64,000 nt of DNA, taken from NCBI GenBank assembly GCA_000517565.1, contig CP007051.1, forward strand, positions 1,664,001-1,728,000, given 5' to 3'. The translations under genes were made by a program, and so were the position numbers. Of this stretch, positions 1 through 64,000 are shown in pieces (the stretch's first letter is position 1; each line of letters starts with the position of its first letter). The notes beneath the pieces were generated by a model. That model was given only the letters and a program-made list of their open reading frames with translations. It did no database searches and was not told the DNA's origin. The DNA is from Desulfurella acetivorans A63. GTDB taxonomy: Bacteria; Campylobacterota_A; Desulfurellia; Desulfurellales; Desulfurellaceae.

Positions 1-511
1 GTATTTCTTTTGTTGGACCCTGACCGTAGGGTTTATATAAATGACAGGCTCCACAATTTTTTTCATAATATTGAATAGCTTTGTTTTCTTTGTATTTGCC
101 TTCATATAAATCCTTAACAGTAACATCACTTGAAAGATTATCCGTGTAGCCAAATTTATGTAAAACTGCAGAAATTATACCCCTATTTGTTGCCATAAGT
201 GAAGTTTCTACTTCCTCAACCTGCTCTTTATGACACTTACCGCAGGTTTGGGCAGCATACCTTAAATCTGCTGGGTTTTTAATCAAACCTTTGTGTGCTT
301 GGGCTTCATTTGTTGTATAAGGATTGCCGCCATGGCACACAACGCATCCTATCTGGTCAACCGGGTGAGCCTTATCCATATGAATATCTTTATGGCATAC
401 AAAGCAGGATTCCTTTTGAGGATTTACATGTGGTTTTTGACTTTGCCTGTACACTGCTATAAATAAAATCGCTATAGTTAACACAACAAGTATTACTATT
501 GTTTTTTTCAT
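1..511 (-). CDS. Multihaem cytochrome c, C-terminus cut by left edge
   Basis: Reading leftwards from ATG at 511, about 170 residues are present and the frame is still open at the window edge. Residues 4-22 form one hydrophobic helix, an uncleaved anchor or signal peptide, so the haem domain should be periplasmic. Four CxxCH haem-binding motifs are visible (CFVCH, CVVCH, CGKCH, CGACH), with extra histidines between them that could be distal ligands. The ATG overlaps the TGA of the upstream cytochrome b gene (ATGA), implying translational coupling and a shared complex. Role inferred: electron carrier that takes electrons from the quinol-oxidising cytochrome b, or passes them to it. I cannot assign a named subfamily because the C-terminus is missing. 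Confidence 0.9.
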   Translation of the reverse strand, partial: MKKTIVILVVLTIAILFIAVYRQSQKPHVNPQKESCFVCHKDIHMDKAHPVDQIGCVVCHGGNPYTTNEAQAHKGLIKNPADLRYAAQTCGKCHKEQVEEVETSLMATNRGIISAVLHKFGYTDNLSSDVTVKDLYEGKYKENKAIQYYEKNCGACHLYKPYGQGPTKEI

Positions 512-1359
512 TGTCTAAAAATCATTATATAAAAAATCATAATAAAATACAAAACAAAACCAAATAAAAATAAACGCTTCAAGATATGGCCTTTTTGAGT
601 TGGCAATAAAGCAAAAGACAGTAAACCAAAAAAAGGAAGTATTATACCCGCAATAAAAGGAGCTATATATATCAAGCTTTCCTGTATTGGCCAAAAAAAC
701 CACGGACCCCATATAATTGGTCGTTTTGCACTTGATACTATATCAAAAGGAGCACTGATAGGTAGCAGAGCACTTAGTAAAACTGTTACAAAAAAAGCTA
801 TCAGTGTATTTTCAAAGTTTGTAAACATGCGTTTTATATGGTAATAATTAAGTAAGATAAGTATAATAGGTAATATACTAATATGGTAAAAATAAAAGTA
901 CAAAGAAGGATACTGCTGAGAGTAAAATAAGCTGGCAATATACTGACCAAAAAAAGGCACAGATAAAATAATATGCTGCATAATAAGCGAAGCAGAATCA
1001 CTTTCATTGTTTGCTCTCAGCACAAAGCCAGTAAACATTTCAAAAAAAGAAACTACAAGTATTGCAGCCAAAGCAAACCAATATACATACTTTTTGCCTA
1101 CATAATCATCTATTTGCACATGCCATATCGTATGAATAAGTAGAAAAATAAAAAAAAGCTCACTTGAATAAAAGTGAGCTGAGCGAATCAACCATCCATA
1201 CCTATAGGCATCTTCAATCAAAAACATACTATTCTGTGCTGTTTCAAATGTTGTGGGATCATACCTATAAAGCAGCATTACACCAGATATTATTGATATA
1301 CCTAAAAAGGCCAGCGTAAGCCAGCCAATATAATATGTAAAATCCTGTTTCTTGAACAT
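508..1359 (-). CDS. Cytochrome b, b6-like membrane subunit
   Basis: Integral membrane protein of 283 aa with about seven hydrophobic segments. Likely bis-histidine haem ligands are His62 and His76 in one helix (14 apart) and His159 and His174 in another (15 apart). The 14/15 spacing is the b6 pattern rather than the mitochondrial 14/14 pattern. The usual b6 core of about 215 residues is followed by roughly three extra C-terminal helices. It lies directly after the phosphohexomutase gene (ATG abuts its TAA) and is coupled by ATGA to a multihaem cytochrome c. Inferred job: quinol oxidation or quinone reduction feeding the multihaem protein. No Rieske protein is visible, but the operon continues past the window edge. 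Confidence 0.85.
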   Translation of the reverse strand: MFKKQDFTYYIGWLTLAFLGISIISGVMLLYRYDPTTFETAQNSMFLIEDAYRYGWLIRSAHFYSSELFFIFLLIHTIWHVQIDDYVGKKYVYWFALAAILVVSFFEMFTGFVLRANNESDSASLIMQHIILSVPFFGQYIASLFYSQQYPSLYFYFYHISILPIILILLNYYHIKRMFTNFENTLIAFFVTVLLSALLPISAPFDIVSSAKRPIIWGPWFFWPIQESLIYIAPFIAGIILPFFGLLSFALLPTQKGHILKRLFLFGFVLYFIMIFYIMIFRQ

Positions 1360-2760
1360 TTAAACGGAATCAATTGTCCTTTTAACTATATCTAGCGTAT
1401 CATTTTTTAGTTTTTCTAAATTTTCTGGACTATTTGCTTCAAATCGTAGTACAAGTGCAGGCTGAGTGTTACTTGATCTTACAAGCCCCCACCCATCTTT
1501 TGTATTGAATCTTATACCATCAATTGTTATTATATTTGTTATAGCATATTTTTCTTTGTTTTTTATATAGTAATCTTCAATTTCTTTTGTAACTAATACT
1601 TTTTTCTCTTCTGGGCAGTCTATTCTGATTTCTGGCGTATTAAATGTTTTTGGCAAATCATTTTTCCACTTTTGTAAATCTATGCGCTCTTTTGCCAAAA
1701 TTTCAAGCAATCTCAATGAAACATATATAGCATCATCATAACCAAAATACCTATCGGCAAAAAATATATGCCCACTCATTTCACCGCCAAGCAAAGCTTT
1801 TTCTTCTTTCATTTTTGCTTTAATTAAAGAGTGGCCTGCTTTCCACATAATAGCTTTTCCACCTGCTTGCTCAATTTTGTCATATAACACTTGAGAACAT
1901 TTAACTTCGCCAATAATTGTTGCGCCTTTGTGTTCTTTTAAAATATGCTGGGCAAAAAGCAACAATAGTTGGTCTCCATACATAGTTTCTTCATTTTTTA
2001 ATATAACACCTATTCTATCTGCATCTCCATCGTAGCCTATGCCTATATCATAAGATTTTTCTTTTAATGTTCTTTTTAGTTCTTTAAGATTTTCCTCAAC
2101 AGTTGGATCTGGATGGTGGTTTGGAAATGTACCGTCTGGTTCAATAAAAAGGCCAATAACATCAAAATCCAATTCTTTGAGTATAGGGTAAGCTATAAAA
2201 CCACCGGTACCATTACCTGCATCTAAAACAACTTTCGGCTTATTTGGCAATTTTTTTAATTGTCTAAATTGGTTCAACATGTATGTTGTATAATCTTTTA
2301 TTATATCGTATGTGCTAAATTCGGGCTTTCCAATTTCAATGGCATCGATAGATTTCATAATTTCTTTTATAGTTTGGATTTCTTCACCAAAAATTGTATT
2401 TTTGCCAACACTTAATTTAAAGCCGTTATACTGGGGTGGGTTGTGGGAGGCAGTTATCATTATACCGCCATCAACATGCAAATTAAACAGCGAAAAATAC
2501 GCAACAGGCGTAGCAACAAGGCCTATATCTATAACTTTTACTCCCCTGTAATTAAGCCCATAGCACAAAGCATTAAATAATTTTTTTGAGCTAAGCCTTG
2601 CATCATAACCAATACTAACTGTTAAGTCTTCTTTTTTAAAAGTGTTTTTTAAATGTTCAGCAAAAGCTAACCCAAGAACACAAGCAAACTGCTCATCTAA
2701 ATTTTCACCCACTATCCCTCTTATGTCATATTCTCTAAAAATACTATCGTCAACTATCAT
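1360..2760 (-). CDS. Phosphomannomutase/phosphoglucomutase
   Basis: Alpha-D-phosphohexomutase, 466 aa, the usual length for bacterial PMM/PGM (AlgC/ManB type). It interconverts hexose 1- and 6-phosphates for LPS and polysaccharide precursors. The phosphoserine loop is TASHNPPQYNG with catalytic Ser105; the metal-binding loop is DGDADR; the sugar loop is GEMSGH; the C-terminal phosphate-binding loop is RSSNTQP. I place the start at ATG 2760, which overlaps the TGA of the THI4 gene (ATGA) and is preceded by a GGGG stretch; a start 12 codons further upstream would lie inside THI4 and adds residues unlike the family. Sugar specificity (mannose or glucose) cannot be read from sequence. Confidence 0.93.
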   Translation of the reverse strand: MIVDDSIFREYDIRGIVGENLDEQFACVLGLAFAEHLKNTFKKEDLTVSIGYDARLSSKKLFNALCYGLNYRGVKVIDIGLVATPVAYFSLFNLHVDGGIMITASHNPPQYNGFKLSVGKNTIFGEEIQTIKEIMKSIDAIEIGKPEFSTYDIIKDYTTYMLNQFRQLKKLPNKPKVVLDAGNGTGGFIAYPILKELDFDVIGLFIEPDGTFPNHHPDPTVEENLKELKRTLKEKSYDIGIGYDGDADRIGVILKNEETMYGDQLLLLFAQHILKEHKGATIIGEVKCSQVLYDKIEQAGGKAIMWKAGHSLIKAKMKEEKALLGGEMSGHIFFADRYFGYDDAIYVSLRLLEILAKERIDLQKWKNDLPKTFNTPEIRIDCPEEKKVLVTKEIEDYYIKNKEKYAITNIITIDGIRFNTKDGWGLVRSSNTQPALVLRFEANSPENLEKLKNDTLDIVKRTIDSV

Positions 2761-3551
2761 TTTTTGCCCCACTTTTCCAATATTAAAGAAGCGCATTTTT
2801 TACCAGAGTTTAGCATACCGCCAAATATAGGACCCATTCTGTGAGCACCAGAGCAAGCATTTGCAGCCATACCGCACACATAAAGACCATTGTATATTTC
2901 TTTTGTATGGTTAACTGTATCTTGTTCTCCAACATCAGCCCACATAGGTTTTTCGCCAACAACGTCGCCTGATTCTGTATTAAGTCTTACACCACCTTTT
3001 CTTACAAGTGTTTGCGCAAGGTAGGCATCATGGCCCGTAGCATCTACCGTGAACTTAGAGCTAACAACAATAGGATCTACTGGCAAATGCGCCATGTTAA
3101 CGGTAGTCCAGTTTATTACAACACCACCTACTCTGTATTGTCCATCGACTTTTTTTAGCACTACATCTTCTATTTCTATACCATTAAATATTTTTACGCC
3201 AGCTTTAACTGTTTTTGATATGAGTGTTGAAATAGCTTCTATAGAGTCTGCTGTATAGTAGTTTGGCTCATATAAAACTGTTTTTATATCAAACTCATCA
3301 AGTATAGCTTTTCCATCTTCCTGTACAACTATCTCATTAAACATCATTGCACCACCCCACATACCGCCACCTACAGATAATCTTTTATCAAATAGTGTAA
3401 CTTTAAGGCCGTTTTTTGCAAGCTCATAGCCGCAAATTAACCCTGCAGGACCACCGCCAACAATAACACAATCGCAATCAAGCTGTGATAATAATTTTTG
3501 ACTGTAGCGCTCAATAATCGCCTTAGAAATAATTCTTTCATCCAATGCCAT
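2757..3551 (-). CDS. thi4: Thiamine thiazole synthase, THI4 family (non-Cys type)
   Basis: FAD/NAD-fold enzyme of 264 aa that makes the ADP-thiazole precursor of thiamine from NAD and glycine. The dinucleotide-binding GGGPAG lies at residues 32-37, followed by the family signature VGGGMWGGAMMFN. The region that carries the sulfur-donating cysteine in yeast THI4 reads AHLPVDP (residues 154-160), with no cysteine. Enzymes of this kind use free sulfide and are multiple-turnover, which suits a sulfidic anaerobe. The usual archaeal replacement is His immediately before the xDP; here Pro157 holds that place and His155 sits two residues earlier. A strong GGAGG Shine-Dalgarno precedes ATG 3551, 15 nt after the GT-C gene. 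Confidence 0.92.
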   Translation of the reverse strand: MALDERIISKAIIERYSQKLLSQLDCDCVIVGGGPAGLICGYELAKNGLKVTLFDKRLSVGGGMWGGAMMFNEIVVQEDGKAILDEFDIKTVLYEPNYYTADSIEAISTLISKTVKAGVKIFNGIEIEDVVLKKVDGQYRVGGVVINWTTVNMAHLPVDPIVVSSKFTVDATGHDAYLAQTLVRKGGVRLNTESGDVVGEKPMWADVGEQDTVNHTKEIYNGLYVCGMAANACSGAHRMGPIFGGMLNSGKKCASLILEKWGKK

Positions 3552-3566
3552 AATCTATCCTCCTAT

Positions 3567-4997
3567 CTAATATTCTCCCACATAAAACACTCCATATGGA
3601 CTAAATTCACTGCCATAGACTTTTTTAAGCACTTCTTTGTTTTGCGTTATAAGCACACCTTTTGATTTTTGTGGTATGTATATTGGCAAATTTGATTCTT
3701 TTTCAACATAATACAATAAATCTAAATGCACATTATTACTCATAACATATTTTGCTTTATTTTTCAAAATTATGTTTGCTATCTTTTTACCATAAACCGA
3801 CACATCAGGCATATAGCTAGCCTTATAGGGTACATATACCATACTATAAGCTGCCTTTGCACAAATCATAAATACAACAATATACATGTATTGCTCTAGC
3901 GCATATTTTTTGGATAGTTGGTATAAAAATACAACCACAAAAACGCTAAAAATTAGCAAGAGTAAATAGTTTGATCCTTTAGCAAATAAATAGCCAAATA
4001 AAATTGCAGCGCTAATTAGAATAATTGTAAAAATAGCAACTAATTTAAGATAAAAACTATCTATATTTACTTTATAAAATGATGCCAAACTTGCAAAAAA
4101 AGGCACCAGAATTAAATAATTCTCAAATGGCAAAATCCACATTAAAAAAAATACTGCAATACTTCCATTTAATGCAAACCTGTAAAGCCTGGTATCGTAT
4201 TTTCTGAAGAAATTTTTAATAAAAATTGACCATGGCAAAAGCAAAAAAAATGCTATAAATGGAAAAGAAACCAAATGCCCCATATAATTTTTAAAATCAA
4301 AAGATTCTAAAAAACCCAAAAAAAACGAACCCACAAGGTAGTGAATACTATTTATATTTAAACCATACAAAGCTATACCAAAAAGGCTTAAAAATAATAT
4401 TAAAATAAGAGCTACCAGATGTTCTTTTATGCTTATTAGTTCTTTATTTTTTTCTAAGACAGCTAAGCAAAGCAAAATAGAATAAAACAAAAAAATCGCA
4501 CTTAAGCCCAATGTTAAAAAAGCCAATACTAGCCATACTTCAAAATTTTTTTGTCTGAAATATACTTTTATCAAAGCCATAAACAAAAAAAATACAGCGC
4601 TTGGATACAAAGAGTAAGTATTGACTGATAATAGCACAATTACAGTGGTTAAATAAATAGATGCAAAGTAAAATGGATCTATACCTTCAAACTCTTTTTT
4701 TAAAATAAACGGCAAAAGCGCAGTTAAAATTACAAAAACAAACTGACCAAATCTTGCTTGCCATTGATTTTCACCAAATATTTTAAACAATATGCTTGTA
4801 TAGTAAGCACCAAGTGGAGGTTTTTTGAAGTAAGGCTTACCCAGTACTGTTTGCCATTTATAATTGCCACTTTTGTTCATCTGCAAACTTATTATAGCAT
4901 TTTTAGCTTCTTTATAACTAAAATCCAGCTTACCTAAATTAAAAAGATTTGCTATTAGATAAAGTGCAAAAAAAACGGCCAATACTTGTTTGGGCAT
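3567..4997 (-). CDS. GT-C family membrane glycosyltransferase (ArnT/PMT-like)
   Basis: A 476-aa polytopic inner-membrane protein with about eleven hydrophobic segments. The N-terminal first loop (DFSYKEAKNA, then KPYFKKPPLGAYY) resembles the acidic loop and the Lys-Pro-Pro segment of the ArnT/dolichyl-phosphate-mannose mannosyltransferase superfamily (PMT_2, GT83/GT39). Such enzymes move a sugar from a polyprenyl-phosphate carrier to lipid A, protein or polysaccharide on the periplasmic face. The canonical DE(A/T) loop is altered to DFSYKE. Its ATG shares one base with the TAA of lptE, so it is cotranslated with an LPS-assembly gene; a lipid A or LPS decoration role is therefore attractive but inferred. 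Confidence 0.75.
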   Translation of the reverse strand: MPKQVLAVFFALYLIANLFNLGKLDFSYKEAKNAIISLQMNKSGNYKWQTVLGKPYFKKPPLGAYYTSILFKIFGENQWQARFGQFVFVILTALLPFILKKEFEGIDPFYFASIYLTTVIVLLSVNTYSLYPSAVFFLFMALIKVYFRQKNFEVWLVLAFLTLGLSAIFLFYSILLCLAVLEKNKELISIKEHLVALILILFLSLFGIALYGLNINSIHYLVGSFFLGFLESFDFKNYMGHLVSFPFIAFFLLLPWSIFIKNFFRKYDTRLYRFALNGSIAVFFLMWILPFENYLILVPFFASLASFYKVNIDSFYLKLVAIFTIILISAAILFGYLFAKGSNYLLLLIFSVFVVVFLYQLSKKYALEQYMYIVVFMICAKAAYSMVYVPYKASYMPDVSVYGKKIANIILKNKAKYVMSNNVHLDLLYYVEKESNLPIYIPQKSKGVLITQNKEVLKKVYGSEFSPYGVFYVGEY

Positions 4998-5530
4998 TAA
5001 AAATTAATAAATAAATCTTCTCTAACTAATACTGCAAGTTGATCCAAAACCTTTTGTTGCACAGAGTTTTTTGCTATTTGAAGTGCAATTTCTCTATTGT
5101 TTGCTTTAAAATCTGCGAAACTTGTCAATAATTTATTCAAAATCAAAGCTTTTCCGTCTCTGTCTTTTAGTGTCAAACTTATTGTTATCATGCATCTATA
5201 AACTATAGGCAACCCTTCGCTATTAAAAAGAGATGGATCAACCGAATAACTTGTTATATCTGTTTCCAAATAACCCTGCGCATGTAGTTTTTGGTCTACA
5301 ACCTTTATATTATGTGCAATTAATTCATTAATTATGGATTTTTTTAAATATAGAGCAATATCTGGATTTGATGTAGAATTCTTTGGTGTTTCAACATATA
5401 CAGTTTTTATACTATCAATTACTGATGAGTGTGTGGCTGCACGATAGCCACACGAAGCTAAAATAAACGGAATAACAATTAAAAATATTATTTTGAAAAA
5501 GTTTTTTATTTCCAAAGTAGCTTTTTTCAT
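4997..5530 (-). CDS. lptE: LPS-assembly lipoprotein LptE
   Basis: A 177-aa protein with a hydrophobic signal and lipobox LASC, so a lipoprotein acylated on the cysteine before GYR. The sequence after it (TVYVETPKNSTSNPDIALYL and an extended beta region) fits the LptE fold, the plug protein that sits inside the LptD barrel and completes the LPS export bridge in the outer membrane. It lies directly downstream of leuS with a 4-nt overlap (ATG 5530 against the leuS stop at 5527-5529), the leuS-lptE order found widely in proteobacteria. This supports a Gram-negative envelope. Confidence 0.85.
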   Translation of the reverse strand: MKKATLEIKNFFKIIFLIVIPFILASCGYRAATHSSVIDSIKTVYVETPKNSTSNPDIALYLKKSIINELIAHNIKVVDQKLHAQGYLETDITSYSVDPSLFNSEGLPIVYRCMITISLTLKDRDGKALILNKLLTSFADFKANNREIALQIAKNSVQQKVLDQLAVLVREDLFINF

Positions 5531-7971
5531 ACAATAATGTTTAGGATCTTGTTTTTAACATACACATACTTTTTGATTTCTTTGCCTTCAAGGTGTTTTT
5601 TTACTTTTTCTGAGTTTAGCGCAAGCTTTTCAACTTCTTTTTGGTCTGCATCTTTAGTGGTTTCAACTGTATCTCTGAGTTTTCCATTTATCGTAATTGC
5701 AATTTTAACTGTATCTTTGGTTGCATATTCAAGCTCAACTTTAGGCCAGCTTTGAGAAAATACAATTTCACTATGACCCAACATTTCCCAAAGCTCACAA
5801 GCCAAATGCGGCACAAAAGGACTAATAAGGATAGTTAATTTTTCAAGTGCTTGCCTAAAATAACCCAGTTCATCTTCTTCAGGGTTAAAACTATATAAAA
5901 AGTTTACAAATTCCATCAATTTAGCAATTGCTGTGTTAAAATGATAGTTTTCAATATCGTTTGTGACTTTTTGCACGCAAGAGTTTATCTCATAGAGAAG
6001 CTCTTTAATGCGAGGTGTCAGTGTACCTTGCAAAGGTACATCTTTGACTTTGAAAGCATAATTTGCAATAAGTCTATAAAGTCTATTTAAAAATCTAAAT
6101 GAACCTTCGATACCTTCATCTGACCATTCTAAATCTTTATCTACAGGTGCGGCAAACAGGATAAACAACCTCGCAGTATCTGCACCGTAAGTGTTTACAA
6201 TATCGTCTGGATCCACCACATTGCCTTTGGATTTACTCATTTTAGCGCCATCTTTTATAACCATTCCTTGTGTTAACAAGCGCTTAAATGGCTCACTTGA
6301 CTCAACATAGCCAAGATCCCTCAACACTTTTGTAAAATACCTTGCATATAGTAAATGCATTACCGCATGTTCAATGCCGCCAATGTATTGATCCACATCC
6401 ATCCAGTATTTAACTTTTTGTTTGTCAAATATATCTTTATCGTAATCAGGAGAACAATACCTCAAGAAATACCAGCTTGATTCTACAAATGTATCAAAAG
6501 TATCTGTTTCTCTTTTTGCTTTTGCACCGCATATTGGACAGGTAGTATTTACAAAACTCTCTACTTTTGCCAATGGTGAACCACCAAAACCTGTTATCTC
6601 TATATTTTCGGGTAACTCAACAGGTAAATTTTCTATGCTTTCTGTTACTACACCGCAATTTGGACAATAAATAATTGGAATTGGAGCACCCCAATAGCGC
6701 TGACGAGACACGTTCCAATCCCTTAATTTGTATTGATAAGCTTTTCTTGCTAGGTTCTTACTCGCAAGGTGTTCAACAATTTTTTCTTTAGCCAATTCAT
6801 TTTGCAAACCATTAAACTCTCCTGAATTTACAAGAAATCCACTATCAACAAAGCTGCTTTTCCAGGTTGTTACATCTTTGCTTAAATCTTCGCGGTAAAT
6901 TACAATCTTTTTTGGTATGTTAAATTTAGTTGCAAACTCAAAATCCCTTTGATCGTGCGCTGGCACACCCATTACAACGCCTGTACCATACTCCATTAAA
7001 ACAAAATTAGCAATATAAAGTGGCACAATTTCACCATTAGCAGGATTAACTAAATTAATACCGCTATATATGCCGTCTTTTTCTTTATCGTAATCTTTTT
7101 TTATGTCCAGATCAACTATCATTTTTTCAACATAATCCAATATATTTTTGTCCTTTACAATCTCTTTTACCTTTGGATGTTTTGGTGATATACTAACAAA
7201 TGTTACACCAAACAATGTATCAGGTCTTGTTGTAAAAACTTCCAGGTACTCATCTGATTTTTCAAACTTGAATTTGATAAAAGCACCTTCACTTTTACCT
7301 ATCCAATTTATCTGTTGGCTTAAAACCCTACTTGGCCATCCTTGTTCTAATAATTTAATATCTTCTAACAATTCATCTGCATAATCTGTAATTTTAAAAT
7401 ACCAGCTAAAGATAGTTTTTTTAACAACTTCGCTATCGCATCTCCAACATTTGCCATCTTCTACCTGCTCGTTTGCAAGCACAGTCTGACAGTGTGGACA
7501 GAAATTAACTTCTGATTCCTTTCTATATGCCATACCGCGTTTAAACATTTCTATAAATATCTTTTGTTCCCATTTATAGTATTTTGGATCACATGTAGCA
7601 ATTATTCTGTCTTTATCATAAGAAAAGCCAAGTTTTTGCAATTGACTGAGCATATAATCCATATTTGCGTAAGTCCATTTTGCAGGATGAATCTTTGCAT
7701 TAATTGCTGCGTTTTCTGCAGGCAAACCAAATGCATCAAAGCCTATTGGGTGCAATACGTTGTAGCCTGTATAACGCTTAAAACGAGCTATAACATCGCC
7801 AATTGTATAATTTCTAACATGTCCCATATGAATTTTACCAGATGGGTAGGGGAACATTTCCAAACAATAGTATTTTGGTTTTTCATCAAAATCTACAGCT
7901 TTATTTAAGTTTAACTTATCCCAGATTTCCTGCCATTTTTTTTCAATAATACTTGGATTATACTTTTCCAT
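5527..7971 (-). CDS. leuS: Leucine-tRNA ligase
   Basis: Class I aminoacyl-tRNA synthetase of 814 aa, typical of bacterial LeuRS. The HIGH signature appears as HMGH at residues 48-51 within PYPSGKIHMGHVRNY, and the KMSKS loop lies near residue 575. Between them are the zinc-ribbon cysteines (CPHCQ, CWRCD and CPNCG, CPICG pairs), the CP1 editing domain (TTRPDTLFG, and GVPAHDQRDFEFA that holds the editing aspartate) and the anticodon-binding region. It charges tRNA-Leu and hydrolyses mischarged tRNA. Second gene of the ilvD operon, 3 nt after the ilvD stop. Confidence 0.98.
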   Translation of the reverse strand: MEKYNPSIIEKKWQEIWDKLNLNKAVDFDEKPKYYCLEMFPYPSGKIHMGHVRNYTIGDVIARFKRYTGYNVLHPIGFDAFGLPAENAAINAKIHPAKWTYANMDYMLSQLQKLGFSYDKDRIIATCDPKYYKWEQKIFIEMFKRGMAYRKESEVNFCPHCQTVLANEQVEDGKCWRCDSEVVKKTIFSWYFKITDYADELLEDIKLLEQGWPSRVLSQQINWIGKSEGAFIKFKFEKSDEYLEVFTTRPDTLFGVTFVSISPKHPKVKEIVKDKNILDYVEKMIVDLDIKKDYDKEKDGIYSGINLVNPANGEIVPLYIANFVLMEYGTGVVMGVPAHDQRDFEFATKFNIPKKIVIYREDLSKDVTTWKSSFVDSGFLVNSGEFNGLQNELAKEKIVEHLASKNLARKAYQYKLRDWNVSRQRYWGAPIPIIYCPNCGVVTESIENLPVELPENIEITGFGGSPLAKVESFVNTTCPICGAKAKRETDTFDTFVESSWYFLRYCSPDYDKDIFDKQKVKYWMDVDQYIGGIEHAVMHLLYARYFTKVLRDLGYVESSEPFKRLLTQGMVIKDGAKMSKSKGNVVDPDDIVNTYGADTARLFILFAAPVDKDLEWSDEGIEGSFRFLNRLYRLIANYAFKVKDVPLQGTLTPRIKELLYEINSCVQKVTNDIENYHFNTAIAKLMEFVNFLYSFNPEEDELGYFRQALEKLTILISPFVPHLACELWEMLGHSEIVFSQSWPKVELEYATKDTVKIAITINGKLRDTVETTKDADQKEVEKLALNSEKVKKHLEGKEIKKYVYVKNKILNIIV

Positions 7972-7974
7972 AAG

Positions 7975-9636
7975 CTACCTCAACACTGCTCCTAAATGTG
8001 CATCCTGGACAAGCCTTGCATAACGGGCCAAATAGCCTGTTGTTATTTTTGGTGGCTTTGGCTTAAAATGCTTTTTTCTTTCTTCAATTACTTTTTCATC
8101 CACAAGCAAATTAATTGTTTTTTCTGGTACATTAATTTCTATTAAATCATTTTCTTCTATCAAACCAATAAGTCCCCCTTTTGCAGCTTCAGGTGATATA
8201 TGGCCTATAGATAAACCTCTTGTTGCACCGGAAAACCTGCCATCGGTAATTAAAGCTACTTTTGTATCAAGACCCATGCCTGCTATTGCGCTTGTTGGCT
8301 GAAGCATTTCTTTCATGCCTGGACCACCCGCTGGACCTTCATATCGAATAACAACACAATCACCTTCTTTGATCTGTTTGCTAAATATTGCCTTTGTTGC
8401 TTCTTCTTCACTATCAAAGACTCTGGCTTTTCCGACAAAATGGTCCATTTTTGCAGATACGCCAGATTGCTTTAGTACTGCACCAAATGGTGCCAGGTTA
8501 CCTTTTAGTATTGATAAACCTCCTTTTGGATAATAAGGCTTATCAACTGGTCTAATAATATTATTATTTTTAACCTTTGCGTTTTTGTAGGAGTCATAAA
8601 TTGTAGCGCCTGTTACAGTAATGCAGTCTCTTTTTATTAAACCAATGCTATCAAGTCTACTCATAATAGCCATCACACCACCTGCATTGTCAAGATCTTC
8701 TAAGTGGTATGGCCCAACTGGACTAAATGAACACAAATCGGGTGTTTTATCGCTTATTTCATTGAATATATCAAGAGAAAGCTCTATATTTGCTTCTTGA
8801 GCAATGGCGAGCAAATGAAGCACAGTGTTTGTAGAACATCCCATTGCCATATCAACTGCAATGGCATTTTTTATGCTATCAATTGTTATTATATCCCTTG
8901 GTTTTATATTTTTTTCCACTAGTTCAACAATCTTAGCACCTGCAAGCTTTGCAAGTCTTACACGTGCTGCATACACAGCAGGTATTGTACCGTTTCCAGG
9001 CAAACTCAAACCTAAAGCCTCGCTTAAGCAATTTATAGAATTTGCAGAATACATACCAGAACAAGACCCACATGAAGGACATGCTATATTTTCTATTTCT
9101 AATAACTCTTCTTCGTTTATGCTACCAGAAATGTATTTTCCTACAGCTTCAAAAGCCTGCGCCAAATCTATATCTTTACCCTGGTATTTACCGGCAAGCA
9201 TTGGACCACCGGATATCATAATTGTTGGTATATTAACCCTGGCTGCTGCCATCATCATGCCAGGTACAATTTTATCACATGCAGGAAGTATCACAAGTCC
9301 ATCAACCGGATGCGCATTTACCATAATTTCTACAGCATCTGCAATATTTTCCCTTGATGGCAAAGAATAGTGCATCCCTAAATGACCCATTGCAATACCG
9401 TCATCTACACCTATAGTGTTAAATTCAATGGGTGTTCCACCTGCCATATAAATACCTGCTTTAACAGCTTCAACAAGCGTTTTTAGGTGAACATGACCAG
9501 GCACTATATCGTTTGAAGAATTGGCAATAGCAATAATTGGCCTTGAAAGTTCTTCATCGGTAAAGCCATCTGCTTTAAACAAAGATCTATGTGGTGCCCT
9601 TTCTGGTCCCTTTAACATAATATCGCTTCTTCGCAT
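7975..9636 (-). CDS. ilvD: Dihydroxy-acid dehydratase
   Basis: IlvD of 553 aa, which dehydrates 2,3-dihydroxy-isovalerate and its homologue in valine and isoleucine synthesis. Fe-S cluster cysteines are visible at Cys120 (ACDKIVPGM) and in [10 protein letters not shown] (186-192). The first region reads PGHVHL, as in the E. coli [4Fe-4S] type, rather than the PCN/PCH form with an additional cysteine. The C-terminal substrate region GRFSGATRG is intact. ATG 9636 has an AAGGAG Shine-Dalgarno 8 nt upstream and a near-consensus promoter at 9673-9700. It is first in the run that continues into leuS and lptE. Confidence 0.97.
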
Positions 9637-9672
9637 ACTCTCAACTCCTTCAAAAAATACAATTTTGTTAAA

Positions 9673-9700
9673 ATTATAACTTAAAAAATCTTTGTGTCAA
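9673..9700 (-). promoter_or_regulatory. Sigma-70 promoter for ilvD operon
   Basis: On the minus strand: TTGACA (9700-9695), 16-nt spacer, TATAAT (9678-9673). Both hexamers are perfect. The start site would lie near 9666, giving a leader of about 30 nt that contains the ilvD Shine-Dalgarno. Confidence 0.75.
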
Positions 9701-9720
9701 ATAATATAGGTTTTAAATAC

Positions 9721-9748
9721 TTGACTTATAAGAGTGTTAGTATATTTT
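9721..9748 (+). promoter_or_regulatory. Sigma-70-like promoter for the alcohol dehydrogenase gene
   Basis: TTGACT at 9721-9726, 16-nt spacer, TATTTT at 9743-9748, about 40 nt before the ATG at 9793. It is back to back with the ilvD promoter. The -10 is weak, so this is a moderate call. Confidence 0.5.
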
Positions 9749-9792
9749 AGTAATGTGATTGCTTTACTTACTAGCAAGTCAAGGGGGTGCAA

Positions 9793-10932
9793 ATGAAAGG
9801 ATTTATTTTCTACAATCCAACACAGATTGTTTTTGGCGAAGATCAAACTAAAAAAATAGGTAAGTATATAAAAGATAAAAAATGCTTATTATTGTATGGT
9901 GGTGGGAGTATAAAGAAAAATGGAATATACGATAAAGTTGTAGAATCGCTAAATAAATACAACGTATCATTTGTTGAAAAATCAGGCATAAAACCTAACC
10001 CGGTTCTTTCATTTGTTTATGAAGCAATTGAATTTGCTAAAAAAGAGCAGGTGGAAGCTATATTGGCCGTTGGTGGTGGTAGCGTGATAGATAGTGCAAA
10101 AGCTATAGCAGCAGGTTTTTATTACGATGGTGATGTTTGGGATTTTTTCATTGATAAAGCCCAAATCAAACAAGCTTTGCCCATTTATACAGTTTTAACA
10201 CTTGCAGCTACTGCTTCGGAGATGAATTCAGGCGCTGTTATAACAAATGAAAAAACAAAGCAAAAATTTAATATAAGAAGCGATTGTTTGTTTCCAAAGG
10301 TTTCCATACTGGACCCAATAAATACATACACGGTACCAAAAGACCAGGTGGCAAATGGCAGTGTTGATGCTATTGTACATTTACTTGAAGGCTATTTTAC
10401 AAAAAAATATCCAAATACACCAATTCAGGATGGTTTTGTTGAAACACTTGTAAAAACAATTATTTCATCAACAAAAGAAATCTTAAAAGAACCGGCAAAC
10501 TATGACGCAAGGGCAAATTTCATGTGGTCTGCCACACTTGCTTTAAACGGCTTAACCACAGCAGGTATTGGCGAATACGCATTTCCAAATCACATGATTG
10601 GCCACTCTTTATCTGCGCTTTTTGATATAGCTCATGGTCAAAGCCTATCTATTGTTTTTCCTGCCTGGCTTAAGTATAATAAAGACACTTTAAACAATAG
10701 ACTTGAGCATTTTGGTAAAGAGGTCTTTGGCTTAAAATCGCCGGATAAAGCAATAGAAGAACTGGAAATCTATTTTAAAGCAATTGGAGCACCAACAAAA
10801 CTAAAAGATGTTAATCTATCCGAAACTGACATTGAAGCTATTGCACAAAATGCTATTTCTCTTGCTAAAAAATGGGGTCTAAATGATTACAGTACAGAAA
10901 AAATCGCGAGTATTTTAAAATTTGCATTGTAA
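9793..10932 (+). CDS. Iron-containing alcohol dehydrogenase (butanol dehydrogenase-like)
   Basis: Group III, NAD(P)H-dependent alcohol dehydrogenase of 379 aa (BdhA/YqhD relatives), interconverting aldehydes or ketones and alcohols in the cytoplasm. The Rossmann-like N-terminal domain carries the GGGS nucleotide motif (AVGGGSVIDSAKAIA). Metal ligands expected in the family are visible: Asp and His in VDAIVHLLEGYF, and the two His of MIGHSLSALFDIAHG. I chose ATG 9793 because AAGGGGG (9781-9787) lies five bases before it; the in-frame GTG at 9787 is itself part of that Shine-Dalgarno. Substrate is unknown. Confidence 0.93.
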   Translation: MKGFIFYNPTQIVFGEDQTKKIGKYIKDKKCLLLYGGGSIKKNGIYDKVVESLNKYNVSFVEKSGIKPNPVLSFVYEAIEFAKKEQVEAILAVGGGSVIDSAKAIAAGFYYDGDVWDFFIDKAQIKQALPIYTVLTLAATASEMNSGAVITNEKTKQKFNIRSDCLFPKVSILDPINTYTVPKDQVANGSVDAIVHLLEGYFTKKYPNTPIQDGFVETLVKTIISSTKEILKEPANYDARANFMWSATLALNGLTTAGIGEYAFPNHMIGHSLSALFDIAHGQSLSIVFPAWLKYNKDTLNNRLEHFGKEVFGLKSPDKAIEELEIYFKAIGAPTKLKDVNLSETDIEAIAQNAISLAKKWGLNDYSTEKIASILKFAL

Positions 10933-10944
10933 GGGAGGCAAAGT

Positions 10945-11136
10945 ATGGAGGTAAATGCAAATACTCAAATAGGCATAGATGTTTTAAAAAAAGCCATTGA
11001 TGCAAATAAAACTCAGGTAAGCAACCTGTTGAAAATGCAGCAAAATGCCCAAGACAAGCTAAATACTCAAATTCAAAAAAACGACACAGTGCCAAAATCC
11101 AACGTAATAGGGAGTTTGTTTGACAAAAGGGTATAG
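10945..11136 (+). CDS. Small YjfB-like putative motility protein
   Basis: A 63-aa protein starting 12 nt after the alcohol dehydrogenase stop, behind a clear AAGGGAGG Shine-Dalgarno. The segment TQIGIDVLKKAIDANKTQ followed by an LLKMQ stretch resembles the YjfB family of small putative motility proteins, whose members share an alternating pattern ending in xVLKKALD. It is predicted to be wholly helical with no membrane segment. The family's biochemical role is unknown. Its position away from the flagellar block at 46-52 kb is notable. Assignment is by pattern recognition and should be confirmed with a profile search. Confidence 0.6.
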   Translation: MEVNANTQIGIDVLKKAIDANKTQVSNLLKMQQNAQDKLNTQIQKNDTVPKSNVIGSLFDKRV

Positions 11137-11167
11137 TAAAAGCTAGTTTATAAATGGATATATAAAA

Positions 11168-11665
11168 ATGCTTGATTGTAGTGTTGAGCTTTTAATTAAT
11201 AGTGCTATAACTGCGCCAAAAGCTGGTGGCAAAGATGATGTAATTGTTGTTAATTTAACTGATAATGAGAAAATTAAACTCATACTTGATGCAATGGTAA
11301 AAATTTCTGAGAGTACTAATTTTAGCTTTTATAAAAGAGATTCAATTACATGTCAAAACATAAAACAAATAATATTTGTAGGCGCAAAAGACTATTACCA
11401 CAACTATAATTGCGGTTTTTGTGGGTATGAAACCTGTGATTTGTGCAAAAAAAACGGTGCCTTTTGCGCATTAACCATAACCGATTGTGGTATTGCGCTT
11501 GGTTCTTTAGTTAAACTTGCAAGTATTTTGGGCATCGACAATAGAATAATGCTATCACTTGGAAAAGCTGCCATTGAAACCGGTGTTATAAAAGGTGCTG
11601 TTGCAGTTTACGGTGTACCTTTGTATGTTAGCTCAAAAAGCATATTTTTTGATAGAAAATATTGA
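11168..11665 (+). CDS. DUF2148 ferredoxin-domain protein
   Basis: A 165-aa protein matching the DUF2148 family, found mainly in anaerobic bacteria and archaea. The N-terminal ITAPKAGGKDDV is a family signature. A cysteine cluster CGFCGYETCDLC near residues 83-94, with further cysteines in FCALTITDC, could bind an Fe-S cluster. The C-terminal half (IDNRIMLSLGKAAIETG) resembles the part shared with nitroreductase-like folds. No function is established. No convincing Shine-Dalgarno precedes ATG 11168. It converges on the PP-loop gene with only 2 nt between the two stops and no hairpin. Confidence 0.8.
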   Translation: MLDCSVELLINSAITAPKAGGKDDVIVVNLTDNEKIKLILDAMVKISESTNFSFYKRDSITCQNIKQIIFVGAKDYYHNYNCGFCGYETCDLCKKNGAFCALTITDCGIALGSLVKLASILGIDNRIMLSLGKAAIETGVIKGAVAVYGVPLYVSSKSIFFDRKY

Positions 11666-11667
11666 AT

Positions 11668-12303
11668 TTATTCTAAACTACACTGTAAATAGTAATATTT
11701 TTCAGAATCTTTTATAAAATCAGTTTTTAATTTAAAACTTCTATCATACAAAGGACAATATGTCACAATTGTATGAAATTCACCAGCTTCGCCTGCTGGA
11801 TCAATGTGCGGATTTTCGTTTAAAAATCTATATAAATCGTCTTCTGTTTCAAAAGTGTATCCTAAATATTTTTTATCAAGCTTAAATTTATCGCAAGCAA
11901 TTATACTGTATTTAAATCCGCAATCCAGCATTTTCTTGACTAAAATTTTACTGTCTTGTTTCCACAGTGGTTCTAAAAACTCTTTGTTTGATCTTTTAGC
12001 AAGTTCTCTTAGCCAATCGTAGTGAGACTCCAAGTAAATATCTCCACTTATAATCATATCAATATCAAGTGCTTTTAAAAATTCTACAAATTGTTCCTGA
12101 CCATTTTTCATATCAAATATTAAAAGTTCTTTTTTGCATGATTTCGCTAAAAGTTTTAGAGCATTTAAGTTTTCATAATGAACAGATAAACCTACTGTAG
12201 TCTTTAGCAGCAAAAAATACATGACATAAATATCGTTTTTTTGAGCTAAATAAGTGGCAAAGAGACCGTCTTTGCCACCTGAAAAAAATGATATAGCTTT
12301 CAA
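11668..12303 (-). CDS. PP-loop ATPase, diphthine-ammonia ligase-like
   Basis: A 211-aa adenine-nucleotide alpha-hydrolase of the Dph6/MJ0570 family. The N-terminal PP-loop SGGKDG binds ATP for an adenylation step, and the later region with SGDIYLESHYDWL and LEPLWKQDS is family-typical (GD and EPLW signatures). In eukaryotes and archaea the family amidates diphthine on EF-2, which bacteria lack, so the bacterial substrate is unknown. It follows the FKBP gene by 6 nt and is probably cotranscribed with it. Confidence 0.8.
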   Translation of the reverse strand: MKAISFFSGGKDGLFATYLAQKNDIYVMYFLLLKTTVGLSVHYENLNALKLLAKSCKKELLIFDMKNGQEQFVEFLKALDIDMIISGDIYLESHYDWLRELAKRSNKEFLEPLWKQDSKILVKKMLDCGFKYSIIACDKFKLDKKYLGYTFETEDDLYRFLNENPHIDPAGEAGEFHTIVTYCPLYDRSFKLKTDFIKDSEKYYYLQCSLE

Positions 12304-12309
12304 ATTTAA

Positions 12310-12747
12310 TTAAGATGCTGCTTCTACTTTTACAAGTTCAATTTCAAAATTAAGGTTTTTACCAGCCAAGGGATGATTACCGTCAAGTGTTAACTCTTCT
12401 TCGTTTTTGTCAATTACGCTAAATAGCACTACACTGCCATCGGGCTGTTGACCTTGAAGTCTATCTCCAATTTGGGGATCTAGGTCTGGAGGTAGTTGAG
12501 ATTTGTTAATTACAATAACACGCTCATTGTAGTATGGCCCGTAAGCTTCTTCAGGTTTTAGTGTAAATGATTTTTTTTGCCCTTCTTCTAAGCCAATAAC
12601 TGCTTCTTCAAAACCCGGTATTATAGTCCCATCACCTATTATAAACTCCAAAGGGCTTGATTCAATAGATGAGTCAAAAACACTACCATCATCTAATTTT
12701 CCTACATAATGTACTAATACCTTGTCGCCTTTTTGCGCAATAGCCAT
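12310..12747 (-). CDS. FKBP-type peptidyl-prolyl isomerase (SlyD-like)
   Basis: A 145-aa cytoplasmic FKBP with a SlyD-style insert. The N-terminal part (VLVHYVGKLDDGSVFDSS, then PLEFIIGDGTIIPGFEEA) is the FKBP active-site region, interrupted by an IF chaperone domain (PEEAYGPYYNERV through SQLPPDL) and closed by DGNHPLAGKNLNFEIELV. It catalyses cis-trans isomerisation of prolyl bonds and may chaperone folding. The His/Cys-rich metal-binding tail of E. coli SlyD is absent. A GAGGTG Shine-Dalgarno precedes ATG 12747. Confidence 0.93.
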   Translation of the reverse strand: MAIAQKGDKVLVHYVGKLDDGSVFDSSIESSPLEFIIGDGTIIPGFEEAVIGLEEGQKKSFTLKPEEAYGPYYNERVIVINKSQLPPDLDPQIGDRLQGQQPDGSVVLFSVIDKNEEELTLDGNHPLAGKNLNFEIELVKVEAAS

Positions 12748-12782
12748 GAAACACCTCGAAATATAAAAATTTATTTAGAAAA

Positions 12783-13292
12783 TCACTCACCAAATGTTAT
12801 AACTACAAAACCCAACTGAGAGTTTGTACTCATGATGGGCACTATAAGATAAGACAAACCGGGTTGAAGTTGCTTTATGGTAATTTCTTTGTAATTTGCA
12901 AAGTCTTCCGGGTAAATTTTGTCAAATTTTTCACCTTCAAATTTCTTATTTGTACCAACAGTTATCTTACCATCTCTTACCAAGTTAATGTCTTTGAAGC
13001 CTTTTTGTCTTACAAGCTCATTAAAGCATTCATTAATTATCTGATTATTGTTTGACTCAATAGCATTTTTTACAAAATAACTAAGGGGTACAGCTACACT
13101 TTTCATAAGTGAATCAGTTTTTGCTTTTTGTGAAGCTTCAAAATTAGCATTCATCTGGGCAATTTTGTTTGAAAATGCCAACTCTTGTGCTTTTTTAAAT
13201 GAATTTAGCTTAATAGAGCCATAAAAATACACACCTACAATACATAGTATTAATATTAAAATCACAATATAACATATCTTTTTTGATTCCAA
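12783..13292 (-). CDS. Single-pass membrane protein with extracytoplasmic domain
   Basis: A 169-aa protein of unknown function. Residues 6-25 form a transmembrane helix, followed by a helical, possibly coiled segment (about 30-60) and a mixed alpha/beta domain containing LVRDGKITVGTNKKFEGE and ending in a beta strand. This resembles a small Cache/PAS-like sensor domain without a cytoplasmic output module. The start is TTG 13292, supported by AAAAGGAGG seven bases upstream and by a promoter at 13315-13343. It is divergent from uppP. Confidence 0.65.
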   Translation of the reverse strand: MESKKICYIVILILILCIVGVYFYGSIKLNSFKKAQELAFSNKIAQMNANFEASQKAKTDSLMKSVAVPLSYFVKNAIESNNNQIINECFNELVRQKGFKDINLVRDGKITVGTNKKFEGEKFDKIYPEDFANYKEITIKQLQPGLSYLIVPIMSTNSQLGFVVITFGE

Positions 13293-13314
13293 GAGATAAC
13301 CTCCTTTTCATTTT

Positions 13315-13343
13315 AGTATATTTAATCTTTGCAAAAAAGTCAA
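13315..13343 (-). promoter_or_regulatory. Promoter for the single-pass membrane protein gene
   Basis: Minus strand: TTGACT (13343-13338), 17-nt spacer, TATACT (13320-13315), followed by an AAAAGGAGG Shine-Dalgarno and the TTG start. It is divergent from the uppP promoter. Confidence 0.65.
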
Positions 13344-13356
13344 GTGCAAAATAAAA

Positions 13357-13385
13357 TTGACAAATCACAAAACGATATGTAAAAT
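13357..13385 (+). promoter_or_regulatory. Promoter for uppP, near-leaderless
   Basis: TTGACA 13357-13362, 17-nt spacer, TAAAAT 13380-13385. The ATG at 13396 is only 10 nt beyond the -10, so the mRNA would have a leader of about 3-5 nt. No Shine-Dalgarno is present. Confidence 0.65.
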
Positions 13386-13395
13386 CCTTAGCGTT

Positions 13396-14157
13396 ATGAG
13401 TATTTTTCATGCCATTGTTTTGGGTATTGTAGAAGGCGTATTGGAATTTCTGCCTGTGTCTGCTGCTGGAAACCTCACTCTGGTTGGCAAGTTACTGGGC
13501 ATACCTTCAAGTGATTTTATCAAAATATACGAAATTGTTATGCAGCTTGGCGCTGTTTTTGCTGTGCTCATTCTTTACGCAAAAAGACTTTTAGTGGACA
13601 TAAAAACACTAAAAAAGGTAATTTATGCCTTTATACCTACAGGTATTTTAGGATTGATCGTATACAAACCTGTAAAACACTATTTATTGTACAATGATAA
13701 AATTACCGTAATTTCTCTAATTATAGGCGGCATTATAATTATAGCTATTGAATTATCCAAAAAGAAACCTACTATTTACAAAATAGATGATCTTAGCACA
13801 AAAAAAGCTATTTTGCTTGGCTTTATCCAGGCTCTTGCCTTTATACCTGGCGTATCGAGGTCTGGGGCAACTATTGTAGGCGGTATTTTGCTTGGTATGG
13901 ACAGAAAAACATCTGTGGAATTTTCATTTTTGCTTGCGATTCCAACGATTCTAAGTGCTGGTTCATACGCATTATTAAAAGATCATGCTCAAATTTCACA
14001 CAGTGACTTTTTGGCTATGGGCGTAAGTTTTGTGACTGCCTTGATATTTGCAATCATTAGTGTCAAAACTTTTTTGCGCTTTATTTCAACAAACAATCTA
14101 ATGGCTTTTGGTTTTTACAGGATTATAGTGGGCATTGCTTATTTGGTGTTTGCTTAA
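13396..14157 (+). CDS. uppP: Undecaprenyl-diphosphatase family protein (BacA/UppP) with altered motif
   Basis: A 253-aa polytopic membrane protein of the BacA/UppP family, which recycles undecaprenyl pyrophosphate for cell-wall synthesis. The first motif is EGVLEFLPVSAAGNL (Glu13, Glu17, Ser22) and the second is PGVSRSGATIVGG. Standard enzymes read EFLPVSSTGHL: the positions equivalent to E. coli Ser27, Thr28 and His30 are Ala23, Ala24 and Asn26 here, while both glutamates and the arginine motif remain. I start at ATG 13396, giving the family's normal N-terminus; the upstream in-frame triplet at 13357 is the promoter -35. It may be an active variant or a paralogue with another phosphate substrate. 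Confidence 0.88.
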   Translation: MSIFHAIVLGIVEGVLEFLPVSAAGNLTLVGKLLGIPSSDFIKIYEIVMQLGAVFAVLILYAKRLLVDIKTLKKVIYAFIPTGILGLIVYKPVKHYLLYNDKITVISLIIGGIIIIAIELSKKKPTIYKIDDLSTKKAILLGFIQALAFIPGVSRSGATIVGGILLGMDRKTSVEFSFLLAIPTILSAGSYALLKDHAQISHSDFLAMGVSFVTALIFAIISVKTFLRFISTNNLMAFGFYRIIVGIAYLVFA

Positions 14158-14160
14158 GAA

Positions 14161-14190
14161 TTGGCTACCCAAAAAGAGTAGCCAAAATTT
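14161..14190. terminator. Bidirectional terminator between uppP and the UPF0173 gene
   Basis: An 8-bp perfect stem TTGGCTAC/GTAGCCAA (14161-14168 and 14178-14185) with a 9-nt loop lies between two convergent stop codons. It is followed by a short T-rich stretch on the plus strand and by an AAGAATT region on the other side. It probably serves both genes. Confidence 0.75.
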
Positions 14191-14871
14191 CTACAGATTT
14201 AGAGTTTCGTTTGGTTTTAAAATTACTACTTCACATGGAAACTTCACAGCATTCTTAAATTCCTGCGGGTCTGCTTTAATTATATCCCAGGTGTTATAGT
14301 GTATAGGAAGCACTTTCTTTGGCTTTAAAAACTCAACTGCTTTTGCAGCATCTGTTATTCCCATTGTAAAATTGTCGCCAATGGGTAAAATCGCAAGATC
14401 AAGACCATTTTCGCCAATTAATTGCATATCCAAAAACAAGCCCGTATCGCCTGAATGATAAAATTTTTTACCATCAAGTTCAACAACATAACCACATGGG
14501 TTTCCTGTATAGATTATTTTATCTCCTTCTATTACACTGCTACCATGATGTGCTATTGTAAGCTTTACCCAAAATGAATCACTAAACCTATGCGCACCAC
14601 CTATGTGCATGGGATGGACTTTTGCGGCACCTTTTGATTGACAATACATTGCAAGCTCAAATGGCGCAATAATTGTAGCTGAATTTGCTTTTGCAATTTC
14701 AAGTGCATCTCCTATGTGATCTCCATGACCGTGTGTAAGTAAAATGTAGTCTACTTTCACATCGCCTGGTTTAATAGTTGCCTGCGGATTACCTGTTAAA
14801 AAAGGGTCAATAATGATAGAAACGCTTCCTTTTGCCATAACTGCCGCATGGCCTAAATAGGTAAGTTGCAT
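14191..14871 (-). CDS. UPF0173 metallo-beta-lactamase-fold hydrolase
   Basis: A 226-aa soluble protein of the UPF0173 family. It has the metallo-beta-lactamase HxHxDH motif (THGHGDHIGD), downstream histidines in IAHHGSS and YHSGDTGLF, and a C-terminal LPIHYNTWD. This indicates a binuclear zinc or iron site. The natural substrate of the family is unknown. An AAAGGAGG Shine-Dalgarno precedes ATG 14871. It is the last gene of the rib/pyr run, 12 nt after pyrE. Confidence 0.9.
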   Translation of the reverse strand: MQLTYLGHAAVMAKGSVSIIIDPFLTGNPQATIKPGDVKVDYILLTHGHGDHIGDALEIAKANSATIIAPFELAMYCQSKGAAKVHPMHIGGAHRFSDSFWVKLTIAHHGSSVIEGDKIIYTGNPCGYVVELDGKKFYHSGDTGLFLDMQLIGENGLDLAILPIGDNFTMGITDAAKAVEFLKPKKVLPIHYNTWDIIKADPQEFKNAVKFPCEVVILKPNETLNL

Positions 14872-14883
14872 AAAGCACCTCCT

Positions 14884-15456
14884 TTATATTTTTCTGCTGC
14901 CTGGCTTTACAAGTGGTATATTTTCTTTACACAAAGGACAATTTTCAGGCTCGTAATTTACAATATTGAGCCTTATTAGCGGAAAGTAATCTAGTTCTGT
15001 CTTAAATCCTCCGCCTCTATCAACAAGCGCACCTATGCCAACTATATTGTTAGAGTACTGCTTTACAACTTCAATAGTTTCATAAACGCTTTTCCCAGTT
15101 GTAACAACATCTTCTACAACTAATACCCTTTCGTTTTTTTCTATAAAAAAATTGCGCTTTAGTGTTAGTACATTATCAACGCGTTCTGCAAAAACACTTC
15201 GAGCGCCAAGATGTCGCGCAACTTCATATGAAACCAAAATTGCCCCCATAGCAGGACCAATAACGACATCTATTTTGGCGTCTTTAAAATGCTCTGCAAT
15301 AGATGAGCATAGTTTTTCTGCATAATCTGGATATTGAAGCACAAGTGCAGATTGCAAATAATATTTGCTATGCAAACCACTTGTCAGCTTAAAGTGACCT
15401 TCTAGATAAGCACCACATTTTTTGTAGATATCTAAGGCTTCTTCTTGTGTTAACAT
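14884..15456 (-). CDS. pyrE: Orotate phosphoribosyltransferase
   Basis: A 190-aa type I phosphoribosyltransferase that joins orotate to PRPP to form OMP. The PRPP-binding motif is VLVVEDVVTTGKS, and the N-terminal HFKLTSGLHSKYYLQ loop is characteristic. A C-terminal tail with CPLCKEN carries a CxxC as in several thermophile and campylobacterial homologues. It directly follows pyrF (1-nt separation), so the last two steps of UMP synthesis are coupled. Confidence 0.95.
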   Translation of the reverse strand: MLTQEEALDIYKKCGAYLEGHFKLTSGLHSKYYLQSALVLQYPDYAEKLCSSIAEHFKDAKIDVVIGPAMGAILVSYEVARHLGARSVFAERVDNVLTLKRNFFIEKNERVLVVEDVVTTGKSVYETIEVVKQYSNNIVGIGALVDRGGGFKTELDYFPLIRLNIVNYEPENCPLCKENIPLVKPGSRKI

Positions 15457-16170
15457 TTAATCTTCTCCTTTCATATTTTTAATACAAGCAATGGCTGCCT
15501 GTTTTGGGTTTTTGGCTTTTATAATTGGTCTTCCAACCACTATATAGTCTGCTTTGTTTTCTATGGCAAACCTTGGTGTGCTTGCGCGTTTTTGGTCATC
15601 ATTTGAGTTATCCATCCTGATGCCCGGTGTAACTACCACGATATCATCACCAAGCTTATCTTTTAAAAGTTTAGCCTCAAAAGGTGAAGCAACAAAACCT
15701 CTAAGGCCAACTTCATAAGCATTTTTAGCCAAACCAAAAATTGCCTCTTCAATAGGCTTTTCTATAAACATACCATTTGTTAGACTTTCTTGATCCATAC
15801 TTGTCAAAATTGTAACACCAAGAAGCAATGCGCCGGATTTTCCAAATTTATCTTCATAGCGCTTTTTTCCAGAAATAGCCGCTTCTATCATTGATTTTGC
15901 ACCTATTGTATGTAACGTAAGCATGGATGCGCCCATTGCACAAGCCTGATAAACAGCCAGCTCAACTGTGTTTGGTATATCAAAAAATTTTAAATCTAAA
16001 AAAAACTTTTTATCTTTTGATTTTAAATAATCAATAATCTTAAAACCATACCCGATAAACGGTGCAAGCCCTATTTTGTAAATAGAAACTTCATCGCTAA
16101 GCTCATCAACAATCATACATGCATCTTCAAATGTATCAACATCCAAAGCTACAATCAGCCTATCTTTCAT
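15457..16170 (-). CDS. pyrF: Orotidine 5'-phosphate decarboxylase
   Basis: A 237-aa TIM-barrel enzyme that decarboxylates OMP to UMP. The catalytic Lys/Asp motif DLKFFDIPNTV is intact near residues 58-68, and the phosphate loop appears as GRPIIKAKNP near the C-terminus. It overlaps the end of nusB by 11 nt and precedes pyrE, forming nusB-pyrF-pyrE. Confidence 0.97.
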   Translation of the reverse strand: MKDRLIVALDVDTFEDACMIVDELSDEVSIYKIGLAPFIGYGFKIIDYLKSKDKKFFLDLKFFDIPNTVELAVYQACAMGASMLTLHTIGAKSMIEAAISGKKRYEDKFGKSGALLLGVTILTSMDQESLTNGMFIEKPIEEAIFGLAKNAYEVGLRGFVASPFEAKLLKDKLGDDIVVVTPGIRMDNSNDDQKRASTPRFAIENKADYIVVGRPIIKAKNPKQAAIACIKNMKGED

Positions 16171-16552
16171 ATTTTTCTCCTATGCAATCAAGTATTGCGT
16201 TTACAATGGCTTTAGATACATCATCACCGTATTCTTTTGCAATTTCTACAGCTTCGTTTATAACAATGCTTTTTGGCAAATTGGTGTATAATAACTCAAA
16301 TGCTCCAACTTTGAGTATGCTTTTATCAAGCTGATTGAGTTTTTCATACTCTTTTGAACAATTTTTTATGCATTCTTCAAGTTTTTCTTCAACTTTCAAT
16401 ATACCATCTACAAGCATAGCTAGCTCTTCTTTTTCCAAGTCTTTTTTAATTTTTGTTAAATTACACAAAAAATCAGAGAATGCAAATGAATCATTGAGCG
16501 TTTTTGCATATAAGAATTTCATTGCCTCGCTTCTTATTGTCCGCCTTGACAT
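16160..16552 (-). CDS. nusB: Transcription antitermination factor NusB
   Basis: A 130-aa all-helical RNA-binding protein. The N-terminal RRTIRSEAMKFLYA and the C-terminal LPKSIVINEAVEIAKEYGDD with FVNAILD-like ending (KAIVNAILDCIG) are the family signatures. NusB binds boxA RNA with NusE (S10) in rRNA antitermination. The ribH-nusB order is widely conserved in bacteria and is seen here with a 6-nt gap. Confidence 0.95.
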   Translation of the reverse strand: MSRRTIRSEAMKFLYAKTLNDSFAFSDFLCNLTKIKKDLEKEELAMLVDGILKVEEKLEECIKNCSKEYEKLNQLDKSILKVGAFELLYTNLPKSIVINEAVEIAKEYGDDVSKAIVNAILDCIGEKYER

Positions 16553-16558
16553 AATTTA

Positions 16559-17017
16559 TTATATTGCTTCAAAAAGATTAATCATCTCAAGTAAAGCAAG
16601 TGCTGCATCAAAGCCTTTATTGCCCATTTTTGTACCAGCGCGCTCAATTGCCTGATCGATTGTGTCTGTTGTCAACACACCGTAAGATATTGGCATTTTG
16701 GCTTTTTGAGCTATTTGAGCTATGCCTTTTGTGGTTTCTTGTGCAATAAAATCAAAATGAGGCGTAGCTCCTCTAATAATTGCGCCAAGGCATAATATAC
16801 CATCAAAATCTTTTTCTACAATTTTTGATAGCAAAATAGGTATTTCAAATGCACCTGGCACTTTATAAATAGTTAAATTGTCCTTGCTTCCGCCTTCACG
16901 CAAAATTGCATCAATTGCACCCTCAAGCAATTTATCAGATATAAAACTATTAAACCTACTAACTATGATTGCTATTTTTTTATTTTTTGCACTAAGCAAA
17001 CCTTCAACATAATTCAT
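16559..17017 (-). CDS. ribH: 6,7-dimethyl-8-ribityllumazine synthase
   Basis: A 152-aa lumazine synthase, which condenses ribityl-amino-uracil with dihydroxybutanone phosphate and assembles into an icosahedral capsid or pentamers. Visible signatures are ISRFNSFIS-like VSRFNSFI at the N-terminus, VPGAFEIP, CLGAIIRGATPHFD (substrate and catalytic His) and GVLTTDTIDQAIERAG. Third enzyme of the ribD-ribE-ribBA-ribH run. Confidence 0.97.
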   Translation of the reverse strand: MNYVEGLLSAKNKKIAIIVSRFNSFISDKLLEGAIDAILREGGSKDNLTIYKVPGAFEIPILLSKIVEKDFDGILCLGAIIRGATPHFDFIAQETTKGIAQIAQKAKMPISYGVLTTDTIDQAIERAGTKMGNKGFDAALALLEMINLFEAI

Positions 17018-17027
17018 ACATAACTCC

Positions 17028-18317
17028 CTAAACTTTATTTAACATGTGTCCCATTTTAGTTTTTTTAACAGACAGGTAGCATTTATTAACATCATTTGGC
17101 TCAATTTCTATCGGCACTCTTTCTACTACTTCCAGACCATAGCCTTTTAAAGCTACGATTTTTTTAGGGTTATTAGTCATAAGCCTCATTTTTCTAACAC
17201 CTAAATCTACAAGCATTTGCGCGCCTATGCCATAGTTTCTCAAGTCCGCTTTAAAACCTAACTTTTCATTTGCTTCAACTGTATCGTATCCTTCATCTTG
17301 AAGCTTATAGGCTTTAATTTTGTTTGATAAACCTATACCTCTGCCTTCTTGCTGCATGTATAGCACTACGCCTTTACCTGCTTTTTCTACCATTTTCATA
17401 GCAGTATGCAATTGGTCACCGCAATCACATCTTAAAGATCCCAAAATATCGCCAGTTAAGCATGAAGAATGAACCCTAACAAGCACAGGTTCATCGGGAC
17501 TTATGTGACCTTTTACGAGAGCCACATGCTCATAATTATCTATAGAATTAGTATAAACAATAATTTCAAAATCTCCATATTTTGTAGGCAGATGTGCACT
17601 TGCCTGCCTTTTTATGAGTTTTTCTGTACGCATCCTATATTCGATAATGTCTGCAATTGTAGCAATTTTAATATTATGCTGTTTTGCAAACTCAATTAAC
17701 TGCTCAGTACGTGCCATAGTGCCATCTTCATTCATAATCTCACAAATCACAGCAGCCGGGATCAGACCTGCCATTTTGGCTAAATCCACGCTACCTTCTG
17801 TGTGGCCTGCCCTCACCAATACACCGCCCTTTTTTGCAATAAGCGGAAATACATGACCGGGCTTAACAAAATCTTCTGGTTTTGCATCTGGCTTTATTGC
17901 TGTTTGTATTGTAAGCGATCTATCCGCTGCAGAAATACCTGTAGTGGTACCATGTTTTGCATCAATTGAAACAGTAAAAGCTGTCCTGAATGGATCTTCG
18001 CTTTCTACCATCAAGTCCAGACCCAATCTATCCAAAATTTGTTTTTCGGCAGGAAAACAAATAAGACCACGCGCATATTTTGCCATAAAATTTATAGCTT
18101 CAGGCGTAGCAAATTGGGCAGCTATGACTAAATCGCCTTCGTTTTCTCTGTCTTCATCGTCCACAAGGATTATCATTCTGCCTGATTTTATTTCTTCTAT
18201 TGCTTCCTGTGTGGTACAAAATGCACTTTTTAAGCTTGCAGGAAGATTTTTATTATCTTCGTATTTGAGAGATTTAAGCGTTGTATCAAAAACATCAGTT
18301 TTTGTTTCCATAATCAT
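17028..18317 (-). CDS. ribBA: Bifunctional DHBP synthase / GTP cyclohydrolase II
   Basis: A 429-aa fusion. The N-terminal RibB domain (about 30-230) converts ribulose 5-phosphate to 3,4-dihydroxy-2-butanone 4-phosphate, with the acidic metal loop [11 protein letters not shown] and HTEGSVDL. The C-terminal RibA domain (about 235-425) opens GTP, with the zinc cysteines in [17 protein letters not shown] and the catalytic QQEGRGIGL. Both active sites look intact. ATG 18317 overlaps the ribE TGA; a second ATG two codons later is equally spaced from the GAGGTG Shine-Dalgarno. The two domains supply both branches of the riboflavin pathway. Confidence 0.97.
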
Positions 18318-18916
18318 TTCACCTCTTTTAAATTCTTAAGATACTTTTCTATAAATTTTCCAAAATAATCAGCCTCAATGTTTAATTTATATGCTGGTTT
18401 TCTAAATTTCAATGTTGTATTCTCAAATGTATGCGGAATCACTGCCACCTCAAAATAATTTTCTGTTAAATTAGAAACGGTAAGACTCATGCCATCAACA
18501 CATACAGAGCCTTTTAAAATTACATAGTTATTTATATCTTTTGGCAATTGAACTCTTAAAATGTAAAATTCTCCTGTGTTTTTTATTGATAATAGATTTG
18601 CCGCACAATCCACATGCCCAAGCACAATATGACCGGATAGCCTATCTGAAAGCTTTAAAGCCCTCTCCAGATTTAAATACTCACCAACACTTGCATATTT
18701 TAAGTTTGTTTTATCCAATGTTTCTTTTGATACATCAGCCCAAAAACCTTTATGTTCAAGTTTTGTACATGTCAGACAGGCTCCGTTTACAGCAATAGAA
18801 TCACCCATTTTTAAATCATCCAAAACATGTGTTGCTTCTATGAATAGACTTAAACCACCGCTTTTTTCTCTTATTGATTTAACTTTACCAACTTCTTCTA
18901 CAATGCCTGTAAACAT
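18314..18916 (-). CDS. ribE: Riboflavin synthase alpha chain
   Basis: A 200-aa protein made of two tandem lumazine-binding beta barrels. The N-terminal [12 protein letters not shown] is the hallmark, repeated in part at the second barrel. [12 protein letters not shown] and [10 protein letters not shown] are the paired ligand loops, and GHIVLGHVD lies at the junction. It dismutates two lumazines to riboflavin. It shares one base with the ribD stop and overlaps ribBA by 4 nt, so the cluster is tightly coupled. Confidence 0.97.
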
Positions 18917-20004
18917 TAAAAATAGCCTTCAATAATTATATCATCGCCAATTTTTTTGCAATTGTAACTTTTCAAATTTTTTACTTCAGAAAAATCTGAT
19001 GCTGCTTGAGAGCCAATTACATTAAAAGCACCATATGAGCCAGTAATTTTTGGCGCATAAAATAAGTGTACTTTATCATATAGATTTGCATTCAAAAATG
19101 ATCCATGAATGCGAGACCCACCTTCAACCAAAACACTGCAAATATCTTTTTCAAGTAATTTTTTTGATAAATCAATCAAATCTATACCATCAGACGTTGA
19201 AGCGCACTCCAAAATATTTACACCCATAGATTTTAGTATGGATTTTTTATTTGAATCACTTGAAACAGATGTTGCTATATATATATTTTGAGGCTCAAAA
19301 CCGAATATTCTTGCAGAAAGCGGTATTTTTAAAAAGGCATCAAGCACAATGCGCTTTGGTTGCCCGCAGCGCTTTAACCTGCAGTTTAAAAGCGGATCAT
19401 CCATTAAAACTGTGTTTATACCTACTAAAACGCCATTGTATCTACTTCTTAGCCTATGCACATACTCAAGTGATTTTGTGGAAGTTATATATTTTGACAC
19501 ACCGCCTTTGATGGAAATACAACCGTTTAAGAGCATTGCTGCTTTCATTGCATAAAAAGGTCTTTGTTTTGTAATGTTTGTAATAAATATTTTATTTAAA
19601 TCACGACATTCTTTTTCAAGTATGCCGCTTACAACCTCTATTCCATGAGATTTTAAAAATTCAGCACCACCACTTGCAGTTTTATTTACATCTAACATGC
19701 CAATAACAACACGCTTTATATTAGAATTTAATATAGCAATCGAACAAGGAGGTGTTTTGCCATAATGATTGCAAGGCTCAAGCGTAACATACATCGTAGC
19801 ACCATCAAGCATGGTTTTATCTTTTACGCTTTTTATGGCAACCACTTCTGCATGATCAGTCCCAGCTTTTTTGTGATAACCTTTTCCAATGATCTTACCA
19901 TCTTTTACGATAACAGCGCCAACAGCAGGATTTGGGCAAGTTTTATATAAGCCTTTTTTTGCAAGCTCTATAGCTTTTTTCATGAACAACTCATCTTTGT
20001 CCAT
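18916..20004 (-). CDS. ribD: Bifunctional riboflavin deaminase/reductase RibD
   Basis: A 362-aa fusion of a zinc cytidine-deaminase-like domain (HAEVVAI, then TLEPCNHYGKTPPC) and a DHFR-like reductase domain (from about 150, including VLVEGGSRIHGS). It performs the second and third steps of riboflavin synthesis. It heads the rib/nusB/pyr run. No FMN riboswitch fits upstream: the promoter at 20012-20040 leaves only 7 nt between -10 and ATG, so the transcript is predicted to be leaderless and the operon is not riboswitch-controlled from this promoter. Confidence 0.96.
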   Translation of the reverse strand: MDKDELFMKKAIELAKKGLYKTCPNPAVGAVIVKDGKIIGKGYHKKAGTDHAEVVAIKSVKDKTMLDGATMYVTLEPCNHYGKTPPCSIAILNSNIKRVVIGMLDVNKTASGGAEFLKSHGIEVVSGILEKECRDLNKIFITNITKQRPFYAMKAAMLLNGCISIKGGVSKYITSTKSLEYVHRLRSRYNGVLVGINTVLMDDPLLNCRLKRCGQPKRIVLDAFLKIPLSARIFGFEPQNIYIATSVSSDSNKKSILKSMGVNILECASTSDGIDLIDLSKKLLEKDICSVLVEGGSRIHGSFLNANLYDKVHLFYAPKITGSYGAFNVIGSQAASDFSEVKNLKSYNCKKIGDDIIIEGYF

Positions 20005-20011
20005 AGATTAG

Positions 20012-20040
20012 AAAATACTAAACTATCAAAACTTTGTCAA
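20012..20040 (-). promoter_or_regulatory. Promoter for ribD operon, predicted leaderless
   Basis: Minus strand: TTGACA (20040-20035), 17-nt spacer, TATTTT (20017-20012), then 7 nt to ATG 20004. There is no Shine-Dalgarno. Transcription would begin at or within a base or two of the start codon. Confidence 0.7.
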
Positions 20041-20117
20041 ATTTTACAAAAGTATGGTTTTTTATATATTCACAGAGTCTTTAAGAATTTTATAAATAAC
20101 ACTCATAGCCAATGAAT

Positions 20118-20305
20118 GCCATCCTGAAGCGTAAGCGAAGTTAGTCATCCTGAAGCGTAGCGAAGTTAGTCATCCTGAAGCGTAAGCGAAGTTAGTCATC
20201 CTGAGCGTAAGCGAAGGATCCACTTGTGAGATTCTTCGGTCACTTACGTGACCTCAGAATGACGGTTTGGGTGTCATCCTGAGGGAACAAAGCCCGAAGG
20301 ATCTA
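20118..20305. repeat. Cluster of GTCATCCTGA-type intergenic repeats
   Basis: Three near-identical 25-26-nt tandem units beginning (G)TCATCCTGAAGCG and ending CGAAGTTA occupy 20118-20143, 20144-20168 and 20169-20194. A fourth, longer unit (20195-20221) reads GTCATCCTGAGCGTAAGCGA and ends in AGGATCC. It is followed by an inverted relative (about 20229-20263, AGATTCTTCGG to CAGAATGAC) containing a perfect hairpin GGTCAC/GTGACC, and by another partial unit to 20305. This is a REP/MITE-like family of the form GTCAT(C/T)CTGAG...CGAAG(G/A)ATC. A further copy lies at 24228-24264. No coding sequence is present in 20041-20340. Confidence 0.8.
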
Positions 20306-20383
20306 TAAACCTATTAAAAATATATACCATTAATCACCCGATTAATCCTTGTACATAACATTTTTATTACATGATTTTTTTAC

Positions 20384-20412
20384 TTGACAAATTAAAAAGA
20401 TTATTGTATTAG
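20384..20412 (+). promoter_or_regulatory. Promoter pointing into the CRISPR locus
   Basis: TTGACA 20384-20389, 17-nt spacer, TATTAG 20407-20412. The roughly 200 nt between it and the first CRISPR repeat would be the leader if the array is transcribed rightwards. Perfect -35, fair -10. Confidence 0.55.
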
Positions 20413-20557
20413 TGAAATTAGCGGTTTGACAGTAAGCAATATTGGATTTAGATTTGTCAAAAAGTCTGTCAATAACCAAGTTCTTTTAAAAGAAAATAGG
20501 CGCTATCCCCTACAAATTTGAATGCAACAAAAATGTTTTTAAAACAAAGGAATCGTT

Positions 20558-20602
20558 ATGTCTAATATAAAAGTATCAAATTTAAGAATGCTGTTAGGAT
20601 AA
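20558..20602 (+). CDS. Possible 14-residue leader peptide or truncated gene start
   Basis: AAAGGA (20546-20551), a six-base gap and ATG 20558 make a well-formed translation start, but the frame closes after MSNIKVSNLRMLLG. It ends 18 nt before the first CRISPR repeat. It could be a leader peptide or the 5' stub of a gene lost when the array or a neighbouring cas operon was rearranged. I do not recognise the peptide. Confidence 0.25.
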   Translation: MSNIKVSNLRMLLG

Positions 20603-20620
20603 CCTTTATAAAAGGTGACT

Positions 20621-21334
20621 GTTGCATTCTTTCCCGCTTTGAAGGGAATTACGACGGGGGTGACAGACAAATGTTTCCATTTTTTTTGCTTCTAGAACAG
20701 TTGCATTCTTTCCCGCTTTGAAGGGAATTACGACCTCCATACTGACTCCTCAAGATTGATGATTGGGTCCCCTTGTTGCATTCTTTCCCGCTTTGAAGGG
20801 AATTACGACTGGAAACGAGTCTCGTTTCCACTATTGCTGCTCCAGTTGCATTCTTTCCCGCTTTGAAGGGAATTACGGGCGTTTTGCCGCAAGCTAGGAG
20901 TTAGCTTTGTTAGCAATTTGGGAGTTTGTTGTTCTTTCCCGCTTTGAAGGGAATTACGACAAAAATACCAAATACTTCATCAACTTCAATGGCGAAGTTG
21001 GTTGCATTCTTTCCCGTTTTGAAGGGAATTACGACAGTATCTAGCGCTTGGTAGGTTTACTAGGCTTACGCCAGTTGCATTCTTTCCCGTTTTGAAGGGA
21101 ATTACGACGTGTTCTCGTCAAGGCGCCAGAGATAACTATCATATCCGTTGCATTCTTTCCCGCTTTGAAGGGAATTACGGGCGTTTTTGCGCAAAGCTAG
21201 TTATTGGCTTTGTTGGCAAGATAAGAGCTTGTTGTTCTTTCCCGTTTTAAAGGGAATTACGACTCAGAGGGCGAGAACAATAAAAATTTTTCTTCGTCTG
21301 TTGCATTCTTTCCCGTTTTGAAGGGAATTACGAC
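20621..21334. CRISPR. CRISPR array, 10 repeats and 9 spacers, no adjacent cas genes
   Basis: The 35-nt consensus repeat begins GTTGCATTCTTTCCCGC and ends TTTGAAGGGAATTACGAC on the plus strand; TTCCC/GGGAA forms its inner stem. Repeats: 20621-20655, 20700-20734, 20775-20809, 20845-20879, 20928-20960, 21001-21035, 21074-21108, 21147-21181, 21231-21263, 21300-21334. Spacers are 44, 40, 35, 48, 40, 38, 38, 49 and 36 nt, long as in type I-B/III systems. Repeats 4 and 8 end ACGGG instead of ACGAC, and repeats 5 and 9 are 33 nt, lacking CA near the start. A C-to-T change enters from repeat 6, so variation grows rightwards, consistent with a leader on the left. Repeat sequence alone (minus strand ending GAATGCAAC) would suggest the opposite orientation. 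No cas gene is in the window. Confidence 0.95.
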
Positions 21335-21413
21335 CGGAAGAAGAAAAGAAAAAGAAGTTGTGCTTGCCCCCTTCCCGTGCGCGCACAACAAATAATAACT
21401 CCCTTGATTTCTA

Positions 21414-21442
21414 TTGACTTTGTTTAGAAAATTATATATCAT
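21414..21442 (+). promoter_or_regulatory. Promoter for the restriction-modification/TIR gene set
   Basis: TTGACT 21414-21419, 17-nt spacer, TATCAT 21437-21442, about 75 nt before the HTH gene. An alternative TATAAT at 21443-21448 is too far from this -35. The 21335-21413 stretch between array and promoter holds a GTGCGCGCAC palindrome but no gene. Confidence 0.5.
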
Positions 21443-21517
21443 TATAATATGCAAGATGAGGTTAGTTTACTATAATAAGTGTATTGAAATAGTTTAGAAA
21501 AGTCAAGGACAAAAGAT

Positions 21518-21721
21518 ATGGCTAATAAAGTAAGTGATAATATCCGTAAATTAAGGCAGAAAAAAGGGATGTCCCAAGATCACCTTTCTAAAGAGGCGGT
21601 TTTGGCTTTGAATACAATTGTCAAAATTGAGACGGGCGAGAATCCAAATCCCATAGTAGAGACTTTAGAAAAAATCGCCAAAGCTCTTGGCGTTTCCGTC
21701 GCCGAGCTATTTAAGGAATAA
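21518..21721 (+). CDS. XRE-family HTH regulator, likely restriction controller protein
   Basis: A 67-aa single-domain helix-turn-helix protein of the Cro/C1 type. The HTH spans about residues 10-60 (SQDHLSKEAVLALNTIVKIE), the compact size of restriction-modification C proteins. It is followed four bases later by the endonuclease gene, the usual C-R order that delays restriction until methylation is established. A Shine-Dalgarno AAGGA lies before ATG 21518. It probably regulates its own promoter at 21414-21442, but I see no unambiguous C-box. Confidence 0.85.
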   Translation: MANKVSDNIRKLRQKKGMSQDHLSKEAVLALNTIVKIETGENPNPIVETLEKIAKALGVSVAELFKE

Positions 21722-21725
21722 AATT

Positions 21726-22532
21726 ATGAAAATACCAGATAAAGCGACAATCAAAACATTAGTTCATACTGCCGTTGAGTCCTACGCTCAAGGATTTCAG
21801 GCAAGACATGAAGGTGAAGTTGATAATCCCGAAGGGACTATCAATATGAAAATCCATAATGTTTTTATTGAGGCATTGGGGAAAGAAATTCAATATTACA
21901 CCGCTTTGGTCCGCTCGCTTGATAGTTCACTTGGTAATATGCTTGAGACTTTAGCGATAAACATTGCCACCCTTTCATTTGAAGTAAAAAGAAATGTTGA
22001 AGGTCCGCTTAAAGCGGAACAGACAAGAATCATTGCTGAATTATTGGAAAAATACAAAAGACATGAGATAAAACCAAGTGTTAAAGATTATCAAGTTTTG
22101 CGCTCAATTGCTGGACAAGATAAAGCTCCAATCAAACGGCATGACAGTGATTATTATTTAATTGATAAGGAAACAAATGCCCACTATTTGATTGAGTTAA
22201 AGATTGGTGGCGATTTGGACAATAAAAAAGCACGTTCTGAAAAGGAAGCTATTTTGGAACAGTTTGCCATTCTGTCTAATGTTTTGCCGTCCAAAACTAA
22301 TATTAAAATATTTTTTGCAACCGCTTACAATCGTTATGGGGAAAATAAACCTTGGCGGCAAGAGCGAGTTAGACAATTTTTTGCAGACGAAGAATTGTTA
22401 ATTGGAAAAGATTTTTGGAATTTTGTTTGTCGCTCGGAAGAAGGATATAAAACAGTTCTTGAAGCTTATAGAGAAAGCGCACCAATAATAAAACGGGCAC
22501 TCGATTCCATTAAGAAAACTTATCTTGGATAA
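21726..22532 (+). CDS. Type II restriction endonuclease, TdeIII/MjaII-like
   Basis: A 268-aa protein resembling the TdeIII family of type II endonucleases. The N-terminal half is helical (TIKTLVHTAVESYAQGF onward). The PD-(D/E)xK-like core is the Asp in RHDSDYYLID followed by IELKIGG, with later conserved AYNRYGENKPWRQ. As I recall, enzymes of this family cleave GGNCC; the specificity here is inferred. ATG 21726 has AAGGA upstream, overlapping the end of the HTH gene. It lies between a controller-like HTH and a methyltransferase, completing an R-M cassette. Confidence 0.75.
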   Translation: MKIPDKATIKTLVHTAVESYAQGFQARHEGEVDNPEGTINMKIHNVFIEALGKEIQYYTALVRSLDSSLGNMLETLAINIATLSFEVKRNVEGPLKAEQTRIIAELLEKYKRHEIKPSVKDYQVLRSIAGQDKAPIKRHDSDYYLIDKETNAHYLIELKIGGDLDNKKARSEKEAILEQFAILSNVLPSKTNIKIFFATAYNRYGENKPWRQERVRQFFADEELLIGKDFWNFVCRSEEGYKTVLEAYRESAPIIKRALDSIKKTYLG

Positions 22533-22536
22533 AAAT

Positions 22537-23265
22537 ATGGAAGAAAATTACAAACTATATTTAGGTGATAGTTATAAATTAATAAAGGAGATACCCACAG
22601 CTTCTATTGATTTGATTCTTACTGATCCTCCATACAATTTAAGCAATTATTCAACTGGAAATATTAAATTGTCTTGGCGAAAAGATATAAACAATGATGT
22701 TGCTGAATGGGATAAAGTAGAATTTAAGCCGATTGATTGGGTAAAAGAATTTAAGAGAATATTAAAACCAACTGGAAATATCTTTGCATTTTGTAGTTAT
22801 AATCTCATAGGAAAATGGCATGAAGCATTTGATCCAGAATTTGATACTTTTCAATTTGTTGTATGGCATAAAACAAACCCCGTGCCAAAGGTATTTCGTG
22901 CTGGTTTTCTTAATAGCTGTGAACTTATAGTTTGTATGTGGAATAAAGGACATACTTGGAATTTCAGCAATCAAAGAGAGATGCACAATTTTATTGAAAC
23001 ACCAATTTGCATGGGACCAGAAAGAGTAAAAAATCCTTTTCATCCAACACAAAAACCAGTAAAGGTTTTAGAACATATAATCAAGATTGCTTCTAAGGAA
23101 GGTGATATAGTTTTTGATCCTTTTATGGGAGTTGGCTCAACAGGCGTTGCCGCTTTGAATTTAGGACGAAAATTTATCGGTATTGAAATTGACGAAAAGT
23201 ATTTCAAGGTTGCCGAAAAAAGATTAAAAGTCGCCGCTGGAAACTTAAAATTATTTAAATACTAA
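22537..23265 (+). CDS. DNA methyltransferase, beta-class DPPY type
   Basis: A 242-aa DNA N6-adenine or N4-cytosine methyltransferase. The catalytic motif IV TDPPYNLSNY (about 30-40) precedes the SAM-binding motif I DPFMGVGSTGVAAL (about 197-210), the order of the beta class. The HPTQKP motif is present before motif I. I prefer ATG 22537 over the in-frame TTG at 22525, which lies inside the endonuclease stop region; there is no strong Shine-Dalgarno. It should protect the site cut by the preceding endonuclease. DPPY is commoner in N6-adenine enzymes, which sits uneasily with a GGNCC target. Confidence 0.88.
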   Translation: MEENYKLYLGDSYKLIKEIPTASIDLILTDPPYNLSNYSTGNIKLSWRKDINNDVAEWDKVEFKPIDWVKEFKRILKPTGNIFAFCSYNLIGKWHEAFDPEFDTFQFVVWHKTNPVPKVFRAGFLNSCELIVCMWNKGHTWNFSNQREMHNFIETPICMGPERVKNPFHPTQKPVKVLEHIIKIASKEGDIVFDPFMGVGSTGVAALNLGRKFIGIEIDEKYFKVAEKRLKVAAGNLKLFKY

Positions 23266-23271
23266 TCTATT

Positions 23272-23694
23272 ATGTATTACGATTATCTTCGCAAAAAAGA
23301 AAAAAAGAGAGTATTTCTTAGTTTTGCTTCAGAGGATTTAGACCATGTTCGTGGATTGCGTTTATTAAAAGATAATCCAAATTTTGATCTTGAATTTTAT
23401 GATGAGTCCATTAAAGAACCAATTGATAGCCGAAATGCTGATTATATTAAGAGGGTGATAGGGGAACAAATTAGCAGAGCGAGTGTTACTGTTTGCTTAA
23501 TAAGTGAAACGACACATCAAAGTAAATGGGTTGACTGGGAATTAGAGAAAAGCGATGAAGAAGGGAAAACCATTATTGCTATGGCTATAAAGGGAGTAGA
23601 AAGGGCAATATTGCCGAAGTTAATTAAAGAGAAAAACTTAATTTTTTGGAGTTGGGACCCCGAACATTTAGCAAAATTAATAAGCGAAGCATAA
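23272..23694 (+). CDS. TIR-like DUF1863 (ThsB-type) protein
   Basis: A 140-aa protein matching the MTH538 TIR-like family DUF1863, the domain of the Thoeris signalling enzyme ThsB. The first strand is RVFLSFASEDLDHVRGLR (13-30), the second DLEFYDESIKEP (39-50), and the region SKWVDWELEKS carries the conserved glutamate (Glu90) expected to act on NAD+. Such domains cleave NAD+ and can make cyclic ADP-ribose-type messengers. It lies 6 nt after the methylase and directly abuts the SLATT gene (TAAATG), implying joint expression and function. No SIR2/SLOG or Macro-TM ThsA is present. Confidence 0.85.
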   Translation: MYYDYLRKKEKKRVFLSFASEDLDHVRGLRLLKDNPNFDLEFYDESIKEPIDSRNADYIKRVIGEQISRASVTVCLISETTHQSKWVDWELEKSDEEGKTIIAMAIKGVERAILPKLIKEKNLIFWSWDPEHLAKLISEA

Positions 23695-24117
23695 ATGACG
23701 CAAGAAAATCCAACAATTCAAAGACTGGAAGACCAGATCGATTGGTATGACCGAAAAAGCAATATCAATCAAAAATTTTTCCATTGGTTAAAGATAATTG
23801 AGATTATAATAGCGGCTTTTATTCCTTTTCTATCTGGCGTAAGCGCGCCGGCAATTTTAACCGGCAGTGCTGGTGTTTTAATTGTCGTTCTTGAAGGATT
23901 ACAACATTTGTTTCAATTCCAACATAATTGGATTACTTATCGCTCCACTTGCGAAAATTTAAAGCATGAAAAATATCTTTGGCTTGCAAAATCAGGACCT
24001 TATGCTGACGCTGAAAACCCGGATGTTTTATTGGCGGATAGAATTGAAAGTTTAATTTCTCAAGAACATGCTAAATGGATTGCCGGGCAAGAAAAAGTAG
24101 GACAATTAAAAAGATGA
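23695..24117 (+). CDS. SLATT/DUF4231 two-helix membrane protein
   Basis: A 140-aa protein of the DUF4231 (SLATT superfamily) type. A short N-terminal helix (LEDQIDWYDRKS) leads to two transmembrane helices (about 31-47 and 52-69), followed by a conserved cytoplasmic helical region (WITYRSTCENLKHEKYLWL) and a C-terminal helix. SLATT proteins are predicted pore-forming effectors in nucleotide-messenger conflict systems. The ATG follows the TIR stop codon with no gap, so expression is coupled. The inferred role is membrane depolarisation when the TIR partner signals infection. Confidence 0.85.
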   Translation: MTQENPTIQRLEDQIDWYDRKSNINQKFFHWLKIIEIIIAAFIPFLSGVSAPAILTGSAGVLIVVLEGLQHLFQFQHNWITYRSTCENLKHEKYLWLAKSGPYADAENPDVLLADRIESLISQEHAKWIAGQEKVGQLKR

Positions 24118-24186
24118 TATAATATGTTTATATAACTCCCCTTATCTTTATTTGCCTCTCGCCAAAAAAATTTTCAGGGCGAAGCC

Positions 24187-24221
24187 ATTACATTCTTTCC
24201 CGCTTTGAAGAGAATTTGTAG
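24187..24221 (+). repeat. Isolated degenerate CRISPR repeat
   Basis: 28 of 35 positions match the array consensus, including an unbroken 20-nt core CATTCTTTCCCGCTTTGAAG at 24191-24210. It lies about 2.85 kb to the right of the last array repeat, just after the R-M/TIR/SLATT genes, and has no partner repeat. It may be the severed distal end of the array. Confidence 0.8.
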
Positions 24222-24227
24222 TTTTTT

Positions 24228-24264
24228 GTCATTCTGAAGACCACTTTAGTGGCCGAAGAATCTT
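24228..24264 (+). repeat. Single copy of the GTCATTCTGA intergenic repeat family
   Basis: Begins GTCATTCTGAAG, contains a CCACT/AGTGG hairpin and ends CGAAGAATCTT, the same family as 20118-20305. The rest of the 24118-24464 gap holds the stray CRISPR repeat and AT-rich sequence; I see no gene in it. Confidence 0.7.
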
Positions 24265-24464
24265 ATTGGTTAAAAAATAAACAAGTTCTACACTGAAGCT
24301 TTACAATGACGAAAAAGATATTTGCGCTATTTCCATATTTTGTAAGATTTTTGGTATGTTCGCTAAAGCAAGTTATCAATCCTGTTTTATTTTTGCCATA
24401 TACCTTGACAATCTAAAAATCTCTTTAGCCAAAATAGCAAAAACAAAAAGATTTTATAAAATTT

Positions 24465-25709
24465 TTATATTTTTATATCAATAAATGGTAAATTTAGGTG
24501 CTGTTTTTTGTTTTGTTTTGAAGCCAGACTTGAAGCAAGACACACTGTATTGTTACCAAAGCGAGAGTTTATTTTATCCAAAGCTTTATAGATGCGCTCT
24601 ATTTTTTCAATTTTTACTGTGTCTTCAAAAAGATCCTGCTGGGTTTTTTCTGTGAGATCAGATAATACTATACCTGTTTGCCTATAAAACAAACCTTGCG
24701 TGTATATTTTATTAAATGCTTCTTTTAGCGTGTTGGTAAGCATTATAGGAAGATTTGTAGGAATAGATAAAGCAACTTTTATAAAAGATACCTGGAAATC
24801 GCTCGTCTTTAAAAACACAGTAAGTTTTTTGGCAAAAAGCCCATGCCTTCTTGCCTTGTAAGAGGCAAGTTCCAGGTTTTTTACAAGCTCTGAAAAAATA
24901 AAGCTTTCTTTGTTTGAAGGCACAAAACTTTGGGCTTTGCTTATGGACTTGTTTGGAAGCTTTGGAATAAATTCTATGCTTTGTATGCCTTTTAATTCAT
25001 TGTAGGTTTGAATGTAGGGCTTTGAGAGGTATCTTTTTAAAAAGTTTTCGTCCTTTTCTACAAACTCTAAAGCTGTGCGTATATTTAGTTTTTTTAAAAG
25101 GCTTGCCGTATTTGGTCCTATACCCCAAACATCTTCTATGGGAGTATCTTTTAGAAAAAGATGTATCTGATTTCCTGGAATTAGAGTTATACCGTATGGT
25201 TTTTTGAGCTTTGAGGCTAGCTTTGCAAGTGTCTTTGTAAGGCTAACGCCAATCGATACGCTTATATTTAGCTCTTGCTTTATGGTGCTTTGAATACTTA
25301 GCGCAATTTCTTTGTATGTTTTTGAATGCAGCCTCCTTAATCCTGTTAAGTCAACAAAGGCTTCATCTATTGAATATTCTTCTATAAGCGGGGAAAAGCG
25401 CTTTAGTATTTCAAACATCCTGACAGAAAACAAACTATAAATTTCATAGTGAGATTCAAGCACGATCAAATCCCTGCAGATATTTTTTGCCTGATTTAGC
25501 CTCATTCCCCTTTTTATGCCTTTTTGCTTTGCTTCATAGCTTAAAGCAGTAATAATTCCTCGCTCTTTGCCAACTGCCACACACTTACCTTTAAGCGATG
25601 GATTTAAAGCTTGCTCACAGGCAACAAAAAATGCATCTGCATCTATGTGGGCTATAGCGCTACTCCATGTGTGAGTGCAGATTACTTTACCTGTATTTTC
25701 TTGCAACAC
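24465..25709 (-). CDS. Y-family DNA polymerase (DinB/UmuC-like)
   Basis: A 414-aa translesion polymerase. The palm begins AHIDADAFFVACEQALNP with the first catalytic acidic residues, and the second acidic motif is YSIDEAFVDLTG. The HhH thumb (IEDVWGIGPNTASLLKKL) and little-finger domain follow. It overlaps the LexA/UmuD-like gene by 23 nt and is therefore under the same SOS promoter. The upstream peptidase and the UmuC-like C-terminal region suggest a UmuC-type rather than a stand-alone Pol IV. Tolerance of replication past damage is the expected role. Confidence 0.9.
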   Translation of the reverse strand: MLQENTGKVICTHTWSSAIAHIDADAFFVACEQALNPSLKGKCVAVGKERGIITALSYEAKQKGIKRGMRLNQAKNICRDLIVLESHYEIYSLFSVRMFEILKRFSPLIEEYSIDEAFVDLTGLRRLHSKTYKEIALSIQSTIKQELNISVSIGVSLTKTLAKLASKLKKPYGITLIPGNQIHLFLKDTPIEDVWGIGPNTASLLKKLNIRTALEFVEKDENFLKRYLSKPYIQTYNELKGIQSIEFIPKLPNKSISKAQSFVPSNKESFIFSELVKNLELASYKARRHGLFAKKLTVFLKTSDFQVSFIKVALSIPTNLPIMLTNTLKEAFNKIYTQGLFYRQTGIVLSDLTEKTQQDLFEDTVKIEKIERIYKALDKINSRFGNNTVCLASSLASKQNKKQHLNLPFIDIKI

Positions 25710-26262
25710 CCACCACCACCCCTGCTATAGTAAGCTCACTTTTTGGCTTTATAGGCTTGTAATTTTTGTTTGCAGCAATCAGGATATATGAGCCATTTTC
25801 TTTTGATAAATACTTCATAGTCCAGTTATTGTCAACGCATGCAATTACTATATCGCCTTCTTTGGGCTCAATGGACCTATCCACAATTACAAAGTCTCCT
25901 GGCATAATGCCTGCTTCAATCATTGAGTCTCCGCTAACTTTGAGCAAGAAAGAAGTATTTGGGTTCTTCACAAGCAATCTGTCTATAGATATAGTATCTA
26001 AAAGCTCTTCTTCTGCCGGGCTTGGAAAACCTGCTTCTATGTTTCCAAGTAGTTTTATACTAATAGGCTTTAGCGTAATATGGCGCTCTTCTTTTTTAAC
26101 AAGGCCTAAGTGTTCTAATTTTACTATAGTTTTAAAAACTGCATTTTTTGATTTAACATTAAATAAAACGCTCATTTCTTTGTAGGTAGGCATCCTTTTA
26201 TTTAACCTGTAAAACTCTACAATCTGTCCATAGCGCTTTTGTAGCAAGTAATTAAACTCCAT
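25687..26262 (-). CDS. LexA/UmuD-like repressor-protease (S24)
   Basis: A 191-aa protein with an N-terminal winged-helix DNA-binding domain (about 1-65) and a C-terminal S24 peptidase. The Ala-Gly cleavage site is in EAGFPSP, the nucleophile is Ser in SGDSMIEAG and the catalytic Lys lies in WTMKYLSK. ATG 26262 is chosen because an earlier in-frame ATG at 26283 lies inside the promoter. The operator at 26275-26292 sits in its own promoter, so it should be autoregulated, and it controls the overlapping Y-polymerase gene. It could equally be called a LexA-type repressor dedicated to this cassette. Confidence 0.88.
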   Translation of the reverse strand: MEFNYLLQKRYGQIVEFYRLNKRMPTYKEMSVLFNVKSKNAVFKTIVKLEHLGLVKKEERHITLKPISIKLLGNIEAGFPSPAEEELLDTISIDRLLVKNPNTSFLLKVSGDSMIEAGIMPGDFVIVDRSIEPKEGDIVIACVDNNWTMKYLSKENGSYILIAANKNYKPIKPKSELTIAGVVVGVARKYR

Positions 26263-26269
26263 ACAATGT

Positions 26270-26297
26270 ATTATAGTGAACAATCGTTCACTGTCAA
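26270..26297 (-). promoter_or_regulatory. SOS promoter with LexA operator in the spacer
   Basis: Minus strand: perfect TTGACA (26297-26292), 16-nt spacer, perfect TATAAT (26275-26270). A perfect dyad AGTGAAC-N4-GTTCACT (26275-26292) fills the spacer; its core GAAC-N4-GTTC is the Gram-positive-style SOS box. The -10 is 7 nt from ATG 26262, predicting a leaderless transcript. Confidence 0.88.
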
Positions 26298-26347
26298 GAT
26301 ATTTTTAATTTTTACCGCAAATTTATACTGTGCAAATCAAATTTTTC

Positions 26348-26376
26348 TTTACATTTTGCCATTTGTGTGTTTTAAT
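26348..26376 (+). promoter_or_regulatory. Candidate promoter for the helicase-methylase genes
   Basis: TTTACA 26348-26353, 17-nt spacer, TTTAAT 26371-26376; then AGAGG and ATG 26398. Both hexamers deviate by one base from consensus. Confidence 0.45.
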
Positions 26377-26397
26377 TAACAAAAAACCAGAGGTTTT

Positions 26398-29300
26398 ATG
26401 CAATCTTCAAGCGACCTTACATTTATTACAAATGAAAATAATCAAAGCCTACTTGATCGCTTTAAAGTACTCATAAAAGATGCAAAATATTTTGATTGTC
26501 TTGTGGGTTACTTTTATACAAGTGGTTTTTATGCATTGTATAAATCACTCAATGAAACTGAGAAAATAAGAATTTTAATAGGCATTGGCACATCAAGCGA
26601 AACTTACAATTTAATAAAAGCTGCAATCTCGCATAAAGAAACAAAACAAATGATTGAAAATCTCGTAAAAAGTGAATTAGATGAATCAGAAGATAACTTT
26701 GATACTGAAGAGGGAGTTCAAAAGTTTATTGAATGGATAAATACTGGAAAAATTCAAATAAGAGCTTATCGTTCACAGAATCTCCATGCAAAACTTTATA
26801 TTCTCACTTTTAAGGAAGGGGACAGAGATGTAGGAAGAGTCATCACAGGTTCAAGTAATTTTACTCAATCTGGACTCGAAGATAATCTTGAATTCAATGT
26901 GGAGCTTAAAAACGCTTCCGATTACGAATTTGCAAAACAGAAATTTGAAGATTTATGGAAGGATGCTGTAGATGTCACTGAAAAATATGTCCAGACAATA
27001 AAACAAAACACATGGCTAAACGACAATATCACTCCTTATGAGCTTTATCTAAAATTTCTATACGAATATTTTAAGGATGAATTGAGCAGAACTGATGAAG
27101 TCTTCATAAAATATCTACCCGAAAACTTTAAAAGATTTGAATATCAAGAACAAGCAGTTTTGAATGCAAAACGCATTTTGGAAGAATACGGCGGAGTGTT
27201 TTTATCGGATGTGGTAGGCTTGGGTAAAACCTATATGGCAGCCATGCTGGCTGGTCAGATAGATGGTAGAACATTGGTCATTGCTCCTCCAACACTCCTT
27301 AATAGAAATAACCCAGGCTCTTGGCCAAATGTTTTTGCTGATTTTCATATACCAGCTGAGTTTGTTTCTATTGGTAATCTTGATAACGCTAAAGTATTAA
27401 CAGATCAGAGAGAATATAAAAACATTATTATAGATGAAGCACACCGCTTTAGAACTGAAACAACAATTAGTTATGAAGACATTGCAGAAATCTGTCGTGG
27501 GAAAAGGGTGATTTTGGTCTCTGCAACTCCTTATAATAACTCACCAAAAGATATTTATGCACAGATTAAACTCTTTCAGAATCCAAGAAAAAGCACCATT
27601 CCAGGGGTTCCAAATCTTGAAGACTTCTTTGGAAAGCTTGAAAATAAGTTAAAGAAAGTTAACCGTCAAAAAGATTATGAATTTATTGAAATAACAAAAG
27701 ATATTGCCAAAGAAATCCGTGATAAAGTTTTAAAACACATAATGGTCAGAAGAACAAGAAGTGAAATTGAAAAATACTTTGCAGAGGATTTAAAAAGAAA
27801 CAATGTCAAGTTTCCGGAAGTAGAAGATCCAAAGCCACTTTTTTATCAGCTAAGTGAAGAGGAAGACAGAATTTTTATGGAAACAGTTAGGTTGATAACG
27901 CAGGAATTCACCTATGCTCGTTATACACCCTTACTTTACTTTAAAAAACACATTTCTCCTCTGGAACAGCAATCCCAGAAAAATATGGGCGGCTTTATGA
28001 AAGTACTTCTTGTTAAACGCCTGGAAAGTAGCTTTTATGCATTTAGAAAAACTATTGATAGATTTATTCGTTCCTATGAGAATTTTATTAAAGAATACAA
28101 AAATGGGAATGTATGGATTAGTAAAGGATATATAAATAAAATTTTCGAACTTCTGGAAGAAGGTGATGATGCGGTAATCCAGAAACTTATTGATGAAGGA
28201 AAAACAGAAAAGTACCCGAGTTCTGATTTTGAACCAAAATTTAAAGAAAATTTAGAAAAAGACCTCAAAATTTTAAAAGACATACAAAAAATGTGGGAAT
28301 CAATAAAAAGAGACCCCAAACTTGAAACCTTGTTGGATAATCTCAAAAACCATCCCATATTAAAAGATAGGAAAATAATTATTTTTACAGAATCAAAGGA
28401 AACTGCAGGATATTTAACTGAAAACATAAATAATGAATTTGGTAGAATAGCTCTTCTCTTTCATGGTGGCTTTCCAGAAAATGCTAAAGATCAAATTATA
28501 GAAAACTTTGATGCAAGAGTAAGGAACAAAAAAGATGATTACAGAATCCTTGTATCAACCGAGGTTCTTTCAGAAGGTGTTAATCTCCACCGTTCAAACA
28601 TAGTGATAAATTATGATATTCCATGGAACCCAACCCGATTAATGCAAAGAGTTGGTAGAGTTAATCGTATTGATACACAATTTGATAAAGTTTATACTTT
28701 TAACTTTTTCCCAACAAAGCAAGCAGATTCAGAGATTGCGCTTATCAGCATTGCACGTTCAAAAATAGAGGCATTTTTAACCCTCCTTGGTGGTGACTCA
28801 GCCATACTCACTGAGGAAGAATCAGTTTCGTCTCACGAATTATTTGATAAACTCCTTTCAAAGAAAACCATTACAGAAAACGATGAAGAAGAAAGTGAAC
28901 TTAAATACTTAAGAATTATTGAAGATATAAGAGATAAAAATCCTGAGTTTTTTGAGAAAATAAAGCGTCTTCCCAAGAAAGCCCGTTCAGCAAAAGTGTT
29001 TTCAGAAAACCTGAAAGAGTATGCTACCTATAAATCTTTGCTCACTTTTTTTAGAAAAGGCAAATTGATGAAATTTTATTTATCAAATCGTGAATCCACA
29101 TTAGAACTTGATTTTTTAACGGCTGCGAAAATACTAGAAAGTATTCCTGAAGAGAAAATCAAAAAACTTCCACTTGAGAGCTATTACGAACTGCTTAATA
29201 AGAATAAAACTGCATTTTTCAATGCCACAATTGATGAGATAATAGAAATCCGTTCTAAGAAAGGTAGAGATAGTTCAACACAACTTCTTAAAATCCTTAA

Positions 29301-29619
29301 AGCAACACAAAAAAATGGCAGGCAATTAACCGAAGACCAGGAAGAATATCTCAAAAAAGTAATAAACCGTCTTGAAGAGGGCTCATTACCGAAAAAGACA
29401 GTTCAGAAAGCCCTTAAAGCATTAAGTGAACTTGGAAAAGACATTCAAAATCCATTGAAAGTTATTGGTGTATTACAAAGGGAGATCTCACCTACCTTTC
29501 TTAAAAGTCATTATGCAGAGACTTCTGCTATAACAGAAGGAAAAAGGGAAGTTATTTTATCACTTTATTTAACAGGGGAAAGCAATGAATATAGAACACG
29601 CAAGAAATCTAATAATTGA
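26398..29619 (+). CDS. PLD-domain SNF2-like helicase
   Basis: A 1073-aa fusion. The N-terminal phospholipase D/HKD domain has LHAKLYI (about 129-135) and GSSNFTQSGL. The superfamily 2 helicase follows: Walker A VVGLGKT (about 272-278), DEAH box (about 346-349) and, in the second RecA lobe, motif VI QRVGRVNRID (about 750). Such fusions occur beside restriction and anti-phage methylases, where they probably translocate on or remodel invading DNA. An AGAGG Shine-Dalgarno precedes ATG 26398. Its 3' end overlaps the methylase by 35 nt. The SNF2-methylase pairing recalls DISARM drmD-drmMI, but drmA and drmB are absent. Confidence 0.88.
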   Translation: MQSSSDLTFITNENNQSLLDRFKVLIKDAKYFDCLVGYFYTSGFYALYKSLNETEKIRILIGIGTSSETYNLIKAAISHKETKQMIENLVKSELDESEDNFDTEEGVQKFIEWINTGKIQIRAYRSQNLHAKLYILTFKEGDRDVGRVITGSSNFTQSGLEDNLEFNVELKNASDYEFAKQKFEDLWKDAVDVTEKYVQTIKQNTWLNDNITPYELYLKFLYEYFKDELSRTDEVFIKYLPENFKRFEYQEQAVLNAKRILEEYGGVFLSDVVGLGKTYMAAMLAGQIDGRTLVIAPPTLLNRNNPGSWPNVFADFHIPAEFVSIGNLDNAKVLTDQREYKNIIIDEAHRFRTETTISYEDIAEICRGKRVILVSATPYNNSPKDIYAQIKLFQNPRKSTIPGVPNLEDFFGKLENKLKKVNRQKDYEFIEITKDIAKEIRDKVLKHIMVRRTRSEIEKYFAEDLKRNNVKFPEVEDPKPLFYQLSEEEDRIFMETVRLITQEFTYARYTPLLYFKKHISPLEQQSQKNMGGFMKVLLVKRLESSFYAFRKTIDRFIRSYENFIKEYKNGNVWISKGYINKIFELLEEGDDAVIQKLIDEGKTEKYPSSDFEPKFKENLEKDLKILKDIQKMWESIKRDPKLETLLDNLKNHPILKDRKIIIFTESKETAGYLTENINNEFGRIALLFHGGFPENAKDQIIENFDARVRNKKDDYRILVSTEVLSEGVNLHRSNIVINYDIPWNPTRLMQRVGRVNRIDTQFDKVYTFNFFPTKQADSEIALISIARSKIEAFLTLLGGDSAILTEEESVSSHELFDKLLSKKTITENDEEESELKYLRIIEDIRDKNPEFFEKIKRLPKKARSAKVFSENLKEYATYKSLLTFFRKGKLMKFYLSNRESTLELDFLTAAKILESIPEEKIKKLPLESYYELLNKNKTAFFNATIDEIIEIRSKKGRDSSTQLLKILKATQKNGRQLTEDQEEYLKKVINRLEEGSLPKKTVQKALKALSELGKDIQNPLKVIGVLQREISPTFLKSHYAETSAITEGKREVILSLYLTGESNEYRTRKKSNN

Positions 29620-32600
29620 AACCTTTGAAAATTCTTTTAATGAAAATAATTTTAAAAAATTCATTTCCAATCTATTCAAGAGCTACGATAGGACTAAAGC
29701 CCTTCAGCCAAGATATGGGACACAGGGCATTACCGAAAGATACCTTGGTTTCATTAGCTCCTGGGAAAGAATTGGCCGTTATGAGGATAGGGATGGCAAA
29801 AAAATTGATATATTGATAATAAAACTAAAAAAAGGGCAATCTCTTTACAGAGCAAGAACCGCTCAGAGAAACTTTGTCGCCGATTATTTAAAAGGAAAGC
29901 TTGGAACAACTACAGAAAAAGATGCAGCTCTTATTGCCTTTGTCCCACCCGATTCCAATGAGTACGATTGGCGATTTTCTTTGGTAAAATTGGACTATCG
30001 TTTTGAGGGGAATAAACCAAAAGAAGAATTTACTTCTGCTAAAAGATGGTCCTTTTTAGTCGGTAAAAATGAAAAAAGTCATACTGCCCAAAGCAGATTT
30101 TTACCCATAATTGAAAATGATGGATTTCAACCCACGCTTGAAGATTTAGAAAAAGCTTTTGATGTTGAAGTTGTAACAAAAGAGTTTTTTGAAGCTTACA
30201 AATATGCTCTCAGAGAGATCATTATTAAGTCCCTTTCTAAGTTTAACCTTTCCTATGAAAAGAAGCATTCATTTTCTCAGTTGTTATTATCAAGGATTAT
30301 GTTTTTATACTTCTTACAGAGAAAGGGATGGCTCAAATGGAAAGATTACGTTCAGGATAAAAATTACATAAAAAATCTATGGCTGGAATATAAAAATTGG
30401 CGTGAAAAGAAAAAAGCGAAAAATCTCTTCTACTCTGAGTGGCTATCCAGCCTTTTCTTTGGAGCTTTTAACAAGAAAAATCATCTGTTTCATCCAAACT
30501 TGCCAGAAGATATTAAAGAATCTTTTAGCATTATGCCTTTTTTAAATGGTGGTCTTTTTTCTCGCACAGAACTTGATGAACTTGGCTTTGATATTCCCGA
30601 TGATGTTTTCGAATGGTTGTTTGAACCAGACTTCTCCGACCTAAAAAAAGGCTTTCTTGAAACATTTAATTTTACTGTCGATGAATCTTTGCCTCTTGAT
30701 ATTGAAGTTGCGGTTGACCCAGAGATGCTCGGTAAAGTCTATGAATCATTAATTGCAGAAGAAGAAAGAGGCGAATTAGGAATATTCTATACTCCAAGAG
30801 TTGAAATTGACTTTATGTGCAGAACGTCCCTTGTGGAATACATCTCTAATGAAACAACAATCCAAAAACAAAAAATAATTGACTTTGTTTTTAATCCTCA
30901 TGAAAGCATCGTTAATTTATCAAATGATGAAGCAAGAGAGATAAAAAGTAAGCTTAATGAAGTAAAAGTGGTTGACCCTGCTGTTGGCTCTGCTTCTTTT
31001 CTTGTTGGTATGATGAATATTCTGGTTGCAATTCACCAGGAATTAACCAAAAAACTTGAAAATAAGGATGAAAATCTATTTGCCTTAAAACACAAAATAA
31101 TCCTTGAAAATCTTTATGGTGTTGATGTCAAAGATTGGGCAGTTATGGTTGGAGAGCTTCGGCTCTGGTTTTCTCTAATTATAGAAACCGATGAAAAATA
31201 TATGGACATCTACACAAAACCACTTTTGCCAAATCTTTCATTCAAAATCCGTCAGGGTGATTCCCTTATTCAGGAGATTGTTGGTATTAACATAAATCTC
31301 AAAAGTGAGATGTTGGACATTCCAAAGCAAATCAGAGATAAAATAACAGAACTAATTGAAAGAAAATCTACATTCTTCTCTGGTTTAAGAAGCGCTGACC
31401 TTAAAGAACTCAGAGAAATTGAAAAGTATGAACAGGATATATTCAAAGAGATTATTAAGATGAAAATTAATGAAGTGTATAAAGACAGACCATATCTTGA
31501 AACCCAAATTGCAAACTTAAAATCTACGAAGAAACTTTTTGGAGAAGGAAGAACCAAAAAAGAGCAAGATGAAATTAAAAAACTTGAGGAAAAACTGGAA
31601 GGAATTAATTCCGCATTTAATAAATACAACTCACTTTTAAAAACAATTGGGAGCAAAACACAAAAAGATTACTTCTTCTGGGAACTTGACTTTATTGAGG
31701 TATTTTCTCAAAAAGGTGGCTTTGACATTGTAATTGGAAATCCTCCTTATGTAAGGCAGGAACTTATTGCTCCACCCCTTGAAAAAAATTACACAGATGA
31801 GCGGTGGCGTGAGATTAAAAGAGAATACAAAGAAAAACTTATCCGATCAGCAAAAAACACATTGAATGTTCCAATAAAAATTGACCGAAAAAGCGACCTA
31901 TATGTGTATTTTTACTATCAGGGGCTTTCTCTTTTAAGACCGGGTGGAATTTTTACTTTCATTAATTCCAATTCCTGGCTTGATGTTGGTTATGGTGCGG
32001 GACTTCAGGTGTTTTTGCTCAAAAATATGAAGCCACTTTTTATATTTGATAACTTGAAAAAGAGGTCTTTCAAACAGGCAGATGTAAATACAGTTATTGT
32101 AGTGATTCAGAAACCACAGCAAAAACTTGATGATTACACAATAAAATTTGTTGCCTTCAAAAAGCCCTTTGAAGAGGTAAATAATGCAGAAGTTGTAAAG
32201 AAAATCTATAATGCAAGCCAGCCCATTTTTGACGATGAAGATTTCAGAATATATCCAAAAACAAAAAAAGAACTTTTGCTTGAAGGGGTTGAACTCCAAG
32301 AAGAATCAGCAGGATCGTTAGAATTTGAACCAGAATATCTTCCTTATATTGGCAACAAATGGGGCGGAAAATATCTAAGAGCACCGGAGATTTATTTTAA
32401 GATTTTAGAAAAAGGGAAAGACAAGTTGGTAAGGCTGGGAGATATTGCGGAAGTGCGTCGTGGTTTTACAACAGGAGCAAATGAATTTTTCTACTTAAAG
32501 CCTGTTGGAATGAGTGTTAAAGAAGTTGTGGAGATATCAGAAAAGAACCCTGATGCTTTGATACCTGTTAAAAATAATGCTGGCTGGTAAGGTGAAATAG

Positions 32601-33328
32601 AGGCAAGGTTTTTAAAGCCTTTATTATTTTCGTTGAAGGAAGTAGAAAATTATCAAGTTAATATCAACCTATTGAAAAGTTTAGTCTTATTTTGCAAGGA
32701 AAAACCTTCTAAAAATTTATTAGATTATATAAAATGGGGTGAAAAACAAAATTTTCATAAAAGACCATCTGTAAAAAGCAGAGAACATTGGTATATCTTA
32801 CCAGAAAAAACTTTTCCTCATTTCGTTTCTAATCGTTTCTTAGGAGAACGTTTTGGCTTTCCCATTATTAAAAATGAAGTTTTGGTATGCGATGTGTTTT
32901 TTGTCGGTATATTTAAAGATATTGATTTTGATATTTATGTATCCATAATGAATGGAACATTTTCTTTTTTATCTATTGAAGTAATCGCAAGAAAAACATA
33001 TGGTATCGGAGTCGCTTATATTTATGGTCCAGAAATTAGCAATTTATTAATGATAAATCCGAAAATTTTGAAACATGAAGAATCAGTTAAAACCAAAGAG
33101 ATTTTTGCGAATATGAGAAATCGCCCCATCTACTCCATCTTCACGGAACTTGGCTTTGACCCAAACAAGCCCATTCGTGAGCAGGAGCCAAATCCATTGC
33201 CAGATAGAAAAGCCCTTGATGATATTATTTTTGATGCCCTTGGCTTGACAGAAGAAGAGCGAAAAGAGGTTTACTGGGCGGTTGCCGAACTTGTAAAAAC
33301 CAGATTAGAAAAAGCAAGAAGCGTGTGA
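29585..33328 (+). pseudogene. Eco57I-like adenine-specific DNA methylase, interrupted by TAA
   Basis: A large type IIG/Eco57I-like N6-adenine methylase of about 1247 codons. SAM motif I is VVDPAVGSASFLVG (about 462) and motif IV is IGNPPYVRQE (about 718-727). After residue 1001 a single TAA (32588-32590) interrupts the frame; the same frame continues without shift through GEIEARFLKPLL and the whole TaqI-like specificity domain to the stop at 33328. The residues on both sides join as a normal methylase would (NNAGW, one codon, GEIE). The break is therefore one nonsense codon, for example from GAA or CAA. The N-terminal part retains catalysis but loses target recognition. A sequencing error is possible. 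Confidence 0.9.
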
Positions 33329-33332
33329 TGAA

Positions 33333-34682
33333 ATGATTGAGACAGAAAATCAAAATGTGGAACTGAAATCCAGATGGTCTGATGAAAATTTGAAAACAGT
33401 TTGTGCTTTTGCCAATTCATCGGGAGGGAAACTCTACATAGGGATAGACGATAAAGGAAAAATTGTTGGGGTAAACGATGCGAAAAAGTTGCTTGAAGAT
33501 ATACCAAACAAAATAAAAAGCAAGCTCTTTATTACGCCTTTTGTAAGTATTGAAAATAAAGAAGGGAAAGATGTTATAGTCATAGAAGTTTTGCCTTCCA
33601 CCTTTCCTGTTTTTTATGAAGGGAAAATATTTGTAAGAAGTGGCTCCACAACGCAAGAGCTCACAGGTTTGGAACTTTCTTCCTTTCTGCTTGAAAAATC
33701 AGGTCAAACATGGGATAAACTCCCTTCTGACGCAGAAGAGAAAGATTTAGATACTGAGACCATAGAAAAATTCATCTCTCTTGCAGAAGTTCGCTTACCC
33801 TTGATAAAAAGTATCAAGTCAAAAAATGAACTACTTAAAAAACTCAATTTATATACAAAAGATGGTAAGCTAACCCGTGGAGCAGTATTACTGTTTGGTA
33901 AAAATCCCCAGTTTTATTTTCCATCTGCTTACACAAAGGTCGGTCGTTTTAAAACCCCAATAGATATTTTGGACACAATAATTATTGAAGGAAACCTATT
34001 TGAGCAACTTGACCACACAGTAGAAGCAATTAAAAAACATATAAGTGTAAAATTTGATACCTCTGTCAAAGATTTTTCACTTGAAGGTCTTGCAAGACGC
34101 GATATTTGGGAATATCCTCTTGATGCATTAAGAGAAGCTGTGGTCAACGCTTTAATTCATAGAGATTACCTCGGAACTGCTCCGATACAAATCAAAATTT
34201 TTGACGATAAAATTGAATTTTGGAATTTAGGAAAACTGATGCCTCCTTTGACTCCTGATGATTTAAGAAGACAGCATCAGGCAAATCAAAGAAACCCTCA
34301 AATAGCAACTGTTTTTTATTACGCTGGTTTGATAGAATCATGGGGTTCAGGAACTATAAAGATGGTAGAACTATGTAAAGAAAGCGGATTGCCAGAACCA
34401 GATTTTATCAATTATGAGCAAGGTATGGGTGCTTTTTCTGTAATCTTCTATAAAGATATTTATACCGAAGAGAATTTAAGAAAAATGGACTTAAATGAAA
34501 GACAGATAAAGGCAGTTATGTATGTAAAACAAAAAGGAAAGATTACAAATAAGGAATATCAGAAAATAAATGATTGCCATAGAAACACTGCAAATAAGGA
34601 TCTATCAGAATTAGTAGTCAAAGGAATATTAAAAGAAAGTGGTAAAAAAGGTGCGGGAGCGTTCTATGAAATTGCACATTGA
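33333..34682 (+). CDS. AlbA/Schlafen-type ATP-binding regulator
   Basis: A 449-aa protein. The N-terminal AlbA_2/Schlafen AAA domain (about 1-110) begins ENQNVELKSRWSDENL and contains ANSSGGKLYIGIDDKG. The middle part (about 250-370) resembles the GHKL-like ATPase region of RecG-like regulators (REAVVNALIHRDY, GSGTIKMVEL). A C-terminal winged helix (about 390-449) suggests DNA binding. These proteins often accompany defence and toxin-antitoxin loci. The gene begins 5 nt after the methylase stop. Five ATTGCACA repeats overlap and follow its 3' end and may be its operator. Confidence 0.85.
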   Translation: MIETENQNVELKSRWSDENLKTVCAFANSSGGKLYIGIDDKGKIVGVNDAKKLLEDIPNKIKSKLFITPFVSIENKEGKDVIVIEVLPSTFPVFYEGKIFVRSGSTTQELTGLELSSFLLEKSGQTWDKLPSDAEEKDLDTETIEKFISLAEVRLPLIKSIKSKNELLKKLNLYTKDGKLTRGAVLLFGKNPQFYFPSAYTKVGRFKTPIDILDTIIIEGNLFEQLDHTVEAIKKHISVKFDTSVKDFSLEGLARRDIWEYPLDALREAVVNALIHRDYLGTAPIQIKIFDDKIEFWNLGKLMPPLTPDDLRRQHQANQRNPQIATVFYYAGLIESWGSGTIKMVELCKESGLPEPDFINYEQGMGAFSVIFYKDIYTEENLRKMDLNERQIKAVMYVKQKGKITNKEYQKINDCHRNTANKDLSELVVKGILKESGKKGAGAFYEIAH

Positions 34683-34720
34683 TTGCACATATTGCACATC
34701 AATTGCACAATAATTGCACA
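34671..34720. repeat. Five directly repeated ATTGCACA boxes
   Basis: Copies start at 34671, 34682, 34691, 34702 and 34713, that is with spacings of 11, 9, 11 and 11 nt, close to one helical turn. They run from the last codons of the AlbA gene up to the DUF2851 ATG at 34723. The 10-mer ATTGCACAAT (34702-34711) recurs inverted as ATTGTGCAAT at 35664-35673, before the TPR-like gene. An operator array for the upstream winged-helix protein is the simplest reading. Confidence 0.75.
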
Positions 34721-34722
34721 TT

Positions 34723-35442
34723 ATGAATATAGATATTACACAACTTGGCAACCGCTGGCTTGAATTGAAAAAACAGAGGATGCAGAACCTTTTGAAAATT
34801 GCTCTGCCTGATGAAGCACTTTACAGAGAAATTATGCTCTCCCTTGGATATCCCAATAATAAGGTGAATTTCTTAGAGCTTGCACTTATTACTCCTTATG
34901 CTGAAATAAAGAAATTAAAGGAAAGGCAAATTATAGAAAAAGCCCTTTTATATAGAGCAGGATTTACAGATGATAAAGAAGGATTATCAGAGGATTTTGA
35001 TTTTTCTTTGAAGATAGATAAATCCGTCTGGAACTATAAAGGCATAAGACCAGCAAACTTTCCTGAGAAAAGAATTAAAGGAATATCAATTCTACTATCG
35101 CAGACAATTGAAAAAGGGATTGTTCATTTCTTTTTAGAGCGTATTAAGGCAGAATTGAATAATAAAAATCCAAAAGATGCGGTAAAGAAAATAATGAACT
35201 TCGGCGGGATTGGACTTCAAAGAAAAGTGGAGATGTTTTTCAATATAATAATGCCTTTCTTTATAGTTTATTCGGAGGATGATAAGATCAAAAATTTTCT
35301 GAATTTTATTATTGAAAAACATCCATCATTAAGTGAGAATGGACTTATCAAATCTTTCAAGCTCAACTATCCAGATATTAAGATTGAGAATGTTAAAACA
35401 TATATGGGAGCTATACTGTTTCAAAAAAGTAAAAGAACTTGA
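34723..35442 (+). CDS. DUF2851-like protein, short
   Basis: A 239-aa protein resembling the C-terminal half of DUF2851 proteins (usually about 420 aa). The N-terminal GNRWLELKKQRM, the ALITPYAEI segment and GIRPANFPEKRIKGISILL match the family pattern. I use ATG 34723; a TTG nine bases earlier lies in the ATTGCACA repeats. There is no good Shine-Dalgarno. The last residues FQKSKRT coincide with the start of a methylase tail in another frame, so the original C-terminus may have been replaced by recombination. Function is unknown. Confidence 0.65.
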   Translation: MNIDITQLGNRWLELKKQRMQNLLKIALPDEALYREIMLSLGYPNNKVNFLELALITPYAEIKKLKERQIIEKALLYRAGFTDDKEGLSEDFDFSLKIDKSVWNYKGIRPANFPEKRIKGISILLSQTIEKGIVHFFLERIKAELNNKNPKDAVKKIMNFGGIGLQRKVEMFFNIIMPFFIVYSEDDKIKNFLNFIIEKHPSLSENGLIKSFKLNYPDIKIENVKTYMGAILFQKSKRT

Positions 35443-35524
35443 AAAAGAAATTGACCAGCTGGTTTATAAACTTTATGATTTGACAAATGAAGAAATAAAA
35501 ATAACAGAGGAAAGTAAAAAATGA
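35423..35524 (+). pseudogene. Remnant of a methylase C-terminus
   Basis: In the frame +1 to the end of the DUF2851 gene, 33 residues (KKVKELEKEIDQ, then LVYKLYDLTNEEIKITEE) followed by TGA look like the extreme C-terminus of an Eco57I/TaqI-type methylase. No start or catalytic part is attached. The intact tail of the methylase at 33328 is different, so this fragment came from another gene. The following gap (35525-35705) holds only a weak 27-codon frame (35568-35651) and an inverted ATTGTGCAAT box. Confidence 0.6.
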
Positions 35525-35705
35525 AATTGAAAAAGTGAAGAGTTGAAAGCACAAAGATTTCAGATAAATGAATTTCATCAAAGAGTTAATAGATCAAAGA
35601 GAACCCGCAGGCGGACAAAAGCCAATGGAAGCGCAAGAGTTAGGTAGCTGATATTGTGGATAAATTGTGCAATTTAATAAATAAAGTAAAAAGAGGAAGG
35701 CGAAA

Positions 35706-37106
35706 ATGACACAAGGTAAACAAAATTTGGAGAACATTTATGATTTTTTTTTGTTTGGGTTTTTTACGATTTTTATACAAAAAAGCCAAGATACAAAACC
35801 ATCAGACTTAAAGGATTTTTGTTATTTAGAATCATTATTCTGGCTTAATAGGTTTGATGATTATTTAGAAAAATTAAATTCAATAGACAAAGAAAATAGA
35901 AAACTTTTTATTTTATGTTTTAAACTATTTGCCTTAGACTATATTCCATCATTTTATAGTAAAAATTTTTTAAATAGTGAAAGCTATGATTACGAAATAG
36001 AATCAAAAAAACTCTTAAAAGATTTTTATGAAGTAATAGATTTTAGACTAGACCAAAAATTTACTTATTTGCCATTTGTAATGTTTGATATCTTTGTATA
36101 TGTGTTGCAAATCTCAAAAACATTATTTGAAAATCATAAACTTTCTTTTTCTGAGTATATAAATTTGAAACTAAATGTTATGCAAAAAATAAACCAGATA
36201 GAAACAGATTGCAATGATTTAACAAACAACAATCAGATATGGAGTGCCTTATTCTATAACAAAATTGCAGATGTATATTCATATTATGAGGATTTTTCAC
36301 ACAAAACCATTATGTATTATGAAAAATCGCTATCGGCTAAATTAAATATTTTTGCTTTAGTTGGTTTAGTAGATATTTTGTATGATAAAGATAAAAAAGA
36401 TGAAGCTTGGAAATATATATTAAACTTTGAAAAATCTTTAAACAAAAACTTATACTGTGATTTAGCTATAGAGAATATAGAAAAAACTGAATTTTATGAT
36501 TTTTTTGATTTAAAGTCTCGATTTTCTACTTATCAAAGCTTGCAAGATGAAATGAATAATTATATGAAAGCCATTGAATTGATTGAGGCAATGCCGCATC
36601 AAACAATAGTGGAAACTTATCCTATTTATAATCTCGGTTTATTGCTTTCAAAAAAAGAAAAAAAGTATTGTCTTGCAGAAAAAACATTTAAAAGGTCTCT
36701 GGAATTATTAGAAAAAGCTACAGGCATAGATATAAAACAATTAGATAATAAAAATTTTGTCTTTTTTTTAAACGATTTCCAAGATTACCTATATGAAATA
36801 TGCAATTGCCAAATTGAATTAAAAAAACAAGAAGATTATAAAAATACACTAACAAAGCTTGAGAACATTAAATACAAATTGGATTACGTTGAATATAGAA
36901 ACGAAAGAGCCTCCATAGACTACGACATAGCTTTGTTAGAAAGTAAAATAAATACCAAAAATAATAATTATGACAATTTAATTCAACGCATAGAAAAAAC
37001 TTTAAAAGAAAATGAAGATTTTTTGTCTGAAGAGCAAAAATCTGATTTAACAGCAAGGTTGGCTTATAGTTATTTTCAAACTGATAATATAAATACAATG
37101 AATTGA
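35706..37106 (+). CDS. Helical-repeat (TPR-like) protein, frameshifted at 3' end
   Basis: A 466-aa, very AT-rich, all-helical protein with aromatic/Lys-rich sequence. TPR-like helix pairs are visible around 280-345 (YPIYNLGLLLSKKEKKYCLA, AEKTFKRSLELLEKA) and near the C-terminus. It has no signal peptide. An AGAGGAAGG Shine-Dalgarno precedes ATG 35706. The frame closes at 37106, while the overlapping frame from 37103 continues with a further TPR-like helix and a membrane helix. The original product was therefore probably about 540 aa and membrane-anchored. I do not recognise a function. It lies at the island end near the tRNA gene. Confidence 0.6.
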   Translation: MTQGKQNLENIYDFFLFGFFTIFIQKSQDTKPSDLKDFCYLESLFWLNRFDDYLEKLNSIDKENRKLFILCFKLFALDYIPSFYSKNFLNSESYDYEIESKKLLKDFYEVIDFRLDQKFTYLPFVMFDIFVYVLQISKTLFENHKLSFSEYINLKLNVMQKINQIETDCNDLTNNNQIWSALFYNKIADVYSYYEDFSHKTIMYYEKSLSAKLNIFALVGLVDILYDKDKKDEAWKYILNFEKSLNKNLYCDLAIENIEKTEFYDFFDLKSRFSTYQSLQDEMNNYMKAIELIEAMPHQTIVETYPIYNLGLLLSKKEKKYCLAEKTFKRSLELLEKATGIDIKQLDNKNFVFFLNDFQDYLYEICNCQIELKKQEDYKNTLTKLENIKYKLDYVEYRNERASIDYDIALLESKINTKNNNYDNLIQRIEKTLKENEDFLSEEQKSDLTARLAYSYFQTDNINTMN

Positions 37107-37324
37107 TTAACGAGGCTATCGCTTTAAATCCGCAAAATGAAATTATTTTAAAAATAGCTACTCCAAATACACATAAATATTTTTTATCAAAAGACCATCT
37201 GAAAAATTTTTACGAGAGTTTTCTTTATGGAGCTCCTTTCTTGGTATTGTTTTTGTTATTTGTGTGCGTTGGTTTATATACGCATGCAAGCTTAGGCTAT
37301 AAAACACTTACTGAGTGTTTATAA
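37103..37324 (+). pseudogene. Out-of-frame 3' part of the TPR-like gene with TM helix
   Basis: A 73-codon frame that starts where the previous one ends. Read across the junction, codons for YNELINEAIALNPQNEII continue the TPR helix pattern of the upstream gene, then a helix FLYGAPFLVLFLLFVCVGLY forms a C-terminal membrane anchor. There is no Shine-Dalgarno or proper start, and no slippery heptamer, so a frameshift mutation between about 37085 and 37103 is likelier than programmed shifting. The gap 37325-37416 contains nothing I can identify. Confidence 0.6.
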
Positions 37325-37416
37325 GACTGGTATAAAAAAGTAGCGTAAATGGGGAATAAGGAAAATAAAAAAACTGCTTCACAAAAGAATAGAGGTTAGT
37401 AAGTCGACTCTTTGTA

Positions 37417-37491
37417 TGGAGCCAGCGAGAGGATTTGAACCTCCGGCCTACTGATTACGAATCAGTTGCTCTACCCCTGAGCTACGCTGGC
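37417..37491 (-). tRNA. tRNA-Thr (anticodon CGT)
   Basis: A 75-nt cloverleaf with encoded CCA: acceptor GCCAGCG/CGCTGGC, D arm GCTC/GAGC, anticodon stem ACTGA/TCAGT with loop TTCGTAA (anticodon CGT, codon ACG), and T arm with TTCAAAT. The 3' end faces the accessory region to the left, the typical arrangement for integration at a tRNA 3' end. Confidence 0.97.
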
Positions 37492-37502
37492 GCTTGAAAG
37501 CT

Positions 37503-37531
37503 TTTATAAAGCATAGTGTAAAAATTGTCAA
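37503..37531 (-). promoter_or_regulatory. Promoter of tRNA-Thr
   Basis: Minus strand: TTGACA (37531-37526), 17-nt spacer, TATAAA (37508-37503); transcription would start about 5 nt before the mature tRNA 5' end at 37491. Confidence 0.8.
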
Positions 37532-37592
37532 TACTTTCTTTTAAAAAGAAGCTTTGGATGTAAAGCACTAACCAAAAAGCCAGCAACAATAA

Positions 37593-37847
37593 TTAAGCAA
37601 GCGCTATGCCAGATAAGAATAATGGAGCAAAGGGTCTGATTCTAAAAAATTCGTCTTTGCCCAGCTTTCTAATTGAGTAAAATAAAACCAAAGGCACAGC
37701 AAAAAGCACTCTAAAAAATACAAAAATTGGACTTGGCAAATTACACCAGATTGAAAAAATTGGTATAGAACCCCATATAAATGTTGCAAGCAACATTTCA
37801 AAAATGCCTTTTTGACTATTTGATTTTACAAATGGATCATTTTTCAT
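37593..37847 (-). pseudogene. Truncated EamA/DMT-family transporter
   Basis: 84 codons equal to the N-terminus of a ten-helix EamA drug/metabolite transporter (normally about 290 aa): a first helix with LLATFIWGSIPIF, then PSPIFVFFRVLFAVPLVLF and the start of the third helix. The frame ends at TAA 37593-37595 after GIALA. Codons beyond the stop, in frame, still encode hydrophobic residues (LLLLAFWLVL) before the tRNA promoter begins. Most of the gene is missing, so it is a decayed remnant at the island edge. Confidence 0.75.
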
Positions 37848-37890
37848 TTTCTAAATTTAGCCTATCTTTTTTAAAAATGCAAGTATACGA

Positions 37891-38772
37891 TTAACCAATT
37901 AACTCTATCATATCTTTTGGAAGTTTTGAATAAAATTTTAAAAACTTATTTGAATTAGGATGGAAAAATCCCAGGTAAAATGCATGAAGCGCCTGTCTTT
38001 GTATAAGTTTAGATGATTTTGAGTAAACACTATCACCAACAAGCGGATGATTTAAATACTGCATATGCACACGTATCTGGTGAGTTCTTCCAGTTTCTAA
38101 TTCGAAGCGTACAATATCCATATCTTTTAGGCGCATAATTACTTTGTAGTGCGTAACTGCAAGTTTTCCCTGTACAACTGCAAACTGTTTGCGTTTTATG
38201 GGGTGGCGACCAATTTGTGTTTTAATTGTTCCAAAACTATCTTTTATGTGACCCTCGCATATGCCTATGTAATAGCGTTTTGATATATGCAGAGCAAATT
38301 GATTTGCAAGTTTAAAATGCGTGTTGTTGTCTTTTGCCAAAACTATAACACCACTTGTATCTTTGTCTATGCGGTGAACAACACCAGGTCTTAGTGGAGC
38401 ACCAATATCTGATAATTTTATTCCTCTAAAAAGTAAAGCGCCCACCACGCTTTTATGTTCGCTTCCAGCACCAGGGTGTACAACAACACCCGCAGGTTTA
38501 TCTACAACAACTAAAAAATCATCTTCATATAATATTTTAATATCACAATCTGCAATTTTGAGATTTGGTTTTTCAAACTCAATTGGCTCAAAAGAAATTT
38601 TTTCTTCGCCTTTAAGCTTATAATTTTTGCTTACAACCTTGCCATTTACGCATACTTTACCTTTTTCAATCCATTTTTGTATTTGATTTCTTGGTATATC
38701 CAAAATTTCTGCCAGATATGAATCAATGCGCTTTTGAGTGTCTGTGTTAATAATTTGTTGCGTTTGTGGCAT
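37891..38772 (-). CDS. rluD: RluD-family 23S rRNA pseudouridine synthase
   Basis: A 293-aa protein with an N-terminal S4 RNA-binding domain (about 12-75) and an RsuA/RluABCD catalytic domain. The catalytic aspartate is in HRIDKDTSG, and the later ETGRTHQIRVH motif is intact. The family isomerises uridines in helix 69 or other sites of 23S rRNA; the exact target is not readable. Its first 26 nt overlap the 3' end of the pbp1A gene, suggesting coupling. Confidence 0.92.
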   Translation of the reverse strand: MPQTQQIINTDTQKRIDSYLAEILDIPRNQIQKWIEKGKVCVNGKVVSKNYKLKGEEKISFEPIEFEKPNLKIADCDIKILYEDDFLVVVDKPAGVVVHPGAGSEHKSVVGALLFRGIKLSDIGAPLRPGVVHRIDKDTSGVIVLAKDNNTHFKLANQFALHISKRYYIGICEGHIKDSFGTIKTQIGRHPIKRKQFAVVQGKLAVTHYKVIMRLKDMDIVRFELETGRTHQIRVHMQYLNHPLVGDSVYSKSSKLIQRQALHAFYLGFFHPNSNKFLKFYSKLPKDMIELIG

Positions 38773-40681
38773 TTGTTATAGTTTCATTAGTAGAGTTTGT
38801 GGCATTTGTAACATTCTGATTTAAATATAGCGCTTGAGCCCATGCAGGTAAATTAGAAGGTGGCTTCCAGTTTTCCACAGGTTTTCCAGCCAATGCATTT
38901 TGCATATAATTTAACCATATAGGCAAAGCCATTGTTGCACCAACTGCTGTTGGTCCGCACGAGCGGTTATCATCATAACCTACCCAAACACCTGTTACTA
39001 GTTGTGGCGTAAAACCAATAAACCAGTTATCCCGAGATTCATTTGTTGTACCAGTTTTACCTGCGGCTGGCCTTCCAAGTGCTTGTGCAGCTACACCTGT
39101 ACCTTCTTTTATTACATCTTGCATCATTTTTACAAGCACATAACCAACATCTTGAGGAAATACATTTTTTAATTCAGGTTTGTCTTCGTAAATTACATTT
39201 CCATTTTTATCAACAATTTTTGTTATGAATATTAATTTTGGCAAATACCCCATATTATCAAATGCGCAGTATGCTCTTGTTAGTTGTGCCAATGTTGTAG
39301 AAAATGACCCCAAAGCAATAGTTAAGTTATCTGGTATATGTTCTGTTATACCTAGTTTTCTCGCATTGGCAATAACATTTTCAACGCCAACTTTTGATAG
39401 CAAATTTATAGTAGCTACATTGACAGAATGTGCTAAAGCATATTGTAGTGTAACCTGACCATGAAATGTATGTGAATAATTTTCTGGTCTCCAAATTTTG
39501 TTACCGGTTTTAAACTCTATAGGCTCATCAGCAATAGTATCTGTGGGCTTCCAACCTTGTTCAAGTGCAGTTAGATAAACTATAGGCTTAAAAGCACTCC
39601 CAGGTTGTCTTTTTGCTTGAATTGCTCTATTATACTGGCTAATCTGGTAATCAAACCCACCCACTAAAGCCTTTACATAACCGTTTCTTGGGTCAATTGA
39701 AATTAAAGCAGACTCAAGACCATTGTATTTACCACCAGATAACCTCAAGATACCGCTTCTTACTGCATTATAGGCGTCACGCTGCATATTCATATCAATA
39801 GTTGTATAAACTTTCAAACCACCTTTGTTTACAACATCTTCCCCGTATTTATTTATTAGCCAAAGCCTTACATACTCAATAAAATACGCAGCTTTTGGAT
39901 TGTAGCCATAGCGTGTCATCTCGCTTTGGTGGGCCAAAACAATTTTTGAGTTCACCGCCTCTAAATATTGCTGTTTTGTTATAAAATGGTTTTCAAGCAT
40001 GTTATTTAAAACATAAATAGTGCGCTTTGCAGCTAATTCTGGATGGTAATACGGATTGTAGGCATTTGGAGCCTGAACAAGTCCAGCAAGCATGGCTGAT
40101 TCTGCAATAGTTAAATCACTTGCGTGCTTATCAAAATAAATTTCACTTGCAGATTCTATACCGTATGCGCCATTTCCAAAATATACAGTATTAAGATATA
40201 AAGTTAGAATCTCATTTTTTGTTAAATGATTAGCAATTTTATAAGCTAATACTGCTTCTTTCAACTTCCTGTATATGGTTTTTGATGGTGTGAGGTAAAG
40301 ATTTTTAACAAGCTGTTGGGTAATGGTGCTTCCACCTTGTACAATACGCCCATGCATAATATCTTCAAATAAAGCCCTACCGATAGCCCTAAAACTAATT
40401 GGCCCATGTTCGTAAAATCTAGCATCTTCTGCTGCAAGTATAGCTTTTTTCATATTATTGGAAATTTGATCAAAACTCACAACTTGCCTGCGCTGGCCAC
40501 CAAAAATAGCTATTTTTTTACCTGAAGAGTCATAAACGGTAGTGGGTACAGGAAAAAAACTACCGCTCATAAGCGTTTGAAAGTCTTTATTTGTATCAAT
40601 GTATAATGAAACTACAAAAGAAGTAAAAGCTATAAAAACTAGAAAGAAAATCAAAAAAACAATTAGTAATACTTTTTTCAT
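38747..40681 (-). CDS. Class A penicillin-binding protein (PBP1A)
   Basis: A 644-aa bifunctional peptidoglycan synthase. After one N-terminal membrane helix comes the GT51 glycosyltransferase (AILAAEDARFYEHG, GGSTITQQLVKN) and then the transpeptidase with SxxK GSAFKP, SVN and AGKTGTTNESRDNWF. Both active sites are complete. The last about 20 residues are an unusual Asn/Thr tail made of repeated N-x-T/S triplets (NVT, NAT, NST, NET, NAT, NAT). The stop overlaps rluD. It is preceded by the TPR gene with a 4-nt overlap. Confidence 0.95.
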   Translation of the reverse strand: MKKVLLIVFLIFFLVFIAFTSFVVSLYIDTNKDFQTLMSGSFFPVPTTVYDSSGKKIAIFGGQRRQVVSFDQISNNMKKAILAAEDARFYEHGPISFRAIGRALFEDIMHGRIVQGGSTITQQLVKNLYLTPSKTIYRKLKEAVLAYKIANHLTKNEILTLYLNTVYFGNGAYGIESASEIYFDKHASDLTIAESAMLAGLVQAPNAYNPYYHPELAAKRTIYVLNNMLENHFITKQQYLEAVNSKIVLAHQSEMTRYGYNPKAAYFIEYVRLWLINKYGEDVVNKGGLKVYTTIDMNMQRDAYNAVRSGILRLSGGKYNGLESALISIDPRNGYVKALVGGFDYQISQYNRAIQAKRQPGSAFKPIVYLTALEQGWKPTDTIADEPIEFKTGNKIWRPENYSHTFHGQVTLQYALAHSVNVATINLLSKVGVENVIANARKLGITEHIPDNLTIALGSFSTTLAQLTRAYCAFDNMGYLPKLIFITKIVDKNGNVIYEDKPELKNVFPQDVGYVLVKMMQDVIKEGTGVAAQALGRPAAGKTGTTNESRDNWFIGFTPQLVTGVWVGYDDNRSCGPTAVGATMALPIWLNYMQNALAGKPVENWKPPSNLPAWAQALYLNQNVTNATNSTNETITNATNATNY

Positions 40682-42774
40682 TTTTTAACCTCTATATCAA
40701 AAGATAACAAACCTTTATTAGAATTGACTTTTTTTGTTAAATCTTGCATGCCATTAAGATTTTTATTCATAATCTGAATAATAAGTTTTGCAAACAAAGG
40801 ATTTATATTGCTATCTTTGGTATTTTTATTTAGTAGTATTGATTTTGTCAAATAATCATCTGCCTGTGTTTTATAGCCAAGCAATAAATAACACAATGCC
40901 ATTTTATAGTAATCTTGTGCATTATAATCGTTAATATTTGTAAAAGTTCTGATTGCTTTTTCTGGTTTATTTTCAATTAAGTATAAATCAGCCATAATTC
41001 TATTCAAATCAGGGTTAAAGTTTCTTAATGCTTCAAGGATATCTACCATATCAAAATTTTTCATATTTAAATGTAATTTATCATTTAAATATTTTTTTTC
41101 AAGTTTTAAATAATCAAATCTTCCATCCGATATTGCTTTTAACAAAACAAAATCTTCTACACTGATATTTTTTGGTTCTTTAAGCTTATTAACCAAACTT
41201 AAAGCATAATCATTGCATACAAGTACGCTTTTTGGTTTGCTACCAAGACTTGATTGCTTTGTAAAAAATTGGTTTAAGTAATTTTTTGCTGTTTGCGTAG
41301 AGCCCTGAGTAAAATCTATCAAAGCCATATTAAAATATGGCAGAGGAAAATTTGGGTATCTATTTATTAACACACTAAATATTTGTTTTGCTTTATCAAA
41401 ATTATAGTTTTTTTCGTACATTAAAGCTAGATTATAATACAATATGGGATTTGAGGGGTTAATTTGGTAAGCCTTTTGATAATAATTTAAAGCCTGTCTA
41501 AGATTATTTTCTTTAAAATATGCATAAGCTTTGTTGGCCTGGTTTAGACTGTAACTTTCACTTATGGCGCTCATATAAGATTCTTTTGCCTGGCTCATCA
41601 AACCAAAACTTAAATAGATATTACCAAGGTCAATATTTGAAGCAAGATTAGCGCTATAGTGGATAGGATCAATTGATTGCATAATAATCAGTGACTGTAA
41701 AGCACAAATAATCCTGCAATCTTTATAATTAATTTGTTTTAACAATTCTTGTTTATCTAAAGTTGGCACAATTGAAAAATCATTTACTACATCTTGTGTG
41801 TTTATATTAGATATGAGGTTGTATGCAGTTTGCATATTGTTACTTTTTAAAGCAAGTAAATATGCAAAATAAGCTAGCTTAGGGTCTAGTTTTTTATTTA
41901 AACTTTCTATTGCATAATTAAGTGCGTTTTCTAAATTGTTTTGTGCAAATTGTAAAAAAGCCATATTATGCTCAGCTACACTAGAATTACCAACTTTTGA
42001 AAAATACTCTATAGCTTTTGGATAGTTGTTTTCCTTTGCATAAATATAGCCTAACATTTCATATAAGAGTTTGTCCTTATGACCTTTTCTTAACATTTGA
42101 TTAATTTTGTCCAACACATTTTTACTTTCTGTATCTTTTTGTGTTAAAAAATCATAGTAAACATCCATTATATCGACTTCGTGACTTTTCACATTGGCAT
42201 TTTGAAGTTCTTTTAGCAAATTTTTAGCTTCATTTAAATGTTTGTTTTGCATGTAATAGCTAAAAAGGTACATGTATGAGTCAATATACTCATTTGGGTT
42301 TGAAAAAGTGGAATGAAGGTAATCGTTGGCTTTTTTAATATATTCGTATGCCATTTGTTGGTTGTTTTGCATTTGATAGATTTTTGCAATGTTTATATAT
42401 GCTAAAAATAGATAGTTTTTGGATTTTTTAAATTCTTCTATTGCTTGTTTTAAGTTACCTTTATTTTCAAGATTAAGTCCTTCAATAAAATGCAAATCTA
42501 AATTTTCTTTTGTTTTTACAACTTTTTGAGGTTGAGGTTTTGTGATTTTTTTTGGTACAGGACTTTTAGAAAAAAAAACAAATATAGCGGCAGCTATAAG
42601 AAAAACTATGCCAGTGCCCAAAAAAAGCCATACAGGTCTCTTTTTGGGCACCAAAAGGGGGTTTTTTTCTTCTTCTTCAGGAACTTCCTGTTGCTTTTGT
42701 TGTAGTTGAGTTTCTTCTTTGGAATTTGGCTCTTCTTCTATAACTATTATCTTGTCTTTATCATCAGCCATCAA
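40678..42774 (-). CDS. Membrane-anchored TPR protein
   Basis: A 698-aa protein with an acidic, Glu/Gln-rich cytoplasmic N-terminus (about 1-48), one membrane helix (about 49-70, WLFLGTGIVFLIAAAIFVFF) and a long periplasmic region with at least eight tetratricopeptide-like helix pairs, such as NYYQKAYQINPSNPILYYNL and NPILYYNLALMYEKNYNF. It probably scaffolds a periplasmic protein complex. Its stop overlaps the pbp1A start by 4 nt, which hints at a link to cell-wall synthesis. No enzymatic domain is visible. Confidence 0.8.
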   Translation of the reverse strand: MMADDKDKIIVIEEEPNSKEETQLQQKQQEVPEEEEKNPLLVPKKRPVWLFLGTGIVFLIAAAIFVFFSKSPVPKKITKPQPQKVVKTKENLDLHFIEGLNLENKGNLKQAIEEFKKSKNYLFLAYINIAKIYQMQNNQQMAYEYIKKANDYLHSTFSNPNEYIDSYMYLFSYYMQNKHLNEAKNLLKELQNANVKSHEVDIMDVYYDFLTQKDTESKNVLDKINQMLRKGHKDKLLYEMLGYIYAKENNYPKAIEYFSKVGNSSVAEHNMAFLQFAQNNLENALNYAIESLNKKLDPKLAYFAYLLALKSNNMQTAYNLISNINTQDVVNDFSIVPTLDKQELLKQINYKDCRIICALQSLIIMQSIDPIHYSANLASNIDLGNIYLSFGLMSQAKESYMSAISESYSLNQANKAYAYFKENNLRQALNYYQKAYQINPSNPILYYNLALMYEKNYNFDKAKQIFSVLINRYPNFPLPYFNMALIDFTQGSTQTAKNYLNQFFTKQSSLGSKPKSVLVCNDYALSLVNKLKEPKNISVEDFVLLKAISDGRFDYLKLEKKYLNDKLHLNMKNFDMVDILEALRNFNPDLNRIMADLYLIENKPEKAIRTFTNINDYNAQDYYKMALCYLLLGYKTQADDYLTKSILLNKNTKDSNINPLFAKLIIQIMNKNLNGMQDLTKKVNSNKGLLSFDIEVKK

Positions 42775-42778
42775 AAGC

Positions 42779-43978
42779 TTATTTTAGCTTGGAAACAAAC
42801 TCTTTTATAGCCTCTATACCTTCCTGGATTACCTGCATACTTGTAGCAAAAGACAATCTTACATAATCATCATCACCAAATCCAATACCGGGAACAACAG
42901 CTACTTTTGCTTCATCCAGAAGAACACTGGCAAAATCCATAGAGTTATTTATTGTTTTTCCATTAATGCTTTTACCATACAAACCACTTATATTTGGAAA
43001 TACATAAAATGCACCTTTTGGGTTAAAACATGTAATGCCATTTATGGAATTCAGTGCATTTACAATATAGTTTCTTCTTTTTTCAAATTCTTTTCTCATA
43101 ACCTCAACGCTATCTTGAGGACCAGTAAGTGCTTCTAGTGCAGCTATCTGGGCAATAGAAGTAGGATTTGATGTACTTTGACTTTGTAGTTTCGTCATAT
43201 TTTCTGTAAGTTCTTTATCTCCGCAAGAGTATCCAATGCGCCATCCTGTCATAGAGTATGTTTTGCTTACACCGTTTATTACAATTGTTTTGTCTCTTAT
43301 TTCTTTTGAAAGGCTCGCAATGCTTACAGGCTTGTAGCCATCGTATACAATAGACTCATACATTTCATCTGATATAACCCAAAAATCATTCTTAAGCGCA
43401 AGCTCTGCCAAAAATTCCAAATCCTTTTTTTCAAAAACTCCACCTGTTGGATTTGAAGGATTGTTTAATATAATAGCTTTGGTTTTTGGTGTTATAGCTT
43501 TTAAGAGTTGCTCTTGAGTGGGTACAAAACCTGTTTTATCAGTAGTTTTTATTACAACAGGCACCGCATTTGCATACTTTACTATTGCTTCGTATGTTAC
43601 CCAATACGGACTTAGTATTATTACTTCGTCGCCTTCTTCAAACAATACCTGAGACAGGTTAAATAAATTTTGTTTTCCTCCAGCAGATACGCAGATTTCG
43701 TTTCTTTTATATTCCACACCGTTAACTTTCTTTTCTTTTTCAATAATAGCATCTTTTAGTTCATTTATTCCACCTGCTGCGGTATATTTTGTAAAACCAT
43801 CTCTGATAGCTTTGATAGCTGCTTCTTTGATATTATCTGGTGTATCAAAGTCAGGTTCACCTGCGCCAAACGACAAAATTTTAATCCCAGAAGCATTCAT
43901 TTCTTTGGCTTTGGCTGTAATAGCAATTGTAATGGATTCCTCAATCCTTCCGATGCGCTCAGCAAGTTTTTTCTTCAT
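42779..43978 (-). CDS. aspC: Class I/II PLP aminotransferase (aspartate aminotransferase type)
   Basis: A 399-aa fold-type I aminotransferase. The PLP lysine is in VSKTYSMTGWRIGY, the PLP-binding Asp/Tyr region is ISDEMYESIVYDG, and the carboxylate-binding Arg lies in YVRLSFA. NNPSNPTGG is also typical. The sequence resembles the Ib aspartate/prephenate aminotransferases of thermophiles. It overlaps coaD by 4 nt. Substrate range (aspartate, prephenate or aromatic) is not resolved. Confidence 0.92.
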   Translation of the reverse strand: MKKKLAERIGRIEESITIAITAKAKEMNASGIKILSFGAGEPDFDTPDNIKEAAIKAIRDGFTKYTAAGGINELKDAIIEKEKKVNGVEYKRNEICVSAGGKQNLFNLSQVLFEEGDEVIILSPYWVTYEAIVKYANAVPVVIKTTDKTGFVPTQEQLLKAITPKTKAIILNNPSNPTGGVFEKKDLEFLAELALKNDFWVISDEMYESIVYDGYKPVSIASLSKEIRDKTIVINGVSKTYSMTGWRIGYSCGDKELTENMTKLQSQSTSNPTSIAQIAALEALTGPQDSVEVMRKEFEKRRNYIVNALNSINGITCFNPKGAFYVFPNISGLYGKSINGKTINNSMDFASVLLDEAKVAVVPGIGFGDDDYVRLSFATSMQVIQEGIEAIKEFVSKLK

Positions 43979-44478
43979 CTTTCCCCCTTAAATTTTTTTT
44001 TCATATGTTCAATAACTATTGGTGACACAAATGCACTTACATCTCCACCATTTACAAAAACATCCTTTACTATAGTTGAGCTTAAAAAGGAATACTTGAT
44101 GTAAGGCATAAAATAAATTATCTCAATTTCTGGTGCAAGAGAACGGTTCATAAAAGCCATTTCCATTTCGTACTCAAAATCGGAAACAGCTCTAAGACCT
44201 CTAACTATGACTTGAGCCCCTTTAGATTTAGCAAAATCAACAAGCAAACCATCCACTTTTTCAACACTTATAGAAGCTACATTTAATGATTCAATGACCT
44301 GTTTTGTTAATTCAAATCTTTCTTCAAAATCAAAAAAAGATTTTTTAGCAGTATTTTTTGCAACGCCAACTATTACTTTATGAAAAATTTTAGATGCTCT
44401 CTTAATAATATCTATGTGACCATTTGTTATAGGATCAAAACTACCAGGCACAATTGCTACAACACAACACTTATCCAT
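43975..44478 (-). CDS. coaD: Phosphopantetheine adenylyltransferase
   Basis: A 167-aa nucleotidyltransferase for the fourth step of coenzyme A synthesis. The nucleotide-binding GSFDPITNGHIDI contains the TxGH motif, and the C-terminal SSTIVKD with the preceding VRGLRAVSDFEYE are family signatures. It begins 1 nt after rsmD; coaD and rsmD are neighbours in many bacteria. Confidence 0.97.
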   Translation of the reverse strand: MDKCCVVAIVPGSFDPITNGHIDIIKRASKIFHKVIVGVAKNTAKKSFFDFEERFELTKQVIESLNVASISVEKVDGLLVDFAKSKGAQVIVRGLRAVSDFEYEMEMAFMNRSLAPEIEIIYFMPYIKYSFLSSTIVKDVFVNGGDVSAFVSPIVIEHMKKKFKGER

Positions 44479-44479
44479 A

Positions 44480-44986
44480 TTACCTCAAATAATTCAATAT
44501 ACTATTGCCAAATTTTTTTATTTTAAAAACACGCTCATTTTCTACCACTTTGTTACTTTCTACGCAAACTATAGCATCTTTTTTTAGCTTTTTCAATAAA
44601 AAAACCACCAGATCATCTATTTTTAATGAATATGGAGCATCCATATAAACAATATCAGCATTTTCAACAACATTTAGATTCAAAAAATTAAACACATCCA
44701 TTTGATAAATTTCAAACTTATCATTGCTTATATTTAAATTTTGCAAGTTCTTTTTTATAAAAGTATCATCTTTATCAACAAAAAAAACTTTCTTTGCGCC
44801 TCTTGAAACCGCTTCTATTCCAATAAAACCATTACCAGCAAACAAATCGACAAAAACTGCACCATTTATAATAGGACAAATAGTGTCAAAAAAAGACTTT
44901 TTTACTATCTGTTTGGTAGGTCTTATTTGTTTTGTTTTTTTAAATTCTAATGGCCTGTTTTTGTAAATGCCAGCTATCACTCTCAT
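44480..44986 (-). CDS. rsmD: 16S rRNA (guanine966-N2)-methyltransferase RsmD
   Basis: A 168-aa SAM-dependent methyltransferase with the SAM loop VFVDLFAGNGFIGIEAVSRGA. It starts at ATG 44986, where an AGGG Shine-Dalgarno fits and MRVIAGIYKNRPL matches the family N-terminus. The catalytic motif IV, usually (D/N)PP(Y/F), reads MDAPYS, with Ala replacing the first proline. It overlaps the end of the U32 gene by about 46 nt. It is adjacent to coaD, as in other genomes. Confidence 0.88.
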   Translation of the reverse strand: MRVIAGIYKNRPLEFKKTKQIRPTKQIVKKSFFDTICPIINGAVFVDLFAGNGFIGIEAVSRGAKKVFFVDKDDTFIKKNLQNLNISNDKFEIYQMDVFNFLNLNVVENADIVYMDAPYSLKIDDLVVFLLKKLKKDAIVCVESNKVVENERVFKIKKFGNSILNYLR

Positions 44987-46160
44987 AACAAACCCTAAGG
45001 ATATCATTTTTATCTATATTGTCAACGCTTTTAATATATACAATCTCACCTGGGTGAGCTACTTGTTTTAAGCTATAATCGCTTGCATATATTGTATCAA
45101 TGCATACATTTACATTAGTATGTGGAGTTACAAACTCAAACGATCCAGCCTCAAACCTGTTTTTTACAAGAAGTTTTAATTTATCACCAACACGCTCAAG
45201 CACAATAGCAACATAAGTGCAAGGTTTTAAATAAGCGCTACTTTTTAGATATTGTTTGGGTCTTCCAAGAAAAAACCCCAAACTGTAAGGCCTGTGACTT
45301 ACAGTCTTTAATTGCTCATATAAAGACGCCATATATTTTTTATAAGTCCCTTCATAGTAGCTATCTATTGCTTTTCTGTATGACTTTGTAGTAAGGCCAG
45401 CATAGTATTCGCTTTTATTTCTGCCTTCAATTTTCAAAGATTTTACACCAGTTTCTATAATCCTATCTAAAATTGGTAAAGCACACAAATCGTAAGAATT
45501 AAATATAAACGAGCCTTCTTTGTGTTCTTCTAAAAAAATGGGCATGGTTTTCCTTGTATCTTCAAAAATTATATATTTCCACCTGCAGCTTTGCGCACAA
45601 TCACCTTTATTTGCACTACGATTAGTCAAATAAGAACTAATAAAGCACCTGCCAGAGTAAGCCATACACATTGCACCATGAACAAAAACCTCAACATCAA
45701 GGCTTGTATTTTTCACAAAAACTGCTAAATCACTTAGGGTCAACTCTCTTGCCGCAATAATACGCTCTACATTGAATTGTTTTAAAAAATTAGCAGCGTA
45801 TGAATTTGTAATGTTTGCTTGAGTACTTATGTGTATAGGAATTTTTGTCTCTTGCAAAAGACTTAATACACCAAGATCGCTAACTATTAAAGCATCAGGG
45901 GGATTATTTTTTAAAAAAGGTAAAAATGCCTCTAATTTTTCAAAATCTTTGTCAAATAAATAGGAATTTAAAGTTAAATAAATTTTTTTATGAGCTTTTT
46001 TTGTAAACTCTATAGCTTCTTTTAGTTCTTTTAATGTAAAATTTCCAGCGCGAGAGCGCAAACCAAAATCTTCAAAACTACAGTAAACTGCATCTGCACC
46101 AAAATGTATAGCGGTCTTTAATTTTTGAAAATTTCCCGCAGGGCTTAATAATTCAACCAT
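44940..46160 (-). CDS. Peptidase U32 family protein (TrhP/YegQ-like)
   Basis: A 406-aa U32-family protein. The N-terminal LLSPAGNFQKLKTAIHFGAD is typical, and the cysteine-bearing region VHGAMCMAYSGRCFISSYLT with GDCAQSCRW supplies the four conserved cysteines that likely bind an Fe-S cluster. Members are now linked to prephenate-dependent hydroxylation of tRNA wobble uridine (TrhP) rather than proteolysis; which role applies here is inferred. It follows the SMR gene by 2 nt. Confidence 0.88.
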   Translation of the reverse strand: MVELLSPAGNFQKLKTAIHFGADAVYCSFEDFGLRSRAGNFTLKELKEAIEFTKKAHKKIYLTLNSYLFDKDFEKLEAFLPFLKNNPPDALIVSDLGVLSLLQETKIPIHISTQANITNSYAANFLKQFNVERIIAARELTLSDLAVFVKNTSLDVEVFVHGAMCMAYSGRCFISSYLTNRSANKGDCAQSCRWKYIIFEDTRKTMPIFLEEHKEGSFIFNSYDLCALPILDRIIETGVKSLKIEGRNKSEYYAGLTTKSYRKAIDSYYEGTYKKYMASLYEQLKTVSHRPYSLGFFLGRPKQYLKSSAYLKPCTYVAIVLERVGDKLKLLVKNRFEAGSFEFVTPHTNVNVCIDTIYASDYSLKQVAHPGEIVYIKSVDNIDKNDILRVCYESDSWHLQKQAIRI

Positions 46161-46162
46161 AT

Positions 46163-46474
46163 TCAGGCAATCCTGAGTAAAACACTACCTGCTAAAATTA
46201 GCACAAGACCTAAAACTTCAACTAAATTGATTTTTTCATGAAAAATTGTAAGATCAATCAACGTTATTACAGCAATACCTACACCAGACCACACAGCATA
46301 CATTATGGCTAATTTTAAATATTTTGTAGCCATTGTAGCAAATATAAAACTTACAGCATAACAAACAAACAAAGCCACGGAAGGAAAAAGTTTGGTAAGG
46401 CCATTTGATAAACGCATAGATGTCGTGCCACAAACTTCAAACAAAATAGCAAAAGCTAAATAAACCCAACCCAT
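46163..46474 (-). CDS. Small multidrug resistance (SMR) family transporter
   Basis: A 103-aa protein with four membrane helices. The essential membrane glutamate (Glu13) is in AILFEVCGTTSMRLS, and YAVWSGVGIAVI in helix 3 is conserved. The family includes EmrE-like drug exporters and Gdx guanidinium exporters; the sequence does not decide between them. Its transcript is predicted to start at the ATG because the promoter -10 is 7 nt upstream. It heads the run U32-rsmD-coaD-aspC-TPR-pbp1A-rluD. Confidence 0.88.
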   Translation of the reverse strand: MGWVYLAFAILFEVCGTTSMRLSNGLTKLFPSVALFVCYAVSFIFATMATKYLKLAIMYAVWSGVGIAVITLIDLTIFHEKINLVEVLGLVLILAGSVLLRIA

Positions 46475-46481
46475 CTGTTTA

Positions 46482-46510
46482 ATTATAACAATTAATTCTT
46501 AATTTATCAA
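46482..46510 (-). promoter_or_regulatory. Promoter for the SMR-U32-rsmD run, predicted leaderless
   Basis: Minus strand: TTGATA (46510-46505), 17-nt spacer, perfect TATAAT (46487-46482), then 7 nt to ATG 46474, with no Shine-Dalgarno. Confidence 0.75.
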
Positions 46511-46534
46511 GCATTTGATTAAAAATACAAAGGA

Positions 46535-46567
46535 AGGCTTGCTTTTAAACAAGCCTGTTTTATTTTT
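46535..46567. terminator. Terminator after fliS
   Basis: Stem AGGCTTG/CAAGCCT (46535-46541 and 46550-46556) with an 8-nt loop, flanked by T-rich sequence on both strands. It lies just past the fliS stop and before the SMR promoter, ending the flagellar run; the stronger T tract is on the plus strand. Confidence 0.7.
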
Positions 46568-46937
46568 TTAAAACATCTTTATTCCAAATTTCGCTCATTT
46601 TTTGTAAGTATCTAATTACTACTTCCATTTCCTCAATATTATTGTTTAAATTGGCTTTAAGCGTTTGCAAAAGTAAAAAATCATAAATAGACTCAAGGAA
46701 CTTACCAGCTTCTGGATAGTTTTTTACATCGAGTACATTTCTTAGTGCAAGCAAAATAGAATTAAGTCGTTCAATTGCATATACTTTCTCAAGTATATTT
46801 TTATTTTCAATCGCTTCTTTTGCTTTAACTGCATAACTTAAAGCGCCATCATACATTATACCAATAATATTTAGTCTATCATCTGTTGTATTTGCAAGTG
46901 TATTCTTATAGGCTTTATACGCACTGCTTGCAATCAT
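46560..46937 (-). CDS. fliS: Flagellar export chaperone FliS
   Basis: A 125-aa helical protein with the FliS pattern: YKAYKNTLANTTDDRLNIIGIMYDGAL at the N-terminus and a final amphipathic helix. FliS binds flagellin C-termini in the cytoplasm, prevents early polymerisation and delivers flagellin to the export gate. It overlaps flaG by 4 nt and is the last gene of the flagellar run. Confidence 0.92.
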   Translation of the reverse strand: MIASSAYKAYKNTLANTTDDRLNIIGIMYDGALSYAVKAKEAIENKNILEKVYAIERLNSILLALRNVLDVKNYPEAGKFLESIYDFLLLQTLKANLNNNIEEMEVVIRYLQKMSEIWNKDVLKK

Positions 46938-47326
46938 TTTACCTCCTTGTTAAAAATTATTCCTATAGATTGGGCTAAGCTTGCTTCAAGCTTAATTAAC
47001 TCTTCTGGTGGTATTTGTCTTATCACTTGACCTGTTTTACTATCAATTACTTTTACAATAAGACCTTTAGCGTCTTCTGAATAGCTAAATTTAACACTAT
47101 CATTTAAAGAACTAATAGAATCGTTAAGTTTTTGAACTAATTGTTTAACATCGTTTTTGCTTAAGCTTGTAGAATTGATGCTATTTTTTTCATTTGCACT
47201 AACTTGTGATGTATTAGTTGTGGATACAGAAAAAAAATTGTTTGCATTATTTTGTGTGGCTATTAGATTAATTTGCTTATTTTGTATAAAATTCAAGTTT
47301 GTTTTAGTTACATCACCTGCATCCAT
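46934..47326 (-). CDS. flaG: FlaG-family protein
   Basis: A 130-aa protein. The low-complexity Ser/Asn-rich N-terminus (about 1-55) leads into the conserved FlaG domain with VKVIDSKTGQVIRQIPPEEL. FlaG affects filament length in several bacteria. An AAAGGAGG Shine-Dalgarno precedes ATG 47326. The fliD-flaG-fliS order is common in Campylobacterota and relatives, though the relative positions vary. Confidence 0.9.
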   Translation of the reverse strand: MDAGDVTKTNLNFIQNKQINLIATQNNANNFFSVSTTNTSQVSANEKNSINSTSLSKNDVKQLVQKLNDSISSLNDSVKFSYSEDAKGLIVKVIDSKTGQVIRQIPPEELIKLEASLAQSIGIIFNKEVK

Positions 47327-47346
47327 CTTTTCCTCCTTTGTAGCTT

Positions 47347-48702
47347 CTAGCCACTTTTTGTTCCTGTCAAACTATCAAACATAGTTGTCAAATACTGGCT
47401 TTGTGCCTGCATCTGGTTCATTATGGTATTAAGTTGAGAAAATTGTACGACAAGGTTATTTTGGTAGTTTTGCAGATTTTGTTTTAAGGTATTTATTTGA
47501 GATTGAAGCGAGTTAATCTGGTTTTGAATAATATTTTGAGCTGTTGTTATAGCTCCACCATTAACAGATGTTGCCTGATTAACGGCATTATTAATCAAAT
47601 CCATTATGCCATTGGCTGAAGAATTTGTTAAAATATTTTTAACAGCATTAAAATCAGTAGCAACAGCTTGTTGAAAAACTAAACTATTAAATTGCAGGTT
47701 GCCATTTTGGTCAAAAGACAAACCAATACTTTCTGCTGAATTAATCGTCTGATTTGTGTTTTGATTAAATAAACCAAAAAATGCATTTCTCAAGCTTGCC
47801 ATAACTGATTGTATAGCAGTAGAACCAAAAAATGCTCCCGCAATATTAGTTGTAGAATCATAAGAATTATTTTGATTGACATATTGCAATAGATTATTGT
47901 AGTTATTGACAAAGGTTTGCATATCTTGCGTTAATTGGGAAGTGTTGTAATTTAGTGTTATTGTCGTTGTACCTGTTCCTTGAAGCTGTATATCAACACC
48001 TTGTATGTAGTTTTTTAAATCATTTGATTGTGAGGTTATGCTTACCCCATCAAGTGTTGCTTGTGCATCTTGAGAATTTTGAGTTGGGGTTGAACCAAAT
48101 ACAGCAAGCGTATTATTTGTATTTATTGTTAAGTTGTTTTGTGTACCAGTTGGCGTAGTTAAAACAAGATTGTAACTAGATCCATTATAAACAATGCTCG
48201 CACTCAAACCTGAATTTGTAGCATTAATAGCGTTGGCTAAACCTTGGAGGGTTGTTGAAGTATTTACAGTTACAGAATAGGACTGACTTCCAATGGAAAA
48301 GCTAAACACACCATTTGATGTTGCCGCTTGGCTATTTGGGCTTGAAAACCCATTACTTGAAACCCATACTTGAGCTTTTGCCAATTGAGTTACGCTCAAT
48401 GTGTGTATACCGCTGGCCGTTGTTTGATTATTACTTACTGTTGCCACAGAGGTATTGCTTGATGTTGCCGTTTGCTGGGTTAAATCTTGTATAATGTTGT
48501 TTGCACTCGTTTGTAATTGCATTAGCTGGCTTGAAAAATTTGAAAATGTTTGGAGGTATGCTTTTTGCTGCGTTTGCTGAGCTTGGAGATTTATAATTGG
48601 CTGGCTTTGAGCAGTAACCAATTGTTGAAGCATACTTTGAAGGTTAAGATTACTAGTATTTCCCAAACCCAATATGTAATTAGAACCTACCTGCATACTC
48701 AT
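47347..48702 (-). CDS. fliD: Flagellar filament cap FliD
   Basis: A 451-aa secreted flagellar cap protein (hook-associated protein 2). The N-terminal FliD_N domain (LNLQSMLQQLVTAQSQPI) and C-terminal coiled coil (about 395-440, INSLQSQINTLKQNLQNYQ) are clear; the central domains are Asn/Thr/Ser-rich. It has no cleavable signal, as expected for the flagellar type III route. It caps the growing filament and folds incoming flagellin. AGAGGTG lies before the ATG. Confidence 0.95.
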   Translation of the reverse strand: MSMQVGSNYILGLGNTSNLNLQSMLQQLVTAQSQPIINLQAQQTQQKAYLQTFSNFSSQLMQLQTSANNIIQDLTQQTATSSNTSVATVSNNQTTASGIHTLSVTQLAKAQVWVSSNGFSSPNSQAATSNGVFSFSIGSQSYSVTVNTSTTLQGLANAINATNSGLSASIVYNGSSYNLVLTTPTGTQNNLTINTNNTLAVFGSTPTQNSQDAQATLDGVSITSQSNDLKNYIQGVDIQLQGTGTTTITLNYNTSQLTQDMQTFVNNYNNLLQYVNQNNSYDSTTNIAGAFFGSTAIQSVMASLRNAFFGLFNQNTNQTINSAESIGLSFDQNGNLQFNSLVFQQAVATDFNAVKNILTNSSANGIMDLINNAVNQATSVNGGAITTAQNIIQNQINSLQSQINTLKQNLQNYQNNLVVQFSQLNTIMNQMQAQSQYLTTMFDSLTGTKSG

Positions 48703-48734
48703 ATCACACCTCTATTTTTCTTATCGGATGATTT

Positions 48735-49796
48735 TTACAAAAGTTTATTAGTTTTTTTATTTTTTAAATTATAAACATACGATAGAATTTTTGCCACAGC
48801 TTCGTATAATTCAATTGGGATTTCTTTATCAATTTGGGTTTGTTTGTATAGACTTTGAGCCAAAGGAGGATTTTCTACAATTACCACATCATTTTTTAGT
48901 GCAATTTCCTTTATCCTTTGGGCAACTTCATTTAAGCCTTTTGCAATAACTTTTGGCGCATTCATTTTTGATTGATCATACTTTAGAGCTACTGCAATGT
49001 GCGTTGGGTTAGTTATAACCACATCCGCTGTTTTTACATTTTCCATCATACGTCTTCTTGCCAGCTCCATTTGCATTTTTCTTATTTTTGCTTTTATTTT
49101 TGGATCACCTTCCATTTGTTTAAATTCTTCTTTTACCTCTTCTTTGCTCATCATCAATGAACGCTCAAAAATAAATTTTTGATAAGCATAATCTATAATA
49201 GCCAAAAAAACCATAAATAATAAAAGATAAAGCGTTATAGAAAACATGTTTTTGGCAAGTACAACTGTAAAAACATTTATAGGCTGATCAGTTAAATCAA
49301 GCCAGGTTTTGTATTTTGCCTTGATAAAAAAATACATTATAGAAAATATGACAATAATCTTTAGTATCGACTTTGCAAGCTCACCCAAAGCCCTAAGCGA
49401 AAAAAGGTTTTTAATACCATTTATAGGATTTATTTTTTCCAGATCAAAATTAAGTCTTTCAAAACTAAATAATATGCCTATTTGGGCAACATTAACAAGA
49501 ATTGCTACAACAATTAGCAATACAAAAAAAACACCTAAATACATAAAAAAAATTTTAATAACGTCTAGATACAAGCTACCTAAATTGTTTAAATTAACAT
49601 GATATGGCAAACTTAAAAAATAATTAAAAGAGTATATAGCTGTATCTTTAAAACTTTTAGCATTAAAATAAAAAAAGATTAAAGCCACAAGAAGCAATAC
49701 AGCTGTATTAAGTTCAATTGATTTTGCAACCTGACCTTTTTTTCGCGCTTCTTCGCGACGTTTTGGTGTGGCTTTTTCAGTTTTTTCACCTGGCAT
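48735..49796 (-). CDS. flhB: Flagellar export switch protein FlhB
   Basis: A 353-aa membrane protein with four membrane helices (about 28-210) and a cytoplasmic C-terminal domain holding the autocleavage motif NPTH in VVITNPTHIAVAL. FlhB switches export specificity from hook to filament substrates. The N-terminal KTEKATPKRREEARKKGQVAKS is typical. The gene overlaps the fliR stop by 1 nt. Confidence 0.97.
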   Translation of the reverse strand: MPGEKTEKATPKRREEARKKGQVAKSIELNTAVLLLVALIFFYFNAKSFKDTAIYSFNYFLSLPYHVNLNNLGSLYLDVIKIFFMYLGVFFVLLIVVAILVNVAQIGILFSFERLNFDLEKINPINGIKNLFSLRALGELAKSILKIIVIFSIMYFFIKAKYKTWLDLTDQPINVFTVVLAKNMFSITLYLLLFMVFLAIIDYAYQKFIFERSLMMSKEEVKEEFKQMEGDPKIKAKIRKMQMELARRRMMENVKTADVVITNPTHIAVALKYDQSKMNAPKVIAKGLNEVAQRIKEIALKNDVVIVENPPLAQSLYKQTQIDKEIPIELYEAVAKILSYVYNLKNKKTNKLL

Positions 49797-50581
49797 TATT
49801 TTAACCTTAATATATAGTTATAGTATGAAGGTAGTTGATAGTAATATTTAATCATAACATTTGCCGCAAAATTAAACGTTACACCAAGCAAAAACAAACC
49901 AATGGTTATTGTAATTGGAAAAGAAGCAATCAGTACATTCATTTGGGGCATTGTGCGAGAAATCACTCCAAAAACTATATTTGTTATAATCAAAGCAAAT
50001 ACCACAGGCGCAAGTATCTGTACAGCAACAGAAAACATAACAAGTATTAATTGCACAATAAATTCAATTAGGCTTTTGTTCACAACAAATGTGCCAATTG
50101 GTATTAGCTGAAAACTTTCAACCAAAGAGCGTATAACAAAATAATGACCATCAATTGCCAAAAAAACCAGTATCGCAAATAAGCTTTCAAATTCTGTAAT
50201 AATAGAAATTTGCGTATTTGTTTGGGGGCTTAGCACGTTTGCAATACTAAAGCCCATCATAAAAGAAACCAAACCAGCAGCAATCTCAATACCAGCCCAA
50301 ACAAATTGTATACAAAAGGCAAAACTGGAACCAAGTAAAATTTCTCTTACAATAAGCACAATAAGCTCAACTGTATTTGTAATATTTACATTTACATAAT
50401 CTTTAACTATTGGATAAAGTACAAATGTCATAGTCAAACTAAACAGTATTTTAACCATTGCAGGAATTGATTTATAACTAAAAATTGGAGCCAATAGCAA
50501 AATAGAAGCGACTCTTACAAATATCAAAAAGAAAATCTCTAAATCGGCAAAAGGTACATTAAGTAAAGCAAGATTATTCAT
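49796..50581 (-). CDS. fliR: Flagellar biosynthetic protein FliR
   Basis: A 261-aa inner-membrane protein with about six to seven helices and the FliR pattern (FVRVASILLLAPIFSYKSIPAMVKILFSL is split across helices 1-2; GISRTMPQMNV-type motif appears as GVISRTMPQMNV). It forms the FliPQR export gate core. Overlaps fliQ by 4 nt and flhB by 1 nt. Confidence 0.95.
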   Translation of the reverse strand: MNNLALLNVPFADLEIFFLIFVRVASILLLAPIFSYKSIPAMVKILFSLTMTFVLYPIVKDYVNVNITNTVELIVLIVREILLGSSFAFCIQFVWAGIEIAAGLVSFMMGFSIANVLSPQTNTQISIITEFESLFAILVFLAIDGHYFVIRSLVESFQLIPIGTFVVNKSLIEFIVQLILVMFSVAVQILAPVVFALIITNIVFGVISRTMPQMNVLIASFPITITIGLFLLGVTFNFAANVMIKYYYQLPSYYNYILRLK

Positions 50582-50847
50582 CTAATATAATTTGGAATAT
50601 TTTGGTATAGCTCAATCGTGTAATTTGTTAAAAGCTTTGCCATCCATGGAGCTAAAAATAACAAAGTCAAAGCAACGGCTATAATCTTTGGTATAAATGT
50701 AAGTGTCATTTCTTGAATTTGAGTAATTGCTTGAAAAATACTCACAAGAAGCCCTGCTACCAAACTAACAATCAGTATTGGCAAAGAAAGCATTAAAGCT
50801 ACCTGCATAGCACTTCTACCAATGCTAACTACAGTTGCAACATCCAT
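50578..50847 (-). CDS. fliQ: Flagellar biosynthetic protein FliQ
   Basis: An 89-aa protein with two membrane helices, containing SLPILIVSLVAGLLVSIFQA and TQIQEMTLTFIPKI, the FliQ signature. Four copies join FliP5-FliR1 in the export gate. The 9-nt gap to fliP and the overlap with fliR show a single transcript. Confidence 0.96.
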   Translation of the reverse strand: MDVATVVSIGRSAMQVALMLSLPILIVSLVAGLLVSIFQAITQIQEMTLTFIPKIIAVALTLLFLAPWMAKLLTNYTIELYQNIPNYIR

Positions 50848-50856
50848 TATATCCTC

Positions 50857-51609
50857 CTAATGAAAACTTTTAACAAGTGACAAAACAACCAAGTTCCACC
50901 CATCAGCTAAAACAAATAACAGTAATTTAAATGGTAAAGATATCATAACAGGTGGTAACATCATCATACCCATACTCATAAGTACACTTGAAACTACAAT
51001 ATCTATAATTACAAACGGTATATACAGTAAAAAACCTATTTCAAAAGCTGTTTTTAGTTCGCTTATAATAAATGCGGGCACAAGTATGTTTAAGCCAAGT
51101 TGTTGTTCATTTTGAGGATTGGGTTGTTTAGCAATTCTTAAAAAAAGAGCAATGTCTTTTTGGCGTGTTTGCTTTAGCATAAATGCTTTTATAGGTGTTT
51201 GAGCTGCATCATATGCTTGCTCTAAACTTAGTTTTCCTTCATTAAAAGGCTTATATGCATTATTGTAAACAGCGCTAATTGTAGGAGACATTATAAAAAT
51301 AGTCAAAAAAAGCGCAATCCCAAGTAAAATTTGGTTTGGAGGTTCTTGCTGTAAGCCTATTGCTTGTCTTAAAATAGAAAGCACGATTATTATACGTGTA
51401 AATGATGTAAGCATAATCAAAAATGATGGAGCAATGGCTAAAGCTGTAAGCAAAATAAGCAATTTTACCGCATTTGAAATATTTTGGGGTGTTGTAGCAC
51501 CATTTAAAGTAATACTCAAAGAAGGTGTTGCTGTGCTTTGTGCCCCAAAAGCATTCAAACACAAACAAACTAAAATAAAAAATATTGCCAAACTAAGTAT
51601 TTTCTTCAT
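50857..51609 (-). CDS. fliP: Flagellar biosynthetic protein FliP
   Basis: A 250-aa protein with a cleavable signal peptide (residues 1-22, ending NAFGA), then four membrane helices. Signatures are TSFTRIIIVLSILRQAIGLQ and, near the end, SMGMMMLPPVMISLPFKLLLF. It is the main ring subunit of the export gate. It overlaps the 3' end of fliO by 17 nt. Confidence 0.97.
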   Translation of the reverse strand: MKKILSLAIFFILVCLCLNAFGAQSTATPSLSITLNGATTPQNISNAVKLLILLTALAIAPSFLIMLTSFTRIIIVLSILRQAIGLQQEPPNQILLGIALFLTIFIMSPTISAVYNNAYKPFNEGKLSLEQAYDAAQTPIKAFMLKQTRQKDIALFLRIAKQPNPQNEQQLGLNILVPAFIISELKTAFEIGFLLYIPFVIIDIVVSSVLMSMGMMMLPPVMISLPFKLLLFVLADGWNLVVLSLVKSFH

Positions 51610-51916
51610 TTTTAACCAATTGAGATATTAAATTTATTTCGTTTCCAACACCAAGCAAAAATTGTTTTTCATCAACTTCAATAATAACAAGGCTATGTTT
51701 GTTATCAATGTAAGTCCTATCCAAAATCTTGATGCGACCACCTCTTTTAGTATTAATTTGAAGTTTTTTTAACGCCCAAACGCTTGCAAAAAGCAACGCT
51801 ATAACTATTATAACGCTTCCAAGAGCTTTTAGCGAGTAACCAAGATAATCTATAGAGCCTGCATAAGCCAGGCTAGGAATTAATATAAAAAAAACGAATA
51901 TAAAAAATGTACGCAC
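51593..51916 (-). CDS. fliO: Flagellar biosynthetic protein FliO
   Basis: A 107-aa protein with a signal peptide (about 1-19), one membrane helix (about 30-48) and a short cytoplasmic domain with KILDRTYIDNKHSLVIIEVDEKQFLLGV, as in FliO/FliZ. It assists assembly of the FliP ring. The start is GTG 51916. Position between fliN and fliP supports the call despite low family conservation. Confidence 0.88.
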   Translation of the reverse strand: MRTFFIFVFFILIPSLAYAGSIDYLGYSLKALGSVIIVIALLFASVWALKKLQINTKRGGRIKILDRTYIDNKHSLVIIEVDEKQFLLGVGNEINLISQLVKNEENT

Positions 51917-51924
51917 TTAAAATC

Positions 51925-52194
51925 TCACTCAATATTGTATTCCATAATTTCATCAGGTGTTAATATTTGAGAGAGTCTTATGCTAAATTTTTCATCAACA
52001 ATTATTACTTCACCTCTTGCAAAAATTTGATTTTCAATAAATACATCAATATATTCACCCGAGAGTCTGTCTAGTTTTAAAACACTACCTTCACTCCACT
52101 TCAAAATATCCCTCAATTTTACCTTAGCTCGTCCCAACTCATAGTATGTATTAACCGGTACATTATAAAAGGGTACTAACTCTTCTTCTTTCAT
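51925..52194 (-). CDS. fliN: Flagellar switch protein FliN (short)
   Basis: An 89-aa SpoA-domain protein: VNTYYELGRAKVKLRDIL, then GSVLKLDRLSGEYIDVFIENQIFARGEV, the core FliN fold. It forms the bottom of the C-ring with FliM. It is shorter than most FliN proteins because the N-terminal extension is missing; no CheC-like FliY domain is attached. It overlaps fliL by 4 nt. Confidence 0.92.
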   Translation of the reverse strand: MKEEELVPFYNVPVNTYYELGRAKVKLRDILKWSEGSVLKLDRLSGEYIDVFIENQIFARGEVIIVDEKFSIRLSQILTPDEIMEYNIE

Positions 52195-52697
52195 TGTATA
52201 ATAAAATCAGTAAAATAAATGTCTTTTACTGCATCTTCGCCTAAAGCATTGTTTATAGCCTTTATTAGCTGTTTTTTAAGCTCTTCTTTGCCAGATAAAG
52301 TTAGTAGCGTATCTGATGTTTTCGTTGAAATTACCGTAATTATAGCATTTTTAATAGCTGCATCCTCTAAAGTATCACCCGATGATTCACCACTTTTTGT
52401 TTTTTCTTTTCCATTCATTACCAAAGCAAGCGAAATTTTTAAATATCTATCACCAGACTGGTCTGCTAAATTGATAATCATTGAGGGTATGTTTTTAATA
52501 TGCACATTTTTATCATTTAAAACAGACTCAGAGCTACTGCTTTGAGTCTGAGTATTTTTTGGACTATTAGAAGAGCCTTTCTTTAAAAAGAAAAACGCTA
52601 AAGCACCACCTACAATTAATACAACCACTATAATTAAAATAGGTAATATTAGACTTTTTTTCTTTTTTTGATCTTTTTTTTCTTCTTCTTCTGCCAT
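52191..52697 (-). CDS. fliL: Flagellar basal body-associated protein FliL
   Basis: A 168-aa single-pass protein: a Lys/Glu-rich N-terminus, a membrane helix (about 17-39), a Ser-rich linker and a periplasmic FliL domain (IKNIPSMIINLADQSGDRYLKISLAL) ending in DIYFTDFIIQ. FliL surrounds stators and supports torque. It is the first gene of the flagellar run; its promoter -10 is 9 nt before the ATG and no Shine-Dalgarno is present. Confidence 0.93.
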   Translation of the reverse strand: MAEEEEKKDQKKKKSLILPILIIVVVLIVGGALAFFFLKKGSSNSPKNTQTQSSSSESVLNDKNVHIKNIPSMIINLADQSGDRYLKISLALVMNGKEKTKSGESSGDTLEDAAIKNAIITVISTKTSDTLLTLSGKEELKKQLIKAINNALGEDAVKDIYFTDFIIQ

Positions 52698-52706
52698 ATT
52701 ACACTA

Positions 52707-52734
52707 ATTTTATCAAAAAGTTTTGTTTTGTAAA
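52707..52734 (-). promoter_or_regulatory. Promoter for the fliL flagellar run, near-leaderless
   Basis: Minus strand: TTTACA (52734-52729), 16-nt spacer, TAAAAT (52712-52707), then 9 nt to ATG 52697. It lies wholly in the short gap after the aldehyde dehydrogenase stop. It looks sigma-70-like, not the GG-N10-GC form of sigma-54 nor a sigma-28 site. Confidence 0.6.
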
Positions 52735-52742
52735 GAAATTAA

Positions 52743-54176
52743 TTAACCCAAATTTATCATAACCATCTTTATATTTGTCATTTCTTCAATGGCAAATCTC
52801 ACACCTTCCCTGCCAATACCAGAGAGCTTATTCCCGCCATAGGGCATATTGTCTACCCTAAATATTGAAGTATCGTTTATCATTACACCACCTACATCAA
52901 GGTTATCTATAGCATAGTGGATTTTTCTTATATCGTTTGTGTATATGCCTGCTTGAAGACCATAGTCTGAATCATTTACATGCTTTATTGCTTCTTCAAA
53001 GTTATCGTACTCTACAATAGACACAATAGGTGCAAATACTTCCATGCACATTACCTTCATATCTTTTGTGGTGTTTCTAAGCACTGTTGGGTATAGTATC
53101 CTGCCTTCTGTTTTGCCACCGCATACAAGTGTTGCCCCTTGAGAGATTGCTTCGTCTATCCAGGACTTTGCTCTAAGCGCTTCTTTTTCATCAATCATGG
53201 GACCAAGTTCTACATCTTGATCTAGAGGGTTTCCTACTTTGAGACTTTCTGTTGCCTGCTTGAATTTTTCGCTAAACTCATCTGCTATTTCATGGTGTAC
53301 ATATATGCGTTGCAGTGATATGCAAACCTGACCTGAGTTTGAAAAAGCGCTTGCTATGCATCTAGGTATGGCTTTGTCTATATCTGCATCTTTTTCTATT
53401 ATTGTTGCTGAATTGTTTCCAAGCTCCAAAGTTACCCTTTTTATCCCAGCTTTTCTTATAATGGAATCACCTACTGCAGGTGAGCCTGTAAATGTTACTT
53501 TCTTAACCGTTGGGTGAGATACCAAATAATCACCTACACTTGAGCCAGAACCAATTACCACATTAAATACACCTTCTGGCAAACCGGCTTCTTGCAGTAT
53601 TTCAGCCAATATCAATGCAGTAACAGGTGTGGTTGACGCTGGCTTTAGCACAATTGTGTTGCCTGATGCTATGGCGGGTGCTACTTTGTGGGCAACAAGG
53701 TTTAGTGGAAAGTTAAAAGGTGTAATAGCAGCAATAACGCCCATTGGTACCCTTATATAGTAGCCTACCCTGTTTGTACCAGATACACTTGCATCCAAAG
53801 GCACAGTTTCACCGTGAATGCGCATAGCTTCACAGCTTGCAAACTTGAATGTCTCATAGCCCCTTATTACTTCACCTATTGAATACTTCCATGCTTTGCC
53901 TGCTTCTTTGCAAATTACAGTAGCTATCTCATCTTTGCGCTTCAGGATTAAATCAGCAGCTTTTTGAAGTATCTCGCTGCGCTTGTAGGCAGGCATCTTT
54001 TTAAACTCATCAAACGCTTCTTGCGCAGAATTTACAGCCAAATCAACATGGGAAGAATCGCATAATGGAACTTTTGCAAAAACTTCACCCGTATATTTTT
54101 CTGTTACATCCAATAATTTTCCTGTTTCAACCCATTTGCCGCCTATAAAGGTTTTGTAAGTTTGCATAAAAGACAC
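52743..54176 (-). CDS. NAD(P)-dependent aldehyde dehydrogenase
   Basis: A 477-aa aldehyde dehydrogenase superfamily enzyme. The catalytic cysteine is in FSNSGQVCISLQR, the general-base glutamate in VTLELGNNSATI, and the cofactor loop is FTGSPAVGDSI. The oxyanion asparagine lies in TPFNFPLNL. It resembles the broad-range ALDH/lactaldehyde or non-phosphorylating glyceraldehyde 3-phosphate dehydrogenase group; substrate is uncertain. It follows comM by 6 nt and has a GGAGGTG Shine-Dalgarno. Confidence 0.93.
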   Translation of the reverse strand: MSFMQTYKTFIGGKWVETGKLLDVTEKYTGEVFAKVPLCDSSHVDLAVNSAQEAFDEFKKMPAYKRSEILQKAADLILKRKDEIATVICKEAGKAWKYSIGEVIRGYETFKFASCEAMRIHGETVPLDASVSGTNRVGYYIRVPMGVIAAITPFNFPLNLVAHKVAPAIASGNTIVLKPASTTPVTALILAEILQEAGLPEGVFNVVIGSGSSVGDYLVSHPTVKKVTFTGSPAVGDSIIRKAGIKRVTLELGNNSATIIEKDADIDKAIPRCIASAFSNSGQVCISLQRIYVHHEIADEFSEKFKQATESLKVGNPLDQDVELGPMIDEKEALRAKSWIDEAISQGATLVCGGKTEGRILYPTVLRNTTKDMKVMCMEVFAPIVSIVEYDNFEEAIKHVNDSDYGLQAGIYTNDIRKIHYAIDNLDVGGVMINDTSIFRVDNMPYGGNKLSGIGREGVRFAIEEMTNIKMVMINLG

Positions 54177-54182
54177 CTCCTG

Positions 54183-55679
54183 CTAGTTTTCAACATATCT
54201 ATAGCTTATAGCTTCTTTAATATGAGAGTCTAAAATTATATCACTTTTTGCAAGGTCTGCTATTGTACGAGCAACTTTTAGTACTTTAGTGTAGCTTCTT
54301 GCTGAAAAATGTAAAACTTTCATGGCTTGTTTTAAAGTTTGTTCTGCTTGAAAATCTAATTTACAATATTTTTTAATTAAACGAGGTGTTAATTGAGAAT
54401 TAGTTTTTATTTTTTCTTCAAAAAAACGATTTTTTTGAAATTCTCTTGCTTCTATAACCTTTTGCATTAAATCATAGCTCGTATAGGTAGACTCAGCTTG
54501 TATTATATCATAATCAATTTCTGGCATTTCTACATATAAATCAATTCTATCTAAAAAAGGACCTGAAATTTTACTTCTATATCGTCTTATTTGATCAAAA
54601 CTACATGTGCATTTTTTTACTTTTGAACCATAATAACCACACGGACAAGGGTTTGCAGCACCTATTAGCATAAAGTTTGCTGGATAGTTAACCGTAAATT
54701 TTGCTCTGGATACATTGATATATCCGTTTTCTAAAGGTTGCCTTAATACCTCTATGACATTGCGCTTAAATTCTGGGAGTTCATCCAAAAACAACACACC
54801 ATTATGGGCTAAACTAATCTCGCCAGGTTTTGCATCAGCTCCACCGCCTATTAGGCTAATATCGCTTGCTGTATGGTGTGGAGCTCTAAATGGCCTTTTT
54901 GTTATAACGCTACCTTTTGACAAACCTGCAACACTGTATATTTTTGTTGTTTCTATAATTTCTTCTTCGCTCATAGGCGGCATTATGGTAGGTATTCTTT
55001 GTGCAAGCATGCTTTTGCCTGTGCCTGGTGGACCTATAAGCATTATATTGTGAAAACCACTTACTGCAATGAGCGCGGCTCTGATTGCTCTGTGTTGGCC
55101 TTTTATTTCTGAAAAATCCACTTCATAATCAACTTTTTCAAAAACAATATTTGCTTCATACAATTTAGCATCCACATAACCATTTAAAAAACCTAGCACT
55201 TGCGATAGATTGTCAAACGCGTAAATGCTAGCTTTTGCAAGTGAAGCTTCATATGCATTTTCTTTTGCTACAACAAGATTTAAATTGTGTTTTTTTGCAT
55301 GTATAGAAATTGGTAAAATACCGCTTACAGGTCGTAATTTTCCATCAAGAGACAATTCTGCTGCAAATAAAAATTCTTCTAAGTTTTTTGAGATTTCAAC
55401 GCCATTTACAATTGCAATAGCAATTGCTATAGGTAAGTCAAACTGTGAGCCTTCTTTTTTAACATCTGCCGGCGATAAATTTACTGTAAGCCTTGTTGCT
55501 TTAAACGGTATCGAACTGTTTAAAAGTGCACTCCTTACGCGTTCTTTGCTTTCTTTTATTGCATTATCCGCCAATCCCACAATGACAAATGCAGGAAGGC
55601 CTTTTGAACTATCAACCTCTACTTCAACACCGTATGCATTTATACCAAAAACAAATGCACTTTTAAGTTTTACAAACAT
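54183..55679 (-). CDS. comM: ComM/YifB AAA+ protein (Mg-chelatase family)
   Basis: A 498-aa protein. The N-terminal Lon-protease-like fold (VEVDSSKGLPAFVIVGLAD) is followed by an AAA+ ATPase with Walker A GPPGTGKS, Walker B LFLDELPEF and the arginine-finger region, and by a C-terminal Mg_chelatase_C domain (ARSYTKVLKVARTIADL). The zinc-binding cysteines ANPCPCGYYG and CTCS are present. ComM is a branch-migration helicase that promotes integration of DNA during natural transformation. It begins right after the Fn3 lipoprotein stop. Confidence 0.95.
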   Translation of the reverse strand: MFVKLKSAFVFGINAYGVEVEVDSSKGLPAFVIVGLADNAIKESKERVRSALLNSSIPFKATRLTVNLSPADVKKEGSQFDLPIAIAIAIVNGVEISKNLEEFLFAAELSLDGKLRPVSGILPISIHAKKHNLNLVVAKENAYEASLAKASIYAFDNLSQVLGFLNGYVDAKLYEANIVFEKVDYEVDFSEIKGQHRAIRAALIAVSGFHNIMLIGPPGTGKSMLAQRIPTIMPPMSEEEIIETTKIYSVAGLSKGSVITKRPFRAPHHTASDISLIGGGADAKPGEISLAHNGVLFLDELPEFKRNVIEVLRQPLENGYINVSRAKFTVNYPANFMLIGAANPCPCGYYGSKVKKCTCSFDQIRRYRSKISGPFLDRIDLYVEMPEIDYDIIQAESTYTSYDLMQKVIEAREFQKNRFFEEKIKTNSQLTPRLIKKYCKLDFQAEQTLKQAMKVLHFSARSYTKVLKVARTIADLAKSDIILDSHIKEAISYRYVEN

Positions 55680-56903
55680 TCACTGACTTCTAGTTTTTAT
55701 AGATACGGTTTGACTATCCGGACTTACCTGGCCCCATTTATCAACTGCTTTTACCCAATAATAATATGTGGTATCTGGCTTTACCTTGTCATCAATGTAT
55801 GATGTGCCTTGAACTTTTGCGATTTCATTTGTTATAAATAAATAATACCTTCTAAAAAGTTCGTAGTAGGCTATATCGTTTCCTGAACTTGCCCACTCAA
55901 TTTTTACTGCTCCATTTGGTAATTGCTCAGCTTTTATGCCTTTTGGAGCTTCTGGTATAGGAAATGTTTTGCCTTGAACAATTTCTGAATCCGGGCTTTC
56001 AATACCACTTGCATCAATTGCTTTTACCATAAATAAGTATATTTTCCCTGGTTCTAGGTTTTTAATGGTATATTCAAGCACAGATGATTTTACTTTACCT
56101 GCATAAGCCATAGAAGAAGGACTGTTGCCATAATAAACCTCATAATAGGCTACATCTTTTGTAGGACTTGGAAACCAATAAACTGTTATTGTGCCAGCAC
56201 CTGTTGGCAAAGCTTTTAGTGAAAGTGGTGGTATTGGTTTGTTTTGAGTTGTTCCAGAAACATAAGAGCTTGGCGGGCTTTCTACACCTTTGTAGTTAAT
56301 ACTTGATACTTCATAATAATAAGTAACTCCATCTTGAAGACCTGTATCTGTGTATGTTGTATTTTCTCTACCATTTAACCTTTTTATAGCTTTAAAAGGG
56401 CCTAATTGCGTTTGCGCTCTATAGAGCATGTACCCAGAAATAGACATATCATTAGAAGGTTGCCACTGCAAAATCAAGCTATGTGGAAGTCCACTAATTA
56501 CCTTTAGGCCTTCTGGAGGGTTTGGTCTTGGCAAAGTAGTAGCTGATACCTGTGTAAATGGACCTACACCTTGATCATTAAATGCTGCTATCCTATAATA
56601 ATACGTAGCATTGTTTTCCAAAGTGGACAAAATACCACCTGTATCAGTATAACTTGATTGCAAATTGTTGTTAATTTGTGTTAAAAACTCGAATTTTCCC
56701 GTAGGAGAACCTGATCTATAAATTACATAACCTTTTATGTTGGTGTTTGTAATAGGAATCCACGTTAGAGTAACAGACTGTATACCGCCTTTTGCAGCTG
56801 TAATCTGTACATTTGGCAAACTAGGATTAGTTTTTGTTATCTGCACAGTTGAACAAGACGATAAAAATAGAATACCAAAAAGTACCAAAAACCATTTTTT
56901 CAT
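55680..56903 (-). CDS. Fibronectin type III repeat lipoprotein
   Basis: A 407-aa exported lipoprotein: signal peptide with lipobox LSSC (Cys about 17), then four fibronectin type III domains of about 90-95 residues each, recognised by repeated TYYYRIAAFND-, TYYYEVSSINY-, IYLFMVKAID- and TYYYWVKAVD-like strands. Comparable Fn3 lipoproteins are common in Campylobacterota. Likely role is binding or scaffolding at the outer membrane. A GGAGGG Shine-Dalgarno precedes ATG 56903. A TATACT -10 candidate lies about 40 nt upstream. Confidence 0.9.
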   Translation of the reverse strand: MKKWFLVLFGILFLSSCSTVQITKTNPSLPNVQITAAKGGIQSVTLTWIPITNTNIKGYVIYRSGSPTGKFEFLTQINNNLQSSYTDTGGILSTLENNATYYYRIAAFNDQGVGPFTQVSATTLPRPNPPEGLKVISGLPHSLILQWQPSNDMSISGYMLYRAQTQLGPFKAIKRLNGRENTTYTDTGLQDGVTYYYEVSSINYKGVESPPSSYVSGTTQNKPIPPLSLKALPTGAGTITVYWFPSPTKDVAYYEVYYGNSPSSMAYAGKVKSSVLEYTIKNLEPGKIYLFMVKAIDASGIESPDSEIVQGKTFPIPEAPKGIKAEQLPNGAVKIEWASSGNDIAYYELFRRYYLFITNEIAKVQGTSYIDDKVKPDTTYYYWVKAVDKWGQVSPDSQTVSIKTRSQ

Positions 56904-56976
56904 ATATTTACCCTCCAGGTAAGTTTATCTAATTAGAGTATACAATTTTTACCAATTTTGCAACTAAAAAACACTT

Positions 56977-58983
56977 TCAAACCTTTTTAATGTTTACACC
57001 ACTTGAAAAAAACACTGCCCCGCCTCCAATATCAGACAATTTATCACTTGTTAGTGTGTTTATTGGCTGTTTGTTAATATAATCATCTACCCAATAAAGC
57101 CCTCGTGCAACCAAAACTCCTTCTTTTACATCATCGCTTATCATGGCTTTTAAAATACAACTACCCTGTTCGTTAAAAATTTCCACATTACAATTATCTT
57201 TTAGATCGTACTTTATAGCATCCTTTGGATTTATTTTTACATATGGTGCGTATTCTTTTTCTTTTAATTTATTGACATGCGCAAAAGTAGAATTTAAAAA
57301 ATGCTTATTTGGCGGACTGATTAAAATGAAAGGGTAATTTAGAGTCAAGGCAGTGCACTCTGGCAAACCAGTACCTGCCAAATTGATTGCCTCTGGGTTT
57401 TCAAATTGAATTTTTTCGGTTTTGGTGTATGCAGAATCTGTGTAGGGAAAATCAATATATTCTAATTCAATAAATTTTTCTTTTAAAAGCCTATTTAATG
57501 ATATATTATGCCTTTTAAAATATTCGCTATCCAAAGCCTGGTCTGCAAGATCATAAACATTATCTTTAAAACAATCTTGGCTAAAACCAAAAGCTTGAGC
57601 AAGCATACTGAATACTTCAATATTTGGCTTAGATTGACCTAATGGTTCAATTACTCGATTTGCAAAAGCAATCACATTGTGCCAATAGCTAATATAGAGA
57701 TCTTCATGCTCAAATGATGTAGTTGAAGGTAAAACAATATCTGCATATTTTGCAGTATCACTCCATAGTCTTTCATGTACCACAACAAATAAATCTTCCC
57801 TTTCAAAACCTTTCTTTACAAGATTATGATTTGGTGCTACAACTAAAGGATTTGAGTTGTAAACATAAATGGACTTTATAGGGTTTTTATTGTCTGTTAA
57901 AGCCTTTCCTAATTCTACCATATTTATCGATCTGGGTTTTTTATTAAGTAAATCTGGCCTTTCAAGCAATGTTTTGTTAATTGGAAAATACCCAGAATTT
58001 GATTTTAAAGACCCACCTTCTTTGTATTTCCATGAGCCAACTAGCGCTGGTAACAAGCTAATCGCCCATGTATTAAAACCGCCATTTAAATGGTGTTGCA
58101 AGCCATTTCCTATTCTAATAAAGCCAGGCTTTATTGTAGCATATTCAATTGCAAGTTTGTTTAATTGTTCTTTGCTTAAACCTGTTTGTTTACTCACTGT
58201 ATCTGGAGCATACTTTTTTACCAATTCCTTAAATTTATCAAAACCAACTGTATTGCTTTCAATAAATTCTTTGTCATATAAATTTTCATTTATGATTATA
58301 TTTGCAATACCAAGAGCTAAAACTCCATCACTGGCAGACATTATATGGTAAAATTCATCAGCAAAATTTGCAGTTTCATTTTTTTCTACATCAATGCTAA
58401 TTATTTTTGCACCATTTAAGCGTGCTCTTTGGGCAAAAATAGCCTGGTGTAGGTTTGTTACTATAGCGTTTATACCCCAAAAAATAATAAATTTAGAGTT
58501 TTGAGTATATATAGGATTAGTACCAATTGCTTTGCCATATGCCAGCTCGAAGCCTTTGCTTCCTGCTGCTGAACAAATTGTGCGCAAAAGTTGTGCAGAC
58601 TGAAGTTTATTAAAAAAACGCCTATCCATGCTTGCCTTATTAAGTACACCTTCTGTGCCTGCATAAGAGTAAGGTAAAATAGAATCGCTTTGGTAATGCT
58701 TTAAAATATTTTGCCACCTTTCCACTATAGTTTTTATAGCTTCTTTCCAACTAATGCGCTCAAAAGATAAATTTCCTTTTTTGCCAACTCTTTTATATGG
58801 GTACAAAACTCTTTTATCTGAGTATATGACATCTCTGTAAAAGTAGGTTTTGTTGCATATTGAACCTTGTGTAAAAACATGGTCTTTGTTCCCAGAAATT
58901 TTTACTACCATATTGTCTTTGATCTCTACTTCTAAAGCACAGGCATCCGGACAATCATGTGGACATACACTAAAACACTTCAT
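56977..58983 (-). CDS. Molybdopterin-dependent oxidoreductase, cytoplasmic
   Basis: A 668-aa protein of the molybdopterin oxidoreductase (DMSO reductase) superfamily. An N-terminal [4Fe-4S] motif C7-x3-C11-x3-C15-x27-C43 is in VCPHDCPDAC, and the C-terminal dinucleotide-binding domain is intact (VNKLKEKEYAPYVKINPKDA, NVEIFNEQG). It lacks a Tat signal, so it is cytoplasmic. I start at ATG 58983; a longer frame upstream would run through the divergent promoter and has no family match. No partner Fe-S subunit is adjacent. Physiological substrate is unknown. The -10 is 7 nt before the ATG. Confidence 0.88.
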   Translation of the reverse strand: MKCFSVCPHDCPDACALEVEIKDNMVVKISGNKDHVFTQGSICNKTYFYRDVIYSDKRVLYPYKRVGKKGNLSFERISWKEAIKTIVERWQNILKHYQSDSILPYSYAGTEGVLNKASMDRRFFNKLQSAQLLRTICSAAGSKGFELAYGKAIGTNPIYTQNSKFIIFWGINAIVTNLHQAIFAQRARLNGAKIISIDVEKNETANFADEFYHIMSASDGVLALGIANIIINENLYDKEFIESNTVGFDKFKELVKKYAPDTVSKQTGLSKEQLNKLAIEYATIKPGFIRIGNGLQHHLNGGFNTWAISLLPALVGSWKYKEGGSLKSNSGYFPINKTLLERPDLLNKKPRSINMVELGKALTDNKNPIKSIYVYNSNPLVVAPNHNLVKKGFEREDLFVVVHERLWSDTAKYADIVLPSTTSFEHEDLYISYWHNVIAFANRVIEPLGQSKPNIEVFSMLAQAFGFSQDCFKDNVYDLADQALDSEYFKRHNISLNRLLKEKFIELEYIDFPYTDSAYTKTEKIQFENPEAINLAGTGLPECTALTLNYPFILISPPNKHFLNSTFAHVNKLKEKEYAPYVKINPKDAIKYDLKDNCNVEIFNEQGSCILKAMISDDVKEGVLVARGLYWVDDYINKQPINTLTSDKLSDIGGGAVFFSSGVNIKKV

Positions 58984-58990
58984 GGTACTT

Positions 58991-59033
58991 ATTATATTTT
59001 CGATTTTTAAAAAAACAACTTTTTGTATATAAT
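58991..59033. promoter_or_regulatory. Divergent promoters for the molybdopterin gene and epmA
   Basis: On the minus strand TATAAT (58996-58991) lies 7 nt before ATG 58983, with a TTGTTT-like -35 at a 16-nt spacer. On the plus strand TATAAT (59028-59033) lies 8 nt before ATG 59042, with only a weak -35. Neither gene has a Shine-Dalgarno; both transcripts look leaderless within this 58-nt interval. Confidence 0.65.
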
Positions 59034-59041
59034 AAAAAGCC

Positions 59042-60043
59042 ATGAAAGCAGGTCGTATTGTAAAAATTTCAAAACAAACTACACTTGTTTTGTCTAATAA
59101 TAATCTAATAACTTTTCCTTTCAAAAGTAAACACAGTTTAAATGATATAATCGATGAAAACGATAATTTACTTGTAAAATCATATAAATCAATCGATTTT
59201 AAAAATGCTTTAGAGAAAATAAACAAAAAGTATCTTCTAATAGATAAAACAAAACAGTTTTTCAAACAACAGGGCTTTTTAGAAGCATTAACACCCAAAT
59301 TAAAAAAATTATATTTAAACGAAAGACATATTAAAAAAATCAAAACAAGGTATGGATACCTGGTGCCTTCATTTGAAATTGAACATAAAAAACTATTATG
59401 TCTTGGTTTTGAAAAAGTATTTGAATTGAATTTTGCCTACAGGGATGATTTTGAAGACAAATTCCACAGTAAAGAATTTTTAATGCTTGAATGGTATAGA
59501 GCTTATGCAAAACCTGAAGATATTTTTGAAGATTTCAAAGAGTTATGCAAGTTTTTAAACGATTCTAAAGATATTTTAGAATTAGATTCAAAGCATATTA
59601 ATCTTGATCGTTTTGAATTTTTTTCTTACGAAGAGTTGTTTTTAAAATATTTAGGTTTAGATATTTTGCACTTTTTTGATAAGAAAAAAATAATATCAAA
59701 ATATAATTTAGAAGCAAATTTAACTAAATCTCAGGTACTTGATTACTTATTTGCAACACACATAGAAAAACACCTTGGCAATAATTGCATAAATATTGTG
59801 TACAATTTCCCCGACTTTACATTTCTTGCAAAAAAAGAAGGCAAATATGCAAAAAGATATGAGTTTTACATTAATGGCATAGAAATAGCCAATTGCTATG
59901 ATGAAGAAAATGATTTTTTAAGGCTTGAAAAATATTTCAATAAACAAACAGATCCGGAATTTGTAGATTATATGGCTTTTGGTATGCCAAAAGCAAGTGG
60001 CATTGCTCTTGGATTTGACAGATTGTTAAAGTTAATAATGTGA
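59042..60043 (+). CDS. epmA: EF-P lysine ligase-like (EpmA/GenX) class II synthetase paralogue
   Basis: A 333-aa class II aminoacyl-tRNA-synthetase catalytic domain without the anticodon-binding domain of LysRS, as in EpmA. Motif 2 is FAYRDDFEDKFHSKEFLMLEWYR, split here as AYRDDFED and FLMLEWYRAY; YEFYINGIEIANCYDEE holds substrate residues; and motif 3 is GIALGFDRLLKL. EpmA attaches (R)-beta-lysine to elongation factor P. No EF-P or EpmB gene is in the window. Its last 76 nt overlap, on the opposite strand, the end of the XRE-cupin gene. Confidence 0.85.
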   Translation: MKAGRIVKISKQTTLVLSNNNLITFPFKSKHSLNDIIDENDNLLVKSYKSIDFKNALEKINKKYLLIDKTKQFFKQQGFLEALTPKLKKLYLNERHIKKIKTRYGYLVPSFEIEHKKLLCLGFEKVFELNFAYRDDFEDKFHSKEFLMLEWYRAYAKPEDIFEDFKELCKFLNDSKDILELDSKHINLDRFEFFSYEELFLKYLGLDILHFFDKKKIISKYNLEANLTKSQVLDYLFATHIEKHLGNNCINIVYNFPDFTFLAKKEGKYAKRYEFYINGIEIANCYDEENDFLRLEKYFNKQTDPEFVDYMAFGMPKASGIALGFDRLLKLIM

Positions 60044-60609
60044 TTTAGTGTTTTTTTAAAAACAAGTATTTTAAAACTTGATGGTGGTGCAACAATCCAT
60101 ATTGTTTCAACATCACAATCGCCTACGTTTTTATAGTAATGCATCAAAGAAGAAGAAAAGTAAAAACTATCAACTTTTTCTAAAACGCATACTTCATCTG
60201 CAACTCTCAATTCTAGTTTTCCATTTAAAATATATCCAAACTCTTCACCTTTGTGTCTGTGCCATCCGTTTGAATCACTGTTTACAGGTATAATTTTATA
60301 GGCAGGTTCCATCAATTTATTTGAAGGGTCTTTTACCAACAACTCTCTTATTACTTTATTATTAGGGTACACTATACGTGTGCGCTTTTCTTTTTTAACA
60401 AATATTTGTTCATCATTATCATTTAAGTATTCTTCATGTTGTATTTCCAGAATCTCAAAAAGCCTTCTTAAAACTTTCGCTGAGGGATTTACTTTATTTT
60501 TTTCTATCAATGATAGGTAATTAGGAGAGCATTTTACTAATTCTGCTAGTACTTTAAGAGTTATGTTTCTTTTTTTGCGCTCATATTTTATTTGTTCTCC
60601 AATATCCAT
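59968..60609 (-). CDS. XRE-family regulator with C-terminal cupin
   Basis: A 213-aa transcription factor. The N-terminal HTH (about 5-60) includes ITLKVLAELVKCSPNYLSLIEKNK, and the cupin domain (about 115-185) has GWHRHKGEEFGYILNGKLELRV. Relatives (PuuR/SutR-type) sense small ligands through the cupin. The final about 25 residues lie beyond the cupin and are encoded antisense to the 3' end of epmA, so the tail may be a read-through extension. It ends a run with the YgiT-type gene downstream-to-upstream (6-nt gap). Confidence 0.88.
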   Translation of the reverse strand: MDIGEQIKYERKKRNITLKVLAELVKCSPNYLSLIEKNKVNPSAKVLRRLFEILEIQHEEYLNDNDEQIFVKKEKRTRIVYPNNKVIRELLVKDPSNKLMEPAYKIIPVNSDSNGWHRHKGEEFGYILNGKLELRVADEVCVLEKVDSFYFSSSLMHYYKNVGDCDVETIWIVAPPSSFKILVFKKTLNHIINFNNLSNPRAMPLAFGIPKAI

Positions 60610-60615
60610 AACCTG

Positions 60616-60945
60616 TTATGTAAAGATTTTTAGTGGTGCATCTTCTTTCTTTTTAATATCACCTCTTTTTATGGCTTCTTCTATATCTATTTGCTTCTGT
60701 TCTTGAAGTTTTCTTAAATATTCTTTTTCATCTTTTATACGACCACGTTCTTTTGCTACCTGAAGGAGTTTTTCGCCAATTTTTCTGCCTGCATGTCGTA
60801 TAGTTTCTTCTGGAAAATACACAGCACCACACCCAGGACAGCTGTAAACCTCTACATCTGGCACAACAAGCATTTCGCCTTTAACGGGTCTTTTAAATGG
60901 GGTTTTAGTTTTAACCATTTCTTTACCACAATACTTACATCTCAT
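60616..60945 (-). CDS. YgiT/MqsA-type zinc-finger protein
   Basis: A 109-aa protein with two CxxC pairs (CKYCGKEM and CPGCGAVYF, about residues 3-45), the YgiT-type zinc finger, followed by a Lys/Glu-rich helical C-terminus. There is no HTH, unlike the full MqsA antitoxin, and no MqsR toxin partner nearby. ATG 60945 is chosen because AGGAGT ends five bases upstream. It lies between the CoA-transferase terminator and the XRE-cupin gene, and may be cotranscribed with the latter. Confidence 0.75.
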   Translation of the reverse strand: MRCKYCGKEMVKTKTPFKRPVKGEMLVVPDVEVYSCPGCGAVYFPEETIRHAGRKIGEKLLQVAKERGRIKDEKEYLRKLQEQKQIDIEEAIKRGDIKKKEDAPLKIFT

Positions 60946-60968
60946 GTGCAACTCCTTATAAAAATATA

Positions 60969-60986
60969 GAGGGGCAAAAGCCCCCT
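60969..60986 (-). terminator. Terminator after the CoA-transferase pair
   Basis: Stem AGGGGC/GCCCCCT with a 4-nt loop at 60970-60986, read on the minus strand just after the stop at 60997 and followed by CTATATTTTT. It separates the CoA-transferase genes from the YgiT-type gene and may act as a partial terminator. Confidence 0.7.
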
Positions 60987-60996
60987 ATTAACATGA

Positions 60997-62034
60997 TTAA
61001 CCTTTAACTTTAACTCTCCAAGGCTTGCCATGTTCTTTCTCGTAAGCAACTTCACGAACAGTTTTTCTTTTCAGGTAAATTCTTGTTGGATCAACTATCA
61101 TTCTTAGCACTTTCAATTGCTCATGCGAAGGTGATGGTGTTGTTGGAACATCATCTGTAGGTTTCAAAACCTTACCACTTTTGTCTTTCAGTTCCCACAT
61201 AACATTTTCTATAACATCTTTTAAGCTTACATCCGGGTGAACGCTTCTTAGTCTCATATCATAGATGCCTTCTTCTGGGAAGTTTTCCATAATGCAAAGG
61301 TCAGATACCATCAAACCTTTGCCACCTCTTGGGATTCCGTAATCCCACCTAGACTCACCTTCTGGACCTCTTGCTGCACCCAATGTAGTCTTAAATTGAA
61401 CACTATACGGAAATCGTCTTTTTTCTTGAACCATAACACTCAAGATAAAATCAGACTGTGTACCAATTGGGTTTGAGCCACCAGAACCTGTAAATATCAC
61501 ATTTGGACCCTTGCCAGTACCGGACGCAATAGACGTCCATTGGTTGCGAGGTGCTTCCCAAAGACCCGTTGCGTTAATATTGCCATACTCATCGTACTCT
61601 GCGCCACCTAAGCCACCACCTGTAACATATCCGCGTTGTTCGTATGTGCCAAATGCATCCATCATTGACAAAGCAGTAGAAGCCATATAAGCACCCCTAA
61701 TGTCGGCAACAGATACTGGTATGTGCTCAAAGTGTGGATCTAACATGCCTGCTTCCATAACTATAATGGCGTCTGGGTTTACTGTGTGCTGTGCAAGTGT
61801 CATTGTAAGCACAGGCAAACCAGTACCAATAAACATTGATGCTCCTTTTGGTATCATTGTCGAGCTTGCAATAGCAAGTAACTCCATTGTTGTAAACTCA
61901 TCTGGTGGAATATCGTTTTCTTTGCAATAAGCTTCGTAGTCTGTATCGCTAATGCCACTACTAAAAGCTTTAACCCTATTTTCAATTTCTTCAACAGTTG
62001 GTATATGCACTGGTATAATAGCTTTTTTATTCAT
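60997..62034 (-). CDS. Family I CoA-transferase, beta subunit
   Basis: A 345-aa subunit of the glutaconate CoA-transferase type. The conserved region PDAIIVMEAGMLDP contains the glutamate expected to form the acyl-CoA ester intermediate (Glu in VMEAG). TGGGLGGAEYDEYGN and FTGSGGSNPIGTQSDF are glycine-rich CoA loops. It moves CoA between carboxylic acids; the substrate is unknown. The start codon has a GGAGGAG Shine-Dalgarno. It follows the alpha subunit by 14 nt. Confidence 0.9.
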   Translation of the reverse strand: MNKKAIIPVHIPTVEEIENRVKAFSSGISDTDYEAYCKENDIPPDEFTTMELLAIASSTMIPKGASMFIGTGLPVLTMTLAQHTVNPDAIIVMEAGMLDPHFEHIPVSVADIRGAYMASTALSMMDAFGTYEQRGYVTGGGLGGAEYDEYGNINATGLWEAPRNQWTSIASGTGKGPNVIFTGSGGSNPIGTQSDFILSVMVQEKRRFPYSVQFKTTLGAARGPEGESRWDYGIPRGGKGLMVSDLCIMENFPEEGIYDMRLRSVHPDVSLKDVIENVMWELKDKSGKVLKPTDDVPTTPSPSHEQLKVLRMIVDPTRIYLKRKTVREVAYEKEHGKPWRVKVKG

Positions 62035-62048
62035 CTTTCTCCTCCTTT

Positions 62049-63272
62049 TTATATTGGCCTGTATTGATCTGGCTTGTATCCATATTTTGTATCTGCTATA
62101 AGCTCATACAGTCTTGCAAAACCTGTTGCACCACTTGGGCATTCGTATTTGGCTTTGATTTTGCCAAACTCAAATTTATCTGTTCCAACTTTGTTTTGCA
62201 AGAAATCCCACTCATCTTTACCCACTATTTCATGCCAGTAATCAGCCAAAGCTTTCCTACCATCTGGTGTATCAGCTGCACGGTTTGCTTGAATATAGAA
62301 TTTCCACCACATCCAATCATAGTCATACAGGTAAGTCACATTTGTTGGGTAGCCACCCCATGGTGTTTCTACAATTGCATCAACATGTATCATTGGAATC
62401 TGGTTTTCAGATGGTCTAAATCTCAATTCTTCTTCTGGTACTATCTTTTCGGTAGCAATTACTAAGTATTTTGCACTCAGTGATTGCTCAACATCCGGCA
62501 CAAGCAAACCTTCAATTCGTGCTGTACCTTTATTACCGCACCTTTGAACATGTGTAGTTGCAAGATAAGGTATTGAAGGTGGATACAAAACAGCTTTTAC
62601 GCCTGGTTTTCCTGTATATTTTGTAGCCTGTTTTCTTAATTTTTCATAATATATACCATCTTCTTCTGCTGCAGTTTTATTCCATGTGGTATCTGGTACA
62701 TCGCCTGGTGACCACTTATTTTCTGGGTCATATTGGTGAGGTCTAAGTCCCCAACCATCAAACGGGTCATCTATAATTACCTGTCTGGCTGGTGGGATAT
62801 CCGGGTGGATCCACATACCTTTTTCGTTTTTGCCTCTAAGACCTGCTTTACCAAAAATATCGTATTCAATTAAATCAGAACCTATATCTGTCATACCTGT
62901 TGCAAACTGCATTCCAAAGCGTCCAGCATGTGTCCTGAGTGCCCAGGAATAGTTAGAAAATAGCATATATGCACTGATGTCGCCATCCTCTAAGCCTTTT
63001 CTAATCTCGTAAGAAACTGGTTGTATAGTTTCAAGTCCAATATATGTCATTTCAATCCAATCAAGTTGCCCAGCGCCTGCCATCATCATAACAGGTGTAG
63101 CGCCTGCGTTTGTTTGCAAATATAGATTAGGTATATTTTGTCTGATTACTTCTCTTGGAATTGATGCATTGGTCCTTGTATAACCAAATCCACCCACAAC
63201 CCAAGCCCTGTGTGGCTTAACAAACTTGCTTACCACTTCTTTGATGGACATTATTTTACTTGCTTCTGCCAT
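62049..63272 (-). CDS. Family I CoA-transferase, alpha subunit (long)
   Basis: A 407-aa alpha subunit, longer than the roughly 320 aa of glutaconate CoA-transferase GctA. The N-terminal VVGGFGYTRTNASIPREVIR is the CoA-binding start. An insert between about 175 and 245 (HPDIPPARQVIIDDPFDGWG onward, with WSPGDVPDTTWNKTAAEEDG) is rich in Pro, Asp and Trp and may shape substrate choice. It overlaps the upstream small gene by 17 nt and has GGAGG before the ATG. Confidence 0.88.
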   Translation of the reverse strand: MAEASKIMSIKEVVSKFVKPHRAWVVGGFGYTRTNASIPREVIRQNIPNLYLQTNAGATPVMMMAGAGQLDWIEMTYIGLETIQPVSYEIRKGLEDGDISAYMLFSNYSWALRTHAGRFGMQFATGMTDIGSDLIEYDIFGKAGLRGKNEKGMWIHPDIPPARQVIIDDPFDGWGLRPHQYDPENKWSPGDVPDTTWNKTAAEEDGIYYEKLRKQATKYTGKPGVKAVLYPPSIPYLATTHVQRCGNKGTARIEGLLVPDVEQSLSAKYLVIATEKIVPEEELRFRPSENQIPMIHVDAIVETPWGGYPTNVTYLYDYDWMWWKFYIQANRAADTPDGRKALADYWHEIVGKDEWDFLQNKVGTDKFEFGKIKAKYECPSGATGFARLYELIADTKYGYKPDQYRPI

Positions 63273-63657
63273 AAAGTCCTCCTCCTAAATTTTTATAGAA
63301 TTCTTCTAACATCTCGATATCTTCCTCAGTTTTCTTAATTGTACCATTATTATCTGCATGTTCAATTGGTACACCCAAAGTATCACTTAAAATTTGCATA
63401 AATTCTGTGACTTTTTCAAATTTCATAAAGCTTATGTAGATATCTATAGTATAATCTTTGTTAAAGTAAATAACGGGATACATTTCATCGAAATCAAGTT
63501 TTTCGTTTTCTTTTGAATAAGGAATTAGTCTGAAACCTTGATTTTCGATATCTACAATTTTACCCAGGCTTTCAACTTTTTTTCTAATCTCTTCAAATGT
63601 TATTAAATCACCACCACCAATAATATAGCCTGGAAGCGTTGTAAAATCCCCGCCCAC
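63256..63657 (-). CDS. Uncharacterised protein upstream of CoA-transferase
   Basis: A 133-aa soluble protein with no recognised domain. It begins with a Gly-rich segment, then an alpha/beta arrangement with YPVIYFNKDYTIDIYISFMKF and a helical C-terminus ending GGGLYGRSK. GTG 63657 shares a base with the stop of the upstream gene, and its 3' end overlaps the CoA-transferase alpha gene, so the three are cotranslated. A role as an accessory or regulatory subunit is inferred from position only. Confidence 0.7.
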   Translation of the reverse strand: MGGDFTTLPGYIIGGGDLITFEEIRKKVESLGKIVDIENQGFRLIPYSKENEKLDFDEMYPVIYFNKDYTIDIYISFMKFEKVTEFMQILSDTLGVPIEHADNNGTIKKTEEDIEMLEEFYKNLGGGLYGRSK

Positions 63658-64000
63658 TATTTAAGCTCCTTTCGCCTTGCCCAAATTAACCTTAGGGCAT
63701 TTTCAACTTTTTCTTGTGCATATTCTATCATTTCATGGGCATTTTTTAGATAATCAAGATTTTTTCTAAGTTCGTTTTCAGCAACATCTGCTGTCTTATT
63801 TGAGTTCATTTGCTCAATTAGCTTTGTAATACGTGTTAGGACGCCTGGCATTTTTTTAAATTGCCACATCCATGTATCAAAATAGTAATTTGACATGGAC
63901 AAATCCCAAACTTCATTAGTTAATTTCAACCAAACCTGCACATCCTCAATATCCTTTGGTTGTTGCACCTCCTGCGGCTTTTCTCTAGCCGTTTTTTTAA
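63657..64000 (-). CDS. Uncharacterised helical protein, N-terminus cut by right edge
   Basis: The frame is open to the window edge: codons upstream of GTG 63968 read KKTAREKPQE, and that GTG overlaps AGGAGG, so it is not a convincing start. At least 114 residues are helical, with WLKLTNEVWDLSMSNYYFDTW and a long C-terminal helix. The Trp/Tyr-rich helix and amphipathic tail are faintly like phasin-type proteins, but I do not assign a family. It is coupled to the next gene. Confidence 0.7.
   Translation of the reverse strand, partial: KKTAREKPQEVQQPKDIEDVQVWLKLTNEVWDLSMSNYYFDTWMWQFKKMPGVLTRITKLIEQMNSNKTADVAENELRKNLDYLKNAHEMIEYAQEKVENALRLIWARRKELK

Follow-up and report, generated by a model that had tools for sequence, protein, structure and literature searches.

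In the stretch of Desulfurella acetivorans A63 DNA analysed here (64,000 nucleotides, hereafter the window), the methylase gene of a putative two-gene restriction system is interrupted by an in-frame TAA codon at 32588–32590, which is most likely a recent, ordinary loss-of-function mutation that would switch the system off, as judged from comparison with related sequences. The overall explanation that we prefer, and hold to be probable, is that a nonsense mutation arose recently ahead of the recognition cassette, and that modification and restriction would both be off as a result. The helicase, the methylase with all its parts and the two genes that follow are encoded on the + strand.

A Single Stop Codon in the Methylase Frame

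The codons TGG TAA GGT were read directly at positions 32585–32593, in the frame of the ATG at 29585. The TAA is the sole stop in a methylase frame of 1,247 codons (29585–33328), as had been claimed by the sequence-only reading: 1,001 sense codons precede it, 245 sense codons follow it, and a TGA at 33326–33328 closes the frame. At 33.5% G+C about 7% of random codons are stops, and by this arithmetic 245 codons would remain open by chance with a probability of about 1e-8. Third-position G+C in the codons just ahead of the stop is normal. Since this long opening after the TAA defies chance, and since the same 245 codons are homologous to the matching part of intact relatives, the frame is truly one gene.

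The relatives comprised 80 related loci from a single scan covering genome contigs, along with further loci from plasmids and viruses. In the 45 loci showing a GWxG motif, the codon aligned with the TAA encodes Glu (41 loci), Lys (2), Gln (1) or Ile (1); the comparison of this codon among homologues, which had been proposed from the sequence alone, thus returned a sense codon in every case and a stop in none. The rest of the frame past the stop (32591–33328) is still conserved. When the gene was aligned with 15 close relatives and the columns invariant in the others were counted, the post-stop part matched 45 of 45 such columns, while control genes from relatives lost from 0 to 3 of about 46. 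As this part is undecayed, the stop must be either recent or a base-calling error. A premature stop followed by a part that is still conserved is the mark of a pseudogene of recent origin, and recent decay, one of the options raised earlier, is therefore supported.

Modules of the Methylase and Position of the Lesion

The truncated methylase ORF (29585–32590, 1,001 aa) comprises an N-terminal domain, a gamma-class (Eco57I-like) catalytic core and the first part of a specificity domain. It matched the Eco57I domain with 94.6 bits, against a cut-off of 25.3, and MmeI_Mtase, and its translation contains the SAM motif DPAVGSAS, found also in the relative L042, together with NPPY, as in Eco57I-like gamma-class N6-adenine methylases. 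DNA similarity to most relatives is lost at about 32619 and regained at about 33134, and this gap of about 171 codons marks what would be a recognition cassette open to exchange (the variable specificity, or TRD, cassette, 32620–33133). It is followed by a conserved C-terminal tail (33134–33328), the DNA of which is mostly 75–89% identical to that of distant bacteria. In the relatives, the C-terminal part matches the M.Eco57I specificity domain (M_Eco57I_C) in 7 of 27 cases and the TaqI one (TaqI_C) in 1 of 27. The structure model of the C-terminal part of the window methylase was poor (pLDDT 72, pTM 0.41), fold comparison with it returned nothing useful, and a PDB search with this part found no sequence relative.

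The TAA precedes the variable cassette by 30 bp, so the product would contain no part of the cassette or of the conserved tail. The earlier claim that loss of the specificity domain should stop target recognition agrees with this arrangement, in which the entire predicted cassette lies past the stop.

The Helicase Partner and the Methylase N-Domain

The intact gene at 26398–29619 encodes a fusion of a PLD (HKD) nuclease with a SNF2 helicase, the predicted restriction/translocation subunit. It was recognised by PADLOC (HKD+Snf2) and by the Pfam domains PLDc_2, SNF2-rel_dom and Helicase_C, and its translation shows the motifs HAK, GSSNF, GLGKT, DEAH and QRVGRVNR. The methylase gene begins at 29585, before the helicase gene has ended at 29619, and for this reason the two are probably one operon. 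The same methylase is adjoined by the helicase in more than 50 loci, with the gene order either way.

We propose that the methylase N-domain (about 175–180 aa, 29585–30120) is a dock for the helicase, on the basis of co-variation, alignment and an AlphaFold2 model. The model is confident (pLDDT 88), and its comparison with PDB folds gave no significant match; an alignment of 21 N-domains showed no conserved acidic/lysine triad and no conserved nuclease residues. Co-variation between the N-terminal 175 residues and the helicase was evaluated by partial Mantel tests in 49 loci, accounting for the shared history of the methylase core. The correlation was 0.88 over all 49 loci, 0.95 where the helicase is upstream and 0.78 in the 31 loci where it is downstream, with p about 0.0005 in each case; in those 31 loci the helicase gene does not adjoin the N-domain. 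The TRD showed no link with the helicase (−0.06). The same pattern can be seen in single loci: L042, L044 and L052 have helicases 64–77% and N-domains 49–60% identical to those of the window, whereas in L041, L036 and L069, with cores at least as similar, the helicases are about 31% and the N-domains about 20% identical. This co-variation suggests that the N-domain docks the helicase, in which case the methylase subunit would direct the helicase to its target, as happens in enzymes of Type I and Type ISP.

Alternative Explanations for the Stop

The TAA is one base from a common sense codon of the relatives and the remaining frame, the post-stop part included, looks fully conserved, as would be expected if the gene were intact in the living strain and the stop were a base-calling or assembly error. 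However, assembly errors are mostly indels, and the change here is a substitution with no adjoining homopolymer. The quality of the assembly also argues against an error (a genome of 1.82 Mb in 2 contigs, 100% complete and 0.06% contaminated), as does a coarse check of the window, which revealed no further interruption of this kind, and we consider this explanation unlikely. Reversible phase-like switching or cassette exchange, with the stop as one state of a switch, appears highly improbable. Relatives do exchange the recognition cassette between conserved flanks, and some of them have extra copies of the tail, but the stop arose by substitution at a site with no tandem or inverted repeat and no homopolymer of at least 6 bases, and a search of the whole genome found no second copy of the methylase, the cassette or the tail. 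The simple repeats, inverted cassettes or silent copies of a phase-variable system were thus not found, and the phase-like inactivation contemplated by the sequence-only reading was not borne out.

The two fragments could instead be made separately and cooperate as split M and S subunits, for which Thermus oshimai and Allomeiothermus silvanus offer a precedent: in both, the methylase has been naturally divided from its specificity domain, with overlapping stop and start codons; on two Thermaceae plasmids (L033:7988-11405 and L034:7844-11174) the methylase and the specificity domain are separate overlapping genes with the same split point. We assign very little likelihood to such an arrangement here, because the Thermaceae split falls about 110 residues earlier, ahead of the specificity domain, whereas that of the window is inside the conserved shoulder of the domain; moreover, the earliest in-frame start past the stop is a TTG, 14 codons on, that lacks an obvious ribosome-binding site, and none of the relatives is split at this position. 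Programmed readthrough or recoding of the TAA, yielding some full-length enzyme, would account for the full conservation of the downstream part, but relatives have sense codons at this position, TAA is the ordinary stop of neighbouring intact genes in the window, and we know of no use of TAA as a selenocysteine or pyrrolysine codon; it is extremely improbable. Readthrough, split subunits and phase switching were rejected on the points raised against each. Finally, methylation might be off while the helicase, whose gene is intact, still acts alone as a standalone PLD-helicase defence. NCBIfam NF042964 describes a standalone PLD-type anti-phage family, which the helicase matches with 155 bits, far below the cut-off of 1100. 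We find this very unlikely, since the co-variation of the N-domain with the helicase and the adjacency of the two genes in more than 50 loci argue for an obligate pair.

Broken and Missing Copies in Relatives

The methylase is broken beside an intact helicase in five relatives, by two stops in L038, frameshifts in L045 and L060, a stop in L059 and a truncated tail in L101; several of the broken relatives are metagenome assemblies, in which single cases may be errors. Broken methylases (about 7 of 72) and broken helicases (2 of 54) do not differ clearly in frequency, and selection to switch the methylase off finds no support in these counts. In Thermodesulfobacterium hveragerdense (L046:4762-11652) both the helicase and the methylase carry frameshifts. 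The locus of a sister species matches the window at 93% DNA identity as far as position 28001 of the window, inside the helicase, with unrelated genes beyond; its assembly lacks the remaining helicase sequence as well as the methylase and the genes that follow, and is fragmented, with Ns near the junction. From the broken methylases of relatives and the absence in the sister species, the system appears dispensable in the genus.

Neighbouring Genes

Downstream of the methylase, the window encodes an accessory neighbour with AlbA/Schlafen and HATPase_c_4 domains (33333–34682), matched near few related loci, and a DUF2851 protein (34714–35442), which is a frequent neighbour, found beside the methylase in about 12 relatives. 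A short tandem repeat, AATTGCACATT, was observed at 34670–34723, between these two genes. In several relatives, extra copies of the methylase 3′ end occur downstream of cargo genes (L039:3252-3419, L043:2720-2903, L081:11597-14176, L042:13979-14058, L090:13033-13100 and L101:11479-11799), with six copies in all in L081, and genes resembling REP-associated transposases, from a reading of their translations, are present near the extra copies in L042, L081 and L090. To judge from these loci, recombination or the insertion of cargo seems to occur at the methylase 3′ end.

Other possible defence elements were observed in the window: a CRISPR-like array (20621–21347) with ten copies of a repeat of about 33 nt at a spacing of 70–82 bases, one copy of which is also present in the sister-species locus L122; a TdeIII-like restriction enzyme that appears intact and has its own methylase (21687–23265); and a ThsB-like TIR protein with a SLATT/DUF4231 membrane protein directly after it (23272–24117), which may be a small defence pair.

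Comparison with Known Systems

The system resembles the Type ISP enzymes LlaGI and LlaBIII in having a nuclease, a DNA translocase, a gamma-methylase and a C-terminal TRD, with one recognition domain that aims the enzyme (PMC3874165), but it consists of two polypeptides and a PLD nuclease takes the place of the Mrr-like one. The co-variation of N-domain and helicase supports an interaction of the kind expected for a translocase-nuclease aimed by its methylase, as in Type ISP and Type I systems, and the pair may be of this type. With the Eco57I-like Type IIG enzymes, which gave the best PADLOC models for the methylase, it shares a methylase core with a C-terminal specificity domain; by contrast, the N-domain lacks the conserved residues of the catalytic PD-(D/E)xK nuclease that Type IIG enzymes have at the N-terminus, in keeping with the alignment and fold comparison described above, and a separate helicase-nuclease usually adjoins the methylase. 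A SNF2 helicase beside a PglX-like adenine methylase is found also in DISARM class 1 (DrmD, DrmMI) and in ARMADA (PMC12458937), but the window helicase reached 147.6 bits with the NCBIfam DrmD model, against a cut-off of 610. In DISARM class 1, DrmD would be accompanied by DrmA, DrmB and DrmC; none of the ten neighbouring proteins scanned had DrmA or DrmB as best family, and no YprA-like gene was recognised among them. The DUF499-centred BREX-related (Hma) type 2 systems likewise combine an HKD nuclease and a Swi2/Snf2 helicase with an N6-methylase (PMC12839542); no DUF499 ATPase was found among the same ten proteins.

Target recognition for cleavage by CglI and NgoAVII sits in the nuclease protein. 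These systems are similar in that a PLD nuclease cooperates with a methylase and an ATPase resembling a helicase (PMC4267653), but there each of the three has a gene of its own. Our literature search found no characterised member of the helicase-methylase system described here and no methylome for the species.

Proposed Mechanism and Significance

The pair would be a two-gene, ATP-dependent system of the restriction-modification kind, in which a PLD-SNF2 helicase-nuclease acts with a gamma-class N6-adenine methylase and the target is chosen by the C-terminal specificity domain of the latter. The truncated methylase would retain the docking N-domain and the catalytic core, sequence recognition being gone; if it is the methylase that aims the helicase, modification and restriction would fail together, and the cell would survive with an intact helicase gene, both activities being off. 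The lesion may be tolerated for this reason. Docking, the loss of both activities and tolerance are the steps that we infer. The sequence-only reading had warned that restriction continuing in the absence of methylation would be harmful: the helicase is indeed intact, as this presupposes, but the expectation of harm has to be revised, as the co-variation suggests that one lesion disables both functions.

The stop itself represents ordinary decay in a system of a kind already known; what is added here is the module map and the co-variation, the comparison marking the borders between the helicase together with the methylase N-domain, the core, the cassette and the tail. The system is found in many bacterial and archaeal phyla. 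As a tentative proposal, to which we give somewhat less than even chances, the PLD-SNF2 helicase and the gamma-methylase may form a two-subunit, ATP-dependent type of restriction system that is widespread and as yet unnamed. In this view the helicase docks on the methylase N-domain, both activities are aimed by the exchangeable cassette, and a point mutation at the cassette would be a safe off-switch, a state reached repeatedly in relatives. The TAA lesion is thus a natural test: with a helicase aimed by the methylase, the loss of the recognition domain would be harmless, whereas with an autonomous restriction helicase the unmethylated cells would be killed.
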